DNA from: Ancylobacter tetraedralis
GTDB taxonomy: Bacteria > Pseudomonadota > Alphaproteobacteria > Rhizobiales > Xanthobacteraceae
Direction of reading: 5' to 3'
Length of the DNA stretch: 64,000 bases
NCBI RefSeq assembly: GCF_014195655.1
Contig: NZ_JACICD010000010.1
Span: 1 to 64,000, forward strand
Position numbers and translations under genes: made by a program. The notes below the pieces were generated by a model. The model worked only from the letters and a program-made list of their open reading frames with translations. It searched no databases and was not told the origin of the DNA. Positions within the stretch are counted from its first letter, which is position 1. The number at the start of each line of letters is the position of its first letter. This document shows positions 1 to 64,000 of this stretch, piece by piece.

Positions 1-131
1 CCCGACGCCAACCCAGCACCCGAAGCCACAAAAACCTCAGCCCCTAGGCCGACATAACGCTTAACCGTGTCCGCAGACGCAGACACCCGTGGCTCGACGG
101 CAGCCGTCTCACGCAACACGGACAGACGCAT
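1..131 (-). CDS. pntA: NAD(P) transhydrogenase subunit alpha, 5' end only
   Basis: Only the first 43 codons are in the window; the gene continues past the left edge. The reading begins MRLSVLRETAAVEPRV and goes on with DTVKRYVGLGAEVFVASGAG, the N-terminal Rossmann-like start of the alpha subunit of proton-translocating NAD(P) transhydrogenase (AlaDh/PNT family). That enzyme transfers hydride from NADH to NADP at the cytoplasmic face of the inner membrane. A strong ribosome binding site (GGGAGGAA) lies 6 bases before the ATG. It is divergent from pyk. The family call rests on a short stretch but the pattern is distinctive. Confidence 0.8.
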   Translation of the reverse strand, partial: MRLSVLRETAAVEPRVSASADTVKRYVGLGAEVFVASGAGLAS

Positions 132-614
132 TAGCTTCCTCCCATCAAAGGCCGTTAGCCGGCTGTTCTTCAATTTTGCGGCGCATCGGCCCGCCCGGAA
201 GGCGCCCGCATGCGCGTTCCCCACCACAAATCCATGCCATCCGCGCGTCGTCGACGCCGATAGTCCAGCCTGAGTACAGAGAGCTTCCGCAGTCTGTCTC
301 TATTGGTATACAGAATTCCGAATGCCAGCAAGTTGATTCCGTGGCCGGAAGCTATATGAAACAGCCACCGTCAGGCGCTTGTGTCGTCGGCGGTTGTCAA
401 CATGCGGCCATGCGCGCGGGTTAAGCTCGCCGCGCAAGAGTTGCACAAGATAACAACATATTCGAGACCTCGCTCCGCGTTGAAGTGAATACGCTGCACC
501 GCCAGATCCTGACGCTGCGGTGCAGTATATCTCGCATGAGACAGAAACGGGGTTTTCGGTTCATATGAGAACACGCTGACCGGTGCGCCGGCGCGCGTCA
601 TCACGGAGGAAACC
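132..614. other. Intergenic region between pntA and pyk
   Basis: This 483-base divergent spacer carries no convincing gene. The short open frames in it are Arg/Ser/Pro-rich and lack ribosome binding sites. It should hold the promoters of both pntA and pyk. Visible structure: a near-palindromic ATTGGTATACAGAAT at 301-315, loosely like a GntR-family operator, and a 9-bp inverted repeat at 494-525 listed separately. A GGAGGAAACC ribosome binding site precedes the pyk ATG. Confidence 0.6.
494..525. repeat. 9-bp inverted repeat in the pyk leader
   Basis: CTGCACCGC and GCGGTGCAG form a perfect inverted repeat separated by 14 bases, about 90 bases before the pyk start. It could be a transcript-leader hairpin or a repressor operator. 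No U-tract follows, so it does not look like a terminator. Confidence 0.5.
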
Positions 615-2165
<1,551 letters not shown>

Positions 2166-2187
2166 GCCGCCTTCCCGGCGAGAACGG

Positions 2188-2214
2188 AAAGGCCCTCCCC
2201 GCGGAGGGCCTTTT
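2188..2214. terminator. Rho-independent terminator after pyk
   Basis: GGCCCTCC and GGAGGGCC form an 8-bp GC stem with a 4-base loop, flanked by AAA on the left and TTTT on the right. It can act in both directions, serving pyk and the convergent acetyltransferase gene. Confidence 0.85.
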
Positions 2215-2783
2215 CATGTCGGGGGCTGGCGCTCCGGCAGGTTCGCCGCGCCCTCCCCGAGCGGACGCTGCATCAGCACCGAATCCACCCATCGCCCGAA
2301 CTTGAAGCCGACATCGCGCAGCAGGCCGGCCTCCGTGAAACCGTGACGGCGGTGCAGCGCGATCGAACCGGCATTGCCGCTATTGCCGATCACCGCGATC
2401 ATCTGCCGCCAGGGGCCGGCCTCGCAGCGGGCGATGAGACCGCCCAGCAACCGACTGCCAATGCCCTGCCCGCCGCGCCCCGGCGCGACATAGACGGAAT
2501 CCTCCAGCGTGAAGCGATAGGCGGGCCGAGGCCGGTAGGCGGTGGCGTAGGCATAGCCGACCACCTCCCCGTCGATCTCCGCCACGAGATAGGGCAGGCC
2601 GGCGGCCAGCACCGCGCCCCGCCGCGCACCCATCTCGTCGAGGCTCGGCGGCACCTCCTCGAAAGAGGCGAGGCCATTGAGCACATGGTGGGCGTAGATC
2701 GTCGCCACGGCCGCCATGTCCGCTGCGCGCGCATCGCGCAGATGGAGGCGGCTGTCGGCGGCGCGGTCATCGGGGGCAGGCAT
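2214..2783 (-). CDS. GNAT-family N-acetyltransferase, phosphinothricin acetyltransferase type
   Basis: A 189-residue single-domain acetyltransferase that should move acetyl from acetyl-CoA to a small amine such as phosphinothricin or methionine sulfoximine. Seen: the N-terminal LRDARAADMAAVATIYAHHV, the Pat/Bar-type ASFEEVPPSLDEM, the acetyl-CoA loop VYVAPGRGGQGIGSRLL and IALHRRHGFTEAGLLRDVGFKFGRW. The start at MPAPDD is chosen because family similarity begins there; a longer open frame to 3155 overlaps the transpeptidase gene and is not family-like. Exact substrate is unknown. Confidence 0.85.
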   Translation of the reverse strand: MPAPDDRAADSRLHLRDARAADMAAVATIYAHHVLNGLASFEEVPPSLDEMGARRGAVLAAGLPYLVAEIDGEVVGYAYATAYRPRPAYRFTLEDSVYVAPGRGGQGIGSRLLGGLIARCEAGPWRQMIAVIGNSGNAGSIALHRRHGFTEAGLLRDVGFKFGRWVDSVLMQRPLGEGAANLPERQPPT

Positions 2784-2866
2784 GGGAAGGACCGTGTTGG
2801 GGAGGCGAAAGGCGCCGTGCCATTTCGAGCTGTCGGGCGCCGCCGTATCGTATCGCGCGCCCGCGC

Positions 2867-3937
2867 CTATTGCTCCGCCGAGGCGGTCTCCGCGCCGCGA
2901 TAGGGGTCGGCCAGCGCCGCATCGGGCTGGCTGACCGGCACCTGGCCCGAGGTCAGCGAGGCGAGCTTCTCCGGGCCTCCCCGACGCAGCACGTCGCGGA
3001 ACATCGGGTGCATGCCACCATCCACATAGGGGCCGGCCAGCTCGGGATTGACGGAGGCGATGGCGGCGGCCTCGGCGAAATCGGCGACCTCGCGCTGCTG
3101 CACGCGCTGGACGATCTCCACGCTGGTGGGCTCCACCACCGGCTCGGCCGGGCATGGGCCCAGCGGATCGAGCCCCGGCTCGGCCGGGCTGCCGGCGGGG
3201 GTGAAGCGATAGCGCCCGCCGCAGGCCGACACGACGGGCGGCTGGCGGGTGAGATTGAAGTAATCCACCCCCTCCTTGAGATTGCGCCAGAACGCCACAT
3301 TGGGGTCGTTGCGGTGCGCCGCGAAATTGGCCGGCGTCATGCGGAAGGGCAGCGCCTGCACCGGGAAGCTCTGCTGGCCGCCCTTCAATGCCTCGCGCCC
3401 CAGCGCGTAGATCTCGGCGACACCGTTATTGGTCATGGCGTAGCAGCCGGCCGAGGTGCAGGCGCCATGCACCATCAGCGCGCTGCCGGTATAGCCGAGC
3501 GCGCTTTCCAGCGGATTGGGATAGCCGAGATTGAAGGAGAGGTAGAATTGCGAGCGCGGGTTCAGCTGCGCGGGGGTGATCGTGTAGAAGCCTTCCGGCG
3601 CCTGCCGGTCGCCCTCCTGCGTCTTCGGCCCGAGCTTTCCCGACCAGCGGCACATCGGATAGGTCTTGAGGAGCGCATAGGTGCCGCGATTGGTGCGCTT
3701 CCACACCTCCAGCTCGCTCTCCTGCTTGTAGATGCGGATCAGGATCGGATCGGCCGGGGTCATGCCCTTGGCGGTCATCTCCGACACGATCTTGTCGTTG
3801 AGCGGCACCGAGCCGCGATCGTCGCCGCGATCGCCCACGCAGCCCGCCAGACCGGCGGACAGCACGAGGGCGGCGAGCAGACCCCATCTGGCCAGCAGCT
3901 TCACTACCAATGCCGCGCTCCCGACAGATCCCCACAC
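2867..3937 (-). CDS. YafK-type L,D-transpeptidase family lipoprotein
   Basis: A YkuD-fold protein of the YafK branch, acting on peptidoglycan cross-links or lipoprotein attachment in the periplasm. A signal with lipobox LAGC (Cys33 from the GTG at 3937) suggests a lipoprotein. The catalytic signature is HGACTSAGCYAM with His157 and Cys165. Earlier blocks ILIRIYKQESELEVWK and GDRQAPEGFYTI are typical of the family. The true start may be the internal GTG at 3904, which gives a compact signal peptide starting with a positively charged MKLLARW. The C-terminal 100 residues are not conserved to my eye. Confidence 0.85.
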   Translation of the reverse strand: MWGSVGSAALVVKLLARWGLLAALVLSAGLAGCVGDRGDDRGSVPLNDKIVSEMTAKGMTPADPILIRIYKQESELEVWKRTNRGTYALLKTYPMCRWSGKLGPKTQEGDRQAPEGFYTITPAQLNPRSQFYLSFNLGYPNPLESALGYTGSALMVHGACTSAGCYAMTNNGVAEIYALGREALKGGQQSFPVQALPFRMTPANFAAHRNDPNVAFWRNLKEGVDYFNLTRQPPVVSACGGRYRFTPAGSPAEPGLDPLGPCPAEPVVEPTSVEIVQRVQQREVADFAEAAAIASVNPELAGPYVDGGMHPMFRDVLRRGGPEKLASLTSGQVPVSQPDAALADPYRGAETASAEQ

Positions 3938-4095
3938 AGCCGGGCGAAAGCCCGGATACGCCGCCAGCCCGCGTCCCGGACCGGCATCGCGCGTGATGAT
4001 GCCCCTGAATTTATGAAGAAAGTGACGCCATCACGGCGGGCCTCGCCAAATCACCAGCTGCCGTTGCGCGAGGGCGCGCCGGCCGGGGAGCCGGC

Positions 4096-4722
4096 TCACG
4101 GGGTCGTGACCTCGCGCGCCACAAGGCGCTTCAGCTTGCCGAGCTGGATGTCCTGCGGCTCATGCATGTCGAGCGTCGAGACGAAGCGGCCGTCGGCTCC
4201 CATGAGATAGACCAGAGCGGTGTGGTCCATCGTGTAGCTGTCGCCGGTCGGCACCTTGCGGGCATAGGCGCGGAAATTGCCGAGCATGCCCGCCACCGCG
4301 TCCGGCGTGCCGGTCAGCGCGGTGATGCGGGGGTCGAAGGACGAGAGGTAGAGCTTGAGCTGGCCAACCGTGTCGCGCGCGGGGTCGACGGTGACGAACA
4401 ATACGCGCAGGCGCTCGGCATCGGGGCCGAGCGCGGCCATCAGCTGGGTGAGCCCGTAAAGCGTGGTCGGGCAGACATCCGGGCAATGGGTGAAGCCGAA
4501 GAACAGCGCATAGGGCCGGCCCGCGAGGTCGCGCTCGCTCACCGCGCGCCCGTCCTGGTCGGTCAGCGCGAAGGGCCCGCCCAGTTCGGCCACGTCGACC
4601 AGCGGCTGAATGGCCGCCGCCGGCGGAACCGGCCGGCCGCGCTCGGCCAACAGCAGGGCGAACGCGGCACCGGCCACCAGAACCAGCCCCCACAGGATCC
4701 AACGCAGCCGTCTCACACTCAT
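4096..4722 (-). CDS. SCO1/SenC-family copper chaperone
   Basis: Membrane-anchored thioredoxin-fold protein that delivers copper to the CuA site of cytochrome c oxidase or acts as a thiol reductant. It has 208 residues: one N-terminal transmembrane anchor (residues 7-26), the metal motif CPDVCP (Cys80 and Cys84), and the distal copper ligand His167 in MDHTALVYL. All three ligands are present. No oxidase genes are adjacent, so the partner cannot be read from context. Confidence 0.93.
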   Translation of the reverse strand: MSVRRLRWILWGLVLVAGAAFALLLAERGRPVPPAAAIQPLVDVAELGGPFALTDQDGRAVSERDLAGRPYALFFGFTHCPDVCPTTLYGLTQLMAALGPDAERLRVLFVTVDPARDTVGQLKLYLSSFDPRITALTGTPDAVAGMLGNFRAYARKVPTGDSYTMDHTALVYLMGADGRFVSTLDMHEPQDIQLGKLKRLVAREVTTP

Positions 4723-4932
4723 TCTCCCGCACCGATCATGGCCCCGCCGGGAAGTGACCTAGCGGGAGCCACCCCGTCAATTCACGAAGAGGACGCCTCC
4801 CCCGGCCTGTGGACGGCCGCCGGTGGCGGCGCGAACCCGTTGCTGCCGCGCGTGCGAGGGTATTAGCTTCCCCCGGTTGCCGGGCGCGTGCCCGCAACCC
4901 GCCCGCCTCGCGACCACCGGAACGCCCGCGCC

Positions 4933-6069
4933 ATGCCCGCTCCCGCCGCCCTGCCCGCTCATGCACGCGTCACCTCGCTGGACGGGCTGCGCGGCGTCGC
5001 CGCCTGCGCGGTGGTGGCCTTCCACTTCTTCTACGCCTTCGCGCCCACGCCCTTCCTCTATGCCGAGCGCCCGCCGTTCGGCCTGTTCCGCACGCCGCTC
5101 GCCTTTTTCTGGAATGGCGATTTCGCGGTGGCGGTGTTCTTCGTGCTGTCCGGCTTCGTGCTGGCGGCCTCAGCGCCGCGCAGCCTCGCCGAGGCGCCGA
5201 TCATGATCGGCCTGCGCTACCTGCGGCTCGGCGTGCCGGCCCTGATCTCCTCGATCCTCGCCTGGGCCTGGCTCACCGGCTTTCCCCATGCCGCGAGCGG
5301 CGCGCAGGCGATCAGCGGCAGCCGCTGGTTCCGCTGGACCTATCAGCCCCCTATTCCTCCGCTCTCGCAGGCGATGTGGGAAGGCGGCATCGGCGTTTTC
5401 CTGCAAGGCACCACGCGCTTCAACAACCCGCTCTGGACCATGCAGGCGGAATTCTTCGGCTCGCTGCTGATCTACGGCTCCTACGCGCTGCTCCGGGGCC
5501 GGGTGCGGCCATGGGCGATGGCGGCCGGGCTCGTCGGCTTCGGCGTGGCCGAACTCTATTTTCTCATGGCCTTCTGCGGCGGCGCGCTGATCTATGAACG
5601 GCGCGGGCAACTGGGCGAGCGGCGCCTCGCCGGCGCCCTGCTCGCCGTGGCCGGCCTCGTGCTCGGCGCCACCTTTCCCGCCCCCGCGGCGGGACCGGAC
5701 CTTGCCGCGCAGATCTTCGCCCGGCTTGGCGCGGACGGCGTCCGCGAGATCGGCGCCATGTTCCTCGTCGCGGCGGTGCTGATGACGGCGCCGCTGCGCG
5801 CACTGTTCGAGAGCGCGCCGCTGCAGAAGATCGGCGAACTGTCCTTCCCGATCTATCTCGTGCACGTGCCGCTGATCGTGGCGCCGGCCTCGGCGATCTT
5901 CGTGGCGCTGAGCCCGATGTCGCCACTGGGCCTTGCCGCGCTGTTCGCCGGCACCTGCGCGGCGGCGCTGGCGCTGGCGGTCGTCTTCCTCATAGCGGTG
6001 GAGCGGCCGGTGCTGGCCGGGCTGAAGGCGCTGCGTCGGCGGGTGCGCGCCCGGCTTGCCGCGCCCTGA
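4933..6069 (+). CDS. Acyltransferase family 3 membrane protein
   Basis: Integral-membrane O-acyltransferase of the OafA/NodX/ExoZ family, which transfers acetyl or similar groups to surface glycans. Seen: the N-terminal signature TSLDGLRGVAACAVVAFHFF with the conserved Arg and His, several hydrophobic helices, PLWTMQAEFFGSLL, and FPIYLVHVPL near the C terminus. The start ATG at 4933 directly precedes the signature; a GTG at 4888 would add 15 unconserved residues. The gene converges on bcsN with only 6 bases between, so a role in modifying an exported polysaccharide is possible but unproven. Confidence 0.9.
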   Translation: MPAPAALPAHARVTSLDGLRGVAACAVVAFHFFYAFAPTPFLYAERPPFGLFRTPLAFFWNGDFAVAVFFVLSGFVLAASAPRSLAEAPIMIGLRYLRLGVPALISSILAWAWLTGFPHAASGAQAISGSRWFRWTYQPPIPPLSQAMWEGGIGVFLQGTTRFNNPLWTMQAEFFGSLLIYGSYALLRGRVRPWAMAAGLVGFGVAELYFLMAFCGGALIYERRGQLGERRLAGALLAVAGLVLGATFPAPAAGPDLAAQIFARLGADGVREIGAMFLVAAVLMTAPLRALFESAPLQKIGELSFPIYLVHVPLIVAPASAIFVALSPMSPLGLAALFAGTCAAALALAVVFLIAVERPVLAGLKALRRRVRARLAAP

Positions 6070-6075
6070 CGCGTT

Positions 6076-7242
6076 CTACTGGCTCGGCACCGGATAGGCG
6101 GAAGCGCCCGGCACCAGCCGGATGGGGTCGCCCACCGCGCCACCGGTCGCGGCCGGCGCGTAATTGGTGGTGCCCGGCAGGACCGGCGGCCGGCTGAAGG
6201 GCGAGGCCTCGCCCTCCGACTGCACCGCGCGCGAGGGCGCAGGAGTGACCACCGCGCCCGGCTGCACCACGCCGGGTGTCACCGTGGCGCGCGAACTCGG
6301 GGCCATCTGGCCCGAAGCCGCCGGGCCCGGCACCTGCGGATAGCCATCCGCGGGGTCGACGAGATTGCCCTGGGGATAACCCATGGGCTCCCCCCCCGAA
6401 TAGACCGGCTCCGCCGGCGGAACGGAACTGCCGTAGCGGCGGGCCGGCCGGGCGCGGGCGGGCGCGGCCTGCGAGCGATCGGGGCCGAGCCAGCCATCGA
6501 GCACCGTGCCATCACCCGTCAGGCCAGAGGGATAGGCCAGCGGACCGCCGACCTGCCCCAGGCCCTCGGGCTCCCCCACCGGCCGGCCATAGGGCTGCCA
6601 GGACTGCGGCAGGAAATAGCCATTGATCGAGAAGCGATACATGAGCCGCAGCAGGTCCTGCTCGCTGGCGCCGATCTGGCACATGCGCAGGCGCAGCGCG
6701 AGCACCGCGCCCGAGCGTATGAACGCATACATGGGCGTCTGCGAATTGATGCGCTGCCAGCCATAGATGCACAACTCGCCGTTGCCGGCATTGCCGATGG
6801 CGTAGTTGAACGGCCCATAGCGGTTCTGCACGAAATAGTTCGAGACATGCATGGTGACGCCCGGCATGCGCTCGAGCATCTCGTCATCGAGCACTTCGTC
6901 GTTGAGCCAGTCGTCCTTGCGCAGGTTTTCCGAACCGGTGCGCCCCTTCACCGGGCCGAAGAACACCGCATAGATGGCATTCTGCCCGACCGTACGGGAA
7001 TGGGTCTCGAAGACGATCTCCTGCTGCACCGCGTTGAGATAATCGGTCTCCAGAACGGCGAGCACGCGCGGCGCGGCGCCCGGCTCCGGCAGCACGAGCG
7101 CCTCCGTGACCGGAACCTGTACTGTGGCCGTCGCGACCTGCGGACTGCCTCGCCACGCCACGGGCGCACAACCCGCCGCCAGCAATCCGACGGAGACGGC
7201 AAGACACCCGAGCAGAGGTATTCGCGTGTTCCGCCTAGTCAT
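6076..7242 (-). CDS. bcsN: Cellulose biosynthesis protein BcsN
   Basis: A lipoprotein found in Hyphomicrobiales cellulose clusters; its exact role is not established. The N terminus MTRRNTRIPLLGCLAVSVGL is followed by a lipobox LAAGC. The conserved body includes YLNAVQQEIVFETHSRTVGQ and the segment around NYAIGNAGNGELCIYGWQ, followed by a Pro/Gly-rich C-terminal half of low complexity. ATG at 7242 has GAAGGG just upstream; a GTG at 7257 is the alternative. The gene is divergent from bcsA, so both may share control elements in the 246-base gap. Confidence 0.85.
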   Translation of the reverse strand: MTRRNTRIPLLGCLAVSVGLLAAGCAPVAWRGSPQVATATVQVPVTEALVLPEPGAAPRVLAVLETDYLNAVQQEIVFETHSRTVGQNAIYAVFFGPVKGRTGSENLRKDDWLNDEVLDDEMLERMPGVTMHVSNYFVQNRYGPFNYAIGNAGNGELCIYGWQRINSQTPMYAFIRSGAVLALRLRMCQIGASEQDLLRLMYRFSINGYFLPQSWQPYGRPVGEPEGLGQVGGPLAYPSGLTGDGTVLDGWLGPDRSQAAPARARPARRYGSSVPPAEPVYSGGEPMGYPQGNLVDPADGYPQVPGPAASGQMAPSSRATVTPGVVQPGAVVTPAPSRAVQSEGEASPFSRPPVLPGTTNYAPAATGGAVGDPIRLVPGASAYPVPSQ

Positions 7243-7488
7243 GAGCCCTTCAAGCACCGGTGCCGTGGCCGAGCCGACGACCTCCCCGCCTTCAATCCAA
7301 GAAAACGTCGCGTGAATCCCAGCGAATCACTTGCGCGATCGGACCTTAGCCTGACGCTAACCACGGTGGAATCGATCAATGTGCGACGCACGTACGGGAG
7401 GGATAGATTTCCTCAACCTCTAAGGGTTAAGACACCTCAGAAAGCATGTCAGAGCGCGGCCAGTGCCCGCAACCGAGGCGGAGAGAGT

Positions 7489-9696
7489 ATGCGCAAGGCA
7501 TGGGTTGCCGGCTTGTGGGCGATCGCCTCCTTGATCGTGGTCTTCCTCATCACGCTGCCGATCAGCCTTCAGGCGCACCTCATAGCCGGCTGCATCGTCG
7601 TGCTGGCGATGATCGTGCTGAAGACGTTCGGGCCGCCGGTGGGCATTTTCCGCATGATCGCGCTGGCGCTCGGCACCGCCATCGTGCTGCGCTATGTCTA
7701 CTGGCGCACCACCAGCACCCTGCCCCCGATCACCGAGCTGGGCAATTTCACCATCGGCTTCATGCTGTATATCGGCGAGATGTACAGCGTGTTCATGCTG
7801 TTCCTCAGCCTGTTCGTGGTGTCCTCGCCGATGCCCGAGCGCAAGGCGCCGCCGATTCCGGAAGGCGAGGTCCCCAAGGTCGACATCTTCGTACCCTCCT
7901 ATAACGAGGATCCGGATCTGCTCGCCTCCACCCTGTCGGCAGCGCTGAGCATCGACTATCCCGTCGACCGCTTCACCGTGTGGCTGCTGGATGACGGCGG
8001 CACCGACCAGAAATGCGAGCAGGATGACAGCGTCAAGGCGCTGGAAGCCCAGAAGCGCCGGGTCGAATTGCAGCGCATCTGCGACGGGCTGGGCTGCCGC
8101 TACCTCACGCGAGCGCGCAATGAGCACGCCAAGGCGGGCAATCTCAATAACGGCCTGAAGCATTCGGATGGCGACCTGGTCGCCGTGTTCGACGCCGATC
8201 ATGCCCCGACGCGCGATTTCCTCAAGCAGACGGTGGGCTATTTCCTGGAGCAGGAGAACCTGTTCCTGGTGCAGACGCCGCATTTCTTCATCAATCCCGA
8301 CCCGCTGGAACGCAACCTCAACACCTTCGATTTCATGCCGTCCGAGAACGAGATGTTCTACGGCATCATCCAGCGCGGCCTCGACAAGTGGGACTCCGCC
8401 TTCTTCTGCGGCTCGGCGGCGCTGGTGAACCGCAAGGCGCTGGCCGAGACCAACGGCTTCCAGGGCATCACCATCACGGAGGACGCGGAAACCGCGCTCG
8501 AACTGCATTCGCGCGGCTGGCACTCGATCTATGTCGACCGCCCGCTGGTGGCGGGCCTGCAGCCGGAAACCTTTGCAAGCTTCATCGGGCAGCGCTCGCG
8601 CTGGGCGCAGGGCATGATGCAGATCCTGCGCTTCCACGTACCCCCGCTCAAGCGCGGCCTGAGCCTGCAGCAGCGGCTATGCTACATGTCGAGCACGCTG
8701 TTCTGGCTGTTCCCCTATCCGCGGCTCATGTTCCTCATCTCGCCGCTGTTCTACCTGTTCTTCTCGCTGGAAATCTTCAACGCCTCCGGCGCCGAGTTCT
8801 TCGCCTATACCACCACCTACATGCTGGTGAACCTGCTGATGCAGAACTACCTCTATGGCCGCTACCGCTGGCCGTGGATTTCCGAACTCTACGAATATAT
8901 CCAGGCGATCTACCTGTTGCCGGCGCTCATTTCCGTGCTGATCAACCCGAGGAAGCCGACCTTCAACGTGACGGCGAAGGGCGAGACGCTGGACGAAGGG
9001 CATGTGTCGGAAATCGGCCGGCCGTTCTTCATCATCTTCGCCGTGCTGATCGTCGCCCTTCTGGTGACGATCTGGCGGCTGCTCACCGAGCCGTTCAATG
9101 CCGATGTCATCATCGTGGTCGGCGCGTGGAACCTGCTCAACATTCTCATTGCCGGCTGCGCGCTCGGCGTCGTGTCCGAGCGGCGCAACCGCCGGCGCGC
9201 CCATCGCGTCGACCTGATGCGTCGCTGCGATCTCATTATCAACGATGTGTCCTATCCCGCCACCATCGATGACGGCTCGCTCGGTGGGGCGCGGGTGCGG
9301 CCCAATGCCAACGTGACCATGCCGGAACTGGACCGCGGCCAGCCGGCACTGCTGCGCTTCAAGCCGCTCGCCGCCAATATCCCGATCGACACGCTGCCCT
9401 TCACGATCCGCAACGCCGACCGCGACGCCGACGGCCTGCTGATCGGCGGTGAATTCGCGCCCGACCAGCCGTTGCACTACCGGCTGATTTCGGACCTCAT
9501 CTTCGCCAATTCCGACCAATGGAAGAAATTCCAGGAATCGCGCCGCAAGAATCCGGGCGTTCTGCGCGGAACGGTGTTTTTCATTCGCGTATCGCTCTTC
9601 CAGACCGGGCGCGGCCTGTCCTATCTGGTGCAGTTGCACAAGCTGTGGCGCGAACGCCACCGGCGGGCGCTTCTGGAACCGGCCAAACGCGGATGA
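7489..9696 (+). CDS. bcsA: Cellulose synthase catalytic subunit with PilZ domain
   Basis: Inner-membrane family-2 glycosyltransferase that polymerises UDP-glucose into beta-1,4-glucan and passes it across the membrane. The 735-residue product shows LDDGG (Asp168-Asp169), DAD (Asp235-Asp237), TED (Thr330-Asp332, catalytic base) and QRSRW (Gln368-Trp372). Transmembrane helices flank the catalytic domain. The C-terminal PilZ domain has RRAHR (569-573) and DGSLGG (595-600), the c-di-GMP-binding pattern, so activation by c-di-GMP is expected. The ATG at 7489 follows GGCGGAGAGAGT; open frame upstream to 6847 overlaps bcsN and is discarded. It overlaps bcsB by ATGA. Confidence 0.97.
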   Translation: MRKAWVAGLWAIASLIVVFLITLPISLQAHLIAGCIVVLAMIVLKTFGPPVGIFRMIALALGTAIVLRYVYWRTTSTLPPITELGNFTIGFMLYIGEMYSVFMLFLSLFVVSSPMPERKAPPIPEGEVPKVDIFVPSYNEDPDLLASTLSAALSIDYPVDRFTVWLLDDGGTDQKCEQDDSVKALEAQKRRVELQRICDGLGCRYLTRARNEHAKAGNLNNGLKHSDGDLVAVFDADHAPTRDFLKQTVGYFLEQENLFLVQTPHFFINPDPLERNLNTFDFMPSENEMFYGIIQRGLDKWDSAFFCGSAALVNRKALAETNGFQGITITEDAETALELHSRGWHSIYVDRPLVAGLQPETFASFIGQRSRWAQGMMQILRFHVPPLKRGLSLQQRLCYMSSTLFWLFPYPRLMFLISPLFYLFFSLEIFNASGAEFFAYTTTYMLVNLLMQNYLYGRYRWPWISELYEYIQAIYLLPALISVLINPRKPTFNVTAKGETLDEGHVSEIGRPFFIIFAVLIVALLVTIWRLLTEPFNADVIIVVGAWNLLNILIAGCALGVVSERRNRRRAHRVDLMRRCDLIINDVSYPATIDDGSLGGARVRPNANVTMPELDRGQPALLRFKPLAANIPIDTLPFTIRNADRDADGLLIGGEFAPDQPLHYRLISDLIFANSDQWKKFQESRRKNPGVLRGTVFFIRVSLFQTGRGLSYLVQLHKLWRERHRRALLEPAKRG

Positions 9697-12404
9697 AGAC
9701 GTTGCGCGCCATCTCCTCGCTCGCCGCGATCGGCCTGCTCGCGGCCCTCGCCGGCGCCGCCTCTGCCCAGCAGGGCGGCTCGGCCGGCCAGGGCACCGGC
9801 TTTTCCATGACGCCGCCCCTGCCCGGGTACAGCGGCAAGGCGCCCGTCGCGCCGCCCACCTCGGTGCCGATGACACTGCCGCAGCCCTCCACCGGCACCG
9901 GCGGGGGCGGCGGCCTTGCCGTGCCCGGTGCCCAGGCGCCGGCATCGGCGGCCGGCCCGGCCTTTCCCCCACCCGCCTCCGCACCACCCGCTTCCGCCCC
10001 GCCAGCCTCCGCCCGCAGCGGCGAGAGCCTGCCCAGCACCGGCCTTGGCGTGCCCGGCGAGGCCGGCGCCCCGGCGCCGAGCGCCGCGCCGTTCCAGATG
10101 GTGCCCGGTCAGCCCGCCCCGCGCGTCGCGCCCACCCCCTCCGCGAGCGCGCCGGTCCTGCCGCAGCGGCCCGATCGCTTCATCGTGCCCCAGCCCCGCA
10201 TGATCTTTGCCGGCGAAGTCGCCTCGCGCGCCTGGGTCGTCTATGTCACGGAGGAAGAGGCGGCACGGCAGGTGACGTTCCTGCTGAGCTATCTCAACGC
10301 CGTGGTGGTGATGCCGGAGACCTCGCGCATCCGCGTCGCGCTCAATGGCCAGACCCTCATCGAGACGCCGATCGCCTCCTCGCAGACGCCCGCGCACATC
10401 GCCGTGCCGATCCAGCGCGGCACGCTGCGGGCCGGCGCCAACATGATCCGCATCGACGTTGTGCAGCGCCATCGCACCGACTGCGCCGTGAGCGCCACCT
10501 ACGAATTGTGGACCGAACTCAACAATGCCGGCACCGGGCTCGCCTTCGCCGGTGGCCGGCCGCCGCTCACCGGCGGGCTCGACGATCTGCCGTCGGTCGG
10601 CTTCGACGACAAGGGCGTCACCACGATCCGCGTCCTTACCCCGGGGCCTATCGAGGGTGGCGGCACGGCGCGGGTGCTGCGCGTCGTGCAGGGCCTGTCG
10701 GTGCGCGGGCAATACCCCAATCCGGCGGTAGTGGCGGCCGAGGGCGCGCAGGGCCCGACCCCGCCGGGCGCACTCACGGTCGTCATCGGCACCGCCTCCG
10801 AACTGCCGCGCCTCATGGCAACGGTGCCGCCCGACGCGCGCCAGCGGCCTGTCACCACCTTCCTGGAAGATGACCGCCTGGGCGCCCCGGTGCTGGTCAT
10901 TTCCGGCCCGACGCCGGCCGATGTCGACCGGGCGATCGACCGGCTGAACAGCGTCAACATTCCCCAGACCGATGCCCTCAGTACCCAGACGCGCTTCGCG
11001 CCCAACACGCCGCTATTCAATGGCGAGCGCAGCCTTCGCCTCTCCGAACTGGGCGTCACCACCCAGGAATTCTCCGGCCGCCGCTTCCGTTCCGAGTTCC
11101 AGATCGCGCTGCCGCCGGACTTCTATGCCGAGGCCTATGGCAATGCCACGCTGTTCCTCGACGCGGCCTTCACCGCCGCGGTGCGGCCCGGCAGCCATGT
11201 CGACGTCTATGTGAACCAGCAGATCGCCTCCACCCTGCCAATCACCACGCGCGGTGGCGGGCTGTTCCAGCACGACCCGATATTCATCCCGCTGCGCAAT
11301 TTCCGGCCCGGCATCAACCGGCTGTGGCTGGAAGTGGTGCTGGACACCGAAGCGGATGCGCGCTGCCTGCCCGGCGCCACGCTGCCGGCCGACAACCGCT
11401 TCGTGCTGTTTGATTCATCGGAATTCGCCATGGCGAATTTCGCCCGTATCGGACGCATGCCCGACCTCGCCGCCTTCAGCGCCACCGCCTTCCCCTATAA
11501 TCTCGACGGCAGCCCGATCGCGGTCGTGCTGGCCCGGCAGGATTCCTCCACCCTGTCGGCGGCCTCGACGCTGATGAGCCGGCTGGCGCTTTCCAATGGC
11601 GCGCCGCTGCCGATCGACGCCTCGCCCGCCTCGGTCACGCTGGGCGAGCGCAACGCCATCTTCGTGGGCGGTATCGACCACATTGCCAGCAGCGTGCTGG
11701 AGCAGGTGGGCATTGCCAGTTCCACCCGCGCCAACTGGGTGGTCTCGGCGGGCGATGACGGGCGCCTGTCGGAATCCCCGGCGGGCGAGAACTACGACAA
11801 CGTACTGGAACGCTTCCGCAACCGGCAGCAGGGCGAGGGATCGTCCATGGCCAGCGAACAGGCCAATCCGCAGAACACGCCGCAGATCTATGAGCGCTGG
11901 CGCGACAGCGTGCAGGGACGCGGCGGCATCTACGCGGTGGTCGACAATTTCGAGGGGTGGCTGAAAAGCACCTTCTCCATCAGCTTCGAGTCGCTGCGCA
12001 TCCAGGAAGGCCGCCGGGCGCTGTATGAGCCGCCGCCGCGCACCTCGCTGGTGATGGCGCAGGGCAACAGCACCAACGGCACGCAGGCCTGGACCCTGGT
12101 GACCGGGCGCACGCCGGAAACGCTGGCCGCCTCCATGGTCCGCTTCACCGCGGACAGCGCGTGGAACCGCATCGGCGGCCAGGCCGTGGCCTTCCAGAAC
12201 TCCACCGGCGATCTCGAGCGCCACGATGTCGGCAGCTTCCGCTTCATCGTGACGGAGCCGCTCTCCTTCGCCAATTTCCGCATGATCGCGGCGAACTGGC
12301 TCTCGACCAACATCGTGCCCTATGCGCTGATGCTGCTGATTGCCGGCACCGTGCTCGGCATCGCCACCGCCTTCCTGCTGCGACGACTTGGACGCCCCAC
12401 ATGA
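9693..12404 (+). CDS. bcsB: Cellulose synthase periplasmic subunit BcsB
   Basis: Periplasmic partner of BcsA, tethered by a C-terminal helix, which guides the nascent glucan. It has 903 residues: signal peptide (about 1-25, ending LAGAASAQ), a Pro/Ala-rich linker with short PPASA repeats (about 95-105), the BcsB body with IRIDVVQRHRTDCAVSATY, the FNGERSLRLSELG segment, and a terminal transmembrane helix ending LLRRLGRPT. The long Pro-rich N-terminal linker is longer than in enterobacterial BcsB. Start and stop overlap bcsA and bcsZ by 4 bases each, indicating translational coupling. Confidence 0.96.
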   Translation: MKTLRAISSLAAIGLLAALAGAASAQQGGSAGQGTGFSMTPPLPGYSGKAPVAPPTSVPMTLPQPSTGTGGGGGLAVPGAQAPASAAGPAFPPPASAPPASAPPASARSGESLPSTGLGVPGEAGAPAPSAAPFQMVPGQPAPRVAPTPSASAPVLPQRPDRFIVPQPRMIFAGEVASRAWVVYVTEEEAARQVTFLLSYLNAVVVMPETSRIRVALNGQTLIETPIASSQTPAHIAVPIQRGTLRAGANMIRIDVVQRHRTDCAVSATYELWTELNNAGTGLAFAGGRPPLTGGLDDLPSVGFDDKGVTTIRVLTPGPIEGGGTARVLRVVQGLSVRGQYPNPAVVAAEGAQGPTPPGALTVVIGTASELPRLMATVPPDARQRPVTTFLEDDRLGAPVLVISGPTPADVDRAIDRLNSVNIPQTDALSTQTRFAPNTPLFNGERSLRLSELGVTTQEFSGRRFRSEFQIALPPDFYAEAYGNATLFLDAAFTAAVRPGSHVDVYVNQQIASTLPITTRGGGLFQHDPIFIPLRNFRPGINRLWLEVVLDTEADARCLPGATLPADNRFVLFDSSEFAMANFARIGRMPDLAAFSATAFPYNLDGSPIAVVLARQDSSTLSAASTLMSRLALSNGAPLPIDASPASVTLGERNAIFVGGIDHIASSVLEQVGIASSTRANWVVSAGDDGRLSESPAGENYDNVLERFRNRQQGEGSSMASEQANPQNTPQIYERWRDSVQGRGGIYAVVDNFEGWLKSTFSISFESLRIQEGRRALYEPPPRTSLVMAQGNSTNGTQAWTLVTGRTPETLAASMVRFTADSAWNRIGGQAVAFQNSTGDLERHDVGSFRFIVTEPLSFANFRMIAANWLSTNIVPYALMLLIAGTVLGIATAFLLRRLGRPT

Positions 12405-13453
12405 TCAAGCTCCTCGTAGCCGGCATCGTTGTGCTCGCGTTCGGGGTGCTTCCATTGAGAGCGCAGACGGCCACCGCGCTGCCCGCCGAGGCGTGGAGCG
12501 CCTATATGGCGCATTTCATCGATGATAGCGGACGCGTCGTCGACACGGCCAATGGCGGGATCAGCCACAGCGAGGGGCAAGGTTACGGCATGCTCCTGGC
12601 CTATTTGGCTGGTGACAGAAGCAATTTTGAACGCATATGGAGCTTCACGCGGACGGAGTTGCTGATTCGCGACGACGGACTTGCTGCATGGCGCTGGGAC
12701 CCGAACTCGAAACCCCACGTCACCGATATAAATGCGGCGAGCGACGGCGATCTGCTCATCGCCTATTCACTGGCGAGGGCTGGAAGATCATGGGGCATCC
12801 CCGGCTATGTCGACAGCGCGCAGAAGATCGCGCGCGCCATCGGAGCCAAGCTGGTGCTGCGCAGCGGCGACCGGCTGCTCCTGCTGCCCGGCGCCTCGGG
12901 CTTCAGCGCGGCGGACCGGCCGGACGGCCCGATCCTGAACCTGTCCTACTGGATCTTCGAAACCTTCCCCGCCATGAAGCAGCTGGCGCCGGAGACCGAC
13001 TGGGACGGCATCTCGAAGACCGGGCTGGAATTGCTCCGCATCGCACAGCTGGGCCCGGCGCGGCTGCCGCCGGACTGGATCGCCGCGCCCAGCAAGGGGC
13101 CGGTGACGGTGGCGGACGGGTTCCCCCCGGTCTTCGGTTACAATTCATTAAGGATATCGCTTTACCTGTTACGGGCCGGCATCGCCGACGCGGAACTGCA
13201 GGATTCGTTCCGGCAAAGCTGGCTGGTCGAGAATGGGGGGGCGCCATCCGTCGTCGAAATCGCCACGGGACGCGTGCTGACGCGGCTGACGGAGCCCGGC
13301 TACCGGATGCTCGGCGCCGTGCTGGCCTGTGCTCTCGACGCGACCCGCATCCCTGACGATCTGCGTCGGTTCGAGCCCACGCTCTACTACCCCTCGACGT
13401 TGTACTTGCTGGCTTGGGCTTTGGTCGCGGAGCGATATCCGAGATGTCTTTGA
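12401..13453 (+). CDS. bcsZ: Endo-1,4-beta-glucanase, glycoside hydrolase family 8
   Basis: Periplasmic cellulase that trims beta-glucan during synthesis and is a standard member of bcs operons. The 350-residue product has a signal peptide (about 1-22, ending LPLRAQ), the GH8 signature SEGQGYGMLLAY with catalytic acid Glu58, and the DINAASDGDLLIAYSLARA block at about 109-127. The start ATG overlaps the bcsB stop (ATGA), and its 3' end overlaps the next gene by 10 bases. The first half has a slightly less GC-rich stretch (12600-12760) than neighbours. Confidence 0.95.
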   Translation: MIKLLVAGIVVLAFGVLPLRAQTATALPAEAWSAYMAHFIDDSGRVVDTANGGISHSEGQGYGMLLAYLAGDRSNFERIWSFTRTELLIRDDGLAAWRWDPNSKPHVTDINAASDGDLLIAYSLARAGRSWGIPGYVDSAQKIARAIGAKLVLRSGDRLLLLPGASGFSAADRPDGPILNLSYWIFETFPAMKQLAPETDWDGISKTGLELLRIAQLGPARLPPDWIAAPSKGPVTVADGFPPVFGYNSLRISLYLLRAGIADAELQDSFRQSWLVENGGAPSVVEIATGRVLTRLTEPGYRMLGAVLACALDATRIPDDLRRFEPTLYYPSTLYLLAWALVAERYPRCL

Positions 13454-15747
13454 AGAGAGCCGCCCTGCTGATCGTGCTGGGGGGCGCCGTCCTCCCCGCC
13501 ATCGCGCAGCAGGTCGAGCTCCCGGGCGGCTCCGGCAGCCGCAGCGCCTCGGACAATGGCGGCTCGCGCCAGAAGGTCGACGAGACGGCATTGCGCTACT
13601 TCGCCTCGCAGGGTGACACGCGCCGCCTGGATGCGGAAATCGCCCGCCTGCGCGCCCTCTATCCCGAATGGTCGCCGCCCGCCGACCTGTTCGGCCCGCA
13701 GACCGACATCGAGCTGGAACGGCTGTGGAAGCTCTATGCCGAGGGCAAGTATAGCGACGTGCGCGGCGCCATCGCCACGCGGCAGGCAGCGGATTCGTCC
13801 TGGGACCCGCCGGCCGACCTGATCGCCCGGCTGAACGAGGCGGAGACCCGCCAGCGGCTTGTCAACGCGTCCGACGCCCAGCAATGGTCCACCGTGCTGC
13901 GCCTCGCCACCGAGACGCCGGGCGTGCTGACCTGCACCAATGTCGACATCCTGTGGCGGGTCGCCGAGGCGTTCGCCAAGACCAACCAGATCCCGCGCGC
14001 GCTCGACGCCTATACCTATGTGCTGACCAACTGCAATGATGCGGGCGAGCGCCTTGCCACCATGCAGAAGGCGATCCCGCTGCTGAGCGACGACCAGATC
14101 GCCAATCTGATGAAGTTCGAGCGCAAGGATGCCGAGGGCAAGCCGGAATTCGCCCTGCTGCGCGACGACCTCATCCGCCGCCGCATGGGCCGAGCCGCCG
14201 AGAACCCGGAATATTCCGTTCCCGACGCCGACATCAAGCGGATGGAGGAACTGGCGCGGCAAGGCAGCGGCGCGGGCGACCCGCTTCTGCTCGGCTGGTA
14301 CCTGTTCCGCCATGACGACGCCCGGCGCGCACTCGAATGGTTCAAGCTCGCGCTCGACCGCAAGGGCGGCTCGAAGGCGGCGGAAGGCTATGTTCTGGCG
14401 CTCAACGCGCTCGGGCGCGCGCTGGAAGCGGAGCCGATCGCCTATGAGTGGCGCGACTCGGCACCCGAGAACAACAAGGCCTATCTCGACGTCGTCATCA
14501 GCCTGCTCACCGCCGATCCCGCGCCGGTGCTCGACGCGCTGGTGCTGACGCGGTTCAGCCCGGTGGTGATCCGCGACAAATACGTCCCCGGCGCGCAGGC
14601 GCTTGGCTGGTATGCCTACAATACCGGGCAGATCGTCACCGCCCAGTCGTGGTTCGAGACCGCGCTGAACTGGGATCCCAATGACGAGCCCTCGGCCTAT
14701 GGCCTGTCCCTCGCCTATTGGCGGCTCGGCGACCGGGCCCGCCTTGCCGCCATGGCGCAGAGCTGGGGCTCGCGCTCCGAGCGCATCCTCGCGCTGGTCG
14801 ACCCCAATGTGCGTGCGCGGCTCGAGGCGCGAAACGGGCAGGCGCCGGTGCGCACCACCAATCCGCTGATCGCCGCGGCCGCCCGGCTGACGCCCACCCC
14901 GACGCTGCAGCCCCCGCCGCTGGGCGTGCCCACCACCAGCGCCGTGCGCGGCGTTGGCGCCGGGTTCCAGCCCATCCCCACATCGGGCGCGCTGGCCTAC
15001 ACGCCGGCATCCGCCCCGGCGACCGGCTTTACCCCGATCCCGACGGCAGCGCTGCCCGCGACGTCTCAGCCCGTCAGCCCGCAGGCAGCCATGCCGCAGG
15101 CCGTCACGCAGCAGGCCGTCACTCCGCAGGTGGCGGCCGAGCGCAGCTATGCCGCGGCGCCGGCGGCGCGCTACGAGGCAGCCCCCGCACCGCGTCGCAA
15201 CGTCGCCCGCTCGACGGCCCGCACCGGCAGCCCGGTGGCGGAATCGCCGCGCGGCGGCAGCGCGGCGGCGGCGCTGGCGCGCGGCTGGAAGCTGATGGAG
15301 CTCAACCGGCCGATCGAGGCGGTAACGGCCTTCGACTATGCCATCCAGTACGGCACGGGGCGCACCGCCGAGGACGCCGCCTATGGCAAGTCGCTCGCCT
15401 ATATGCGCAAGGGCATGACCAATGCCGCCAGCGTGGCAGCGCTCGAAGCGCCGCAGAGCCCGCGCCGGGCGCTCCAGCTCAATGCCGACCTGCTCACCCA
15501 GCGGGCCTTCGAATTCTACAAGGACGGGCGTTATGTGGAGGCGCTGGTCGCGCTGGACGAGCGCGCCCGCCTCGGCCCGGAGCAGCAGGACCTGATGCTG
15601 ATGCGCGCGTGGTGCTACTACCACATCCGCGACTTCCAGTCGGCGAACCGCATCTTCAAGGCGCTCGCCGCGCAGGGCAACAAGGAAGCGACCAACGGCG
15701 TGATGACCATTCTGGGGGCCACCCGCCAGATGCGCGACAATTACTGA
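13444..15747 (+). CDS. TPR protein of the cellulose operon, BcsK-like
   Basis: A 767-residue secreted tetratricopeptide-repeat protein in the position usually taken by bcsC. A signal peptide MSLKRAALLIVLGGAVLPAI is followed by helical TPR-like repeats (about 25-480), a low-complexity Ala/Pro/Thr/Gln linker (about 490-610, with repeated AVTQQAVTPQ units), and a final TPR region. I see no C-terminal outer-membrane beta-barrel. From memory, Agrobacterium/Rhizobium-type operons carry such a gene, called bcsK, in place of bcsC. It likely scaffolds the secretion complex in the periplasm. Confidence 0.75.
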   Translation: MSLKRAALLIVLGGAVLPAIAQQVELPGGSGSRSASDNGGSRQKVDETALRYFASQGDTRRLDAEIARLRALYPEWSPPADLFGPQTDIELERLWKLYAEGKYSDVRGAIATRQAADSSWDPPADLIARLNEAETRQRLVNASDAQQWSTVLRLATETPGVLTCTNVDILWRVAEAFAKTNQIPRALDAYTYVLTNCNDAGERLATMQKAIPLLSDDQIANLMKFERKDAEGKPEFALLRDDLIRRRMGRAAENPEYSVPDADIKRMEELARQGSGAGDPLLLGWYLFRHDDARRALEWFKLALDRKGGSKAAEGYVLALNALGRALEAEPIAYEWRDSAPENNKAYLDVVISLLTADPAPVLDALVLTRFSPVVIRDKYVPGAQALGWYAYNTGQIVTAQSWFETALNWDPNDEPSAYGLSLAYWRLGDRARLAAMAQSWGSRSERILALVDPNVRARLEARNGQAPVRTTNPLIAAAARLTPTPTLQPPPLGVPTTSAVRGVGAGFQPIPTSGALAYTPASAPATGFTPIPTAALPATSQPVSPQAAMPQAVTQQAVTPQVAAERSYAAAPAARYEAAPAPRRNVARSTARTGSPVAESPRGGSAAAALARGWKLMELNRPIEAVTAFDYAIQYGTGRTAEDAAYGKSLAYMRKGMTNAASVAALEAPQSPRRALQLNADLLTQRAFEFYKDGRYVEALVALDERARLGPEQQDLMLMRAWCYYHIRDFQSANRIFKALAAQGNKEATNGVMTILGATRQMRDNY

Positions 15748-15772
15748 GCGCCGCCATCTCGCCGCATGAAAG

Positions 15773-15801
15773 AGGCCGGCTCCCGTGGGGCCGGCCTTTT
15801 T
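15773..15801 (+). terminator. Rho-independent terminator after the cellulose operon
   Basis: AGGCCGGC pairs with GCCGGCCT around a 9-base loop and is followed by TTTTT. It ends the bcs transcript and separates it from the convergent selenium gene block. Confidence 0.88.
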
Positions 15802-15812
15802 CATCTGGAAGG

Positions 15813-15908
15813 TGGCGGAAGAGAGTGGGAGTCGAACCCACCAGAGACCGTCTCGCGGCCCCTCCCGGGTTTGAAGCCCGGACATCACACCAGTGATGTT
15901 TCCCTTCC
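15813..15908 (-). tRNA. selC: tRNA-Sec (anticodon UCA)
   Basis: Reading the minus strand gives an 8-bp acceptor stem (GGAAGGGA with TCTCTTCC, one G-U pair), an anticodon arm CCGGG-CTTCAAA-CCCGG with anticodon TCA, a long variable arm, a T loop GGTTCGACTCC, a G discriminator, and an encoded CCA. The 8-bp acceptor, long extra arm and UCA anticodon are diagnostic for selenocysteine tRNA. It lies 4 bases after the selB stop on the same strand, so it is probably transcribed together with selB. Confidence 0.95.
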
Positions 15909-15912
15909 AGAA

Positions 15913-17937
15913 CTAAAGCACCTGTCGCGACGCGCCCTCGTCCGGCGAAACGGTTTCCGCCTGGCTCGAACGCGCGCCAGAGTTGACCGCATCTTCTCCG
16001 ATCGCGCCGAACAGGTCCAGCCGATGCGGGTTGATGCGCCGGAGATCTCCACGGCGCAGCGTCACGCCGTGGCGGTCGAAGAATTCGAGGATCTGGATCG
16101 CCACCTTGCGGCCGACCGAATGGTCGTCCTGCTCGATGCGGTCGCGGAAGCGGGCGGCGGCGAATTGCCGGTCCGGCGCGGCCTCCGCCAGTTGCCGCAC
16201 CATGGCGACCATCTGCGCCACCGTGGCGCGCCGGAAGAAATGATCCTGCGCCACCTCGTCGACCCGCCCCATGCGGCCGAGCAGCTTCATCAGCCGGCGG
16301 ATCTCCGGCTCGGCCACCCCGGTGAGGCCGGCAAGGTCGCGCACGCGCGGCGGGCGGAAGCGCTCCACGCCGCCCAGCCGCGGCTCGATCATCTCCCACA
16401 ACAGCTCGTCCTGCCGCGTCAGCCGCACCTCGTGCCCGGCCAGCCGCACCCAGGCGCCTTCCAGCGCCAGCCGCCCCTCGCCCGCCAGCCGCTTCACCGC
16501 CTCCGTGAAGACAGGCCGGGCGAGACGCGGGGCGAGCGCGAGGCGCAGCCGCTCCGCGCCCATGCCGGGCAGGTCGGGATTGGCATCGTGAAAGCGCGTC
16601 AGTTCGGCGAGGATCGCGGCGCGGATGAGTTCCCAGCGCGCGGGCGACAGGCCGATCCGCGCGCCGGGGGTGGAAAAGGTGACGAGGCCGAGTTCCGCCG
16701 CCAGCCGCCCGGCCGCCCCCTCGCCCAGCGCATGGTCGCGCGCGAAGGCGGAGAGGTCGACATGCCAGGGATCGATGGCGAGCAGCCGCGCCACCGAAGC
16801 GGCGGGATCGGTCTCCATCAACGCGTCAAGCTGGGCGAGGCGCTCGGGCGTGCGGCGCTTGCGAGCCGGCGCGCGCAGGTCGAGAAACCGCCCGCCCCCC
16901 ACCGTGCGCTGGGAGGAAGTGTCGCGGATCACATAGCGGTCGCCGCTCGCGGCCGCGATCGGGCGCTCCAGCACCAGTTGCACCGGCCCCTCGCCGCCGG
17001 GCGCCACGCCATCCCCCGCAAGCGGCACCAGCCGGGCCCCCACCTCGACCGAGGCGTGGTGCAACCGCACCGGGAACCAGGCACCGAGCGGCTTCGGCTC
17101 GCCCGGCAGCACGCGCAGGCTGGCATCGATGCGCTCGCTCGGCGCGTGCAGGGCGGGATCGAGCACCATGTCGCCGCGCGTGATCGCGTCATGCGTCACG
17201 CCCTCGCCGGCAAGGTTCAGCGCGCAGCGGTCGCCCGCGCGGGCCTCCTCCGCCTTACGGTTCTGCGCATGGATGGAGCGCACCCGCGCCGACAGGCCGG
17301 AGGGGCTGACCTTGAGCGTGTCGCCCACCCGCACCCGCCCGGAGAGCACGGTTCCCGTCACCACCGTGCCGGCGCCGGACAGGGTGAAGCTGCGATCGAC
17401 GGCGAGGCGAAAGCCACCTTCGCTCGCCCGGGCGGAAAAGCCTTGCGCGGCCGCGATGAGCCGGCTCCGCAGATCCTCGATCCCCTCCCCGGTCACGACG
17501 GAGACCGGAACGACCGCCGCGCCTTCCAGCGCGGTGCCGGCGAGCAGCGCCTCGATCTGCCCCTCCACCTCGGCGCGCCGGCCTTCATCGGCAAGGTCGG
17601 CCTTGGTCAGCACGACGAGACCCTGCCGGATACCCAGAAGATCCAGCAGCGCGAAATGCTCGCGGGTCTGCGGCATCACCCCGTCGTCAGCGGCGACAAC
17701 CAGCAACGCGAAATCGATGCCGCTGGCCCCCGCCAGCATGGTGTGAACGAGGCGCTCGTGCCCCGGCACGTCGATGAACCCGAGCGTGCCGGCCGGCGTG
17801 GGCAGATAGGCGAAGCCGAGGTCGATGGTGATGCCCCGCGCCTTCTCCTCCTTCAGCCGGTCGGTATCGACACCGGTGAGCGCGCCGACCAGCGCGGTCT
17901 TGCCGTGGTCGATATGGCCCGCCGTGCCGATGATCAT
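15913..17937 (-). CDS. selB: Selenocysteine-specific elongation factor SelB
   Basis: Cytoplasmic GTPase that carries Sec-tRNA to UGA codons by binding the SECIS hairpin. The 674-residue product begins [14 protein letters not shown] (G1), with [13 protein letters not shown] (G3) at about 58-70 and LTKADLAD (G4). After the translation-factor beta-barrels, the C-terminal winged-helix domains (from about residue 370) end with [30 protein letters not shown], the RNA-binding part. Its start overlaps the selA stop by 4 bases. Full length and intact. Confidence 0.97.
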
Positions 17938-19406
17938 GCCGGCAGGACCAGCTGCGACAGGCTGTCGAGGAAACCCGCCTCATCCTCCAGGCAGCGCAGG
18001 TCGAGCAGCAGAGCGCCCTCCGTGATGCGGCCGACCACCGGCACCGGAATGTCCCGCAGCGACGCCGCCAGCGCGTTCAGAAGGCCCCCGGAGGCCGCCC
18101 CCGCCGGGCGAATGGCCAGGCCGGCGCTGGGCAGCGTTTCCAGCGGCAGCGCGCCGGAGCCGATCTGGCTGGCGCACAGGGCGACGTCCACGGTGAAATC
18201 CTCGCCGAGAATATTGGCAACCGGGCCCGCCAGCGCTGCGGCGCGCGATGCAATCGCCTCCCGCCCACGGGCCAGCAGCCGCAATGTCGGCAGCCGCGCG
18301 GCCAGCCGTTCCGGATCCCGGTAGAGCCTGAGCGTCGCCTCCAGCGCGGCGAGGCGCACCTTGTCGACGCGGAGCGCCCGCTTCATCGGGTTGCGGTTGA
18401 TCGCCTCGATGAGGTCGGCGCGTCCGACGATGAAGCCGGTCTGCGGCCCGCCCAGCAGCTTGTCGCCGGAGAAGGTGACGATGTCCGCCCCCTCCGCCAC
18501 CGCCTCGCGCACGGTCGGCTCATGCGCGAGGCCGAGGCGGGTGAGGTCGTAAAGCGTGCCCGAGCCGAGATCGTTGACCAGCGGCACGCCGCGCGCATGG
18601 GCAATCTCGGCAAGCTCGACCGCCCGCACCTCGCGGGTAAAGCCCTCGATGCGGTAGTTCGAGGTGTGCACCTTGAGCACCAGCCCGGTCGCCTCGGTGA
18701 GCGCGCCGACATAGTCCTTCGGATGGGTGCGATTGGTGGTGCCGACCTCGACGAGGCGCACCCCCGCCCGCGCCATGATGTCGGGCATGCGGAAGGCGCC
18801 GCCGATCTCGATCAGTTCGCCGCGCGAGACGACGGCCTCCCGTCCAGCCCCCAGCGTGTTGAGCACCAGCAGCACGGCGGCAGCGTTGTTGTTGACGACT
18901 GTCGCGTCCTCCGCACCGGTGAGGTCGATCAGCAGCTCGCGCACATGGTCGTCGCGCTCGCCGCGCCGGCCGGTCGCGAGGTCGTATTCCAGCGCCACGG
19001 CCGAGCGCATCGCGGCGACCGCCGCCTCCACCGCCTCCTCCGCCAGCAGGGCGCGACCCAGATTGGTGTGCAGCACCGTGCCGGTGAGGTTGAACACCGG
19101 GCGCAGGCTGGCGCGCGCGCCATGCTCCAGTGCATCGGCCGCCGCCAGCGCCACATGGTCGGGGGTCGGCAGGCTGGCGAGCTGTCCGGCGAGCACGCAG
19201 GCGCGCACCTCGTCCAGCGCGACGCGGATGGCGAGCGTCGCCGGTAGCCGGCCGAACCGGTCCACCGCGAGCTGCCCGCCCGGCGTCCGCAGCACCAGAT
19301 CGACCGAGGGCAGGTCGCGCAGCGAGGGCCGCAACTCGGGCGCGATCGGCTCGAATGCCGGCATGTCCGGCGCGAGAATGTCGGCGGGGGGCGTATCGGC
19401 GTCCAT
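17934..19406 (-). CDS. selA: L-seryl-tRNA(Sec) selenium transferase
   Basis: PLP enzyme that converts Ser-tRNA(Sec) to Sec-tRNA(Sec) with selenophosphate. It has 490 residues. Recognisable: [59 protein letters not shown], and the PLP-lysine motif [15 protein letters not shown]. It lies 12 bases after fdhE and overlaps selB, so it is part of one minus-strand transcription unit. Confidence 0.97.
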
Positions 19407-19418
19407 CGTCGTGCCGCC

Positions 19419-20330
19419 TCAATAGCCGAGCAGGAAGGCGTTGAACGCCGCGCGCCGGTAGGGGCCCTCGCGCATCATCAGATCGAGGCCGAGCGAGCCG
19501 ATATCGTCGGCCATCGGCTCGATGGCGACGTCCTTGTTCTGATACATCACCTTCACATAGGTGCGGCACTCGTCGCAGGTTTCGGCCTTGATGGTGCCGG
19601 GGCTGCCCTCGATCTCCTGATAGCCGATACCCTTGGTGGAGCCGCAGGAGCAGCAGCGTATGCGCACATAGTTCCACAGGGTGGAGCACAGCGAGCAGGC
19701 GCAGAAGCGGTTGCCGTGCGCGTTCGGCCATTCCACGATCAGCGAGGCGACCGGCGGGCCGCCGCAGGCCGGGCAGACGCCATCGCCCACCGGCACCAGT
19801 TTTTTCGCATCGAGGCCGGCGGCGAGGCGGGCGAAATGCACCTGCAGCGCGCTCGCGACATAGACGTGCTCGGCCAGTGTCTCCATCGGCAGGTCGTGGG
19901 CGAGCACGTCGCGCACCATCTGGGCGCGTTCCGTGCCGTCGGCGAGCCGCACCCGCGTCAGCGCGGCTTCCGCCTCCTGCGGCATGGCCAGCCGCGCGCT
20001 GGCATCGAACAGCGCATCAAGGGTCGCCTCCAGCGTATCGTCCAGCTTGAGGCCGGGGCGATCGAGCGGAGGCATGCCGAAGCCGCTCGCGCGCTCGACC
20101 GCCTCGGCATTCGGCCCATTGACCGGCGGCAGGGACGGAACGATGGCGGCCTGCGCGTCGACCAGCCCGGCGACGAAGGAGAGGTAGGCCGCCATCGGGC
20201 TCACCGCCGCATAGGCACGCAGCCGCGCCGCGCGGGCGGCGAACAGCGTGGCGGGGTCGGGCAGAACCGCGAAGGGCGGCGTCGAGAGATTGCCGATCGC
20301 GGTGGGATCGGGCTGCAGATTGGCGGACAT
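19419..20330 (-). CDS. fdhE: Formate dehydrogenase accessory protein FdhE
   Basis: Cytoplasmic iron-binding rubredoxin-like protein needed for maturation of respiratory Fdh-N/Fdh-O. The 303-residue product carries four CxxC pairs typical of the family: CPACGG, CSLC (preceded by NRFCAC), CCSCGSTKG, and CDEC. It sits between the structural fdn genes and selA, with a 207-base gap to fdnI that shows no gene. Confidence 0.95.
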   Translation of the reverse strand: MSANLQPDPTAIGNLSTPPFAVLPDPATLFAARAARLRAYAAVSPMAAYLSFVAGLVDAQAAIVPSLPPVNGPNAEAVERASGFGMPPLDRPGLKLDDTLEATLDALFDASARLAMPQEAEAALTRVRLADGTERAQMVRDVLAHDLPMETLAEHVYVASALQVHFARLAAGLDAKKLVPVGDGVCPACGGPPVASLIVEWPNAHGNRFCACSLCSTLWNYVRIRCCSCGSTKGIGYQEIEGSPGTIKAETCDECRTYVKVMYQNKDVAIEPMADDIGSLGLDLMMREGPYRRAAFNAFLLGY

Positions 20331-20537
20331 GTTCCCTCACGAACCGCACGGGCCACGTGGATACGCACGGACAAGACGCGCAAACGGTGGACACGCACTT
20401 CCCTGCGCATTCCCGAAAATGGCCGCGCCACCCGGGAACGCCTGATATAGGACGGATCGTCGATCCTGCGACGGGCCGTCTGTTCACATCATCCCGAGCC
20501 GCGCGATAGGGCGCCCGGTATCCGACGCGGGACCGGG

Positions 20538-21245
20538 CTATTCGGCCGGGGCACGCGGCTTGCGGCTCACCAGTTCGCGCAGCCATTTGCGGTGGTGGCG
20601 CCAGGCCCAGCCGCCCGTCACCTCGCCGCGCGTCATCGCACCGATCGTGCCCTTCACCCAGATCGCCGCATAGACGTGGATGATCCAGACGCAGATGATC
20701 ACCACCGCCGCCATGGCGTGGACCAGAATGGCGACGCGCTTCTGCGGGATGGTGGTGAGATCATAGAAATACTGGTCCCACATCGCGATGCCGGAGACGA
20801 TCAGCACGATGATCAGCGCCGACATCGCCCAGAACACGCCCTTCTGGCCGGCATTGTACTTGCCGACCTCCGGCATCTTCTCCTCACGCCCCGCCAGCAG
20901 GTCGTTGGCATGGGCGAGCCAGGTCACATCCACTCGCGCCGGCAGGTTGGCCCGCCAGAACCGCACGAACAGGATGGCGAAGGAACAGAACAGCACCACG
21001 CCGATCCAGGGATGCAGCGTGCGAGTCCATTGCCCCCCGCCGAACAGGCCGGTGAGGAAGAACAGGCGCGGGGTGAACAGCGCCATGCCGGACAGCGCCA
21101 GCACCACGAGGCTGATGGCGGTGATCCAGTGATTGATGCGCGCGGCCAGCGTGTAGCGCGCCACATGCACCGGGCGGCCCGGCCGGACGGCATCGCCCGG
21201 CTCGATGTCCTCGGGCACTTCGGGCGGCAGGTTTACGGAGGTCAT
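20538..21245 (-). CDS. fdnI: Formate dehydrogenase gamma subunit, cytochrome b556
   Basis: Di-heme membrane subunit that passes electrons from the formate dehydrogenase Fe-S relay to the quinone pool. The 235 residues contain four hydrophobic helices and conserved histidines, for example in [19 protein letters not shown] (helix 1), HPWIGVVLF, and [20 protein letters not shown]. Its start overlaps the end of fdnH by 4 bases. Confidence 0.95.
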
Positions 21246-22249
21246 GTCGCCCTCCCCTCATGGCCGGCCGGCCCCGATGGCGACGCCGGCGGGGGAGCGG
21301 ATGGCGGACCCTTGCCCTCGGTGAGCTTCTGCGCGTTCTCCTCGTCTTCCGCCGTCACCCGGTTGGGACCGGCCACCACATAGTGGAGGAGGCCCGCGGC
21401 GGCGGCGAAGCCCATGGCGGCGAGACCGACATATTTGGTCACGCCCTTCCAGGCATCGACGATGGGCGAAATGCGCGGATTATCCGGCAGGTTGGCATAG
21501 ATCGACGGCTGGTCGGCATGGTGCAGCACATACATCACATGCGTGCCGCCCACGCCCTGCGGATCATAGAGTCCCGCATTCTCGAAGCCACGCGACTTGA
21601 GGTCCTTGATGCGGAAATCCGCCCAGTCCTTCATCTCCTGCTTGGTGCCGAAGACGATGGCCTGGGTCGGGCAGGCCTTCTGGCAGGCTGGGCCCTGGCC
21701 CACCGCCACGCGATCCGAGCACAGCGTGCACTTGTAGGCGGTGTGATCGACCTTGGAGATGCGCGGAATGTTAAACGGGCAGCCCTTGATGCAATAGCCG
21801 CAGCCGATGCAGTTCTCATGCTGGAAATCGACGATGCCGTTCGAGTACTGCACGATCGCGCCCGGCGAAGGGCAGGCCTTCAGGCAGCCGGGATCCTCGC
21901 AATGCATGCAGCCATCCTTGCGGATGAGCCATTCGAGATTGTCGGTCTCGGGATTCACCCACTCGGTGAAGCGCATCAGCGTGAACGTGTCCGGCGTCAG
22001 GTCCATGGGGTTGGTGTAGACCCCGTGGTTGAAGCCGATCTCCTCATGGAGATTGTTCCATTCGAGGCAGGCCGACTGGCAGGCCTTGCAGCCGATGCAT
22101 TTCGACACGTCGATGAGCTTGGCCACCTCGGTCAGCCGCTCGGCGGGCGGCGTGACCTCGGAGGCGGAGCGGCGCAGGATGTCCTTCTCGCCGAAGCGCG
22201 GCTTTGCGGCCTCGGGGGAGACGGACGGGTTCGGAATCGGTGGAAACAT
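21242..22249 (-). CDS. fdnH: Formate dehydrogenase iron-sulfur (beta) subunit
   Basis: Four-cluster ferredoxin-like subunit linking the selenoprotein alpha subunit to cytochrome b. It has 335 residues. Clusters of cysteines are visible: [11 protein letters not shown] near residue 52, [28 protein letters not shown], and [22 protein letters not shown] single C-terminal transmembrane helix (about 270-290, [19 protein letters not shown]) anchors it in the membrane, as in FdnH. It starts 15 bases after the fdnG stop. Confidence 0.96.
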
Positions 22250-22264
22250 CGTGCCGCCTCCCTC

Positions 22265-25200
22265 TTATGACACCGCCGGACCGGCGGAGGCTTCGATGTT
22301 GACGAGAAACGCCTTGAACTCCGGCGTCTCGATATTGGCGTCGCCGACGAAGGGGGTCAGCACATTCGCCGGGAAGCCCTTGCGGGCGGCGCCGACGAAA
22401 CCCCAGTGGATCGGGATACCGACCACGTGGACAATCTTGCCGTCGATCGTCATCGGCTTGATCCGCTTGGTGACGACCGCCTTGGCGAAGAGCGAGCCGC
22501 GCATCGACCACACCCGCACCCAGCCGCCCAGCGCGATGCCCTTGTCGCGGGCAAGCTCCTCCGAAATCTCGACGAACTGTTCCGGCTGCAGGACCGAGTT
22601 CACATGGTTGTTCTTGGTCCAGTAGTGGAAATGCTCGGTGAGACGGTAGGTGGTCGCGGCATAGGGGAAGTCGGGCGAGGCGGTCTGGGCGAACTGCTTC
22701 CAGTCATCCTTGAACACGCGCGACACCGGATTGCCCACGATCTTCGGGGCAATGACATTGGCGACCGGGCTCTCGAACGGCTCGTAATGCACCGGGAACG
22801 GCCCGTCGCGCATCATCTTGCGCACGAACAGTCGGCCGGAGCCTTCCGCGTTCATGATGAATGGGCCGACATCTCCCGGCTTGGCGGTGGGCGCGATGTC
22901 CGGCACGTCGTAGCCGGTCCATTTGGCGCCGTCCCACTCGATCAGCTTGCGCGAGGGATCCCACGGCTTGCCCTCGAGGTCGCAGGAGGCGCGATTATAG
23001 ATGATGCGCCGGTTGGCCGGCCAGGCGAAGGACCATTTGAGGTAGGCCCCGGTATCGCCCGGGTCGGAATTGTCCCGGCGCGCCATCATGTTGCCCGCCT
23101 CGGTCCAGCAGCCCGAGAAGATCCAGCAGCCCGACGCGGTGGTGCCGTCGTCGCGCAGCACGCCGAAGCCCGGGAGCTGCTTCCCCGCCTCCAGGATCTT
23201 CTTGGTCGGGTCGTTGGGATCGAACACGTCGACCAGGGCCGAACCGTTCATCTCCCGCGCCAGTTCCTCCGGCGTCGGCTCGTCCGGGTCCTTGTAGGAC
23301 CAGTTAAGATTGACGATCGGGTCGGGGAAGGCGCCGCCATCGCGGGCGTAGAGCGCCTTCAGGCGGAGGTGGATCTGCGCCATGATCCAGGTGTCGGTGC
23401 GCGCCTCGCCGGGAGGCGAGCCGCCCGGCCAGTGCCATTGCAGCCAGCGTCCGGAATTGACCAGCGAGCCCTCGTCCTCCGCGAAGCAGGTGGTGGGCAG
23501 CTGGATCACTTCCGTCTGGATCGAGGACGGGTCGGTCTTGTTATAGACGCCGTGATCCTCCCAGAAGCGGGCCGTCTCGGTCTGGAGCGGGTCCATGACC
23601 ACGAGCAGCTTGAGCTTGGAGAGCCCCTCGCTGAGCTTGGCCCGGTTGGGGAAGGCCTGCAGCGGGTTGAAGCCCTGGCAGAAATAGAGGTTGATCTCGC
23701 CTTTTTTCATGCGCTCGAACATGCGCAGGATGTCGTAGTTCGGCACGTCGAGCTTGGGCAGGTAGTGATAAGCCCAGTCGTTCTCGGCCGTGGCCGCATC
23801 GCCATACATGGACTTCATGAAGCTGACGAAGAACTTCCTGTAGTTCTGCCAGTAGCTCATCTGGTTCGGCCGCAGCGGCTTGAAGCCGCGCGTCGACATG
23901 TACGTGGCGAAGTCGGGTTCCTTGTCCACCGGCAGGTTGAGATAGCCGGGCAGCATGTTGGACAACAGGCCGAGATCGGTCAGCCCCTGGATGTTGGAAT
24001 GGCCGCGCAACGCGTTCATGCCACCGCCGCGCACGCCGATATTGCCAAGGATAAGCTGCAGCATCGCCATGCCGCGGATGTTCTGCGCGCCCTTGGAATG
24101 CTGGGTCCAGCCGAGCGCGTACATCGACGTCATGGTCTTGGTCGGCGAGGAGCACTCGCCCACCATCTCGGCGATGTGCAGGAACTTGTCCTTCGGCGTG
24201 CCGCAGATGCGTTCGACCAGCTCGGGCGTGTAGATGGAGACGTGCTGTTTCAAGAGGTTCCACACGCAACGCGGATGCGTGAGCGTGTCGTCGACCACGG
24301 CATAGCCGTCCGGCCCGATCTCATATTCCCAGGTATCGCGGTTATAGTCGCGCTTTTCCTCGTCGTAGCCGGTGAACAGGCCCTCATGATACTCGAAGCC
24401 TTCCTTCACGAGGAAGGAGGCGTTGGTGAAAGCCTTGGTATAGGCCCACTGGACCTTGTCGTTCTGGATGCACCAGTTGATCAGGCCCATGAGGAAGGCG
24501 ATGTCCGACCCCTGCCGGATCGGCGCGTAATAGTCCGCCACCGACGCCGAGCGGTTATAGCGCGGGTCGACCACAATGAGCTTGGCGCCACGGTTGGCTT
24601 TCGCCTCGGTGACCCATTTGAAACCGCACGGATGCGCTTCGGCGGCATTGCCGCCCATGATGATGACGAGGTCGGTATTCTTGATATCCGTCCAGGAGTT
24701 CGTCATGGCACCACGGCCGAATGTTGGGGCGAGACTCGCCACCGTCGGGCCGTGTCAGACGCGCGCCTGATTATCGAATCCAAGCATCCCCGTGGAACGC
24801 ACCACCTTGTAGGTGGCGAAGGCGGTCTCGTTCGTGGTGGCCGAGGCCGCCAGGAAGCCGGCGGTCAGCCAGCGATTGACGGTGACGCCGTCCTTGTTGG
24901 TCGCGACGAAATTGGCGTCGCGATCGTGCTTCATGGCATGGGCGATCTTGTCGAGCGCCGCGTCCCAGGAGATCGGCTCGAAACGGTCGGAGCCGGGCTT
25001 GCGCACCATCGGCTGGGTGAGGCGCGTCTCGCTCTTCACGATGTCGCGCAGCGCCGCGCCCTTGGGGCAGAGCGTCCCGCGATTGGTGGGGTGGTCGGCA
25101 TCGCCCTCGATATGGACGATATCGGCCTTCTCACCCTTCCGCAGGTCGCCCTTGGAAAAGATGATGATGCCGCAGGCGACCGAGCAATAGGTGCAGGTGT

Positions 25201-25354
25201 TGCGCGCTTCCGTCGTGTTGGCCAGATGGAACGGCTTGATGAATGCGGCAACCGCCGCCTCCGCCTCGCCGAACCCGAAGGCTCCCAGCGTCGTGCCCGC
25301 GATCCCCGCACCCGACGTTTTCAGAAACGACCGGCGCGAGAGTTCCATGTTCAT
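22265..25354 (-). CDS. fdnG: Formate dehydrogenase alpha subunit, selenocysteine-containing
   Basis: Periplasmic molybdenum or tungsten bis-MGD enzyme that oxidises formate to CO2. The gene is one continuous frame of 1030 codons interrupted by UGA at codon 200 (24755-24757). The context ARV-Sec-HGPTVASLAPTFGRG matches the catalytic Sec site of FdnG/FdoG. A Tat signal RRSFLKTSG opens the protein, and the [4Fe-4S] site CTYCSVACG follows at about residues 54-62. GGGAGG sits 7 bases before the ATG. Conceptual translation without recoding would split it into 199- and 825-residue pieces, which is an artefact. SelA, SelB, SelC and SelD are all encoded nearby. Confidence 0.97.
24728..24757 (-). promoter_or_regulatory. 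Bacterial SECIS hairpin and UGA Sec codon in fdnG
   Basis: On the minus strand the Sec UGA (24757-24755) is followed 14 bases later by a hairpin GGCGA-GTC-TCGCC (24740-24728). This is the apical SelB-binding stem-loop; its loop GUC and its distance from UGA resemble the E. coli fdnG/fdhF SECIS elements. It lies within the coding region, as in other bacteria. Confidence 0.88.
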
Positions 25355-25596
25355 CGAGGACCTCCCGAAACTCTCATTGCAAAGCCCATCGCACGATAGG
25401 CGTATCCAATCGAAAGCCTATTTTTTAGCGGCTCCAATGTCAAACCAACGAAAGGTGAAGGACCAACAAAAACCCGTGTAATTCCAAGTCACTCGCTCCA
25501 GTGACGGGCATTTTGGAAATGCTGCGCCGCACGCCCGGGCCAGCGAGGCAGGCAGTGGATTGACGCTGCCGAGCGCCGGGGGCATGGTCGCGCGCG

Positions 25597-26199
25597 ATGT
25601 TTCTGCATCAGGCTCCCGCGTGCCGGGGCACCCTCGGATCTCTCCTTGTCGCCGCGTTTCTTGCCCTAGCGTCAATAGCGCTTGGGGCACCGCGGGCGCT
25701 TGCCCAGGAGCCGCCTCTGCCTGCGGGGAGCGAGGCTCCGGCGCTCACCCTGCCGACACTGGCGAACGGGCTCCAGCGGCTGGATGCGCTGCGGGACAAA
25801 ATCGTCCTCGTTCACTTTTTTGCGACCTGGTGCGAGCCGTGCCGGGAAGAGATGGCCGGTCTGGCCCGGCTGGTGGCGCGGATGCAGGATCGCCCCTTCG
25901 CCGTGCTGGCAATCGACATCGGCGAGCCGGAACTGCGGGTGCGCCGCTTCTTCGAGAATGCGCCCGTCCCCTTCCCCATCCTCCTCGACGAGGACCGCGC
26001 GACCATGAAGGCGTGGCAGGTCGCCGTGCTGCCGACCAGCTTCGTTCTCGACCGCTCGCACCGGGTGCGCCTCTACGCCGGCGGCCCGGTCGACTGGGAC
26101 GATCCGGCCGCCGCACATCGGCTCGAAAGCCTCGAACTCGAAAGCCAGAACCCGGCGAGCGCGCCCCTCGATGGCACGCTGCCACCCCTCAACGACTAA
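25597..26199 (+). CDS. TlpA-like periplasmic thioredoxin-fold protein
   Basis: A 200-residue secreted thiol-disulfide protein of the TlpA/ResA type. An N-terminal signal peptide (about 1-37, ending RALAQ) is followed by a thioredoxin fold with active site WCEPC (Cys79, Cys82) and the cis-proline region VLPTSFVLD. It is divergent from fdnG and followed 14 bases later by the transglutaminase gene. A role in cytochrome or enzyme maturation in the periplasm is plausible; its partner is not known. Confidence 0.88.
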   Translation: MFLHQAPACRGTLGSLLVAAFLALASIALGAPRALAQEPPLPAGSEAPALTLPTLANGLQRLDALRDKIVLVHFFATWCEPCREEMAGLARLVARMQDRPFAVLAIDIGEPELRVRRFFENAPVPFPILLDEDRATMKAWQVAVLPTSFVLDRSHRVRLYAGGPVDWDDPAAAHRLESLELESQNPASAPLDGTLPPLND

Positions 26200-26213
26200 G
26201 CGGGAAAAACCAC

Positions 26214-27338
26214 ATGACCAGTCGCCGAGAACTCCTCAAGGCCGGCGCGGCCCTCGCCGCCGCCACCCTGGCGCCGTCCCAGCTCTTCGCGCAGACGGCC
26301 GCCGCCGGCGCCGTCTTCGCGCCCAGGCCCGACAAATGGCGCCGCTTCGACGTGGTGACGACGCTGGAGGTCGCCCCCGTCGAGGGCAAGGCCGGCCCGG
26401 CGCAAGCGTGGGTGCCGCTCCCGTCCTATACCGCGGCCGACTGGTTCAAGCCGGGCGAGAGTAGCTGGAAGACCAATGCCGCCAGCGCGAAGGTGGTGAA
26501 GGATCCCCATTACGGCACGGAGCTTCTGCATCTCACCTGGGCGCAGGGCGAAAGCGCGCCGCGCGTGGAGATCACCTCCTCCTTCGCCACCCGCGACCGC
26601 GCCACCGACTTCGCCCGGCCCGGCAACGTCGCGCCGCTCTCAAGCGCCGATCGCGCGCTGTTCACCGCGCCGACCGACCTGATCCCGCTCGACGGCATCG
26701 TGAAGCAGACCTCCGACACGATCACCGCCGGCAAGGCGAGCGACCTGGAGAAGGCGCGCGCGATTTACGAGTGGGTGGTCGAGAACACCTATCGCAACGC
26801 CGCCACCCGCGGCTGCGGCACCGGCGATGTCGCCTCGCTGCTCAAGAGCGGCAATCTCGGCGGCAAGTGCGCCGACCTCAACGCGCTCTATGTCGGGCTG
26901 GTGCGCGCCGCCGGCATTCCCGCCCGCGACATTTACGGCATCCGCGTCGCCCCCTCCGCTTTCGGCTACAAAAGCCTGGGCGCCAATTCGCCGACCATTT
27001 CGAAGGCCCAGCATTGCCGCGCCGAAGTGTGGCTGGACGGCTTCGGCTGGGTGGCGACCGATCCCGCCGACGTGCGCAAGGTCGTGCTGGAGGAGCCCCC
27101 GGGCAAGAACGCGATGGACGACGCCAAGGTGCTCGCCGCCCGCAAGGCGCTGTTCGGCGCGTGGGAGGGCAACTGGCTCGCCTATAATGACGGCCACGAC
27201 ATCGCCCTGCCCGGCTCGAACGGCCCCAAGCTCGGCTTCCTCATGTACCCGCAGGCGGAAGTGGCGTCGCTGCGCCACGATTGCCTGGATCCCGACGCCT
27301 TCAAATACTCGATCACCGCCAGCGAACTCGCCACCTGA
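26214..27338 (+). CDS. Tat-exported transglutaminase-like protein
   Basis: A 374-residue protein with a twin-arginine signal (SRRELLKAGAALAAATLAP) and a C-terminal transglutaminase-like cysteine protease fold. The likely triad is Cys219 (GGKCADLNALYVGL), His267 (QHCRAEVW) and Asp283 (ATDPADV). Such proteins can be peptidases or amidases; the substrate is unknown. ATG at 26214 is preferred over the longer open frame because the Tat motif begins there. It probably forms an operon with the TlpA-like gene. Confidence 0.82.
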   Translation: MTSRRELLKAGAALAAATLAPSQLFAQTAAAGAVFAPRPDKWRRFDVVTTLEVAPVEGKAGPAQAWVPLPSYTAADWFKPGESSWKTNAASAKVVKDPHYGTELLHLTWAQGESAPRVEITSSFATRDRATDFARPGNVAPLSSADRALFTAPTDLIPLDGIVKQTSDTITAGKASDLEKARAIYEWVVENTYRNAATRGCGTGDVASLLKSGNLGGKCADLNALYVGLVRAAGIPARDIYGIRVAPSAFGYKSLGANSPTISKAQHCRAEVWLDGFGWVATDPADVRKVVLEEPPGKNAMDDAKVLAARKALFGAWEGNWLAYNDGHDIALPGSNGPKLGFLMYPQAEVASLRHDCLDPDAFKYSITASELAT

Positions 27339-27352
27339 GCGACACGGAAGCT

Positions 27353-27456
27353 CCCTCTCCCCCGCGGGGGAGAGGGTTCGGGTGAGGGAGAAGACCGATC
27401 CGCGGCCGAAAGCCCCTCACCCGCCGCGACGCGGCGACTTCTCCCCGTCGGGGAGA
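27353..27456. repeat. REP-like intergenic palindrome cluster
   Basis: The gap before selD carries a perfect 24-base palindrome (27353-27376, arms CCCTCTCCCCCG), then GGTGAGGG/CCCTCACC arms, a CGCCGCG-A-CGCGGCG hairpin (27422-27436), and TCTCCCCG-T-CGGGGAGA (27440-27456). This composition is typical of dispersed intergenic repeats of rhizobial-type genomes. It may also end transcription of the transglutaminase gene. Confidence 0.7.
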
Positions 27457-27480
27457 GATAAAGAACACGAGGAGTGAGCC

Positions 27481-28545
27481 ATGCTCGACACGCCCGCCGA
27501 CACCACCCCGTTCCGCCTCACCAGCCTCGCCCATGGCGGGGGCTGCGGCTGCAAGCTCGCGCCCTCGGTGCTGCGCGAATTGCTCTCGGAACAGCCGGCT
27601 GCGGGCCCGTTCGAGCGGCTGCTGGTCGGCACCGAGACGGGTGACGACGCGGCGGTCTGGCAGCTGGACGACGACACCTGCCTGATCGCTACCACCGACT
27701 TCTTCATGCCGATGGTGGACGATCCCTATGAGTTCGGCCGCATCGCCGCCACCAACGCGATTTCCGATGTCTACGCGATGGGCGGCAAGCCCCTGCTCGC
27801 GCTCGCCATTCTCGGCATGCCGCTGGGCAAGCTGGAGCCGGCCATGGTGCGCGAGATCCTGAAGGGCGGTGCCTCCATCGCGGCGGAAGCCGGCATTCCG
27901 GTGGCGGGCGGCCATTCCATCGATTGTCCGGAGCCGATCTACGGGCTCGCGGTGATCGGCACCGCCAGCCCGTCGGCGATCCGCAAGAACAGCACGGCAC
28001 GGGCCGGCGACGTGCTCATTCTCACCAAGCCGCTCGGGGTGGGCATCTATTCCGCCGCCTTCAAGAAGCAAGCGCTCTCCACCCCCGCCTATGCCGAGAT
28101 GATCGCCTCGATGACCAAGCTCAACCGTATCGGCACGGAACTGGGCAAGGAGGTAAAGGTGCATGCGGTGACCGACGTCACCGGCTTCGGCATTCTCGGC
28201 CACGGGCTGGAGGTGGCGCGCGGCGCGAAGCTCGCGCTTGAAATCGAGGTCGCCGCGCTGCCGCTGCTGGCGGAAGCCGAGGAACTGGCGCGGCAGGGCT
28301 TTGTCACCGGCGCCTCGCATCGCAACTGGGCGAGCTATGGCGAAAGCGTACGCCTTCCCGAGGGGCTACCCGACCACCAAAGGCACCTGTTGACCGACCC
28401 GCAGACCTCGGGCGGACTGCTGGTCGCGGTCGCGCCGGACGCGGCCGAGCGGATGCTGGGCGCGATCCGGGCGGCAGGCTATGCGGATGCCGCCATTATC
28501 GGCCGGGCGGTGGAGGGCGAACCGTCCGTAACCGTGCTAGCGTAG
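27481..28545 (+). CDS. selD: Selenide, water dikinase (selenophosphate synthase)
   Basis: Makes selenophosphate from selenide and ATP, the selenium donor for SelA. The 354-residue protein has the active site GGGCGCK with Cys22 and Lys25 (a Cys-type, not Sec-type, enzyme), then [44 protein letters not shown], and [13 protein letters not shown]. It lies outside the main minus-strand selCBA block but within 2.2 kb of fdnG. A GAGGAGTGAGCC ribosome binding site precedes the ATG. Its 3' end overlaps the convergent hxlR-type gene by 67 bases. Confidence 0.97.
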
Positions 28546-28895
28546 CGCTGGCGGGCGTCCCGCACCGCCTGGTGATTGGCCTCGGCCCAGGCGACCAGCG
28601 CACGCAGCGGCGCCATCAGCGAGCGGCCGAGCTCGGTGAGAGCGTAGTCCACGCGCGGCGGAATGGTGGGATAGACCGTGCGCGTCACCAGCCCGTCCGC
28701 CTCCAGATGACGCAGGGTCTGCGCCAGCATGCGCTGGGAAATATCCGGGATCGCCCGTCTCAAGACGGTGAAGCGGCGCGACCCCTCTTCCAGTTCGCTG
28801 AGGATGAGAACACTCCAGCGATCGCCGATGCGGTCCAGCACGTCGCGCGTCGGACATAGCTGCTGAAGCGCTTCTTTATCAATTTTCACAAGCAC
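28479..28895 (-). CDS. HxlR-family transcriptional regulator
   Basis: A 138-residue winged-helix DNA-binding protein. Seen: [22 protein letters not shown] with the conserved N-terminal cysteine (Cys14), [25 protein letters not shown], and the wing [25 protein letters not shown]. HxlR proteins often sense quinones, aldehydes or thiol stress. It is divergent from an NmrA-type quinone oxidoreductase gene, the arrangement known for E. coli ytfH/qorB, so it probably controls that gene. The tail overlaps the end of selD in the opposite strand. Confidence 0.92.
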
Positions 28896-29054
28896 TTATC
28901 CGATCTCCCCCCGCCCTGTTGCCGACCCGCCGGTTACTGCCCGCATACCGACGCACTTTGAAAACCCTTCTTGCCGGCTCGCTTCCAACCTGCATGTTAC
29001 TCTCATTTGGTAACCGACGCGACCCGCCGGGCCGTCCAACAGGAAGCCGTCGCC

Positions 29055-29909
29055 ATGACCGTCATCACCGCCGCCAGCGGAAAGCTGGGCCAGACCCTCG
29101 CCAGCGCCTTCAAGGCCAAGGGCCTCGCGGGCAGCGTCAAGCTCGCCGCGCGCGCGCCCGAGAAGCTCGCCGCGCAGCAGGCTCAGGGCTTCACGATCGT
29201 CGCCGCCGATTATGACGACCCGGCGAGCCTGCAGGCCGCCTTCGCCGGCGAGGACGTCGCCGTCATCATTTCAAGCGTCGGCCCGAATGAGGTGCGCATC
29301 GCCCAGCACCACAACGCTATTCAGGCCGCCAAGGCCGCCGGCATCCAGCGCATCGTCTACACCGGCGCCACCAACCCGGCCGACGCCAGCCTGTTCGACT
29401 GGGCCAAGGCGCATGTGGCGACCGAGGCCGAACTGAAGGCGTCGGGCATCGCCTACACGATCCTGCGCGACAATTCCTATTTCGCCAATAATGACGCGCT
29501 CTTCGCCAATGCCAAGGAGAGCGGCGTGCTGCCCTTTACCGGCATCGAGGCGAAGGTCGCCTACGTCTCGCATGAGGACGTGGCCGACGCGATCGTCGCC
29601 GCCGTCACCGGCACCGGCCATGCGAACCGAATCTACGAGCTTTCGGGCCATGAGGCCTATTCGGCCATCGAACTGGCCGCCATCCTGTCCACCGTCACCG
29701 GCAAGAAGATCACGGCGCTCGACGTGCCGGTCTCGGCCTTCGAGGCGCAGTTCCGCTCCTATGGGCTGCCCGAATTCGTCGTCACCGGCGTCGGCAGCTT
29801 CTATGCCGCGCTGGGCGCGGGCGAATATGCGCAGACCTCGACGGATGTCGAAACGCTGACCGGGCACGCGTCCACCACCGCGCAAGCCTATCTCGCGCGC
29901 TTCGCCTGA
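29055..29909 (+). CDS. NmrA-type NAD(P)H:quinone oxidoreductase, QorB-like
   Basis: A 284-residue Rossmann-fold atypical short-chain dehydrogenase. Seen: ITAASGKLGQTLA (modified nucleotide-binding glycine motif), VIISSVGPNEVRIAQHHNAI, YTGATNPADASLFDWAKAHVATE, LRDNSYFANN. The E. coli homologue QorB reduces quinones with NADPH. ATG at 29055 is chosen because the Rossmann motif follows directly; an in-frame start at 28971 adds unconserved residues. The adjacent divergent hxlR-type regulator suggests induction by quinone or electrophile stress. Confidence 0.88.
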   Translation: MTVITAASGKLGQTLASAFKAKGLAGSVKLAARAPEKLAAQQAQGFTIVAADYDDPASLQAAFAGEDVAVIISSVGPNEVRIAQHHNAIQAAKAAGIQRIVYTGATNPADASLFDWAKAHVATEAELKASGIAYTILRDNSYFANNDALFANAKESGVLPFTGIEAKVAYVSHEDVADAIVAAVTGTGHANRIYELSGHEAYSAIELAAILSTVTGKKITALDVPVSAFEAQFRSYGLPEFVVTGVGSFYAALGAGEYAQTSTDVETLTGHASTTAQAYLARFA

Positions 29910-30286
29910 GCGAGCTCGGCCCCCGGCACGCGGACCCGCGGCCTGGCACCAGAACGGAACAACCAGCCGGCGCAGCGGTGACGATGCGCCGGCTGTGCAT
30001 TTTCGTGCGTGACCGCGGGGGATGGCGCGCAAGACGATACCCGGCGCAAGACGATACCCGCCGCGAGACGATACGCGACGCGAGACGCAACCCGCCCCGG
30101 CCACGCGCCCGTGCAAAGGACCGCTCGCGGCGTCGCGGCGTTTGCTTGTGAAAGAAATTCACAGCTCCTGGTCCATCATGGCGGCTTATCACGCACGCCG
30201 GTGGCACGCATATTCGGGCCAACCCAACCCATATCCAGCTGGCGCCGGGCTCCCTGCGGGCCGACGGCGCGCGGAGGCCTGTTTTC
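29910..30286. other. Intergenic region before the MFS gene, with direct repeats
   Basis: A 377-base gap with no credible gene. It holds a set of tandem repeats (30027-30095, listed separately) and should carry the MFS promoter. GGAGG lies 9 bases before the MFS ATG. Confidence 0.55.
30027..30095. repeat. Four imperfect 17-base direct repeats
   Basis: The unit GCGCAAGACGATACCCG occurs twice exactly (30027-30043 and 30044-30060), then as degenerate copies CCGCGAGACGATACGCG and ACGCGAGACGCAACCCG. The repeats lie about 200 bases before the MFS gene and could be an array of regulator binding sites or simple slippage expansion. Confidence 0.7.
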
Positions 30287-31483
30287 ATGTCGCCAACCCG
30301 AATGCCGCCGGCGCTGTTCGCGCTCACCATCGCCGCCTATGCGATCGGCACCACGGAGTTCGTCATTGTCGGCCTGCTGCCGACCGTGGCCGCCGATCTT
30401 CACATCACCCTGCCGCTCGCCGGCCTCATCGTCAGCGTCTACGCGCTCGGCGTCACCTTCGGCGCACCGATCCTCACCGCGCTCACCGGGCGGATGGAGC
30501 GCAAGACGCTTCTGCTCTCGCTGATGGGCCTGTTCATCATCGGCAACAGCGCCGCCGCGCTCAGCCCGAGCTACGAGACGCTGCTGGTGGCGCGGGTGAT
30601 TTCCGCCTTCGCGCATGGCGTGTTCTTCTCGGTCGGCGCCACCATCGCCGCCGACCTCGTGCCGGCCGACCGCCGCGCCTCCGCCATCGCGCTGATGTTC
30701 ATGGGGCTGACGGTCGCCATCGTCACCGGCGTGCCGCTCGGCACCTTCATCGGCCAGACCTTCGGCTGGCGCGCCACCTTCTGGGCGGTGGCCGGGCTGG
30801 GCGTGCTCGCCCTGCTCGCCATCGCCGCGCTGCTGCCTGCCAACCTCGCCCGCGCCGAACCGGCCCGGCTGATGGACCAGCTGCGCGTGCTCGGCTCCGG
30901 GCGGCTGCTGCTGGTCTATGCCATGACCGCGCTCGGCTATGGCGGCACCTTCGTCGCCTTCACCTACCTCGCCTCGATCCTCGAACATGTCACCGGTTTT
31001 GCGGCCTCCAGCGTCAGCCTCATCCTGGTGGTCTATGGCCTCGCCATCGCGGTGGGCAATATCGCCGGCGGGCGCATCGCCGATCGCGACCCGGTGAAGG
31101 CGCTGACCTTCCTATTCCTCGCCCAGGCCGCCGTGCTGGCGCTGTTCACCTTCACCGCCGTGTCGCCCTGGCTGACCCTGCCGACGCTGGCCGCGCTCGG
31201 CTTCCTGTCCTTCGCCAATGTGCCGGGCCTGCAGATCTACGTGGTGGAACTCGCCAAGAAGCATCGTCCCGGCGCGGTGGATGTCGCCTCGGCGCTGAAC
31301 ATCGCCGCGTTCAATCTCGGCATCGCCATCGGCGCCTGGGTCGGCGGCCTCGTCGTCGCCTCCCCGCTCGGCCTCGGTGCCACGCCCTGGGTCGGCGCCA
31401 TACTGGTGGCCGGCGCGCTCGGCCTCACCCTCTGGAGTGGCGCGCTCGACCGTCGCGAGACACTCGTCGCCCGCACCGTCTGA
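30287..31483 (+). CDS. MFS efflux transporter, DHA1 (AraJ/YdhP) type
   Basis: A 398-residue inner-membrane drug/sugar efflux transporter of 12 helices. Seen: IAAYAIGTTEFVIVGLLP at the N terminus (the family's TTEF motif), motif A-like LTGRMERK, FAHGVFFSVGATIAADLVP, and GVPLGTFIGQTFGWRATF. The aldo/keto reductase gene follows 18 bases later, so the two probably form an operon. Substrate unknown. Confidence 0.93.
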   Translation: MSPTRMPPALFALTIAAYAIGTTEFVIVGLLPTVAADLHITLPLAGLIVSVYALGVTFGAPILTALTGRMERKTLLLSLMGLFIIGNSAAALSPSYETLLVARVISAFAHGVFFSVGATIAADLVPADRRASAIALMFMGLTVAIVTGVPLGTFIGQTFGWRATFWAVAGLGVLALLAIAALLPANLARAEPARLMDQLRVLGSGRLLLVYAMTALGYGGTFVAFTYLASILEHVTGFAASSVSLILVVYGLAIAVGNIAGGRIADRDPVKALTFLFLAQAAVLALFTFTAVSPWLTLPTLAALGFLSFANVPGLQIYVVELAKKHRPGAVDVASALNIAAFNLGIAIGAWVGGLVVASPLGLGATPWVGAILVAGALGLTLWSGALDRRETLVARTV

Positions 31484-31501
31484 TCCCAAGGAGACAATCC
31501 A

Positions 31502-32332
31502 ATGCAGCCCTATGTCAGCGCCAACGGCGCGCACATTCCCGCCCTCGGCTACGGCACCTTCCGCCTGTCGGGTGCCGATACGCTGCGCATGGTGCCCCAT
31601 GTGCTCCAGCTCGGCTTCCGCCATATCGACACCGCGCAGGCCTATGGCAACGAGGCCGAGGTCGGCGAGGGCATCCAGGCTTCCGGCGTCAACCGCGCCG
31701 ACATCTTCCTCACCACCAAGGTATGGGTCGACAAGTTCGGCCATGACGCGCTGATCGCCTCGGTCGAGGAGAGCCTGAAAAAACTCAAGACCGACTATGT
31801 CGACCTGCTGCTGCTGCACTGGCCGGCCGGCCATGCGCTGCCCGAGCCCGTCGGTGCGCTCAACGCGGTGGTGAAGGCCGGCAAGGTGCGCCATATCGGC
31901 GTATCGAACTTCAATGTCGCGCAGATGCAGGAGGCTATCGGCCTCAGCGCCGCGCCGCTCGTCACCAACCAGGTCGAATACCACCCCTTTCTCGACCAGA
32001 GCCCGATCATCACCGCCGCCCGCGCGGCGGGGCTGTCCATCACCGCCTATTTCGCCATGGCCGACGGCAAGGTGTTCACCGACCCGGTGCTGAAGGACAT
32101 CGCGGGGGCCAAGGGAAGGAGCGTCGCACAGGTGGTGCTGCGCTGGGTGATCCAGCAGGATGGGCTCATCGCCCTGTCGAAGACCGCCGGCGAGGCGCGC
32201 GCGGCGGAGAATTTCGCCATCTTCGATTTCGAGCTGTCGCGCGACGAGATGGCGGCGATCCACACCCTGGCCCGCCCGGATGGGCGCATCGTCAGCCCGG
32301 CCGGCCTCGCGCCCGTCTGGGATGCCGCCTGA
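31502..32332 (+). CDS. Aldo/keto reductase, 2,5-diketo-D-gluconate reductase type
   Basis: A 276-residue NADPH-dependent carbonyl reductase of the AKR fold. The catalytic tetrad is recognisable: Asp and Tyr in HIDTAQAYGNE, Lys in TTKVW, and His in LLLHWPAG. ISNFN-like VSNFNVAQ and the C-terminal cofactor segment IALSKTAGEARAAEN follow. An AAGGAGACAA ribosome binding site precedes the ATG. Context with an efflux pump suggests detoxification of aldehydes, which is an inference. Confidence 0.93.
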   Translation: MQPYVSANGAHIPALGYGTFRLSGADTLRMVPHVLQLGFRHIDTAQAYGNEAEVGEGIQASGVNRADIFLTTKVWVDKFGHDALIASVEESLKKLKTDYVDLLLLHWPAGHALPEPVGALNAVVKAGKVRHIGVSNFNVAQMQEAIGLSAAPLVTNQVEYHPFLDQSPIITAARAAGLSITAYFAMADGKVFTDPVLKDIAGAKGRSVAQVVLRWVIQQDGLIALSKTAGEARAAENFAIFDFELSRDEMAAIHTLARPDGRIVSPAGLAPVWDAA

Positions 32333-32483
32333 GCCATCACCGCCCCCCGCTGCCCCCTCCTCCCCGCCCGCCATTGGCGGGCGGGTCCGCATTCACCCGC
32401 ATCCATTCGCATTTGCTTTCGCGGGACTTTCCGTTGAATAAGGAAAGAGGGGGGAGCTTACAGCGGGGCTGTTGCGGAGGTTC

Positions 32484-33053
32484 ATGGTGCGGGTCTCGAA
32501 GGCGAAGGTGGCGGAGCATCGCAGCGCCATCCTGGAATCGGCCTCCCGGCTGTTTCGCGAACGCGGATTCAACGATGTCGGCGTCGCCGAGATCATGCAG
32601 GCCAGCGGGCTGACGCACGGCGCCTTCTATGGCCATTTCCGTTCCAAGGCCGATCTTGCCGGAGCGGCCTGCCGCGAGGCCTGCGCCGAGGGCGTGGACA
32701 ACTGGAAGCACTCCGGCGACATCGCCACCATCCTCGACCGCTATCTCTCCATCGCCCATCGCGACAATCCGGCTCGTGGCTGCGCGCTCGGCGCGTTCGC
32801 CGGCGATATCGCCCGGCAGGGGCCGGAACTGCAGCACGACTACGCGGAAGCGATCGAGCGCTTCCGCGGCGTGATCGAGCAGCACCTGACCGACAATGAG
32901 CCGGAGGTCCGCCGGCGCAAGGCGACGACCATCCTCGCCACCATGGTCGGCGCCCTCACCATGGCGCGCGGCATCGCCACGGCCGATCCCGCCCTCTCCG
33001 CCGCCATCCTCGACGATGTGCGCCTGCAGCTGCGGGCCTGCTTCGGCGTGTGA
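32484..33053 (+). CDS. TetR/AcrR-family transcriptional regulator
   Basis: A 189-residue repressor. The N-terminal helix-turn-helix reads RSAILESASRLFRERGFNDVGVAEIMQASGLTHGAFYGHFRSK, shown here in parts: ILESASRLFRERGF, then VGVAEIM, then GAFYGHFRSK. The C-terminal ligand-binding helices begin near residue 75. A TTG 12 bases upstream (32472) is an alternative start. It could control the preceding MFS/AKR operon or act elsewhere. Confidence 0.92.
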   Translation: MVRVSKAKVAEHRSAILESASRLFRERGFNDVGVAEIMQASGLTHGAFYGHFRSKADLAGAACREACAEGVDNWKHSGDIATILDRYLSIAHRDNPARGCALGAFAGDIARQGPELQHDYAEAIERFRGVIEQHLTDNEPEVRRRKATTILATMVGALTMARGIATADPALSAAILDDVRLQLRACFGV

Positions 33054-33085
33054 CGCGGCAGGTCTGCGGGAACGGGCGCGGGCGG

Positions 33086-34207
33086 CTATTGCGCCGCCTG
33101 CAGCGCCTTGCGGAAGCGCAGCACGGCCAGGAAGAAGAAGGCTCCGCCGATGGCGACGAGCGCCAGCAATTGCGGCCAGATCACCGATAGTCCCGCGCCG
33201 CGATAGAGAATGGCCTGCGACAGCGCGACGAAATGGGTGGAGGGCGAAAGCTGCATCACGTTCTGCAGCCAGACCGGCATGCTCTCCATCGGCGTCGTCG
33301 AGCCCGACAGCAGGTTCATCACGATCAGGACCGGCATGACGATGAGGCCGAACTGCGCCATCGAGGTCGAGACGGTGGCGACGAGGATGCCGAGCGCCGT
33401 CACCGAGAACTGGTAGACCACCATCGCCGCGACAAAGAGCGGTACCGAGCCCTGCACCGGCACGCCGAGCAGGCGCTCCACCACGAAAACCAACGACAGC
33501 GTCGCGGCGATGACGATCACCATGCCGTTGGCCCAGATCTTCGCCAACATGATCTCGATGGGCGTCACCGGCATTACCAGGAGATGTTCGATGGTGCCGT
33601 GCTCGCGCTCGCGGATCAACGCCGCGCCAGCGAGGATCACCGCCAGCATGGTGACGTTGTTGATCACCTGCATCACCGCCGTGAACCAGGCCGATTGCAG
33701 GTTGGGATTGAACCGCGCGTGCACGACCACGTTGATCGGATCCGTCGTCGCCGCACTCGGCACGGCGGCCAGCACCTCCTGGATGAGGATGTTCTGGATG
33801 TAGGAGGCGCCGTTGCCCGCCTGCGACATGGCGGTGGCGTCGATGTCCAGCTGGATGGTCGGGGTGCGGCCGGCGATCACGTCATGCTCGAACTGGGGCG
33901 GGATCGACACCACGAAGACGAAGCGGCCCGAATCCATGGCCGGGCCGACCTGATCGGCGCCGATCAGCACCGGCTCCTTGAAGAAGGGCGCGATCAGCGC
34001 ATCGCGCAGCCGGCGGGACAGCGCGGTCTGGTCCTCGTCCACCACCGCGACGGCGGCATTCTCGACCTCGAACTTGGCGCCGGAAGCGACCGTGTAGATG
34101 GCGATGGTGAAGGTGTAGACGATGAGCGCGGCCAGCACCGGGTCGGCCTTGAGGCTGTAGAGTTCCTTGATGCCGAGGCGGAAGATGCGGGCGAGACGGA
34201 CAAACAT
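33086..34207 (-). CDS. ABC-2 transporter permease, YhhJ-like
   Basis: A 373-residue membrane permease with one N-terminal helix, a large periplasmic domain (about 50-180), and five C-terminal helices, including the EREHGTIEHLLVMPVTPIEIML loop typical of ABC-2 permeases (EREHGTIEHLL shown). It starts 2 bases after the stop of the RbbA-like gene. With the two upstream genes it forms a YhiI-RbbA-YhhJ-type exporter. Confidence 0.92.
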   Translation of the reverse strand: MFVRLARIFRLGIKELYSLKADPVLAALIVYTFTIAIYTVASGAKFEVENAAVAVVDEDQTALSRRLRDALIAPFFKEPVLIGADQVGPAMDSGRFVFVVSIPPQFEHDVIAGRTPTIQLDIDATAMSQAGNGASYIQNILIQEVLAAVPSAATTDPINVVVHARFNPNLQSAWFTAVMQVINNVTMLAVILAGAALIREREHGTIEHLLVMPVTPIEIMLAKIWANGMVIVIAATLSLVFVVERLLGVPVQGSVPLFVAAMVVYQFSVTALGILVATVSTSMAQFGLIVMPVLIVMNLLSGSTTPMESMPVWLQNVMQLSPSTHFVALSQAILYRGAGLSVIWPQLLALVAIGGAFFFLAVLRFRKALQAAQ

Positions 34208-34209
34208 GC

Positions 34210-36921
34210 TCAGGCGCTCCGCTTGCGCAGGGCGAGCATCGCCGCGCCGATGAAGCCGAGCGCGAACAGGAAGATCACCACGATATCCAACCACAGATCG
34301 GCCAGGCCCAGCCCCTTGGCGAAGACGCCGACACTGACCGGCTGGTACCACGCCGCCGGGAAGGCCAGGCCGATCAGCCGCGCCCCGCCCGACAGCGAGG
34401 ACACCGGCACGAGAAGACCGGAGAAGTTCACCGAGGGAATGATGGCGATGATGGCGGTGGCGAAGATCGCCGCCACCTGGCTCTGCACGAAGCTCGACAC
34501 GAACAGGCCGAAGCCGGTGGTCGCCAGCACATAGGCCAGCGAGCCGAGCACCAGCGTGGGCAGCGAGCCCTTCACCGGCACCTCGAACACGAAGCGCGCC
34601 ACCAGCACCAGAGAGACGAAGCTGACAAAGGCGATGACGGCATAGGGCAGCTGCTTGCCGAGCAGGAATTCGACGCGGGTCACCGGCGTCGACTGGAAAT
34701 TGGTGATGGAGCCGCTTTCCTTCTCCTTCACCACCCCCAGCGCGGTCATGATCGCCGGGATCAGCACCAGCATCAGCACGATGACGCTCGGCACCATGGC
34801 GTTCACGCTCTTGAACGCCTGATTGTAGCGGTAACGCGGCTCGATGGTGATGGGATAGACCGACGTGTCGCGGCCGGTGGTGCGCAGCCGCGCATCGGCC
34901 AGGTAGCTTTGGGCGATGCCCTGCACATAGCCACGCGTCGTCTCGGCGCGGAAGGGCATGGCGCCGTCGACATAGACGCCCAGCTCGGGCTGGCGCCCGC
35001 GCAGGAGGTCGCGGCCGAAGCCGGGCGGCACCTCGATGGCGAGCGTGAGTTCGCCGTCCTTCATACGACGGTCGAGCTCATCGGGCGAGGTGATCGGCGC
35101 GTGAAGCTGGAAATAGCGCGAGCCCTCGAAGGCCTCCAGCACTTGCCGGCTCTGCGCGCTGCCGTCCTGGTCGAACACCGCATAGGGCAGGTTCTCGACG
35201 TCGAAGGAAATGCCATAGCCGAAGGTGAGCATGAGCAGGATCGGCCCGAGGAAGGCGAAGGCGAGCCGCGCCCGGTCGCGCAGGATCTCCAGCGATTCCC
35301 GCCGCGCATAGGCCCAGAGCCGGCCGGCATCGAAGCGCCGCACCGGCATGGGCGCTGCCGCCGGCCGCTGGCGCAGTTCCACCGCGCCCTCGGTGCGGCC
35401 CATGCCGGCCTCCTCGAGGGCGGCAATGAACACTTCCTCCAGCGTCGCCATGCCGCGCGCGGCCTTCAGCTCTTCCGGCGTGCCGATGGCGAGCACCTTG
35501 CCCGCATGCATCAGCGAGATGCGGTCGCAGCGCTCGGCTTCGTTCATGAAATGGGTGGAGAGAAAGATCGTCACCCCATCCTGACGCGAGAGTTCGATGA
35601 GGGTGCGCCAGAAATTGTCGCGCGCCACCGGGTCGACGCCGGAGGTCGGCTCGTCGAGAATGAGGATCTCCGGCTTGTGGATCACCGCCACGGCAAGCTG
35701 GAGGCGCTGGCGGATGCCGAGCGGCAGGCTCTCGGGGCGCATGTCCGCCACGTCCGCGAGGTCAAACCGCGCCAGCATCTGCCCGACGCGGCCCTCCACG
35801 TCGGCGATTTCGAACAGCCGGGCATGCAGCACGAGGTTCTGCCGCACGGTCAGTTCGCCATAGAGCGAGAAGGCCTGCGACATGTAGCCGACCCGCTTGC
35901 GGGTCGCCATGTCGCCGCCCAGCAGCGGCGCCCCGAACAGCCTTGCCTCGCCCTCGCTCGCCGGCAACAGGCCGGTGAGCATCTTCATCGTGGTCGACTT
36001 GCCCGAGCCGTTGGAGCCGAGGAAGCCGAAGATCTCGCCCTTCTCGATGCGGAAATCGACATGGTCGACAGCGACGAAATCGCCGAACCGGCAGGTGAGC
36101 CCGGTCGCCTCGATGGCCGGCGCGCCATCATGCATCTGGCGCGGCAGATCGGGAATCGGCGCGGCATCGGCGCGCTCGGCTTCCGGCAGCAGCGCGACGA
36201 AGGCCGCCTCCAGCGTCGGAGCGCCGGCCTGCCGGCGAATGTCGTCGGGCGAGCCGGTGGCCAGAACGCGCCCGGCATTCATCGCCGCCAGCCAGTCGAA
36301 GCGCTCGGCCTCCTCCATATAGGCGGTGGCGACGATGACGCTCATGCTCGGCCGGCGGGCGCGCAGCCGTTCCATCAGCTCCCAGAACTGGCGACGCGAC
36401 AGCGGATCGACGCCGGTGGTCGGCTCGTCGAGAATGACGAGGTCGGGATCGTGGATCAGCGCGGCGCAGATGCCGAGCTTCTGCTTCATGCCGCCGGAGA
36501 GCTTGCCCGCCGGCCGGTCGGCGAAGGGGGCGAGTCCGGTGGCGCCGATCAGCTCGGCGATACGCTCGGCGCGCTCGCCCGCGTCCTGGCCGAACAGGCG
36601 GGCGAAGAAATCGAGATTCTCCGCGACGCTGAGCGTGGGGTAGAGGTTGCGCCCCAGTCCCTGCGGCATGTAGGCGATGCGCCCGCCGGCCTCGCGGCGC
36701 CAGCCCGCGCGGGCCATGTCGCCACCCAGCACCTCGACCGTGCCGGCCTGGATGCGCGTCACGCCGGCCGCCAGCGAGAGGAGGGTGGACTTGCCCACGC
36801 CATCGGGACCGATCAGCCCCGCCATGCAACCGGCCGGAACGGACAGGTCGATACCGTCCAGCGCGATGGCGCGGCCGTAGCGATGCGCCACGCCCTTGAG
36901 CGCGATGACCGGCCCGCTCAT
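34210..36921 (-). CDS. RbbA/YhiH-like ABC transporter, two ATPase domains fused to a permease
   Basis: A 903-residue fusion: ATPase 1 (about 1-230; Walker [10 protein letters not shown], signature [11 protein letters not shown], Walker B VILDEP), ATPase 2 (about 265-500; Walker [10 protein letters not shown], Walker [12 protein letters not shown]), and an ABC-2 permease (about 540-900). The second ATPase has a degenerate signature, LPLGIRQRL instead of LSGG. The E. coli homologue RbbA is reported as a ribosome-associated ATPase, but the fused permease and HlyD/YhhJ neighbours point to export. It overlaps the HlyD gene by 4 bases. Confidence 0.94.
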
Positions 36922-37973
36922 TGCGGCAGCTTCACCGCCAGCGCCTCGGGCCAGGTGGCCGTGGTCGCGGTGCGCACATAGGCGACGCCGCGCACGCCGG
37001 TCTTCACCCGATCCTCATATTGCTTGAGCAGATCGGAGGCGATGCGCAGCTTCACCCGGAACATCAGCTTCTCGCGCTCGTCATCGGTCTCGACCGATTT
37101 CGGTGTGAACTGCGCGCCGGAGGCGACGAAGCTCACCGTGGCGGGGATCACATATTCCGGCGCGGGGTCGAGCACGATGCGCGCCTCGTCGCCCATCGCG
37201 AGGCGCCCGGCGACGCGGGCGGGCACGAAGACGGTCATGTAGACGTCGGAGAGATCGAGCAGCGTGACGATGGGCGCGCCGGCCGCCACCACCTCGCCCG
37301 AGCGCACCAGCTTGTATTCGACGCGGCCGCGGCGGGGTGCCTTCAGGGTCGAATCGTCGATCTGCGACTGAATCCGCGCGACATCGGCGCGGGCGGCATC
37401 GGCGGTGGCCAGCGCCGCCTCGAGCGCGGCCTGCGAGGCCTTGAGCCCGGCCTCGGCGACGTTTAGCTCGCTCTGGCGTGTATCGGCGGACTGGATGGTG
37501 CCGTAACCGCTCTGCTTGAGCTTGGAGGCACGCTCGAATTCCTGCTGGGCGAGCAGGCGCTGGCTCTCGCGCTGGGCGATCGCCGCCTCGGCCTCGGCGA
37601 CCGATTTCTCGGCGGCGCGTACCTGCGCCTCGGTGCCGGCGAGCTGGGCCGCGAGTTCCACCGTGTCCATGCGGGCGACCGTCTCGCCCTCGTCCACCGT
37701 CTGGCCTTCCTCCACCAACACCTGCGCCACGCGGCCGGCGAGCTTGGAGGCGACGAGCACCTGCTCGGATTCGATGCGCCCGTTGGTCATGAAGATGTCG
37801 GCCGGGAGCTTGTGCCCGGTCAGCTTGTCCACCAGCGCCTGCAACCGGGCCCCCAGGCCTCCCGTCTCCTGCGCCGATGCGGGAGGCGCGAGGCCGAGCC
37901 CCAGAATGACAATGACGGCGGCACGCACTGCGAAAGCAGCCGTCTTTTCGCCTCGACCGAGCCACGCGCTCAT
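36918..37973 (-). CDS. HlyD-family periplasmic adaptor, YhiI-like
   Basis: A 351-residue membrane-fusion protein with a signal/anchor (about 14-36, ending PPASAQ), the lipoyl half-motif [22 protein letters not shown], a long coiled-coil hairpin (about 100-200), and the second half [27 protein letters not shown] at 37973 is preferred because GGGAGG precedes it at 4 bases; longer upstream frame is not family-like. It is the first gene of the exporter operon, divergent from the alcohol dehydrogenase. Confidence 0.93.
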
Positions 37974-38383
37974 CAGGCCTCCCAGGAACGATAGAGCCTG
38001 CGATGCGGAACCGCATCGCATCTTCACAGCCGATCCCGCCCCCGCAGCTTCGCCGCGACAGGATTGAACCATGCGCAGGAGCGCATAGCCAGACAGCAAT
38101 CGGGCCAAGGCCGCGCCGTGCCGCCCTCCACCCTGGCTGTTGGGATCGGGCCGCGATCCTAGGTCGTCGGCGGGGGCCGGCATTGACCATGATCAACGGC
38201 GGCCGCACCGCAGCATGCGATAGGTTCCCCGCCGTCGCTTGGCTTCATTCGCCGGCTAGCGATTTCCCGCGGCGCCGCGCCCCCGAGCGTCTCGGCGTTT
38301 GGTCTTCGCAGCACTTGCCCGGATAATGAGCCGATGTCGTGTGTGCCCAGCCTGTCGCCAACGCTGCCGCCGAGGATGTCACG
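37974..38383. other. Divergent intergenic region between the exporter and adh
   Basis: A 410-base spacer without a credible gene. It carries a perfect FNR/FixK-type box (38183-38196) placed 187 bases before the alcohol dehydrogenase start and 209 bases before the exporter start, so either or both operons may be controlled from it. Confidence 0.6.
38183..38196. promoter_or_regulatory. FNR/FixK-type operator
   Basis: TTGACCATGATCAA fits the consensus TTGAY-N4-RTCAA with both half-sites complete. In alphaproteobacteria such sites bind FnrL/FixK and mark genes induced at low oxygen. Downstream lie zinc alcohol dehydrogenase and phosphoketolase, known members of such regulons in related bacteria. 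Confidence 0.78.
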
Positions 38384-39367
38384 ATGAGAGCCATGGTCCT
38401 CCATGCCTATGGAGAGGCGCTGCGCCCCGAGGAGCGCGCGCTGCCGCAACCCGGCGCCGGCGAGATCCGCGTGCGCGTGGAGGCCTGCGCGGTCTGCCGC
38501 ACGGACCTGCACGTGGTCGACGGCGAATTGCCGCCGGGCAAGCTGCCCGTCATTCCCGGCCATGAGATCGTCGGCATCGTCGAGGCGCTGGGCGACGGCG
38601 TCGCCGCGCCGATGGTGGGCACGCGGGTCGGCATTCCCTGGCTCGGCCATACCTGCGGGGTATGCCCCTATTGCGCCGGCCATCGCGAGAACCTGTGCGA
38701 CGACCCGCTCTTCACCGGCTACACGCGCGACGGCGGCTTCGCCACCCATGTGGTGGCCGACGCCGCCTATTGCTTCCCGCTGGACGGGTTCGACGACCCT
38801 GTCGCTGCCGCGCCGCTGATGTGCGCGGGGCTGATCGGCTGGCGCACGCTGAAAATGGCCGGGGACGCGCAGCGCATCGGCATCTACGGCTTCGGCGCCG
38901 CCGCCCATCTCATCGCGCAGGTCTGCCGCTGGCAGGGCCGCGAGGTCTATGCCTTCACCCGCGCCGGCGACCGACAGGCGCAGCAGCTGGCGCTGTCGCT
39001 CGGCGCGCACTGGGCCGGCGCCTCGGAAGACGCCCCGCCTGCGAAGCTCGACGCCGCGCTGATCTTCGCGCCGGTCGGCGCGCTGGTGCCGGTCGCGCTG
39101 CGGGCGCTCGCCAAGGGCGGGCGGGTGGTGTGCGGGGGCATCCACATGAGCGACATCCCGCAATTTCCCTATTCCATCCTGTGGGAGGAGCGGCAGGTCG
39201 TCTCGGTCGCCAACCTCACCCGCGAGGACGCGCGCGAATTCCTCACCCTCGCGCCGCAGGCCGGCATCCGGGCGACCACCACGACCTACAGGCTGGAGCG
39301 CGCCAACGAGGCGCTGGCCGACCTGCGCGCCGGCCGTTTCCAGGGCGCGGCGGTGCTGGTGCCGTGA
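38384..39367 (+). CDS. Zinc-dependent alcohol dehydrogenase
   Basis: A 327-residue medium-chain dehydrogenase. The catalytic zinc ligands are in VEACAVCRTDLHVVDG and PVIPGHEIVGIV; the structural zinc site is CGVCPYCAGHRENLCDD. The Rossmann region IGIYGFGAAAHLIAQV follows. The ATG at 38384 is preceded by GAGG at 8 bases; a second ATG at 38393 is possible. It is 100 bases before phosphoketolase and probably serves as a fermentative or redox-balancing alcohol/aldehyde enzyme under low oxygen. Confidence 0.93.
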   Translation: MRAMVLHAYGEALRPEERALPQPGAGEIRVRVEACAVCRTDLHVVDGELPPGKLPVIPGHEIVGIVEALGDGVAAPMVGTRVGIPWLGHTCGVCPYCAGHRENLCDDPLFTGYTRDGGFATHVVADAAYCFPLDGFDDPVAAAPLMCAGLIGWRTLKMAGDAQRIGIYGFGAAAHLIAQVCRWQGREVYAFTRAGDRQAQQLALSLGAHWAGASEDAPPAKLDAALIFAPVGALVPVALRALAKGGRVVCGGIHMSDIPQFPYSILWEERQVVSVANLTREDAREFLTLAPQAGIRATTTTYRLERANEALADLRAGRFQGAAVLVP

Positions 39368-39467
39368 CCTGCGCGCACCGTGACCTGCGCGTGCCGTGAC
39401 GTGCGCGTCATGCGCCCTATCTAGTCTTCAACCCGCTTTTGCGACTGAGCCGTAACAGGAGAGACCG

Positions 39468-41846
39468 ATGGCCGCCGAACCGACCACGACGGACACGCTG
39501 ACGCCCGAACTGCTCACCCGCATGAACGCCTGGTGGCGAGCGGCGAATTATCTCTCGGTCGGGCAGATCTACCTGCTCGACAACCCGCTGCTACGCGAAA
39601 AGCTGACGCTCGACCACGTCAAGCCGCGCCTGCTCGGCCACTGGGGCACGACGCCGGGGCTGAACTTCATCTATGTCCATCTCAACCGGGTCATCCGCGA
39701 TACCGATTCCAAGGTGCTGTTCATCGCCGGCCCCGGCCACGGCGCGCCGGGCGTGGTGGCAGCGACCTATCTCGAGGGTACCTATAGCGAGCTTTACCCC
39801 GACATATCCCGGGACGAGGAAGGACTGCGGCGGCTGTTCCGCCAGTTCTCGTTCCCCGGCGGCATTCCCAGCCATGCCGCGCCGGAAACGCCCGGCTCGA
39901 TCCATGAGGGCGGCGAGCTCGGCTATTCGCTGAGCCACGCCTATGGCGCGGTGCTGGACAATCCGGACCTGATCGTCGCCTGCGTGGTGGGCGATGGCGA
40001 GGCCGAGACCGGCCCGCTCGCCACCTCCTGGCACGGCAACAAGTTCCTCAACCCGGTCGGCGACGGCGCGGTGCTGCCGATCCTGCACCTCAACGGCTAC
40101 AAGATCGCCAATCCGACGGTGCTGGCGCGCATCAGCCCCGAGGAACTCAAGAGCCTGCTGCAGGGCTATGGCTACGACCCGATCTTCGTCGAGGGCGAGG
40201 ATCCCGATCCCATGCACCACGCCATGGCGGGCGCGCTGGACGAGGCCTTCGCCAGGATCGCCGCCATCCAGAAGGCCGCGCGCGAAGAGGGCGAGACCGA
40301 GCGCCCGCGCTGGCCGATGATCGTGCTGCGCAGCCCCAAGGGCTGGACCGGCCCGAAGACGGTCGACGGCAAGAAGACGGAAGGCTTCTGGCGCTCGCAC
40401 CAGGTGCCCTTCTCCGACATGTCGAAGCCCGAGCACCTCACCCTGCTCGAAGACTGGATGAAGAGCTACCGGCCCGAGGAGCTATTCGACGACGACGGCC
40501 GGCTGCGGCCGGAGATCGCCGCGCTGGCACCCGAGGGCGAGCGGCGCATGAGCGCCAACCCGCACGCCAATGGCGGCGCGCTGCGCCGGCCGTTGCGCCT
40601 GCCGGACTTCACCGATTATGCGCTGGACATTCCCCATCCCGGCGCGGTGGAGGCGGAATCGACCCATGTCATGGGCGTCTTCCTGCGCGACGTGATGAAG
40701 GAGAACCTCGCCTCCCGCAACTTCCGCGTGTTCGGCCCCGACGAGACCGCCTCGAACCGGCTGCAGGCGCTGTTCGAGGTGACGGACCGCGCGTGGAATG
40801 CGCAGACCTTCTCCTATGACGACCACCTCGCGCTGAACGGGCGGGTGACGGAGATCCTCTCCGAGCACATGTGCCAGGGCTGGCTGGAGGGCTATCTCCT
40901 CACCGGCCGGCATGGGCTGTTCTCCTGCTACGAGGCGTTCATCCACATCATCGATTCGATGTTCAACCAGCATGCGAAATGGCTGAAGACGGCGGGCGAG
41001 GTGGAATGGCGCCGGCCCATCGCCTCGCTCAACTATCTCCTCACCTCGCATGTCTGGCGGCAGGACCATAATGGCTTCAGCCACCAGGACCCCGGCTTCA
41101 TCGACCATGTGGTGAACAAGAAGGCGGACATCGTGCGGGTCTACCTGCCGCCGGACGCCAACACGCTGCTCTACGTCACCGACCACTGCCTGCGCTCATG
41201 GAACCGGGTGAACGTCATCGTCGCGGGCAAGCAGCCGGCGCCGCAATGGCTCGACATGGACGCCGCCATCAAGCACTGCACGCAGGGCATCGGCCTGTGG
41301 GAATGGGCCAGCAACGACCATGGCGGCGATCCCGACGTGGTGCTGGCCTGCGCCGGCGACGTGCCGACGCTGGAGACGCTGGCCGCCACCAGCCTGCTGC
41401 GCGAATTCTTCCCCGACCTCAAGGTGCGCGTCGTCAACGTGGTCGACCTGATGACGCTGCAGCCGAAATCCGAGCACCCGCACGGGCTCTCGGACGCCGA
41501 TTTCGACGCGCTGTTCACCAAGGACAAGCCGGTGATCTTCGCTTATCACGGCTATCCCTGGCTGATCCATCGTCTCGCCTACCGCCGCAACAATCACAAC
41601 AACATGCATGTGCGCGGCTATGTCGAGGAGGGATCCACCACGACGCCCTTCGACATGGTGGTGCGCAACCGGCTGGACCGCTTCCACCTCGTCGCCGACG
41701 TGCTGGACCGCGTGCCCAAGCTCGCCGGCCAGGTCCATGCGCGGCAGGCGATCCGCGACAAGCTGACCGAACACGCGCGCTATATCCGCGCCCATGGCCT
41801 CGACCTGCCGGAGGTGCGCGACTGGCGCTGGCCGGGCGGGGAGTGA
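39468..41846 (+). CDS. xfp: Phosphoketolase
   Basis: ThDP enzyme that splits xylulose 5-phosphate (and/or fructose 6-phosphate) with phosphate to acetyl phosphate plus glyceraldehyde 3-phosphate or erythrose 4-phosphate. The 792-residue protein opens with [21 protein letters not shown], then [26 protein letters not shown], the ThDP site [12 protein letters not shown], and SHQVPF. An AGGAGAG ribosome binding site precedes the ATG. No acetate kinase or phosphotransacetylase gene lies next to it. Low-oxygen control through the upstream FNR-type box is likely. Confidence 0.97.
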
Positions 41847-41860
41847 TCCCCTCCCCGCCA

Positions 41861-41903
41861 CCCGCCTGTCCGCCGGCACAATCTGTGCCGGCGGACAGGC
41901 GGG
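41861..41903. repeat. Perfect 20-bp inverted repeat after phosphoketolase
   Basis: The arms CCCGCCTGTCCGCCGGCACA and its exact complement are separated by only three bases (ATC). It starts 14 bases after the xfp stop. No T-run follows on the plus strand, so it is not a classical terminator, but the RNA hairpin would be extremely stable and could block 3' decay or end transcription. Confidence 0.85.
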
Positions 41904-41975
41904 CGACAGCTTGGCTCCTCTAGGTTCCGGTCGATCGATGCACACCGCCGATCGCCTGGACCTAAGGAACCACTC

Positions 41976-42248
41976 ATGCGCAAACTCGTCGCCGGCCTCG
42001 TCGCCGTCTCCGTTCTCGCCCCCGTCGCCGCGTTCGCCGGCCCGGTCTGCACCACCGAAGCCAAGGACAAGTGGCTGACCGAGGAGGCCATGAAGGCCAA
42101 GATCAGCGAAATGGGCTACCAGAAGATCAAGACCTTCAAGGTCTCTGGCAGCTGCTACGAAATCTACGGCTACACCAAGGACGACAAGAAGGCCGAGGTC
42201 TATTTCAACCCGGTCACCGGCGCGGTCGTGAAGTCCGAAATCGACTGA
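41976..42248 (+). CDS. PepSY-domain secreted small protein
   Basis: A 90-residue protein with a signal peptide (MRKLVAGLVAVSVLAPVAAFA, cut after Ala21) and a single PepSY-like domain (AKISEMGYQKIKTFKVSGSCYE, with two cysteines). Such proteins are commonly next to cytochrome b561 and two-component genes, as here. It overlaps the next gene by 1 base (TGATG). Function is unknown, possibly sensing or redox partner. Confidence 0.85.
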   Translation: MRKLVAGLVAVSVLAPVAAFAGPVCTTEAKDKWLTEEAMKAKISEMGYQKIKTFKVSGSCYEIYGYTKDDKKAEVYFNPVTGAVVKSEID

Positions 42249-42811
42249 TGACGCGAAACGCGGCTGAGGCCGGGGCGGTTGCCGCCCCGGCCGCGGGCAT
42301 GGACGTCCGGGTCTGGGATCCGGTCGTGCGCCTGTTCCACTGGACCGTCGTCACCGGCTGCGTCCTCAATCTTTTCATCCTGCCGGAGGGCAAGCTGGCG
42401 CACCGCTATGTCGGCTATGCCGTGGCGGGCGCGCTCGTCGTGCGGCTGATCTGGGGTTTCATCGGCACGCGATATGCCCGCTTCTCGGATTTCGTGCCCA
42501 CCCCCGCGCGCCTGCGCTCCTATCTGGCGGCGCTCGCCAAGGGCCGAGAGCCGCGCATGCTCGGGCACAACCCGGCGGCAGCGGTGATGATGCTGACGCT
42601 CATGGCACTGCTGGCCAGCGTCGCCGTCACCGGCTGGATGACGACGCTCGACGCCTTCTGGGGCGAGGAGTGGCTGGAGGACCTGCACGGCACGCTCGCC
42701 AATGGCATACTCGTGCTCGCCCTCCTTCACGCGGCTGCCGCGCTGGTGGAGAGCTGGCGCCACCGCGAGAACCTCGTATGGTCCATGGTCACAGGCCGCA
42801 AGCGGCCGTAA
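42248..42811 (+). CDS. Cytochrome b561-family membrane protein
   Basis: A 187-residue di-heme-type membrane cytochrome with about four helices. Seen: VWDPVVRLFHWTVVTGC (heme His in helix 1), HRYVGYAVAGALVVRLIWGFIGTRYARF, and LHGTLANGILVLALLHAAAAL with further histidines. It probably takes electrons from, or gives them to, a periplasmic partner. The TGATG overlap ties its translation to the PepSY gene. Confidence 0.9.
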   Translation: MTRNAAEAGAVAAPAAGMDVRVWDPVVRLFHWTVVTGCVLNLFILPEGKLAHRYVGYAVAGALVVRLIWGFIGTRYARFSDFVPTPARLRSYLAALAKGREPRMLGHNPAAAVMMLTLMALLASVAVTGWMTTLDAFWGEEWLEDLHGTLANGILVLALLHAAAALVESWRHRENLVWSMVTGRKRP

Positions 42812-42831
42812 CAACGCGCATGTGAGGGGCC

Positions 42832-43524
42832 GTGAGACTTCTCCTCGTTGAGGACAGCGCGCGGCTGCGCGATCTGGTGGGCGAGACCATTCGCGGCGCC
42901 GGCTGGCGGCTCGATGCCGTCGGCAGCGTGGCGGAGGCGCAGGAGGCGCTGGCCACCACGCGCTACGACCTCGTTCTGCTCGATCTCGGCCTGCCGGACG
43001 GCGACGGGCTGGCGGTGATCCGCGACCTGCGCCGTGCCCGGGATCCGACCCCCGTGCTGGCGCTCACCGCCCGCACGGCGGTGGACGAGCGCATTGCCGG
43101 CCTCGACGCGGGGGCCGACGACTATCTCGGCAAGCCGTTCAACAATGGCGAATTGCTGGCCCGGGCGCGCGCCCTGCTGCGCCGCGCGCCGCTTGTCGCC
43201 GATCCGGTGCTGGAGACCGGCGCGCTGCGCTTCGACCCCGCCACCCAGGAGGCAAGCTGCGCCGGCGAGGTCATCGCCCTTGCCCCACGCGAGCGGGCCG
43301 CGCTGGAAATCCTGCTGCGCCATGCCGGCCGGGTCACGCCCAAGCGGGGGCTGGAGGCGATGCTGTCGGAATTCGACGGCGAGACCAGCCCCAATGCCAT
43401 CGAGCTGGTACTCTCGCGGCTGCGCCGCAAGCTGGCGCCCTATGAGACCAGCGCGGCGATCGAAACCGTGCGCGGCGTCGGCTACATGCTGCGCGAGACC
43501 CGCGCCGATACGGGGGAGGCCTGA
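42832..43524 (+). CDS. OmpR-family response regulator
   Basis: A 230-residue regulator with an N-terminal receiver domain (phospho-acceptor Asp51 in LVLLDLGLPDGDG; acidic pair ED at 7-8; Lys in YLGKPF) and a C-terminal winged helix (ALEILLRHAGRVTPKRGLEAML, RRKLAPYE.. and GVGYMLRE). GTG start at 42832 with GAGGGGCC upstream. It lies 20 bases after the cytochrome gene and 1 base before the kinase gene. Confidence 0.95.
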   Translation: MRLLLVEDSARLRDLVGETIRGAGWRLDAVGSVAEAQEALATTRYDLVLLDLGLPDGDGLAVIRDLRRARDPTPVLALTARTAVDERIAGLDAGADDYLGKPFNNGELLARARALLRRAPLVADPVLETGALRFDPATQEASCAGEVIALAPRERAALEILLRHAGRVTPKRGLEAMLSEFDGETSPNAIELVLSRLRRKLAPYETSAAIETVRGVGYMLRETRADTGEA

Positions 43525-43525
43525 C

Positions 43526-44941
43526 GTGCCGAGCCGGAGCGAGCGACGGGCACGCCCGCTCGGCCGCATTCTCGCCGGCCGCATCATCGCCTTCGCGATG
43601 CTGGCGATGCTCGCCCAGCTCGTCGCCGTGCTCGTGGAATATGCGCGGGATCCCGAGAACCTCGCCCGCCTCGTGCTGGAGCGCGAAAGCGCCGAACTCG
43701 CGCAAGGGTTGACGCATGACGACACCCGCCTCGGCTTCCAGCTGCCCGAGGCGCTGGCGGCGCGCTACGGCACGGCGAATTCCGGCTACATGGCGCGCGT
43801 GCGCACCGCCAGCGGGGTAGTGCTGTTCTCCCATTGCGACGCGGACTGCGCCGAGCATTTCCTCCCGCTCGACCTGCACCCGCCGACCTTCTGGATCCGC
43901 ACGCTGGTGCCGGGCTATCCGCTGACCTTCGCCGGCGGCCACACCTTCAACCCCGGCGACCATGTCGTCTTCATCGAGATCGCGGTGACGGGCGACCCGC
44001 AGGGCGCCATGTGGGGCGTGCTGGTGGAGGAAGTGCTCGACCACATGCTGGTGCCGATGAGCCTGACTCTGCTCTTCGTGCTCGGCGCCACGCTGCTGTC
44101 GCTGCGCGCCGCGCTCCGCCCGGTCGCCGCGGCCGCGCGGCAGGCGGAGCGGCTCGACCCGCTCGGCACCGATGCCCGGCTCGACGCGGAGGGCATGCCG
44201 CGCGAGATCGCCCAGCTCGCCGGCGCGGTGAACCGCTCCTATGCCCGCACGCGCGAATTGATGGCGGCGCAGAAGCTTTTCACCTCCGCCATCGCCCACG
44301 AGATCCGCACCCCGCTCGCGGTGATCCGGCTGGAGCTGGAAAGGCTGGACCACCCGGCCGCCCGGCGCGCCACCGCCGAGCTCGACGAGCTCACCCATTT
44401 CGTAGAGCAGCTGGTAACGCTTGCACGGCTGGAAGCCTCCGACCGCTCGGGCTTCGTGCCCATCGACCTCGCCACGCTGGCGGAGGAGACCGTCTCAACG
44501 CTGGCGCCCTTCGTCTATGCCCACGGCGCCAGCATCGCGCTGGAGGTTGTCCCGGCCCCGCCCGTGCTTGGCCAGCCAGCCCTGCTGAAGGACGCCGTGC
44601 GCAACCTGATCGAGAACGCGGTGCGCCATGGGGCGGCGGGAGCCGGCGGGCCAAGCACGGGCGGGGGCGGGGCCGGAATCGCCATCGTCGTGTCCACCGA
44701 TGCGGGGCCGGGCCTCACCGTCAGCGATGACGGCATCGGCTTCACGCCCGCCGATCCGGCCGCCGGCGGCGACGCGCCGGGACACTACAAGCGGGCCGGC
44801 GGGCTCGGCATCGGGCTGGAGATCGTCCGCCGCATCGCCCTGCTGCATGGCGGCAGCGTCGCGATATCGGGCAATGCCCCGCACGGCGCACGCGTGCGCA
44901 TCGCGCTGCCGCCGGCCGACCCGCTCACACCCGCTCGATAA
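43526..44941 (+). CDS. Sensor histidine kinase
   Basis: A 471-residue membrane kinase, partner of the preceding regulator. Two transmembrane helices (about 15-35 and 175-195) bracket a periplasmic sensor domain. The H-box SAIAHEIRTPLAVIRLELERL (shown in part) carries the phospho-His, followed by the ATPase with N-box LIENAVRHG and G-box GGLGIGLEIVRR. GTG start at 43526. A Gly/Ala-rich insertion (AGAGGPSTGGGGAG) sits between the N and G boxes. The 3' end overlaps the convergent DUF72 gene by 17 bases. Confidence 0.94.
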   Translation: MPSRSERRARPLGRILAGRIIAFAMLAMLAQLVAVLVEYARDPENLARLVLERESAELAQGLTHDDTRLGFQLPEALAARYGTANSGYMARVRTASGVVLFSHCDADCAEHFLPLDLHPPTFWIRTLVPGYPLTFAGGHTFNPGDHVVFIEIAVTGDPQGAMWGVLVEEVLDHMLVPMSLTLLFVLGATLLSLRAALRPVAAAARQAERLDPLGTDARLDAEGMPREIAQLAGAVNRSYARTRELMAAQKLFTSAIAHEIRTPLAVIRLELERLDHPAARRATAELDELTHFVEQLVTLARLEASDRSGFVPIDLATLAEETVSTLAPFVYAHGASIALEVVPAPPVLGQPALLKDAVRNLIENAVRHGAAGAGGPSTGGGGAGIAIVVSTDAGPGLTVSDDGIGFTPADPAAGGDAPGHYKRAGGLGIGLEIVRRIALLHGGSVAISGNAPHGARVRIALPPADPLTPAR

Positions 44942-45740
44942 GCGCCATGGCGGCGGCGGGATTGCGGACTTTGTGCCCGCTGATGACGAACAGGAACACG
45001 TCGCGCGGCGTCACCGGTGCCGGCGGCGCGAGGAGCCGGTCGGCGAGCGCGGCCGGCGTTTCGCCCGTGGCCCAGGCCTTCGCCGCGGCCGCCCAGCCGT
45101 CCAGCGCCTGCGGGCCATAGCCGAGCGCCTCCTCCTCGCGCGTGCCCATGATCCGCGCATAGACGAAGGGCGCCGTGACATCGGCGATGCACGGATGCTC
45201 GCTGTCGCCGGCGAATATGATGGCGACGCCGTAGGCCCGCGCCAGCGCCACGAACTCCGCCGACGCGAAGCTCTCGTGCCGCACCTCCACCGCGTGGCGA
45301 AGCGCGATGCCCTCGATGCTTGTCGGCAGCAGCTTCAGGAAGCCCTCGAAATCGGCGGGATCGAACTTCTTGGTGGCCATGAACTGCCAGTTCACCGGGC
45401 CGAGCTTGTGCTTCAGTTCGCTCACCCCGCTGCGGAAGAAGCGCTCGATCGATTCACCCGCCTCGCTCAGCACCCGGCGATTGGTGGTGAAGCGCGGGCC
45501 CTTGAGCGTGAAGACGAAATCGTCCGGCGTCTCCGCGAACCATTTGGCGAAGCTCTCGGGCTTCTGCGAGCCGTAATAGGTGCCGTTGATCTCGATGGCC
45601 GTGAGCTTCGAGCTCGCATGTTCCAGCTCGCGCTTCTGGGCGAGGCCCTCGGGGTAGAAAGCGCCGCGCCACGGCTCGAAGGTCCAGCCGCCGACGCCGA
45701 TGCGGATCTGCCCGTGCCGTGCCTGCCCATGCTGTGCCAT
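44925..45740 (-). CDS. DUF72-domain protein (YecE-like)
   Basis: A 271-residue TIM-barrel-like protein of unknown function. Seen: IRIGVGGWTFEPWRGAFYP, LTAIEINGTYYGSQKPESF, FTLKGPRFTTNRR, and the later region VFLFVISGHKVRNPAAAM. The start at 45740 is chosen because the domain begins a few residues later; the open frame extends to 45800 with Pro/Gly-rich sequence. No function can be assigned from context. Confidence 0.9.
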   Translation of the reverse strand: MAQHGQARHGQIRIGVGGWTFEPWRGAFYPEGLAQKRELEHASSKLTAIEINGTYYGSQKPESFAKWFAETPDDFVFTLKGPRFTTNRRVLSEAGESIERFFRSGVSELKHKLGPVNWQFMATKKFDPADFEGFLKLLPTSIEGIALRHAVEVRHESFASAEFVALARAYGVAIIFAGDSEHPCIADVTAPFVYARIMGTREEEALGYGPQALDGWAAAAKAWATGETPAALADRLLAPPAPVTPRDVFLFVISGHKVRNPAAAMALIERV

Positions 45741-45822
45741 GACGGCCTCGCTCGCCGGTGTGAGGGGCGGCAGGATAGGAGCGCCTCCGCCACCCGGCAA
45801 CCCGATCCCGCCCCCTGCCCGA

Positions 45823-46293
45823 CTACTCGATCGGCAGCGCCTGCGCGTGCTTCACCTGGCTCAGCGCGAAGCTCGATTCGATGGAAGCGACGCCTTCCAG
45901 CCGGGTCAGCGTGCGCTTGAGGAAGGCCTCATAGGCCGGCAGGTCCTTCACCACGATGCGCAGGAGATAATCGCGCTGGCCGGTCATCAGGTAGCATTCC
46001 ACGATCTCCGGCCAGCGCAGGATCGCCCGCGAGAAGCGGTCCAATTCGTCCTCGCGCTGGCGCTCCAGCCGGATGGAGGCGAACACGCTGATCGGCAGCC
46101 CGACCTTCTGCTGGTCCACCACCGCGACATAGCCCTTGATGACGCCCGACGCCTCCATCTGCCGCACCCGCCGTGCGCAGGGCGAGGGCGACAGGCCGAC
46201 CCGCGTGCTGATCTCCTCCATGGTCGCATGCGCGTTTTCCTGCAGCGCGGCGAGAATTCGGCGGTCAATCGCATCCAGCGTGTGTTCTGCCAT
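45823..46293 (-). CDS. Lrp/AsnC-family transcriptional regulator
   Basis: A 156-residue amino-acid-responsive regulator. The N-terminal helix-turn-helix spans DAIDRRILAALQENAHATMEE and GLSPSPCARRVRQME; the C-terminal RAM domain includes VECYLMTGQRDYLLRIVVKDL. It is divergent from the AceE-like gene with a 127-base gap. A similar layout, mdeR next to mdeB, is known from Pseudomonas, so it probably activates or represses the E1 gene in response to an amino acid. Confidence 0.94.
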   Translation of the reverse strand: MAEHTLDAIDRRILAALQENAHATMEEISTRVGLSPSPCARRVRQMEASGVIKGYVAVVDQQKVGLPISVFASIRLERQREDELDRFSRAILRWPEIVECYLMTGQRDYLLRIVVKDLPAYEAFLKRTLTRLEGVASIESSFALSQVKHAQALPIE

Positions 46294-46420
46294 GTCGAGC
46301 CATCTTGGGCACATATTCTGGTGTTTCCAGCCAATGCTGGCCGTGCCGACAGCCCATAACAGCTGCATTCGCCCGCGCCGCCAAGGTATTTTCGTCCAAC
46401 TGCAAGCGGGAGAGACATAA

Positions 46421-48787
46421 ATGTCCGCGGGACGGGTGGAAATCCTCGAGGAACTGGAACGCAAGGTGCGCTGGCTGGCGACCTGGACGATCCATAACGC
46501 CAACCATGTGCGAACCAACAGCGACGGGCTGAAGGTGGGCGGCCATCAGGCCTCCTCCGCCTCGCTCGCCACGATCATGACCGCGCTCTATTTCGCGGCG
46601 CTCCGGCCCGAGGACCGGGTGGCGGTGAAGCCGCATGCGAGCCCGGTGTTCCACGCCATCCAGTACCTGTTCGGCAACCAGACCCGCGCCAAGCTGGAGA
46701 ATTTCCGCGGCTACAAGGGCGCGCAGTCCTACCCCTCCCGGACCAAGGACGTCGATGATGTCGACTTCTCCACCGGCTCGGTGGGGCTCGGCGTCGCGCA
46801 GACGCTGTTCGCCGCGCTGGTGCAGGACTATCTGCGCGCCAAGGAGCTTCTGGGGGCAGATCTCGGTCCGGCTCGGCCCGAGGGCAAGATGGTCGCGCTG
46901 GTCGGCGATGCCGAGATGGACGAGGGCAACATCTTCGAGGCGCTGCTGGAGGGCTGGAAGCACGGCCTGCGCAACACCTGGTGGATCGTCGACTATAATC
47001 GCCAGAGCCTCGACGCGGTGGTGCGCGAGGGGCTGTGGGAGCGGTTCGAATCGATCTTCCGCAATTTCGGCTGGGATGTCGTCATCCTGAAATATGGCCG
47101 GCTGCAGCAGGCCGCCTTCGCCGAGCCCGGCGGGCAGGCTCTGCGCCAGTGGATCGATACCTGCCCCAACCAGCTCTATTCGGCGCTGACCTTCCAGGGC
47201 GGCAAGGCCTGGCGCAAACGCCTGATGGACGAGATCGGCGACCAGGGTCCGGTCGCGGCGCTGATCGAGGCCCGCTCGGACGAGGAACTCGCGGCGCTGA
47301 TGGCCAATCTGGGCGGCCACGATTTGCCCTCGCTGCTCGCCGCCTTTGAGGAGGCGCGCGCGCATGACCGGCCGGTCTGCTTCATCGCCTACACCATCAA
47401 GGGCTTCGGCCTGCCGCTCGCCGGGCACAAGGACAACCATGCCGGGCTGATGACCGCGACCCAGGTGGAGAAGCTGCGCGCCGAGCATCAGGTGCGCACG
47501 GGCCATGAATGGGACCGCTTCGAGGGCCTCTCGACACCGCCCGAGACGCTGGACGCCTTCCTCAAGGCCGCCCCGTTCAACGCGCGCGGCGCACGGCGCT
47601 ACCAGGCGCCCGCCATCGCGGTGCCGGCCACGCTGCACGTGCCGCTGCAGGCCGCGATGTCGACCCAGCAGGGCTTCGGCCTGCTGCTACATGAGATCGC
47701 CAAGCAGGACACCGCGTTCGCCAGCCGCATCGTCACGACCTCGCCCGATGTCACCGTCTCGACCAATCTCGGCGCCTTCGTGAACCGGCGCGGCCTGTTC
47801 GCGCGTGAGGAACTGGCCGACACGTTCAAGCGCGAGCGCATTCCCTCGACCTATAATTGGGAATTCTCGCCCAAGGGCCAGCACATGGAGCTCGGCATTG
47901 CCGAGATGAACCTGTTCATCATGCTCTCGGCGCTCGGCCTGTCGCATTCGCTGTTCGGCGAGCGGCTGCTGCCGGTGGGCACGCTGTACGATCCGTTCAT
48001 CGAGCGCGGGCTCGATGCGCTGAACTATGCCTGCTACCAGGATGCGCGCTTCATCCTCGCCGCCACCCCCTCCGGGGTGACGCTGGCGCCGGAAGGCGGG
48101 GCTCACCAGTCCATCGCCACGCCGCTGATCGGCATGGCGCAGGACGGGCTCGCCAGCTTCGAGCCGGCCTTCGTCGACGAACTCGCGGTGATCCTGCGCT
48201 TCGCCTTCGCGCACATGCAAGAGGAGGACGGCGGCTCCACCTATCTGCGCCTGTCCACCCGCACCATCGAGCAGCCCAAGCGGACAATCAATGCCGGCCT
48301 CGCCGGCGACATCGTCAAGGGCGGCTACTGGATGCGCCCGCCCGGCCCGAACGCGCAGGTCGTGGTCGCCTATACCGGGGCGCTGGCGCCCGAGGCGATC
48401 GCGGCGGTCGGGCTCATGGCCGAGGACCGGCGCGATGTCGGCCTGCTCGCCATCACCTCGGCCGATCGTCTTCATGGCGGCTGGACCGGCGCGCAGCGGG
48501 CGCGCGAGGAGGGCGACCCGTCGGCGCACAGCCATGTCGAGACGCTGCTCGCCGCGGTGCCGCACGATTGCACGCTGATCACCGTGATCGACGGCCATCC
48601 CGCCACGCTCGGCTGGCTCGGCGCGGTGTGGGGCCACCGCACCCGCGCGCTCGGCGTCGAGCATTTCGGCCAGACCGGCACGCTGCAGGATCTCTATCGC
48701 CATTACGGCATCGACGCCGAGGGCATCGCCCGCGCCGCGCAGGCCATCGCCCCCGGCCGACCGATCCGCCATCTGCGGGCGGTGTGA
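46421..48787 (+). CDS. AceE-like 2-oxo-acid dehydrogenase E1 / transketolase-family protein
   Basis: A 788-residue ThDP enzyme closest to homodimeric pyruvate dehydrogenase E1 (AceE), also annotated as transketolase. Seen: KVGGHQASSASLATIM, KPHASPVFHAIQYL, the ThDP motif GDAEMDEGN-(about 26)-YNRQSLD, and TIKGFGLPLAGHKDNHAG. It is about 100 residues shorter than E. coli AceE (887). No E2/E3 genes are present. The linked Lrp-type regulator points to 2-oxo acids from amino-acid breakdown (such as 2-oxobutyrate), but the substrate is not provable here. Confidence 0.85.
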   Translation: MSAGRVEILEELERKVRWLATWTIHNANHVRTNSDGLKVGGHQASSASLATIMTALYFAALRPEDRVAVKPHASPVFHAIQYLFGNQTRAKLENFRGYKGAQSYPSRTKDVDDVDFSTGSVGLGVAQTLFAALVQDYLRAKELLGADLGPARPEGKMVALVGDAEMDEGNIFEALLEGWKHGLRNTWWIVDYNRQSLDAVVREGLWERFESIFRNFGWDVVILKYGRLQQAAFAEPGGQALRQWIDTCPNQLYSALTFQGGKAWRKRLMDEIGDQGPVAALIEARSDEELAALMANLGGHDLPSLLAAFEEARAHDRPVCFIAYTIKGFGLPLAGHKDNHAGLMTATQVEKLRAEHQVRTGHEWDRFEGLSTPPETLDAFLKAAPFNARGARRYQAPAIAVPATLHVPLQAAMSTQQGFGLLLHEIAKQDTAFASRIVTTSPDVTVSTNLGAFVNRRGLFAREELADTFKRERIPSTYNWEFSPKGQHMELGIAEMNLFIMLSALGLSHSLFGERLLPVGTLYDPFIERGLDALNYACYQDARFILAATPSGVTLAPEGGAHQSIATPLIGMAQDGLASFEPAFVDELAVILRFAFAHMQEEDGGSTYLRLSTRTIEQPKRTINAGLAGDIVKGGYWMRPPGPNAQVVVAYTGALAPEAIAAVGLMAEDRRDVGLLAITSADRLHGGWTGAQRAREEGDPSAHSHVETLLAAVPHDCTLITVIDGHPATLGWLGAVWGHRTRALGVEHFGQTGTLQDLYRHYGIDAEGIARAAQAIAPGRPIRHLRAV

Positions 48788-48802
48788 GGCCGCGTCATCG
48801 CC

Positions 48803-48838
48803 AAAGAAAAACGCGCCGGCCTTCGCGGGACCGGCGCG
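48803..48838 (-). terminator. Rho-independent terminator after NAD-formate dehydrogenase
   Basis: On the minus strand CGCGCCGG and CCGGCGCG form an 8-bp stem around an 11-base loop, followed by TTTTTCTTT. It ends the fdh transcript and lies just past the stop of the convergent E1 gene. Confidence 0.88.
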
Positions 48839-48934
48839 CAGTTTGCCAGACGCTCGCCAGCCAGACTGGCAGCCGAGCGCGTTGGGAAGGCACGGTGCGC
48901 GCCGTCCGAAGGACGCGCACCGCGGGGATGACGG

Positions 48935-50140
48935 TCAGCCCGCCTTCTTGAATTTGGCCGCCTCTTCCGAGCCGCCGGTCGCGTTGCCCTTGGAATAGGA
49001 ATGCGCGCCGGTGCCGGCGAGCGCGCCGCCCTGCACGATGAGGTATTCGTCGCGGATCGGCCGCCCCTCGAAGAAGGCCTCCAGGATTTCGCGCGTGCCG
49101 GCGGCATAGCGGGTCTGGGCGGTCAGCGACGTCCCGGACATGTGCGGGGTCATGCCGTTCCACGCCATGGTCCGCCAGGGGTGATCGGCGGGCGCGGGCT
49201 GCGGGAACCACACGTCGCCGGCGTAGCCAGCGAGCTGGCCGTTCTCGAGAGCGCGGGCGATCGCATCGCGGTCGCACAGCTTGCCGCGAGCGGTGTTGAC
49301 GATATAGGCGCCGCGCTTGAACAGCTTCAGCGTCTCCTCATTCACCATATGCTCGGTTTCGGGATGCAGCGGACAGTTGAGCGTCACCACATCGCAATGC
49401 GGATACATGTCCTGCGGGGTGTCGTGCCAGGTGAGGTTCAGCTCCTTCTCCACCGCTTCGGGCAGGCGGTGACGATCGGTGTAGTGGAGCTTCACGTCGA
49501 ACGGCGCGAGGCGGCGCAGCACGGCGAGGCCGATGCGCCCGGCGGCGACGGTACCCACGCTCATGGCTTCGAGATCGTAGGAGTGCTTTACGCAATCGGC
49601 GATGTTCCAGCCGCCCTTGCGCGCCCAGTCATGCGCCGGGAGGTAATTTCGCACCAGACCGAGGATCATCATCACCACATGCTCGGCGACGCTGATCGAG
49701 TTGCAGTAGGTGACTTCCGCCACCGTGATGTTGCGGTCGATCGCCGACTGGAGATCGACATGGTCCGAGCCGATGCCGGCGGTGAGCGCGAGCTTGAGGT
49801 TCCTGGCCTTGGCGATGCGCTCGGGCGTCAGGTAGGCCGGCCAGAACGGCTGGGAGATCACCACGTCGGCATCCACCAGTTCCTTCTCGAACACCGAATC
49901 CGGGCCATCCTTGTCGGAGGTCACCACCAGCGTGTGGCCGTTGGCTTCGAGATAGGTGCGCAGGCCGAGCTCGCCCGACACCGAGCCGAGCAGCGTGCCG
50001 GGCACGAAATCGATCGCCTTCGGAGTCGGCAGGGTCTGGCCGCCGGGATAATGATCGATCTTCGGCAGGTCGTCGCGGGCATAGGTCGTGGGGTAGCCGT
50101 CAACCGGATCGTCGTAGAGAACGCAGACAACCTTGGCCAT
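48935..50140 (-). CDS. fdh: NAD-dependent formate dehydrogenase
   Basis: Cytoplasmic, metal-free enzyme: formate + NAD to CO2 + NADH. The 401-residue protein begins MAKVVCVLYDDPVDGYP and contains DGPDSVFEKELVDADVVISQPFWP, the NAD loop GTVAAGRIGLAVLRRL, NCPLHPETEHMVN, NTARGKLCDRDAI, and the catalytic His in TPHMSGTSLTAQ (about residue 332). The C-terminal GAHSYSKGNATGGSEEAAKF is typical of Ancylobacter/Thiobacillus-type enzymes (recalled). The motif has Met and Ser where others have Ile and Thr (PHISGTT). It is preceded by its LysR-type regulator on the same strand. Confidence 0.98.
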   Translation of the reverse strand: MAKVVCVLYDDPVDGYPTTYARDDLPKIDHYPGGQTLPTPKAIDFVPGTLLGSVSGELGLRTYLEANGHTLVVTSDKDGPDSVFEKELVDADVVISQPFWPAYLTPERIAKARNLKLALTAGIGSDHVDLQSAIDRNITVAEVTYCNSISVAEHVVMMILGLVRNYLPAHDWARKGGWNIADCVKHSYDLEAMSVGTVAAGRIGLAVLRRLAPFDVKLHYTDRHRLPEAVEKELNLTWHDTPQDMYPHCDVVTLNCPLHPETEHMVNEETLKLFKRGAYIVNTARGKLCDRDAIARALENGQLAGYAGDVWFPQPAPADHPWRTMAWNGMTPHMSGTSLTAQTRYAAGTREILEAFFEGRPIRDEYLIVQGGALAGTGAHSYSKGNATGGSEEAAKFKKAG

Positions 50141-50367
50141 GGAACATCTCCTCTCGTCAGGGTGAGCGGGGACGCTTCCGCCGCGGGTGGCGGCAGATGG
50201 CTCAGCTTGCAAAGCCGGATCCTTCAGAACGGCCGCCCTTGCGGCGCGCCGCCTGATACCCCGCGCACAGCGCGACGGGCGTCCTCCACATCGGCCGGCG
50301 TGCGGCGTGATCCCTGCCGCTTCGCCGTCGACCGTCATACAATGAGGAATTAGGGCGCCCGGCTCAA

Positions 50368-50390
50368 ATTGAAAGGGGCGAAGAATCAAT
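50368..50390. promoter_or_regulatory. LysR-type operator upstream of fdh
   Basis: ATTGA and TCAAT are perfect inverted half-sites around 13 bases, containing the T-N11-A core of LysR-type regulators. It is located 228-250 bases before the fdh ATG in the 277-base gap between the LysR gene and fdh. The LysR gene ends 28 bases to the right. Confidence 0.6.
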
Positions 50391-50417
50391 AGACAGAACC
50401 GATCAACACCCCATCAC

Positions 50418-51353
50418 TTAAAAGATATTCTCAATCGAACCTGACCCGTCCCGCGCTTCGTCCCGAGCCTCGCGCGTCATCGCCCGCACCAGTTTCAGCA
50501 GCGCGCCGGCCACCGGGCTCAGGGGATCGCGCTCCGACAGAACCAGGCCGATCGGCTGGGTGCGCACCGGCTCGACCAGTTCGATGGCGATGAGGTCGCT
50601 GGCATTGCCGAGGCCCTTGAAGCTCGCCTCGGGCACGATGCTGGTCCACGGCCCGCGCCGCACGAAGCTCCACACCCCCATGAAGGAATTGGTCTCGATC
50701 GCCGGCTGCGAGGCAAGCCCCGCCTCGGCCATCACCTGATCGATGATGCGCCGGTTCTGCATGTCGGGGGTGAGCAGGCACAGCGGCTGCGCCGCAGCTT
50801 CCGCCCAGCGCAGCGTGCGCCGGCGCGCCAGCGGGTCACCGGCCCGCGTCACGAACACGTAGCGCTCGGTATAGAGCGGCACGCGGCGCACCCGGTTGAG
50901 CGGCTCGTTGTCCAGATAGGTGATGCCCGCATCGAGATCGAGTTCGTCGAGCCCGCGCTGGATCGCCGCCGAGTTCAGCGTGAGCATCTGCACCGTCACC
51001 TCCGGATGCCGGTCGCGGAAGGGCGCGAGCAGGGCCGGCGCGGCGGCCGTCGCGGCGGGAATGGCGCCCACCCGGAGCGTGCCGCTCAGGCGGCCCGAGG
51101 GGTCCGCCCGCTCCTGCCGCAGGCTCGCGTAATCCGCCGCGATCTGCCGCGCCCAGGCGAGCACTCGCTCCCCCTCGGCGGTGAAGCCGAGAAAGCGGTG
51201 GCCGCGCACCACGATGGGTAGGCCGAGTTCCTCCTCCAGCTTGCGGATGCCGGCGGAAAGCGTCGGCTGCGAGACATGGCACGCCGCCGCCGCCCGGCCG
51301 AAATGCTTCTCGCGGGCCAGCGCGACCAGATAATTCATCTGCCGGACGAACAT
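50418..51353 (-). CDS. LysR-family transcriptional regulator, likely of fdh
   Basis: A 311-residue LysR-type regulator. The N-terminal helix-turn-helix (MNYLVALAREKHFGRAAAAC, then HVSQPTLSAGIRKLEEELG) and substrate-binding domain (LRVGAIPAATAAAPALL) are both complete. An AGGAGG site lies 7 bases before the ATG at 51353. It is on the same strand directly upstream of fdh, and the gap holds a LysR-type operator. Regulation of formate dehydrogenase is likely but inferred. Confidence 0.93.
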   Translation of the reverse strand: MFVRQMNYLVALAREKHFGRAAAACHVSQPTLSAGIRKLEEELGLPIVVRGHRFLGFTAEGERVLAWARQIAADYASLRQERADPSGRLSGTLRVGAIPAATAAAPALLAPFRDRHPEVTVQMLTLNSAAIQRGLDELDLDAGITYLDNEPLNRVRRVPLYTERYVFVTRAGDPLARRRTLRWAEAAAQPLCLLTPDMQNRRIIDQVMAEAGLASQPAIETNSFMGVWSFVRRGPWTSIVPEASFKGLGNASDLIAIELVEPVRTQPIGLVLSERDPLSPVAGALLKLVRAMTREARDEARDGSGSIENIF

Positions 51354-51409
51354 CCGCCCCTCCTGTGACGCGCGCCGGGTGGCGCGGGCGGCCGTATCTA
51401 TTCCCGATC

Positions 51410-52363
51410 CTATACAGGATCGAAATAGGCCGCGAGGCGCCGGCGGAAGGCTTTCGGCGTTTCGGCGAACAGCCGGGCGTGCTGGCGCATCCCGGTGCGC
51501 ACCAACTTCGCCTGACGAATCTCGATCGAAGCGGCGAGCGCGGCGCGCCAGGCCGGCTGGGTCGTCGGCTGGGACTCGCTGGATTCGGCGCGGGAGGCAC
51601 GGCGCGGGGGCAGCGCCTGCAGATCGTGCAGCAGAACCGCGTGATCGTGATGCGTGCCGAGCCGGTCGCGCAGCTTCTGCAACTCGTTCACCCAGAATGT
51701 GCCCATCGCCGGCCAGGCCTCGCTTGCCAGCTCCATCTGGTAGCGATGGGCGACGACGGCCTTGCGCAACGCGTGCAGGCTCTCCGGGTCGGCGGCATCG
51801 ACCCTGCCGCCCAGCCGCCGGGCACGGGCATATTCCACCGTCATCGCGTCCAGCATGCGCCGCAGGCCAAGCGGGCCTGCCAGATCCCGGGCGCCGGTGG
51901 CGCATGCCTCGATCAGCGCGGACAGTTCCGCGCGGTGCCGGCCGAGGCCCGCCTCCTGTCCGTCCGCGCCACGCGGCGCCAGCGCGCGGCTGGCGGCCCC
52001 GCGCACCGCCGGGGCGATGAGTTCCTGCTCGACCAGATCGTCGAGCGCCTCGCGCCGCGCGGCGGCATCACGCGTCACCGACAGCCGGCCGGCGGCGGTG
52101 CCGAGCGCCCGGCCGAGCCCGCGGGCGGCGGCGCGCTCCTCGCGTCCGCCGGCATGGCGGACAAGGCGCAGCAGCGCCCGCAACCGCTTGAACGCCTTGC
52201 GCATTTCATGCACCGCCTGCACCGGCTCGGTGATGTCGAGCGCTCCCCGCGCCTGCCCCGCCGCGTCGCCCAGCGCCCGCGCCAGCGCCGACATCGCGGC
52301 CTCAAGCTCCGCCGCGCTCTCGGGCGTCGATGACGCGGAGCCGCCATGCACAAGATCCGACAT
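51410..52363 (-). CDS. CHAD-domain protein
   Basis: A 317-residue helical protein with the conserved-histidine alpha-helical (CHAD) domain, known to bind polyphosphate. Seen: EPVQAVHEMRKAFKRLRALLRLVR (given in part: VHEMRKAFKRLRALLRL) and, in the second half, LHALRKAVVAHRYQMEL and LGTHHDHAVLLHDL, with their Arg, Lys and His residues. The start at 52363 has AAGGA 7 bases upstream; an ATG at 52369 is too near the site. It is the last chromosomal gene before the tRNA-integrated element. Confidence 0.88.
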   Translation of the reverse strand: MSDLVHGGSASSTPESAAELEAAMSALARALGDAAGQARGALDITEPVQAVHEMRKAFKRLRALLRLVRHAGGREERAAARGLGRALGTAAGRLSVTRDAAARREALDDLVEQELIAPAVRGAASRALAPRGADGQEAGLGRHRAELSALIEACATGARDLAGPLGLRRMLDAMTVEYARARRLGGRVDAADPESLHALRKAVVAHRYQMELASEAWPAMGTFWVNELQKLRDRLGTHHDHAVLLHDLQALPPRRASRAESSESQPTTQPAWRAALAASIEIRQAKLVRTGMRQHARLFAETPKAFRRRLAAYFDPV

Positions 52364-52515
52364 CGGCATTTCCTTTGTTATTTTAACGGCTTGCAGGCAA
52401 CTTGCCGGCCAGGCGCGACGTTCCCATGACAAAAAGTACCCCATGCCCCTTTCCTTTGGCCATCCGGATTGCTAGATACCCCTCGTCGGCGGCGCCCAAC
52501 GCCTTCCGGCTCTGA

Positions 52516-54246
<1,731 letters not shown>

Positions 54247-54271
54247 AGACCTTCCTTTCGTGTCTCCATGG

Positions 54272-54697
54272 TCAGCGGCGGACGGCACCACTTTTCTTCG
54301 CTCGTGCCAGTTCGAGGAAGCTGGCCTTGATTTTCGCGAACAGCCCTGGCGGGATGAATCCGTAGCTGAACTCACCCGGTTTGCCAGGAACCGGCGACAG
54401 CCCGCCATTCGGCCATTCGTCGATATTGTGCTCCGATACGATCACCCAACTCGGCTCGCTGTCGAGGCCGATAGCCTCTTTCACCTTCGCCGGAATCTCG
54501 ATCCCCACCGTATCGCCGGACGGCGGCGTATGGGTGATCGGCAGCAACACTACATAGCGAGGGCGCACAGGGGAATCGGTCGCGGCGACGAGGCACGTCG
54601 GGCGATCCTTGCCTTGATCGCGGCCAGCAGCTGCCTCGTGCGTCCAGAGGTAGTCATAGCGGAGAATGAGGCCGGGCTTTGGTTCGGGAAACGCCAC
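54272..54697 (-). CDS. PemK-like plasmid-maintenance toxin
   Basis: A 141-residue protein resembling MazF/PemK-type growth inhibitors: PGLILRYDYLW at the start, RPTCLVAATDSP, RYVVLLPITHTPPSGDTVGIEIP (shown in parts) and SEHNIDEWP. Such toxins cleave RNA. It starts 10 bases after the antitoxin gene and precedes the recombinase by 25 bases. Catalytic residues cannot be assigned with confidence from sequence alone. Confidence 0.75.
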   Translation of the reverse strand: MAFPEPKPGLILRYDYLWTHEAAAGRDQGKDRPTCLVAATDSPVRPRYVVLLPITHTPPSGDTVGIEIPAKVKEAIGLDSEPSWVIVSEHNIDEWPNGGLSPVPGKPGEFSYGFIPPGLFAKIKASFLELARAKKSGAVRR

Positions 54698-54707
54698 GGC
54701 GAACGCC

Positions 54708-54962
54708 TTACTTCAACAGGTCGTTCAGGTGTGCGTGCTCGGCGCCCATCTCCGCACGCTCCACCGCGTCGATCACCACATCGATGGCGTCGGCCGTGCG
54801 GTGGGTCCGCTGCGCGGCGGCCCGAAGCCAATCATAATGGTCAGCGGACATCAGTACGAACTCGCGACGTCCGTGCCGTGTGATCTCCACCGGCTCGCGC
54901 TGGGCCTGATGCTGGAACTCGCCGAACTTGCGCTGGAATTCGAGGGAACCGACTCTCGCCAT
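54708..54962 (-). CDS. Phd/YefM-type antitoxin
   Basis: An 84-residue antitoxin. Seen: the N-terminal DNA-binding segment KFGEFQHQAQREPVEITRHGRREFVLMSADHYDWLR (shown in part: REPVEITRHGRREFVLMSA). It precedes the toxin gene, the usual order in type II systems, and likely autoregulates the operon. ATG at 54962 is used; an ATG at 54971 sits directly against the ribosome binding site AAAGG. Confidence 0.82.
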   Translation of the reverse strand: MARVGSLEFQRKFGEFQHQAQREPVEITRHGRREFVLMSADHYDWLRAAAQRTHRTADAIDVVIDAVERAEMGAEHAHLNDLLK

Positions 54963-55028
54963 GGCGGGCATCCTTTCAGATCGCATGCCAGAATTATACG
55001 TATAATTTGTTTATGAGCAAAGCTGGAA

Positions 55029-55238
55029 TTACACCTCCTCGCCCGTCGAACGTTTCCTCCGGACCTTCCGCTCCAACGCGATGTGCCGATCAAACTGCTC
55101 GCGGGCGATCTGGCGACCGATGATCCGGGCAAGACCCAGAACCGCCTCTTCGGCACGTTTGGAGCGGGCCAGCGCCGTCTCCGGTCCGGCTAACGGTCCG
55201 AGTGCCTTAGGGTTGTTCCTGTGCCGCTTGAACGTCAT
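55029..55238 (-). CDS. Small hypothetical protein
   Basis: A 69-residue basic protein (MTFKRHRNNPKALGPLAGPE...) that looks like a real coding sequence by its composition and charged helix ARIIGRQIAREQFDRHIALERK. No family is recognised with confidence. It is upstream of the toxin-antitoxin pair on the same strand. Confidence 0.45.
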   Translation of the reverse strand: MTFKRHRNNPKALGPLAGPETALARSKRAEEAVLGLARIIGRQIAREQFDRHIALERKVRRKRSTGEEV

Positions 55239-55558
55239 TGCGTCCGAAAATCCCGAGCCGGAAAGGCCCAGGAACGACCGAAGACCTTCCCGAGCGCACG
55301 GGAAAGCCCCAAACGATGGTCGTGCGGCGAAAAGGACACCATCACGTGCAAATGGGATGCCTTGACTGAGGCGTTACAAGCGCCCCGGTCAAGGCAAGGG
55401 CGTCGAATGCGCCATTCCTGTCCCGAATGAGCGGCTCGTCAAACTCCCCTTACGGTGCTGTCCGCCTCTGTCCTGCTGCGGAAGCGGGTCGCGCATGCGG
55501 CAGCGCGCCATCGCGTCGCGTGGGCTGCGAAGAGACTCGCGCATCGTTCCCTCTACCC
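55239..55558. other. Element region without a recognised gene
   Basis: This 320-base stretch between the small hypothetical gene and the tyrosine recombinase remnant shows no recognised gene on either strand. The open frames here are short and Arg/Ser/Pro-rich. Confidence 0.5.
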
Positions 55559-56994
55559 TCATGCCGCTTCCCACACCTTGTTGAGGATCCGTGCCGCGAG
55601 GGCGGCCTTGTCCTGCGGTAGAAAGCGCCCATAGTGCTTGGCGACCATCTCCGGGGTGTCCTGGATGGCGTAGCTCGCCTGCTCATAGGAGCCGGTCTTC
55701 TTGAGGATGTGGGTCGCGAGCACGTCCCGGACATTGTGCGGGCCGTGGGGCAGCAGGCCCTTGATGGCACCACGACCGGTATAGGGGTTGTGGATGCCAT
55801 AGCGCTGGATTGCCAGACGCCAGGCCTCGTAGAAGGTGTTTTGGCAGTAGGCGGCATCCTTGCTGGTCAGCTTCACCGTCTTGACGAACAGCGTGCCCGG
55901 ATCGGCCGCGTGCTTGAGCAGCACCCTACGGTGCCGGTCGATATAGGCCTCGAGATAGTGATAGAGGCCGCCGAGGTCGGGTAGGATCAGCCGGAATGGC
56001 TTGCTGCCGAAGAAGGACGAGTTCGCGTTCTTGAAGGCGACGGAGGGGATAAGAACCTCCCATCCCTGGTCGCGCTCGCTCCAGCGCAACTCACCGCGCT
56101 TGAGCTCCGCAAGGCGGCGCTCCGAGGTTGGCAGCCGGCCGCGGGGACAGACGAGGAGCTGACGCAGGTTCTTCTGCCGAAGCCCGAGATGCAGGCCGAG
56201 CCGCAGCATGAGGAAGGCCCGCACCGCCTCGGCCGCAGCGCGCGGGTAGCGCTTCTCGTCCGGCATCAAGCGCAGGATTTCCTCGGTGATCTTGCGATAC
56301 TCGGCGACGGGGCTGTCCGCCTCCAGCACCGCGATGATCGGCTCGAAGGGATCACGGTGGATGCGCGCTACGCGCTGCACCTCCCGTGCGCGGGCGAGGC
56401 CATGGCGATGCATCTGCTCGCAGGCTGCGTCCCAGTCAGCACGGGCAGCGGCAACGTCGCGCTCGGTGATCAGATTGGGGATAGGACGGATGCGTTCCGC
56501 CAACTGCGGGTTTTGGCGCAGCCAGCCTGTCTCGGCGCGGGTGAGCGCGGCAGCGATGCGCAGCATGTCGACTTCCCACGCGGTGTAGAAGCCGCGCCGA
56601 CGCTCGCGCCATTGGATGTACCAGTCCCACACGATCGGGAAGACCAGAAGGCCAAAGCTCAGGTTTTCCAGCGGCACGCCGAAACCGTGGACCGCGCCGC
56701 TGGGTGAAGCTGCCAGCGCACCGAACATCAGGCCGAGATGCTCGACCTTCTGGGATGCCGTCTCCTCGCTCCAGACACCATTGCGCTGATAGCCGAAGGC
56801 CGTCAGCGTCGCCGTCTTGAACCGGACGAGATCGGCCATCTCCTCGGCCAGCCGAGGCGGCGCATCGAGCGCCGCACTCGCGAGGTCCGGATCGGGCAGC
56901 GATCATCCTCTTCCCGGCAAAACCGGTACAGCCCGCGCGGCCTGGAGGACTGATCGAGCAGGCCGGGAAAGCGGATCGAATAGCGCTGCTTCAT
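55559..56994 (-). pseudogene. Tyrosine recombinase (site-specific integrase), frameshifted
   Basis: The main frame (55559-56839) encodes a 426-residue tyrosine recombinase with catalytic Arg in GLRQKNLRQL, His/Arg in HGPHNVRDVLATHIL and Tyr in VAKHYGRFL. Upstream, a different frame from an ATG at 56994 reads MKQRYSIRF.. to RGLYRFCREEDDR. The main frame continues as SLPDPDLASAALDAPP..LAEEM but is blocked upstream by a TGA. The two frames join at about 56899-56905, so a one-base insertion or two-base deletion probably disrupted a longer gene. A start at 56839 could still give a shorter product. Confidence 0.68.
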
Positions 56995-57000
56995 GGCAGC

Positions 57001-57285
57001 GGCCTGGAAGCGCCGATAGTCGGTCGTTCCCGAGATCACTATTCCGCCACCCGACAGCAAGAGGCGGCGGCATCCAGCGAGGAAGAGCGGCTGATCGCGA
57101 TACTCTTCGCGGCAGACGCCGCGTCTCTGCGTGGTCTTTCAGCGAAACTCGACGTGCTGATCGCCGTCGGGGCCGACGGCGCCGAGGGGCGGCATTTCCC
57201 ATGGCCCGAACTGCGGCGCATGCGACGGGATGTTGCACGCTTCATGCAGTCGCAGCGGCCCGATGCTATCGGCCTCACTGCTTGA
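57001..57285 (+). pseudogene. 5'-truncated gene remnant
   Basis: A plus-strand frame without any start codon reads as a normal protein: EERLIAILFAADAASLRGL, LIAVGADGAEGRHFPWPELRRMRRDVARFM, ending in TGA at 57285. The composition is protein-like, unlike the antisense frames. It lies between the head of the tyrosine recombinase and the end of the HNH gene and looks like the 3' end of a gene cut by recombination. Family unknown. Confidence 0.4.
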
Positions 57286-58174
57286 AGCCGTGCTCCCGAT
57301 GCCAACGCAGGAAGTGCGGATGCGGACGCTCGAACGCCCGTTGCGGGGCAATGGCGCGTCCGCTCCGATTGATGAAGGCGCGCACGCCATCGGGATCGTT
57401 GGCGTGCCGGGAGATCAGCACGTCGAGATCATCCGACAGGCTGATCAGCCCGCGGTCAAACATCCAGTGCGCCGTACCTGACAAAGCCAATCCATTGCCG
57501 ACGATATCCGGACCGTTCGCCTGAACGGGCTGAATATGCACCGCCGCGACCTCGGCCCGCCCGCCGCCATTGATGAGCTTCAAGCCGCTGATGGCGCAGC
57601 GCTCGTCATAGGCGCGCAGCACGATGCGTCGGAAGACGCGATCCCGTACGATCCGGGATGAGAGATAGCTGACGCGCTCGCGACTCTCCTCGAAAGCAAA
57701 CGGAGCCTGTTCTTCGCGGAATCCGTTCGGAGGCAAATCGGCATCCGTGCGCGGAAGCAGCGGCGCACGGTCATCGAGGCCGCGCGCGATGATGCGGTCG
57801 AAATCGCTCGGCGAGAGCGGTCGAACCGCGGCCTGGGCACGGCCGGAGATCCGCCCATCCTCGTTCAGAACGCCGCGCTCGATGACACCATCGTCATCGC
57901 TGAACGGCACCGGGCTGGCGAAGTCGAGATAGCTGCCCGGCTCGATCAGCGCGAGAAACATGCCCGGTTCTGTCGGATCGGATACAACACGCTCCACCTT
58001 GGCGATGGCGAAATAGCCGCGCGTCTCCGCCACCTTCCGCGGCTCGTAATAGACGATCCAATCGCCAACGCAGGCCTCGACGCGGCTGAGATATTGCGCC
58101 GGGAACTGGTACCGATCCGCCGGGCTGTCGTCGTAGATAGAGTCAATACGGTGGATGAAAACGCCGAATCCCAT
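57275..58174 (-). CDS. HNH endonuclease with EVE/PUA-like N-terminal domain
   Basis: A 299-residue nuclease of the restriction-type HNH family (HNH_2-like). The N-terminal part (about 30-110: VGDWIVYYEPRKVAETRGYFAIAKV) resembles an EVE/PUA-like fold. The C-terminal HNH region has YDERCAISGLKLINGGGRAEVAAVHIQPV and NGPDIVGNGLALSGTAHWMFDRGLISL (in parts). Conserved Cys, His and Asn are visible. Association with modified-base recognition is suggested by this architecture but not shown. Placement next to mobile genes and a retron hints at defence. Confidence 0.78.
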   Translation of the reverse strand: MGFGVFIHRIDSIYDDSPADRYQFPAQYLSRVEACVGDWIVYYEPRKVAETRGYFAIAKVERVVSDPTEPGMFLALIEPGSYLDFASPVPFSDDDGVIERGVLNEDGRISGRAQAAVRPLSPSDFDRIIARGLDDRAPLLPRTDADLPPNGFREEQAPFAFEESRERVSYLSSRIVRDRVFRRIVLRAYDERCAISGLKLINGGGRAEVAAVHIQPVQANGPDIVGNGLALSGTAHWMFDRGLISLSDDLDVLISRHANDPDGVRAFINRSGRAIAPQRAFERPHPHFLRWHREHGFKQ

Positions 58175-58321
58175 GGCGCGATCTTACCGCGCCATCCCGC
58201 CGGCGCGAGGGCGCAAGGAGCCGGGTCGCGCAGCTGCGGGCGGTCGGCTGAACGCCGAGAGCGGAAACTCATCCTGCAATCATGGACGGTCACGGCTCGA
58301 GGCGGATCGCGCCGCTGTGCC

Positions 58322-59308
58322 TCACGCGGTCACGTTCAGCACGATCTTGCCCAATCCGCCGCCCGCCTCCATGGCGCGATGCGCCTCGGCGGCCTGCGCG
58401 AGTGGAAAGACCTTACCAACCAGCGGCTCCAGCCGGCCATCGGCGAACATCGGAAGCGCGCCTTCCGCGAAGCGCTGCACCATGGCGCGCTTTTCGTCCA
58501 CGGTGCGCGATTTCATCACCGTGCCGATGAGGCGCAGGTGGTTGTGCAGCAACACCGAGAGCGGGATGCTGGCGGTGTCCTGCCCGCTCAGCAGGCCGAC
58601 CTGAACCAGGCGCCCGCCTGGGGCGAGGCTGCGCAGGTTGCGCGCGAGATAGTCACCGCCGACGAAATCGACGATCACATCGACCCCGCGCCCACCGGTG
58701 GCATCACGCACCCCAAGCTCGAAGTCCTCGGAACGATAATCGAACACCGCCTCGGCACCCAGCGCCAGCACCTCGGCGCGGCGCTCGGCATTGGCGGTTG
58801 CGAAGACGCGCGCACCGAAGGCGTGGGCGATCTGGACACCTGCGGACCCGACACCGCCGGCCGCCGCGTGGATGAGCACGGCCATCCCGCGAGCTGTCTC
58901 GCCGAGATGCACGGCGGCTTCCCAGGCGGTGACGAAGGATTCCATCACTGCCGCCGCCCCGACATAATCGAGATCCTCGGGAATGCGCACCGCCATGGCG
59001 CGGTCGACGCGGGCAAATTCGGCATAGGCGCCGCCGCCGACGATTCCCATCACCCGCTCGCCGGGCCCGATGTCGGTGACATCGGCGCCGACCGCCACCA
59101 CCTCGCCGGCCACTTCAAGCCCGAGCAGGTCGCTATCGCCGTAGCTCTGGCGACCGTAATAGCCCTGCCGCTGTAACAGATCGGCGCGGTTGACGCCGGT
59201 CGCGTGTACCTTGACCAGAAGATCGCCGGGGCGGGCCTGCGGCATAGGCACTTCGGCGAGGCGAAGGACATCCGCCTCGCCGAAGTCGTCGAACACGACC
59301 GCTTTCAT
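58322..59308 (-). CDS. Zinc-free quinone oxidoreductase, MDR family
   Basis: A 328-residue NADPH:quinone oxidoreductase-type enzyme of the zeta-crystallin group. Seen: MKAVVFDDFGEADVLRL, VNRADLLQRQGYYG, and the nucleotide loop VLIHAAAGGVGSAGVQIA. No catalytic zinc ligands are present. The ATG at 59308 overlaps the stop of the upstream gene by 4 bases. A divergent LysR gene upstream probably controls the pair. Confidence 0.9.
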   Translation of the reverse strand: MKAVVFDDFGEADVLRLAEVPMPQARPGDLLVKVHATGVNRADLLQRQGYYGRQSYGDSDLLGLEVAGEVVAVGADVTDIGPGERVMGIVGGGAYAEFARVDRAMAVRIPEDLDYVGAAAVMESFVTAWEAAVHLGETARGMAVLIHAAAGGVGSAGVQIAHAFGARVFATANAERRAEVLALGAEAVFDYRSEDFELGVRDATGGRGVDVIVDFVGGDYLARNLRSLAPGGRLVQVGLLSGQDTASIPLSVLLHNHLRLIGTVMKSRTVDEKRAMVQRFAEGALPMFADGRLEPLVGKVFPLAQAAEAHRAMEAGGGLGKIVLNVTA

Positions 59309-59853
59309 TTCGCTGCGGCCTTGGCGACCGCGCGGCGGGCGATGCTGGCGGCGAAGAGCGGCGTCTCGCGGCGGTTGTGGTCGCCACCGGCCTCCTGCCG
59401 GGCCACGGCCGCCTGCTCGAAGCTCTGACCGTGTGCAGCAAGGAAGTCCATGAACACGTCGGTCGGGTGCGAGGTGACGCGGTTGGTGTAGCGGGTGCGC
59501 CCACCCTCGATCGACTCGGCGATCAGTTCCCAGATGACGTTGACCTGCGTGCGTCCCACCGGTGTGAACACGTCGGAGATCGAATTCATCCGGCAATAGT
59601 GCGCCGTGGCTTCCTCGGCGACATAGTGCTGGATCACCAGGCCGGTGCCGATCATCTCGACATTGATCACCATGCGGCGACCATCGTCCGTCGTGGTGAC
59701 GCCGGAGCCGATATGGTCCGGTGGGCAGCAGCGCAGATATTCCGCCTCCGGCAGCGTGAACAGCCAGACCGCGATGTCGACCTTTTCGAGGGAAACGTCG
59801 ATTTCCGCGGTATAGGCGGACTGTGAAAGGATCTTGTCGGTGAGGGCTTTCAT
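59305..59853 (-). CDS. Uncharacterised protein co-transcribed with the MDR oxidoreductase
   Basis: A 182-residue cytoplasmic protein (no signal peptide). Its sequence, for example VTTTDDGRRMVINVEMIGTGLVIQHYVAE and TQVNVIWELIAES, suggests a lipocalin- or SRPBCC-like small-molecule binding barrel, but I cannot confirm the family. Start at 59853 places the gene just downstream of the promoter region shared with the LysR gene; the open frame extends further but unconserved. Confidence 0.65.
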   Translation of the reverse strand: MKALTDKILSQSAYTAEIDVSLEKVDIAVWLFTLPEAEYLRCCPPDHIGSGVTTTDDGRRMVINVEMIGTGLVIQHYVAEEATAHYCRMNSISDVFTPVGRTQVNVIWELIAESIEGGRTRYTNRVTSHPTDVFMDFLAAHGQSFEQAAVARQEAGGDHNRRETPLFAASIARRAVAKAAAK

Positions 59854-60150
59854 TCTTCTGCCTTGTCGATATACGTTTGTATTAGACATCAGCGTCCGTC
59901 TTCCCGGAGGCCGAACGCCAATACGATGAAGATCGATGCGGAACCGGTTATGCGCGACGTCTCGCCTGGGCGTATTTCGATATCTCCATGATCGCTGACC
60001 TTGCTTGCGAGATGGAACGACTGCCCGATTTGCCGCGATGCGTGCACGCCGATGAGGTGCGGCCGCTGTGTGAGCGCCACGAATATGCGAGTGTCCGGGA
60101 CCGGCGATAAGCCGGAGCCTGCTGCAAACGGCTTTGCCTGGATCGCAAAG

Positions 60151-61068
60151 ATGAGACCCCATTTCGCTGAGTATCTCGCCACCTTCGTCGATGTCGTCCG
60201 GGCCGGGAGCTTTTCAGGTGCCGCCCGCCGGCGCGCGGTGACGCCTTCGGCGATCGTCCGCCAGATCGACGCGTTGGAGGCGGATCTGGGCGTCGCCCTG
60301 CTCATCCGCTCGACGCGGGCGCTCACGCTCACCGATGCCGGCCAACGGCTGCATGAGCGGGCCTTGCGGCATCTCGACGAACTGGCCGACACCCATGCGG
60401 AGGTCGCCGCCTTCGACGGTTCGGTCTCCGGCACGCTGCGGATCGCCTGCTTCCCGACCTTCGGCAAGCGCTATGTCCTGCCTGTCGTCGCGGCGTTGCA
60501 GATCGAGCATCCGGCTCTGCATGTCGAGCTAGACCTGACGGAACGGCTGGCCGATCCGGTGGCCGAACGTCTCGACCTTGTCATCCGCATGGGCGCGCTG
60601 GCCGACAGTACGCTGATCGCAACCAGGCTGGCGCCGCTCGCGCGGCTGCTGGTCGCGAGCCCGGTCTATCTGGCGCGGGCGGGCACGCCCGACAGCGCGG
60701 CGGATCTGTCATCGCATCGGCTGCTCGACAAGCTACATGGCGCCGATCTGCTTGGTTGGCGCGAGGTACTCGGTTGCCCAGCGGGCCACGCCGGAAAAGG
60801 CACGGTGACCTTCCGGTCAGATGATTTCGAGGCCCTGCGCGCGGCGGCTGAGGCGGGCTTGGGTGTCGCGCTCCTGTCGAGCTGGGTTGTCGGACCGGAT
60901 GTCAGGGTGGGAAAGCTGGTGCGGCTGGGGCTCGGCGGTGAGCCATGGAACGACGACTCGTCAGGAATCTATCTGTTGCGTGCTCTGCCGCAGCCGAGCG
61001 CGAAGGTGCGCGCCTTCACCGAGGCATTGCGGGCTTCTATCGGAAGTCCGCCGAGTTGGGAGCCGTGA
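60151..61068 (+). CDS. LysR-family transcriptional regulator
   Basis: A 305-residue LysR regulator with helix-turn-helix (EYLATFVDVVRAGSFSGAARR, then VTPSAIVRQIDALEADLGVALL) and substrate-binding domain (GTLRIACFPTFGKRYVLPVV). It is divergent from the MDR oxidoreductase operon with a 297-base gap, so it probably controls that operon. The ATG at 60151 is chosen because the helix-turn-helix begins within 5 residues. Confidence 0.92.
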   Translation: MRPHFAEYLATFVDVVRAGSFSGAARRRAVTPSAIVRQIDALEADLGVALLIRSTRALTLTDAGQRLHERALRHLDELADTHAEVAAFDGSVSGTLRIACFPTFGKRYVLPVVAALQIEHPALHVELDLTERLADPVAERLDLVIRMGALADSTLIATRLAPLARLLVASPVYLARAGTPDSAADLSSHRLLDKLHGADLLGWREVLGCPAGHAGKGTVTFRSDDFEALRAAAEAGLGVALLSSWVVGPDVRVGKLVRLGLGGEPWNDDSSGIYLLRALPQPSAKVRAFTEALRASIGSPPSWEP

Positions 61069-61350
61069 TCGAATAACGTCTGAATGGGCGTAGCGCGCCA
61101 GAAGCAGAAGTTCGCTGCGACGACGACGAATGGCCGGTTTGGGGCCGGGAGCAGACCGGTCTTGGCTGCCACTGCGCAGATAGCCGCCATTCTGCAGCCG
61201 ACATCATTACGGTCGTTCGGAATGCTTACTTCTCCGCCCGAAATCTGCCGCTCAGCTATCTTGGCGCACCGCAGCGTAGCGGCGAATGCGGCAGAACCGC
61301 ATAGGAGACCGGTGCATCGATTGCGGTATGACTTCAATCGGGAACCCGTA
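61069..61350. other. Intergenic region before the retron
   Basis: No gene is supported here. The DNA is visibly less GC-rich than the chromosome, matching the retron that follows. It ends at the likely promoter of the retron ncRNA. Confidence 0.5.
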
Positions 61351-61379
61351 TTTACATTACCCAAGTTTTGCCCTAGTAG
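61351..61379 (+). promoter_or_regulatory. Candidate promoter of the retron ncRNA
   Basis: TTTACA (61351-61356) and TAGTAG (61374-61379) are spaced 17 bases; a start 7-8 bases after the -10 would fall at about 61386-61387, the first base of the ncRNA a1 repeat. The -35 fits well, the -10 poorly. Confidence 0.4.
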
Positions 61380-61386
61380 AGTCGGT

Positions 61387-61526
61387 GGCTTACGGGCAGA
61401 ATTGTTGTCCGGTTTCGAGACATATGTACCAATGCCAGGGGAGCGCTTGTGCTACCATGGAACGTATTGCCGATTTGGGCGGAATGGCTTGTCGGCGTGA
61501 CGATCGCGTAAGAGTGCCCGTAAGCC
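61387..61526 (+). ncRNA. Retron msr-msd ncRNA, Ec67-like
   Basis: Terminal inverted repeats a1 GGCTTACGGGCA (61387-61398) and a2 TGCCCGTAAGCC (61515-61526) are perfect 12-bp complements that would pair. Directly after a1, the base G (61399) is in the context GGCAGAATTGTTG, resembling (from memory) the Ec67 msr start with its branching G. Inside are a hairpin TGTCCG-GTTT-CGAGACA (61406-61422) in the msr part and a GCCGA/TCGGC stem (61469-61496) in the msd part. The unit ends 20 bases before the reverse transcriptase ATG, the classical retron order. Confidence 0.8.
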
Positions 61527-61546
61527 TTTATTGCCTGTGAGTTTCC

Positions 61547-63262
61547 ATGTCCCAACTGGAAAAGCTTAAAGCTGCGAAAGACCGAAAAGAGCTTGCGACA
61601 GTCCTGGGCTACAAGCCGAGTGCGCTCACGGCGATCATTTACCACCCCCCCGCCAAAGACCGTTACACCAACTTTGAAATCGACAAGAAGTCCGGCGGTA
61701 AACGGACCATCAAGGCTCCTGATGCCAAGCTGAAAAAGCTGCAATCACATCTCTCCCATCTGCTATACGCATGCCTGGATGAGATCGAGAAAGAGCGGGA
61801 TGCCAAACCCCTTTCCTTTGGTTTCCGGCGTGACCGATGGATCGCAGACAACGCCACGCGGCACAAGCGTCGCAAATGGGTGCTCAATCTCGATCTGGCG
61901 GATTACTTTCCATCGTTCAATTTCGGTCGCGTTCGCGGTTTCTTTCTGAAGGACAACTCATTTGCCCTGCAGCCGGAAGTAGCGACTACGATTGCGCAGA
62001 TTGCCTGTGATGGCACGGCCCTTCCACAGGGTAGCCCCTGCTCACCGATTATCGCGGAACTCATCGGCCAAGTGCTTGATATGCGACTTGTGCGCCTTGC
62101 CAAGAAATACGGCGTCACCTATAGTCGCTATGCCGATGACATTACCTTCTCAACGAGCCAGAAGGACTTCCCCGCGGGTCTTGCTTCGCAGGATCCCACA
62201 GATGCAACGATCTGGCACCTGAGCGATGAATTGCTGGGCAAGATCACGGCGTCGGGCTTCGCCGTGAATCCTGCGAAGACTAGGGTGCAGTTCCGTGGTA
62301 GCCGGCAGACGGTGACGGGCCTCGTCGTCAATGAGAAGGTTAACATCCCAAGCGAATATTACCGCAACGCGCGCGCCATGTGTGACGCCCTTTTTTCAAG
62401 CGGGCAATACTTTACCTCAATGAAAGCATCGGCGCCCGAGCCTGATCTCACAAGCAATCTTAATCCGCTTGAGGGGGTACTGGGGCACATCTACGCCGTC
62501 ACGCAGACCGAAGACCGGCGCGATGTCAGAGAACAACGGATCAAACCTCGAGCCATCCGGAGCCTCTATCGCAGGTTCCTGTTCTACAAATACTTCGTTG
62601 CCCTCCAAGCGCCGCTGATCGTGACAGAAGGCAAGACAGATCCAGTCTATCTCAGGGAGGCCGTCAAGGCCAGAACTGCATTTCATCCCGTACTGGGGGC
62701 AAAGACGGCCGGCCGTTTTGAGCACGCTGTCCGGTATTTCAACTATGGGGGGCTCGCTCATGAGATATTGGACCTCAGCGGCGGCGGCAGTGGCAACCTG
62801 AGGTCCATTCCGCTGGACTATCGGCGGAATTTTCAACCGTCCAAGAATGATCCGCGTGCCATTGCACATACCCCCTTGGCGCACCCCGTAATCCTCGTTC
62901 TCGACAATGATGATGGTCTCGCGTCGGTTGCTAGCACGATCTGGGACAACTTCAAGGTCAAGATCGACGTGAAGACCACCGCCCACTTCTACCACATAAT
63001 CCAAAATCTGTATGTGGTGAAGACACCGGAGGCAGGAGGCAAGAGTGCAATCGAGTCCCTGTTCCCTGACGTCTGGCTGAATATTGAACTCAATGGTAAG
63101 AAATTCAATTGCTCGAATACAATCAACCCTGAAACTGAGTACAGCAAGGAGGTCTTCGCCAACTCGGTAGTGAAGCCCAATGCCGGCAACATCGATTTTT
63201 CGGGGTTCGATCTACTGTTAGAGAGGATCGTGGCGGCCATCGAGCACCATCGAGCAAAATAG
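61547..63262 (+). CDS. Retron reverse transcriptase fused to a TOPRIM domain
   Basis: A 571-residue retron RT. RT domain (about 40-300): YSRYADDITFS (Tyr195-Asp198) is the catalytic YxDD, VTGL at 256-259 is the retron/group II motif 7, and LPQGSPCSPI at about 163-172 is a hallmark. The C-terminal half is TOPRIM-like: IVTEGKTDPVYL with Glu361 and HPVILVLDNDDG with Asp453-Asp455, the EGxxD and DxD metal motifs. The RT-TOPRIM fusion is the architecture of Ec67 (Eco2). Such retrons are anti-phage systems in which msDNA restrains the effector. Base composition is lower GC than the surroundings, consistent with transfer. Confidence 0.92.
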   Translation: MSQLEKLKAAKDRKELATVLGYKPSALTAIIYHPPAKDRYTNFEIDKKSGGKRTIKAPDAKLKKLQSHLSHLLYACLDEIEKERDAKPLSFGFRRDRWIADNATRHKRRKWVLNLDLADYFPSFNFGRVRGFFLKDNSFALQPEVATTIAQIACDGTALPQGSPCSPIIAELIGQVLDMRLVRLAKKYGVTYSRYADDITFSTSQKDFPAGLASQDPTDATIWHLSDELLGKITASGFAVNPAKTRVQFRGSRQTVTGLVVNEKVNIPSEYYRNARAMCDALFSSGQYFTSMKASAPEPDLTSNLNPLEGVLGHIYAVTQTEDRRDVREQRIKPRAIRSLYRRFLFYKYFVALQAPLIVTEGKTDPVYLREAVKARTAFHPVLGAKTAGRFEHAVRYFNYGGLAHEILDLSGGGSGNLRSIPLDYRRNFQPSKNDPRAIAHTPLAHPVILVLDNDDGLASVASTIWDNFKVKIDVKTTAHFYHIIQNLYVVKTPEAGGKSAIESLFPDVWLNIELNGKKFNCSNTINPETEYSKEVFANSVVKPNAGNIDFSGFDLLLERIVAAIEHHRAK

Positions 63263-63572
63263 GCGTCTCTGCACGATTCGCTGGCGTCTCTGAGGAAAGC
63301 TCCACTTTCTGCTTGCCTGTAAAGTTGCGTGAAAAAGCGAATGGCAGCTCTCTAGAGTTGCTCCCTAAAACCCGCCATTCGGCTTCCCACCCCCTGCCGG
63401 TCATCGCCGCGGGAGATCCCATCACCAGCGCAACGCCGCAATGGGGCTGGTGGCGTACTGTCCGGTTTTGACTGCCGCTGTGTCGATAGCCGGCGCTCTG
63501 CAGCCGCCCCTTCCACGTCATCCCCGAGGATTCGCGGCTGCCCGACAGCGGACGTGCACATCCAAAGATAGG
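63263..63572. other. Spacer between the retron and ParD-like antitoxin
   Basis: No credible gene. The open frames here are short and lack family features. The region leads into the antitoxin promoter/operator at 63573-63611. Confidence 0.5.
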
Positions 63573-63611
63573 TTGACCTTTGAATATATGAAACATATAC
63601 GTTTCGTATAT
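63573..63611 (+). promoter_or_regulatory. Promoter and palindromic operator of the ParD-like antitoxin
   Basis: TTGACC (63573-63578) and TATACG (63596-63601) with 17-base spacing form a good promoter. The near-perfect inverted repeat ATATGAAAC-ATATAC-GTTTCGTATAT (63586-63611) covers the -10. This arrangement suits autorepression by the antitoxin. Confidence 0.65.
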
Positions 63612-63629
63612 TTCGAGGAAGGAAGCAGC

Positions 63630-63836
63630 ATGGGCCTCGTCAAAATCGATGACGATCTTCACGAACAGGTTCGGCGCGCGAGCACGGTCATGTGCCGCTC
63701 CATCAACGCGCAAGCAGAGTTCTGGATGAAGGTCGGCATGCTCGCTGAAGCTAATCCCACCATGGCGTTCAACGACATCGTCAAGGCGCAGCTCGAGGCG
63801 GCCGATGTTGACCTGCCTTCGGTCGCCGTAGCCTGA
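63630..63836 (+). CDS. ParD-like antitoxin
   Basis: A 68-residue protein of the ParD-like family: MGLVKIDDDLHEQVRRASTV, then RSINAQAEFWMKVGMLAEANP (shown in part), and FNDIVKAQLEAADVDLP. The ribbon-helix-helix start IDDDLHEQVRRAS supports DNA binding. GAGGAAGGAAG lies before the ATG. No adjacent toxin gene is seen in the window on either side. Confidence 0.8.
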   Translation: MGLVKIDDDLHEQVRRASTVMCRSINAQAEFWMKVGMLAEANPTMAFNDIVKAQLEAADVDLPSVAVA

Positions 63837-63873
63837 CATGCGGCTCCCGGACGAACCGACGAGGACGACGACC

Positions 63874-64000
63874 ATGACCTTTCAGGACGAAATCGCAGCG
63901 TTCTTCGGGGACTATGTGGATGCATTCGGCCGCCACGATGCTGATGCGCTCAGCGAGTTATGGGAACCGGTGGGACTATTTCCATCGCCCAGCGGCAACT
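63874..64000 (+). CDS. NTF2/SnoaL-like protein, 5' end only
   Basis: The first 42 codons are visible (MTFQDEIAAFFGDYVDAFGR, then HDADALSELWEPVG), resembling the helix opening of SnoaL/DUF4440-type NTF2-like proteins. It runs off the right edge. The start ATG follows the ParD-like gene by 37 bases. Function unknown. Confidence 0.55.
   Translation, partial: MTFQDEIAAFFGDYVDAFGRHDADALSELWEPVGLFPSPSGN

Follow-up and report, generated by a model that had tools for sequence, protein, structure and literature searches.

An Ec67-like type I-C retron and its template RNA in the alphaproteobacterium Ancylobacter tetraedralis

The closest described system is retron Eco2 (Ec67) of Escherichia coli. According to PMC12405507, the Eco2 msDNA assembles with the RT-Toprim protein into a trimer that inhibits itself, the Toprim domain on its own acts as a toxic RNase, anti-phage defence is exerted by this RNase, and escaper phages carry denB mutations. 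The same study places the branch at rG15, the start of the DNA at dT1 and the last template base at rG52, after rU51, and sets the domain limit at residues 368/369. It also describes S513 as a metal-B ligand whose alanine mutant lacks defence, reports that H281 of the thumb stacks on the msr loop, and marks R332, a trimer-loop residue, as important. A second source finds the length of Eco2 msDNA to be independent of RNase H1 (PMC8989520). In E. coli NCTC8623 (L045:2097-2217) the RefSeq start of Eco2 lies inside the ncRNA, and the ATG at 2217, past a2, gives a protein of 586 aa; the residue given as K562 in PMC12405507 is D562 in this allele. Another type I-C retron of E. coli (L029) is that of pF16EC0470-1; among 5426 complete E. 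coli genomes, a query of this type has matches in 538, and in 510 the identity reaches at least 99%.

Here we analyse a locus of A. tetraedralis that is a distant cousin of Ec67. It lies in a stretch of 64,000 nucleotides, hereafter the window, for which an earlier note made from the sequence alone had proposed a retron. We hold, with a probability of roughly nine in ten, that the locus is a complete type I-C (Eco2/Ec67-like) retron, carried as an accessory cassette with a conserved gene of the LysR family upstream, and operating according to the Eco2 scheme. The features to which the text refers are as follows.

61156..61200, forward strand: left copy of a 45-nt direct repeat, 80% identical to 63462-63506
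61351..61377, forward strand: weak promoter-like site with 8 of 12 consensus bases, 9 nt before a1
61387..61526, forward strand: retron ncRNA (msr-msd), matched by the held-out covariance model R1
61387..61398, forward strand: a1 inverted repeat GGCTTACGGGCA, 12 of 12 bases in Watson-Crick pairs with a2
61399, forward strand: predicted branch G (2',5' priming), within GGGCAGAAT, aligned with Eco2 rG15
61406..61422, forward strand: msr stem-loop of 6 bp with a GUUU loop and a bulged A61418, from folds and family covariation
61434..61513, reverse strand: predicted msDNA of about 80 nt, from alignment with the Eco2 start and stop
61515..61526, forward strand: a2 inverted repeat TGCCCGTAAGCC, from its pairing with a1
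61547..63262, forward strand: RT-Toprim fusion protein of 571 aa, from NF038237, PADLOC and PDB 9lm3/9i2f
61547..62611, forward strand: RT domain, residues 1-355, from Pfam RVT_1, its limit transferred from Eco2 368/369
62129..62140, forward strand: YADD catalytic motif, residues 195-198, from translation and Eco2 alignment
62612..63259, forward strand: Toprim domain, residues 356-571, from alignment to Eco2
63462..63506, forward strand: right copy of the flanking direct repeat, 80% identical to the left copy

Several full-length family matches place the 571-aa product in type I-C, a type name taken, like the others used here, from PADLOC and common usage. Residues 4-568 match NCBIfam NF038237 (retron_Ec67_fus, 'retron Ec67 family RNA-directed DNA polymerase/endonuclease') with 655 bits against a cut-off of 450, the best PADLOC model is RT-Toprim_I-C (5.3e-210), and the top solved structures are the Ec67 proteins PDB 9lm3 and 9i2f (4.4e-113, residues 2-569). 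Pfam recognises the RT half alone (RVT_1, residues 45-249, 6.9e-19). The Ec67-type RT-TOPRIM assignment of the earlier note therefore holds, and the alignment of the RT with Ec67/Eco2 that it had called for runs end to end, at 39.5% protein identity. Its suggestion that the retron is new and undescribed applies at most to the individual locus. It fails for the kind, since NCBI annotation already names the family in Sinorhizobium, Rhizobium and Sphingomonas plasmids; family and type are thus known in public annotation, close alphaproteobacterial relatives included. A limited search of the open-access literature found no paper dedicated to an alphaproteobacterial I-C retron. Judged by its sequence, the locus is an ordinary member of a known anti-phage family, with an RT, a putative RNA-cutting domain and a template RNA of its own.

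The inverted repeat that delimits the RNA proves little alone, because such repeats are not rare in this DNA. Perfect 12-mer inverted repeats with a gap of 80-200 nt give 13 overlapping matches at about seven places in the window; in 20 order-1 simulated windows the mean was 3.2 matches and the maximum 8. By itself, then, the perfect a1/a2 repeat is weak evidence here. Relatives were located through the RT-Toprim coding sequence, and 24 loci were examined: the window, 11 of 18 plasmid records (covering at least 80% of the query), nine near-full-length genome matches, two loci from genome contigs and one E. coli chromosome. The last was found by a DNA query that also contained an ncRNA, and its match fell in the RT gene; partial matches, for example L004, L005, L008, L023, L024, L025 and L050, lie outside this set. 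The same kind of RNA stands directly 5' of the RT in all 24 RT-Toprim loci. A script found paired a1/a2 and the branch G in 23, and in the remaining one (L049), which has a variant beside the branch G, the RNA was found by model R1 (E 3.9e-13).

Based on an alignment of 22 RNAs, which leaves out L049 and L042 (nearly identical to L040), the a1/a2 cells are 99.2% paired and 11 of the 12 pairs have changed on both sides. In the msr stem 88.1% of cells are paired and seven of the eight named pairs vary on both sides; 15 of the 22 RNAs do not form the outermost of the named pairs. Slid controls drop to 30-41% paired. None of 500 shuffles reached the covariation score; five did so on a single measure out of five, that of further pair types. 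The absence of a1/a2 covariation across homologues, which the earlier note had named as telling against a retron, is thus contrary to what we find; this covariation in relatives proves that the RNA is a retron RNA, and with it the base pairing and the limits of the RNA are established.

The covariance model R1 bears on the same question from held-out data: 19 RNAs were used to build it, and those of the window, of L021 and of Sinorhizobium meliloti were withheld. Its sole match in the 64-kb window, up to E 10, is 61387-61526 (E 2.8e-11), exactly the limits that the earlier note had proposed for such a comparison. Among 12 further sources R1 matches eight, which amount to six distinct places (L008/L017 and L023/L035 overlap), and has no match in L036, L038, L007 and L018. 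Of 61 genomes, comprising the window's own and relatives, two have matches, the window's own and G012, and the window RNA is the only R1 match in its own genome among the matches listed. A search of positions 55000-64000 with Rfam gave no retron match. Rfam 15 likewise gives no retron family match for Eco2 (L045) or for three relatives, so that its silence on the window is uninformative. R1 finds an RNA that Rfam 15 misses, although models of retron RNAs may be available elsewhere.

These results also bear on the proposal that the gene encodes a non-retron RT (group II intron, DGR, CRISPR-associated or DRT) beside a chance inverted repeat. Such a proposal could draw on the chance occurrence of 12-bp repeats of this spacing in the window and on the weak inner branches of the RT tree. 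In that tree, which includes 10 other RTs, branches are long and the inner forks weak; the I-C rows needed two changes, and they come together as a single group in 40% of 200 bootstrap trees. The RTs of L011, L014, L015 and L020, which we label group-II-like from a motif, are split from the window across a 100/100 branch. Against a group II intron RT, the other outcome that the earlier note had set against its reading, stands a score of 49.2 bits with TIGR04416, for which the cut-off is 300; Drt2 reaches 26 bits against a cut-off of 390. Given these scores, the a1/a2 covariation and the held-out RNA match, we consider a non-retron RT refuted and its probability next to nil.

The anatomy of the retron RNA can be read against that of Eco2. 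The branch G (column 13) is invariant in all 22 aligned RNAs. From the Eco2 alignment, the first dT of the msDNA is predicted to be templated by A61513 and its last base by approximately G61434, and the molecule is expected to begin TCTTACGCG. The fold of the window RNA is better than that of most shuffled sequences (z -2.55, with 4 of 200 as good). The DNA fold of the predicted 80-nt msDNA is no more stable than those of shuffles (z 0.70), and the same is true of the 67-mer msDNA of Eco2 (z 0.05). In the window, L021 and S. meliloti alike, the msr stem has 6 bp, a four-base loop and a bulged A, and these three are the sequences among the 22 that break the family pairs at columns 25/35 and 26/34. 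We regard the bulged stem as a mild clade-specific peculiarity common to the window and its two closest relatives.

RNAalifold finds no msd hairpin shared across the 22 family RNAs; within the three-member clade a hairpin is drawn near the stop site, some of its pairs being broken in one of the three. This variability of the msd sequence in the family would suit a type I-C retron whose msDNA trigger is quite unlike the DenB of Eco2, a view that is compatible with the Eco2-like scheme and touches its last step only. In the msd region, however, Eco2 also differs from L029, the other type I-C retron of E. coli, and we lean slightly away from a trigger of a different sort while taking it as a serious contender.

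The protein retains the near-invariant catalytic residues of the family. Its RT motifs are NAxxH (N102-H106), YADD (195-198) and VTG (256-258), and the Toprim domain, fused C-terminally to the RT, has EGKTD (361-365) and DNDD (453-456), with catalytic E361, D365, D453/D455 and E503. Thus the gene, its domains and its catalytic residues are established. E361, D365, D453, D455, E503 and K534 align with Eco2 E374, D378, D460, D462, E515 and K546, and F43 with F46. In 23 comparable proteins, a set that leaves out the truncated L027, Eco2 residues E374, D378, D460, E515 and K546 are present without exception, as are the Y and both D residues of YADD; at position D462, 20 proteins have D and three have E. 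Within the Toprim part, the lysines that never vary are K530 and K546. The omitted locus, from Caballeronia sp. SBC2 (L027:3001-3690), has an early stop in the RT frame and is apparently a broken copy beside an intact-looking ncRNA.

Other positions differ from Eco2. The S513 position is A501 in the window protein, H281 corresponds to D280, and opposite R332 stands I332, in a loop that aligns poorly. S513 is found in 8 of 23 family proteins and alanine also in L028 and L046; as the position varies across the family, a serine there does not define the family in these proteins, and the alanine is no proof of lost function. Residues S513, H281 and R332, described as important in Eco2, thus vary across the family, which makes their generality testable. 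It might further be argued that the window, L021 and S. meliloti form an alphaproteobacterial I-C sub-type with rewired RNA-protein contacts, a trigger of its own and a different assembly or sensing, given the short bulged msr stem, D in place of H281, no R332 and no fixed S513; we find this doubtful. A structure prediction from a 3-row alignment (pLDDT 38.1) supports no conclusion, on a trimer or otherwise.

Upstream of a1, TTTACA (61351-61356) and CCTAGT (61372-61377) are separated by a 15-nt spacer. Across the family, the site upstream of a1 agrees with the 12-base consensus at 8 or more bases in 17 of 23 cases; among 500 control positions, 19.2% do so. The candidate promoter of the earlier note therefore exists, at 8 of 12 bases, but it is weak and is not reported by a stricter promoter scan. 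The other elements that the note had listed were read accurately: a1/a2, the G in its GGCAGA context and the RNA limits are correct base for base, and YADD, VTG, EGKTD and DNDD are all found, as is the fused TOPRIM.

The weak promoter, the alanine at the S513 position and the bulged msr stem could together suggest a decayed or silent retron, intact in sequence, in which either the promoter or the Toprim effector has ceased to function and defence is absent. Decay is difficult to reconcile with an ORF of 571 codons without stops, near-invariant catalytic residues that are retained and a perfect a1/a2. Furthermore, the same msr bulge occurs in two relatives at 63 and 66% protein identity, which indicates a feature maintained in the clade and not random decay, and the alanine recurs in the two proteins named above. 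We therefore judge a decayed retron to be quite improbable.

Under the favoured reading, that of a type I-C retron working as Eco2 does, a single transcript would carry the ncRNA and then the RT-Toprim gene, an arrangement that we infer from Eco2. The a1/a2 ends would pair and the RT would grip the msr stem-loop, whereupon the 2'-OH of G61399 would prime DNA synthesis opposite A61513. Synthesis would halt near G61434, leaving a branched msDNA of about 80 nt, and the complex of msDNA and RT would keep the Toprim RNase inactive. By analogy, a phage product that damages or alters the msDNA (in Eco2 the trigger is probably the DNA nuclease DenB) would release the Toprim domain to cut RNA, and the infection would be stopped; phage sensing and defence by the window retron may follow the Eco2 pattern.

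The distribution of such loci is sparse. At E 1e-60, and with the window's own genome included, 6 of 385 genomes of the class, 7 of 398 of the phylum and 3 of 297 of the order match; in the order of the genome that holds L021 (G143) the figure is 2 of 297. A scan of viral contigs found no relative of the retron. Related systems range from alphaproteobacteria to Staphylococcus and Enterococcus plasmids, a wide spread that would fit horizontal transfer. The neighbouring DNA at 40000-60000 matches 302 plasmid records, and the ten genera most often represented among them (182 records) belong to the alphaproteobacteria; a stretch of 1.8 kb is 87% identical to Ancylobacter polymorphus. Both agree with an alphaproteobacterial host.

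Just upstream of the cassette lies a LysR-family gene (60001 to 61068 or 61072) that is kept in the genus; 10 of 30 genomes besides the window's own match at least 980 query bases at 85-91% identity. In nine directly compared loci the similarity to the window ends between 60982 and 61156. In eight of these loci the DNA past the LysR gene was compared: it continues alike in L064, L067 and L068 and differently in the remaining five. By BLAST, the retron is absent downstream of the LysR gene from the compared genus loci. Since the LysR gene is kept, the DNA beyond it varies and the compared loci lack the retron, the retron is an accessory insertion at a variable site. The G+C content drops from about 67% to 55% over the cassette.

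Other elements occur nearby. The stretch at about 61100-61160, beside the left direct repeat, belongs to a dispersed repeat with eight genome matches including itself. A Phd/YefM antitoxin gene (54708-54986) is found near a serine recombinase ORF (52549-54408, reverse strand) whose 3' end overlaps tRNA-Met (52516-52592), and 52516-54986 is perhaps the edge of an integrated element. An HNH protein (57275-58174, reverse strand) bears a weak resemblance to phosphorothioate-DNA-dependent restriction enzymes (5e-27, which falls short of the NCBIfam cut-off). Outside the window, L032:9394-11658 (about 69394-71658 of the contig) holds an RmrA/ImmA-like repressor gene and a TIR protein that matches ThsB (4e-76); about 6-8 kb separate this further candidate defence module from the retron upstream of it.

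Comparison with known systems sets the locus within a structurally solved defence family, which it extends by a member with an RNA delimited through covariation; the cassette can therefore be cloned and tested directly. Like Eco2, it has the order ncRNA-RT, the branch-G context GGCAGA.TTGTTG, and an msDNA start (GAG before a2) and AAT-G stop context that align. It differs from Eco2 in a shorter, bulged msr stem, in the residues at H281, S513 and R332, and in a predicted msDNA of 80 rather than 67 nt, the msd being unrelated in sequence. Closer to the window is the retron of S. meliloti GR4 pRmeGR4b (WP_015241553.1, whose annotation bears the same name as NF038237), with 63% protein identity, the same bulged-A msr stem and the same 3' end CGCGTAAGAGTGCC; unlike the window retron, it lies on a plasmid with transposase and integrase genes downstream, and its msd differs. 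L021, from a genome of the same class and a different order, has 66% protein identity and a nearly identical msr, whereas its msd differs and a tRNA-Ala lies about 1.1 kb upstream of it. Finally, RT-TIR (type XII) and RT-protease (type XI) retrons have a related RT domain (PADLOC 5e-96 and 1e-91), but these matches are limited to the RT part (residues 4-374 and 5-319, respectively), to which a different effector is fused.
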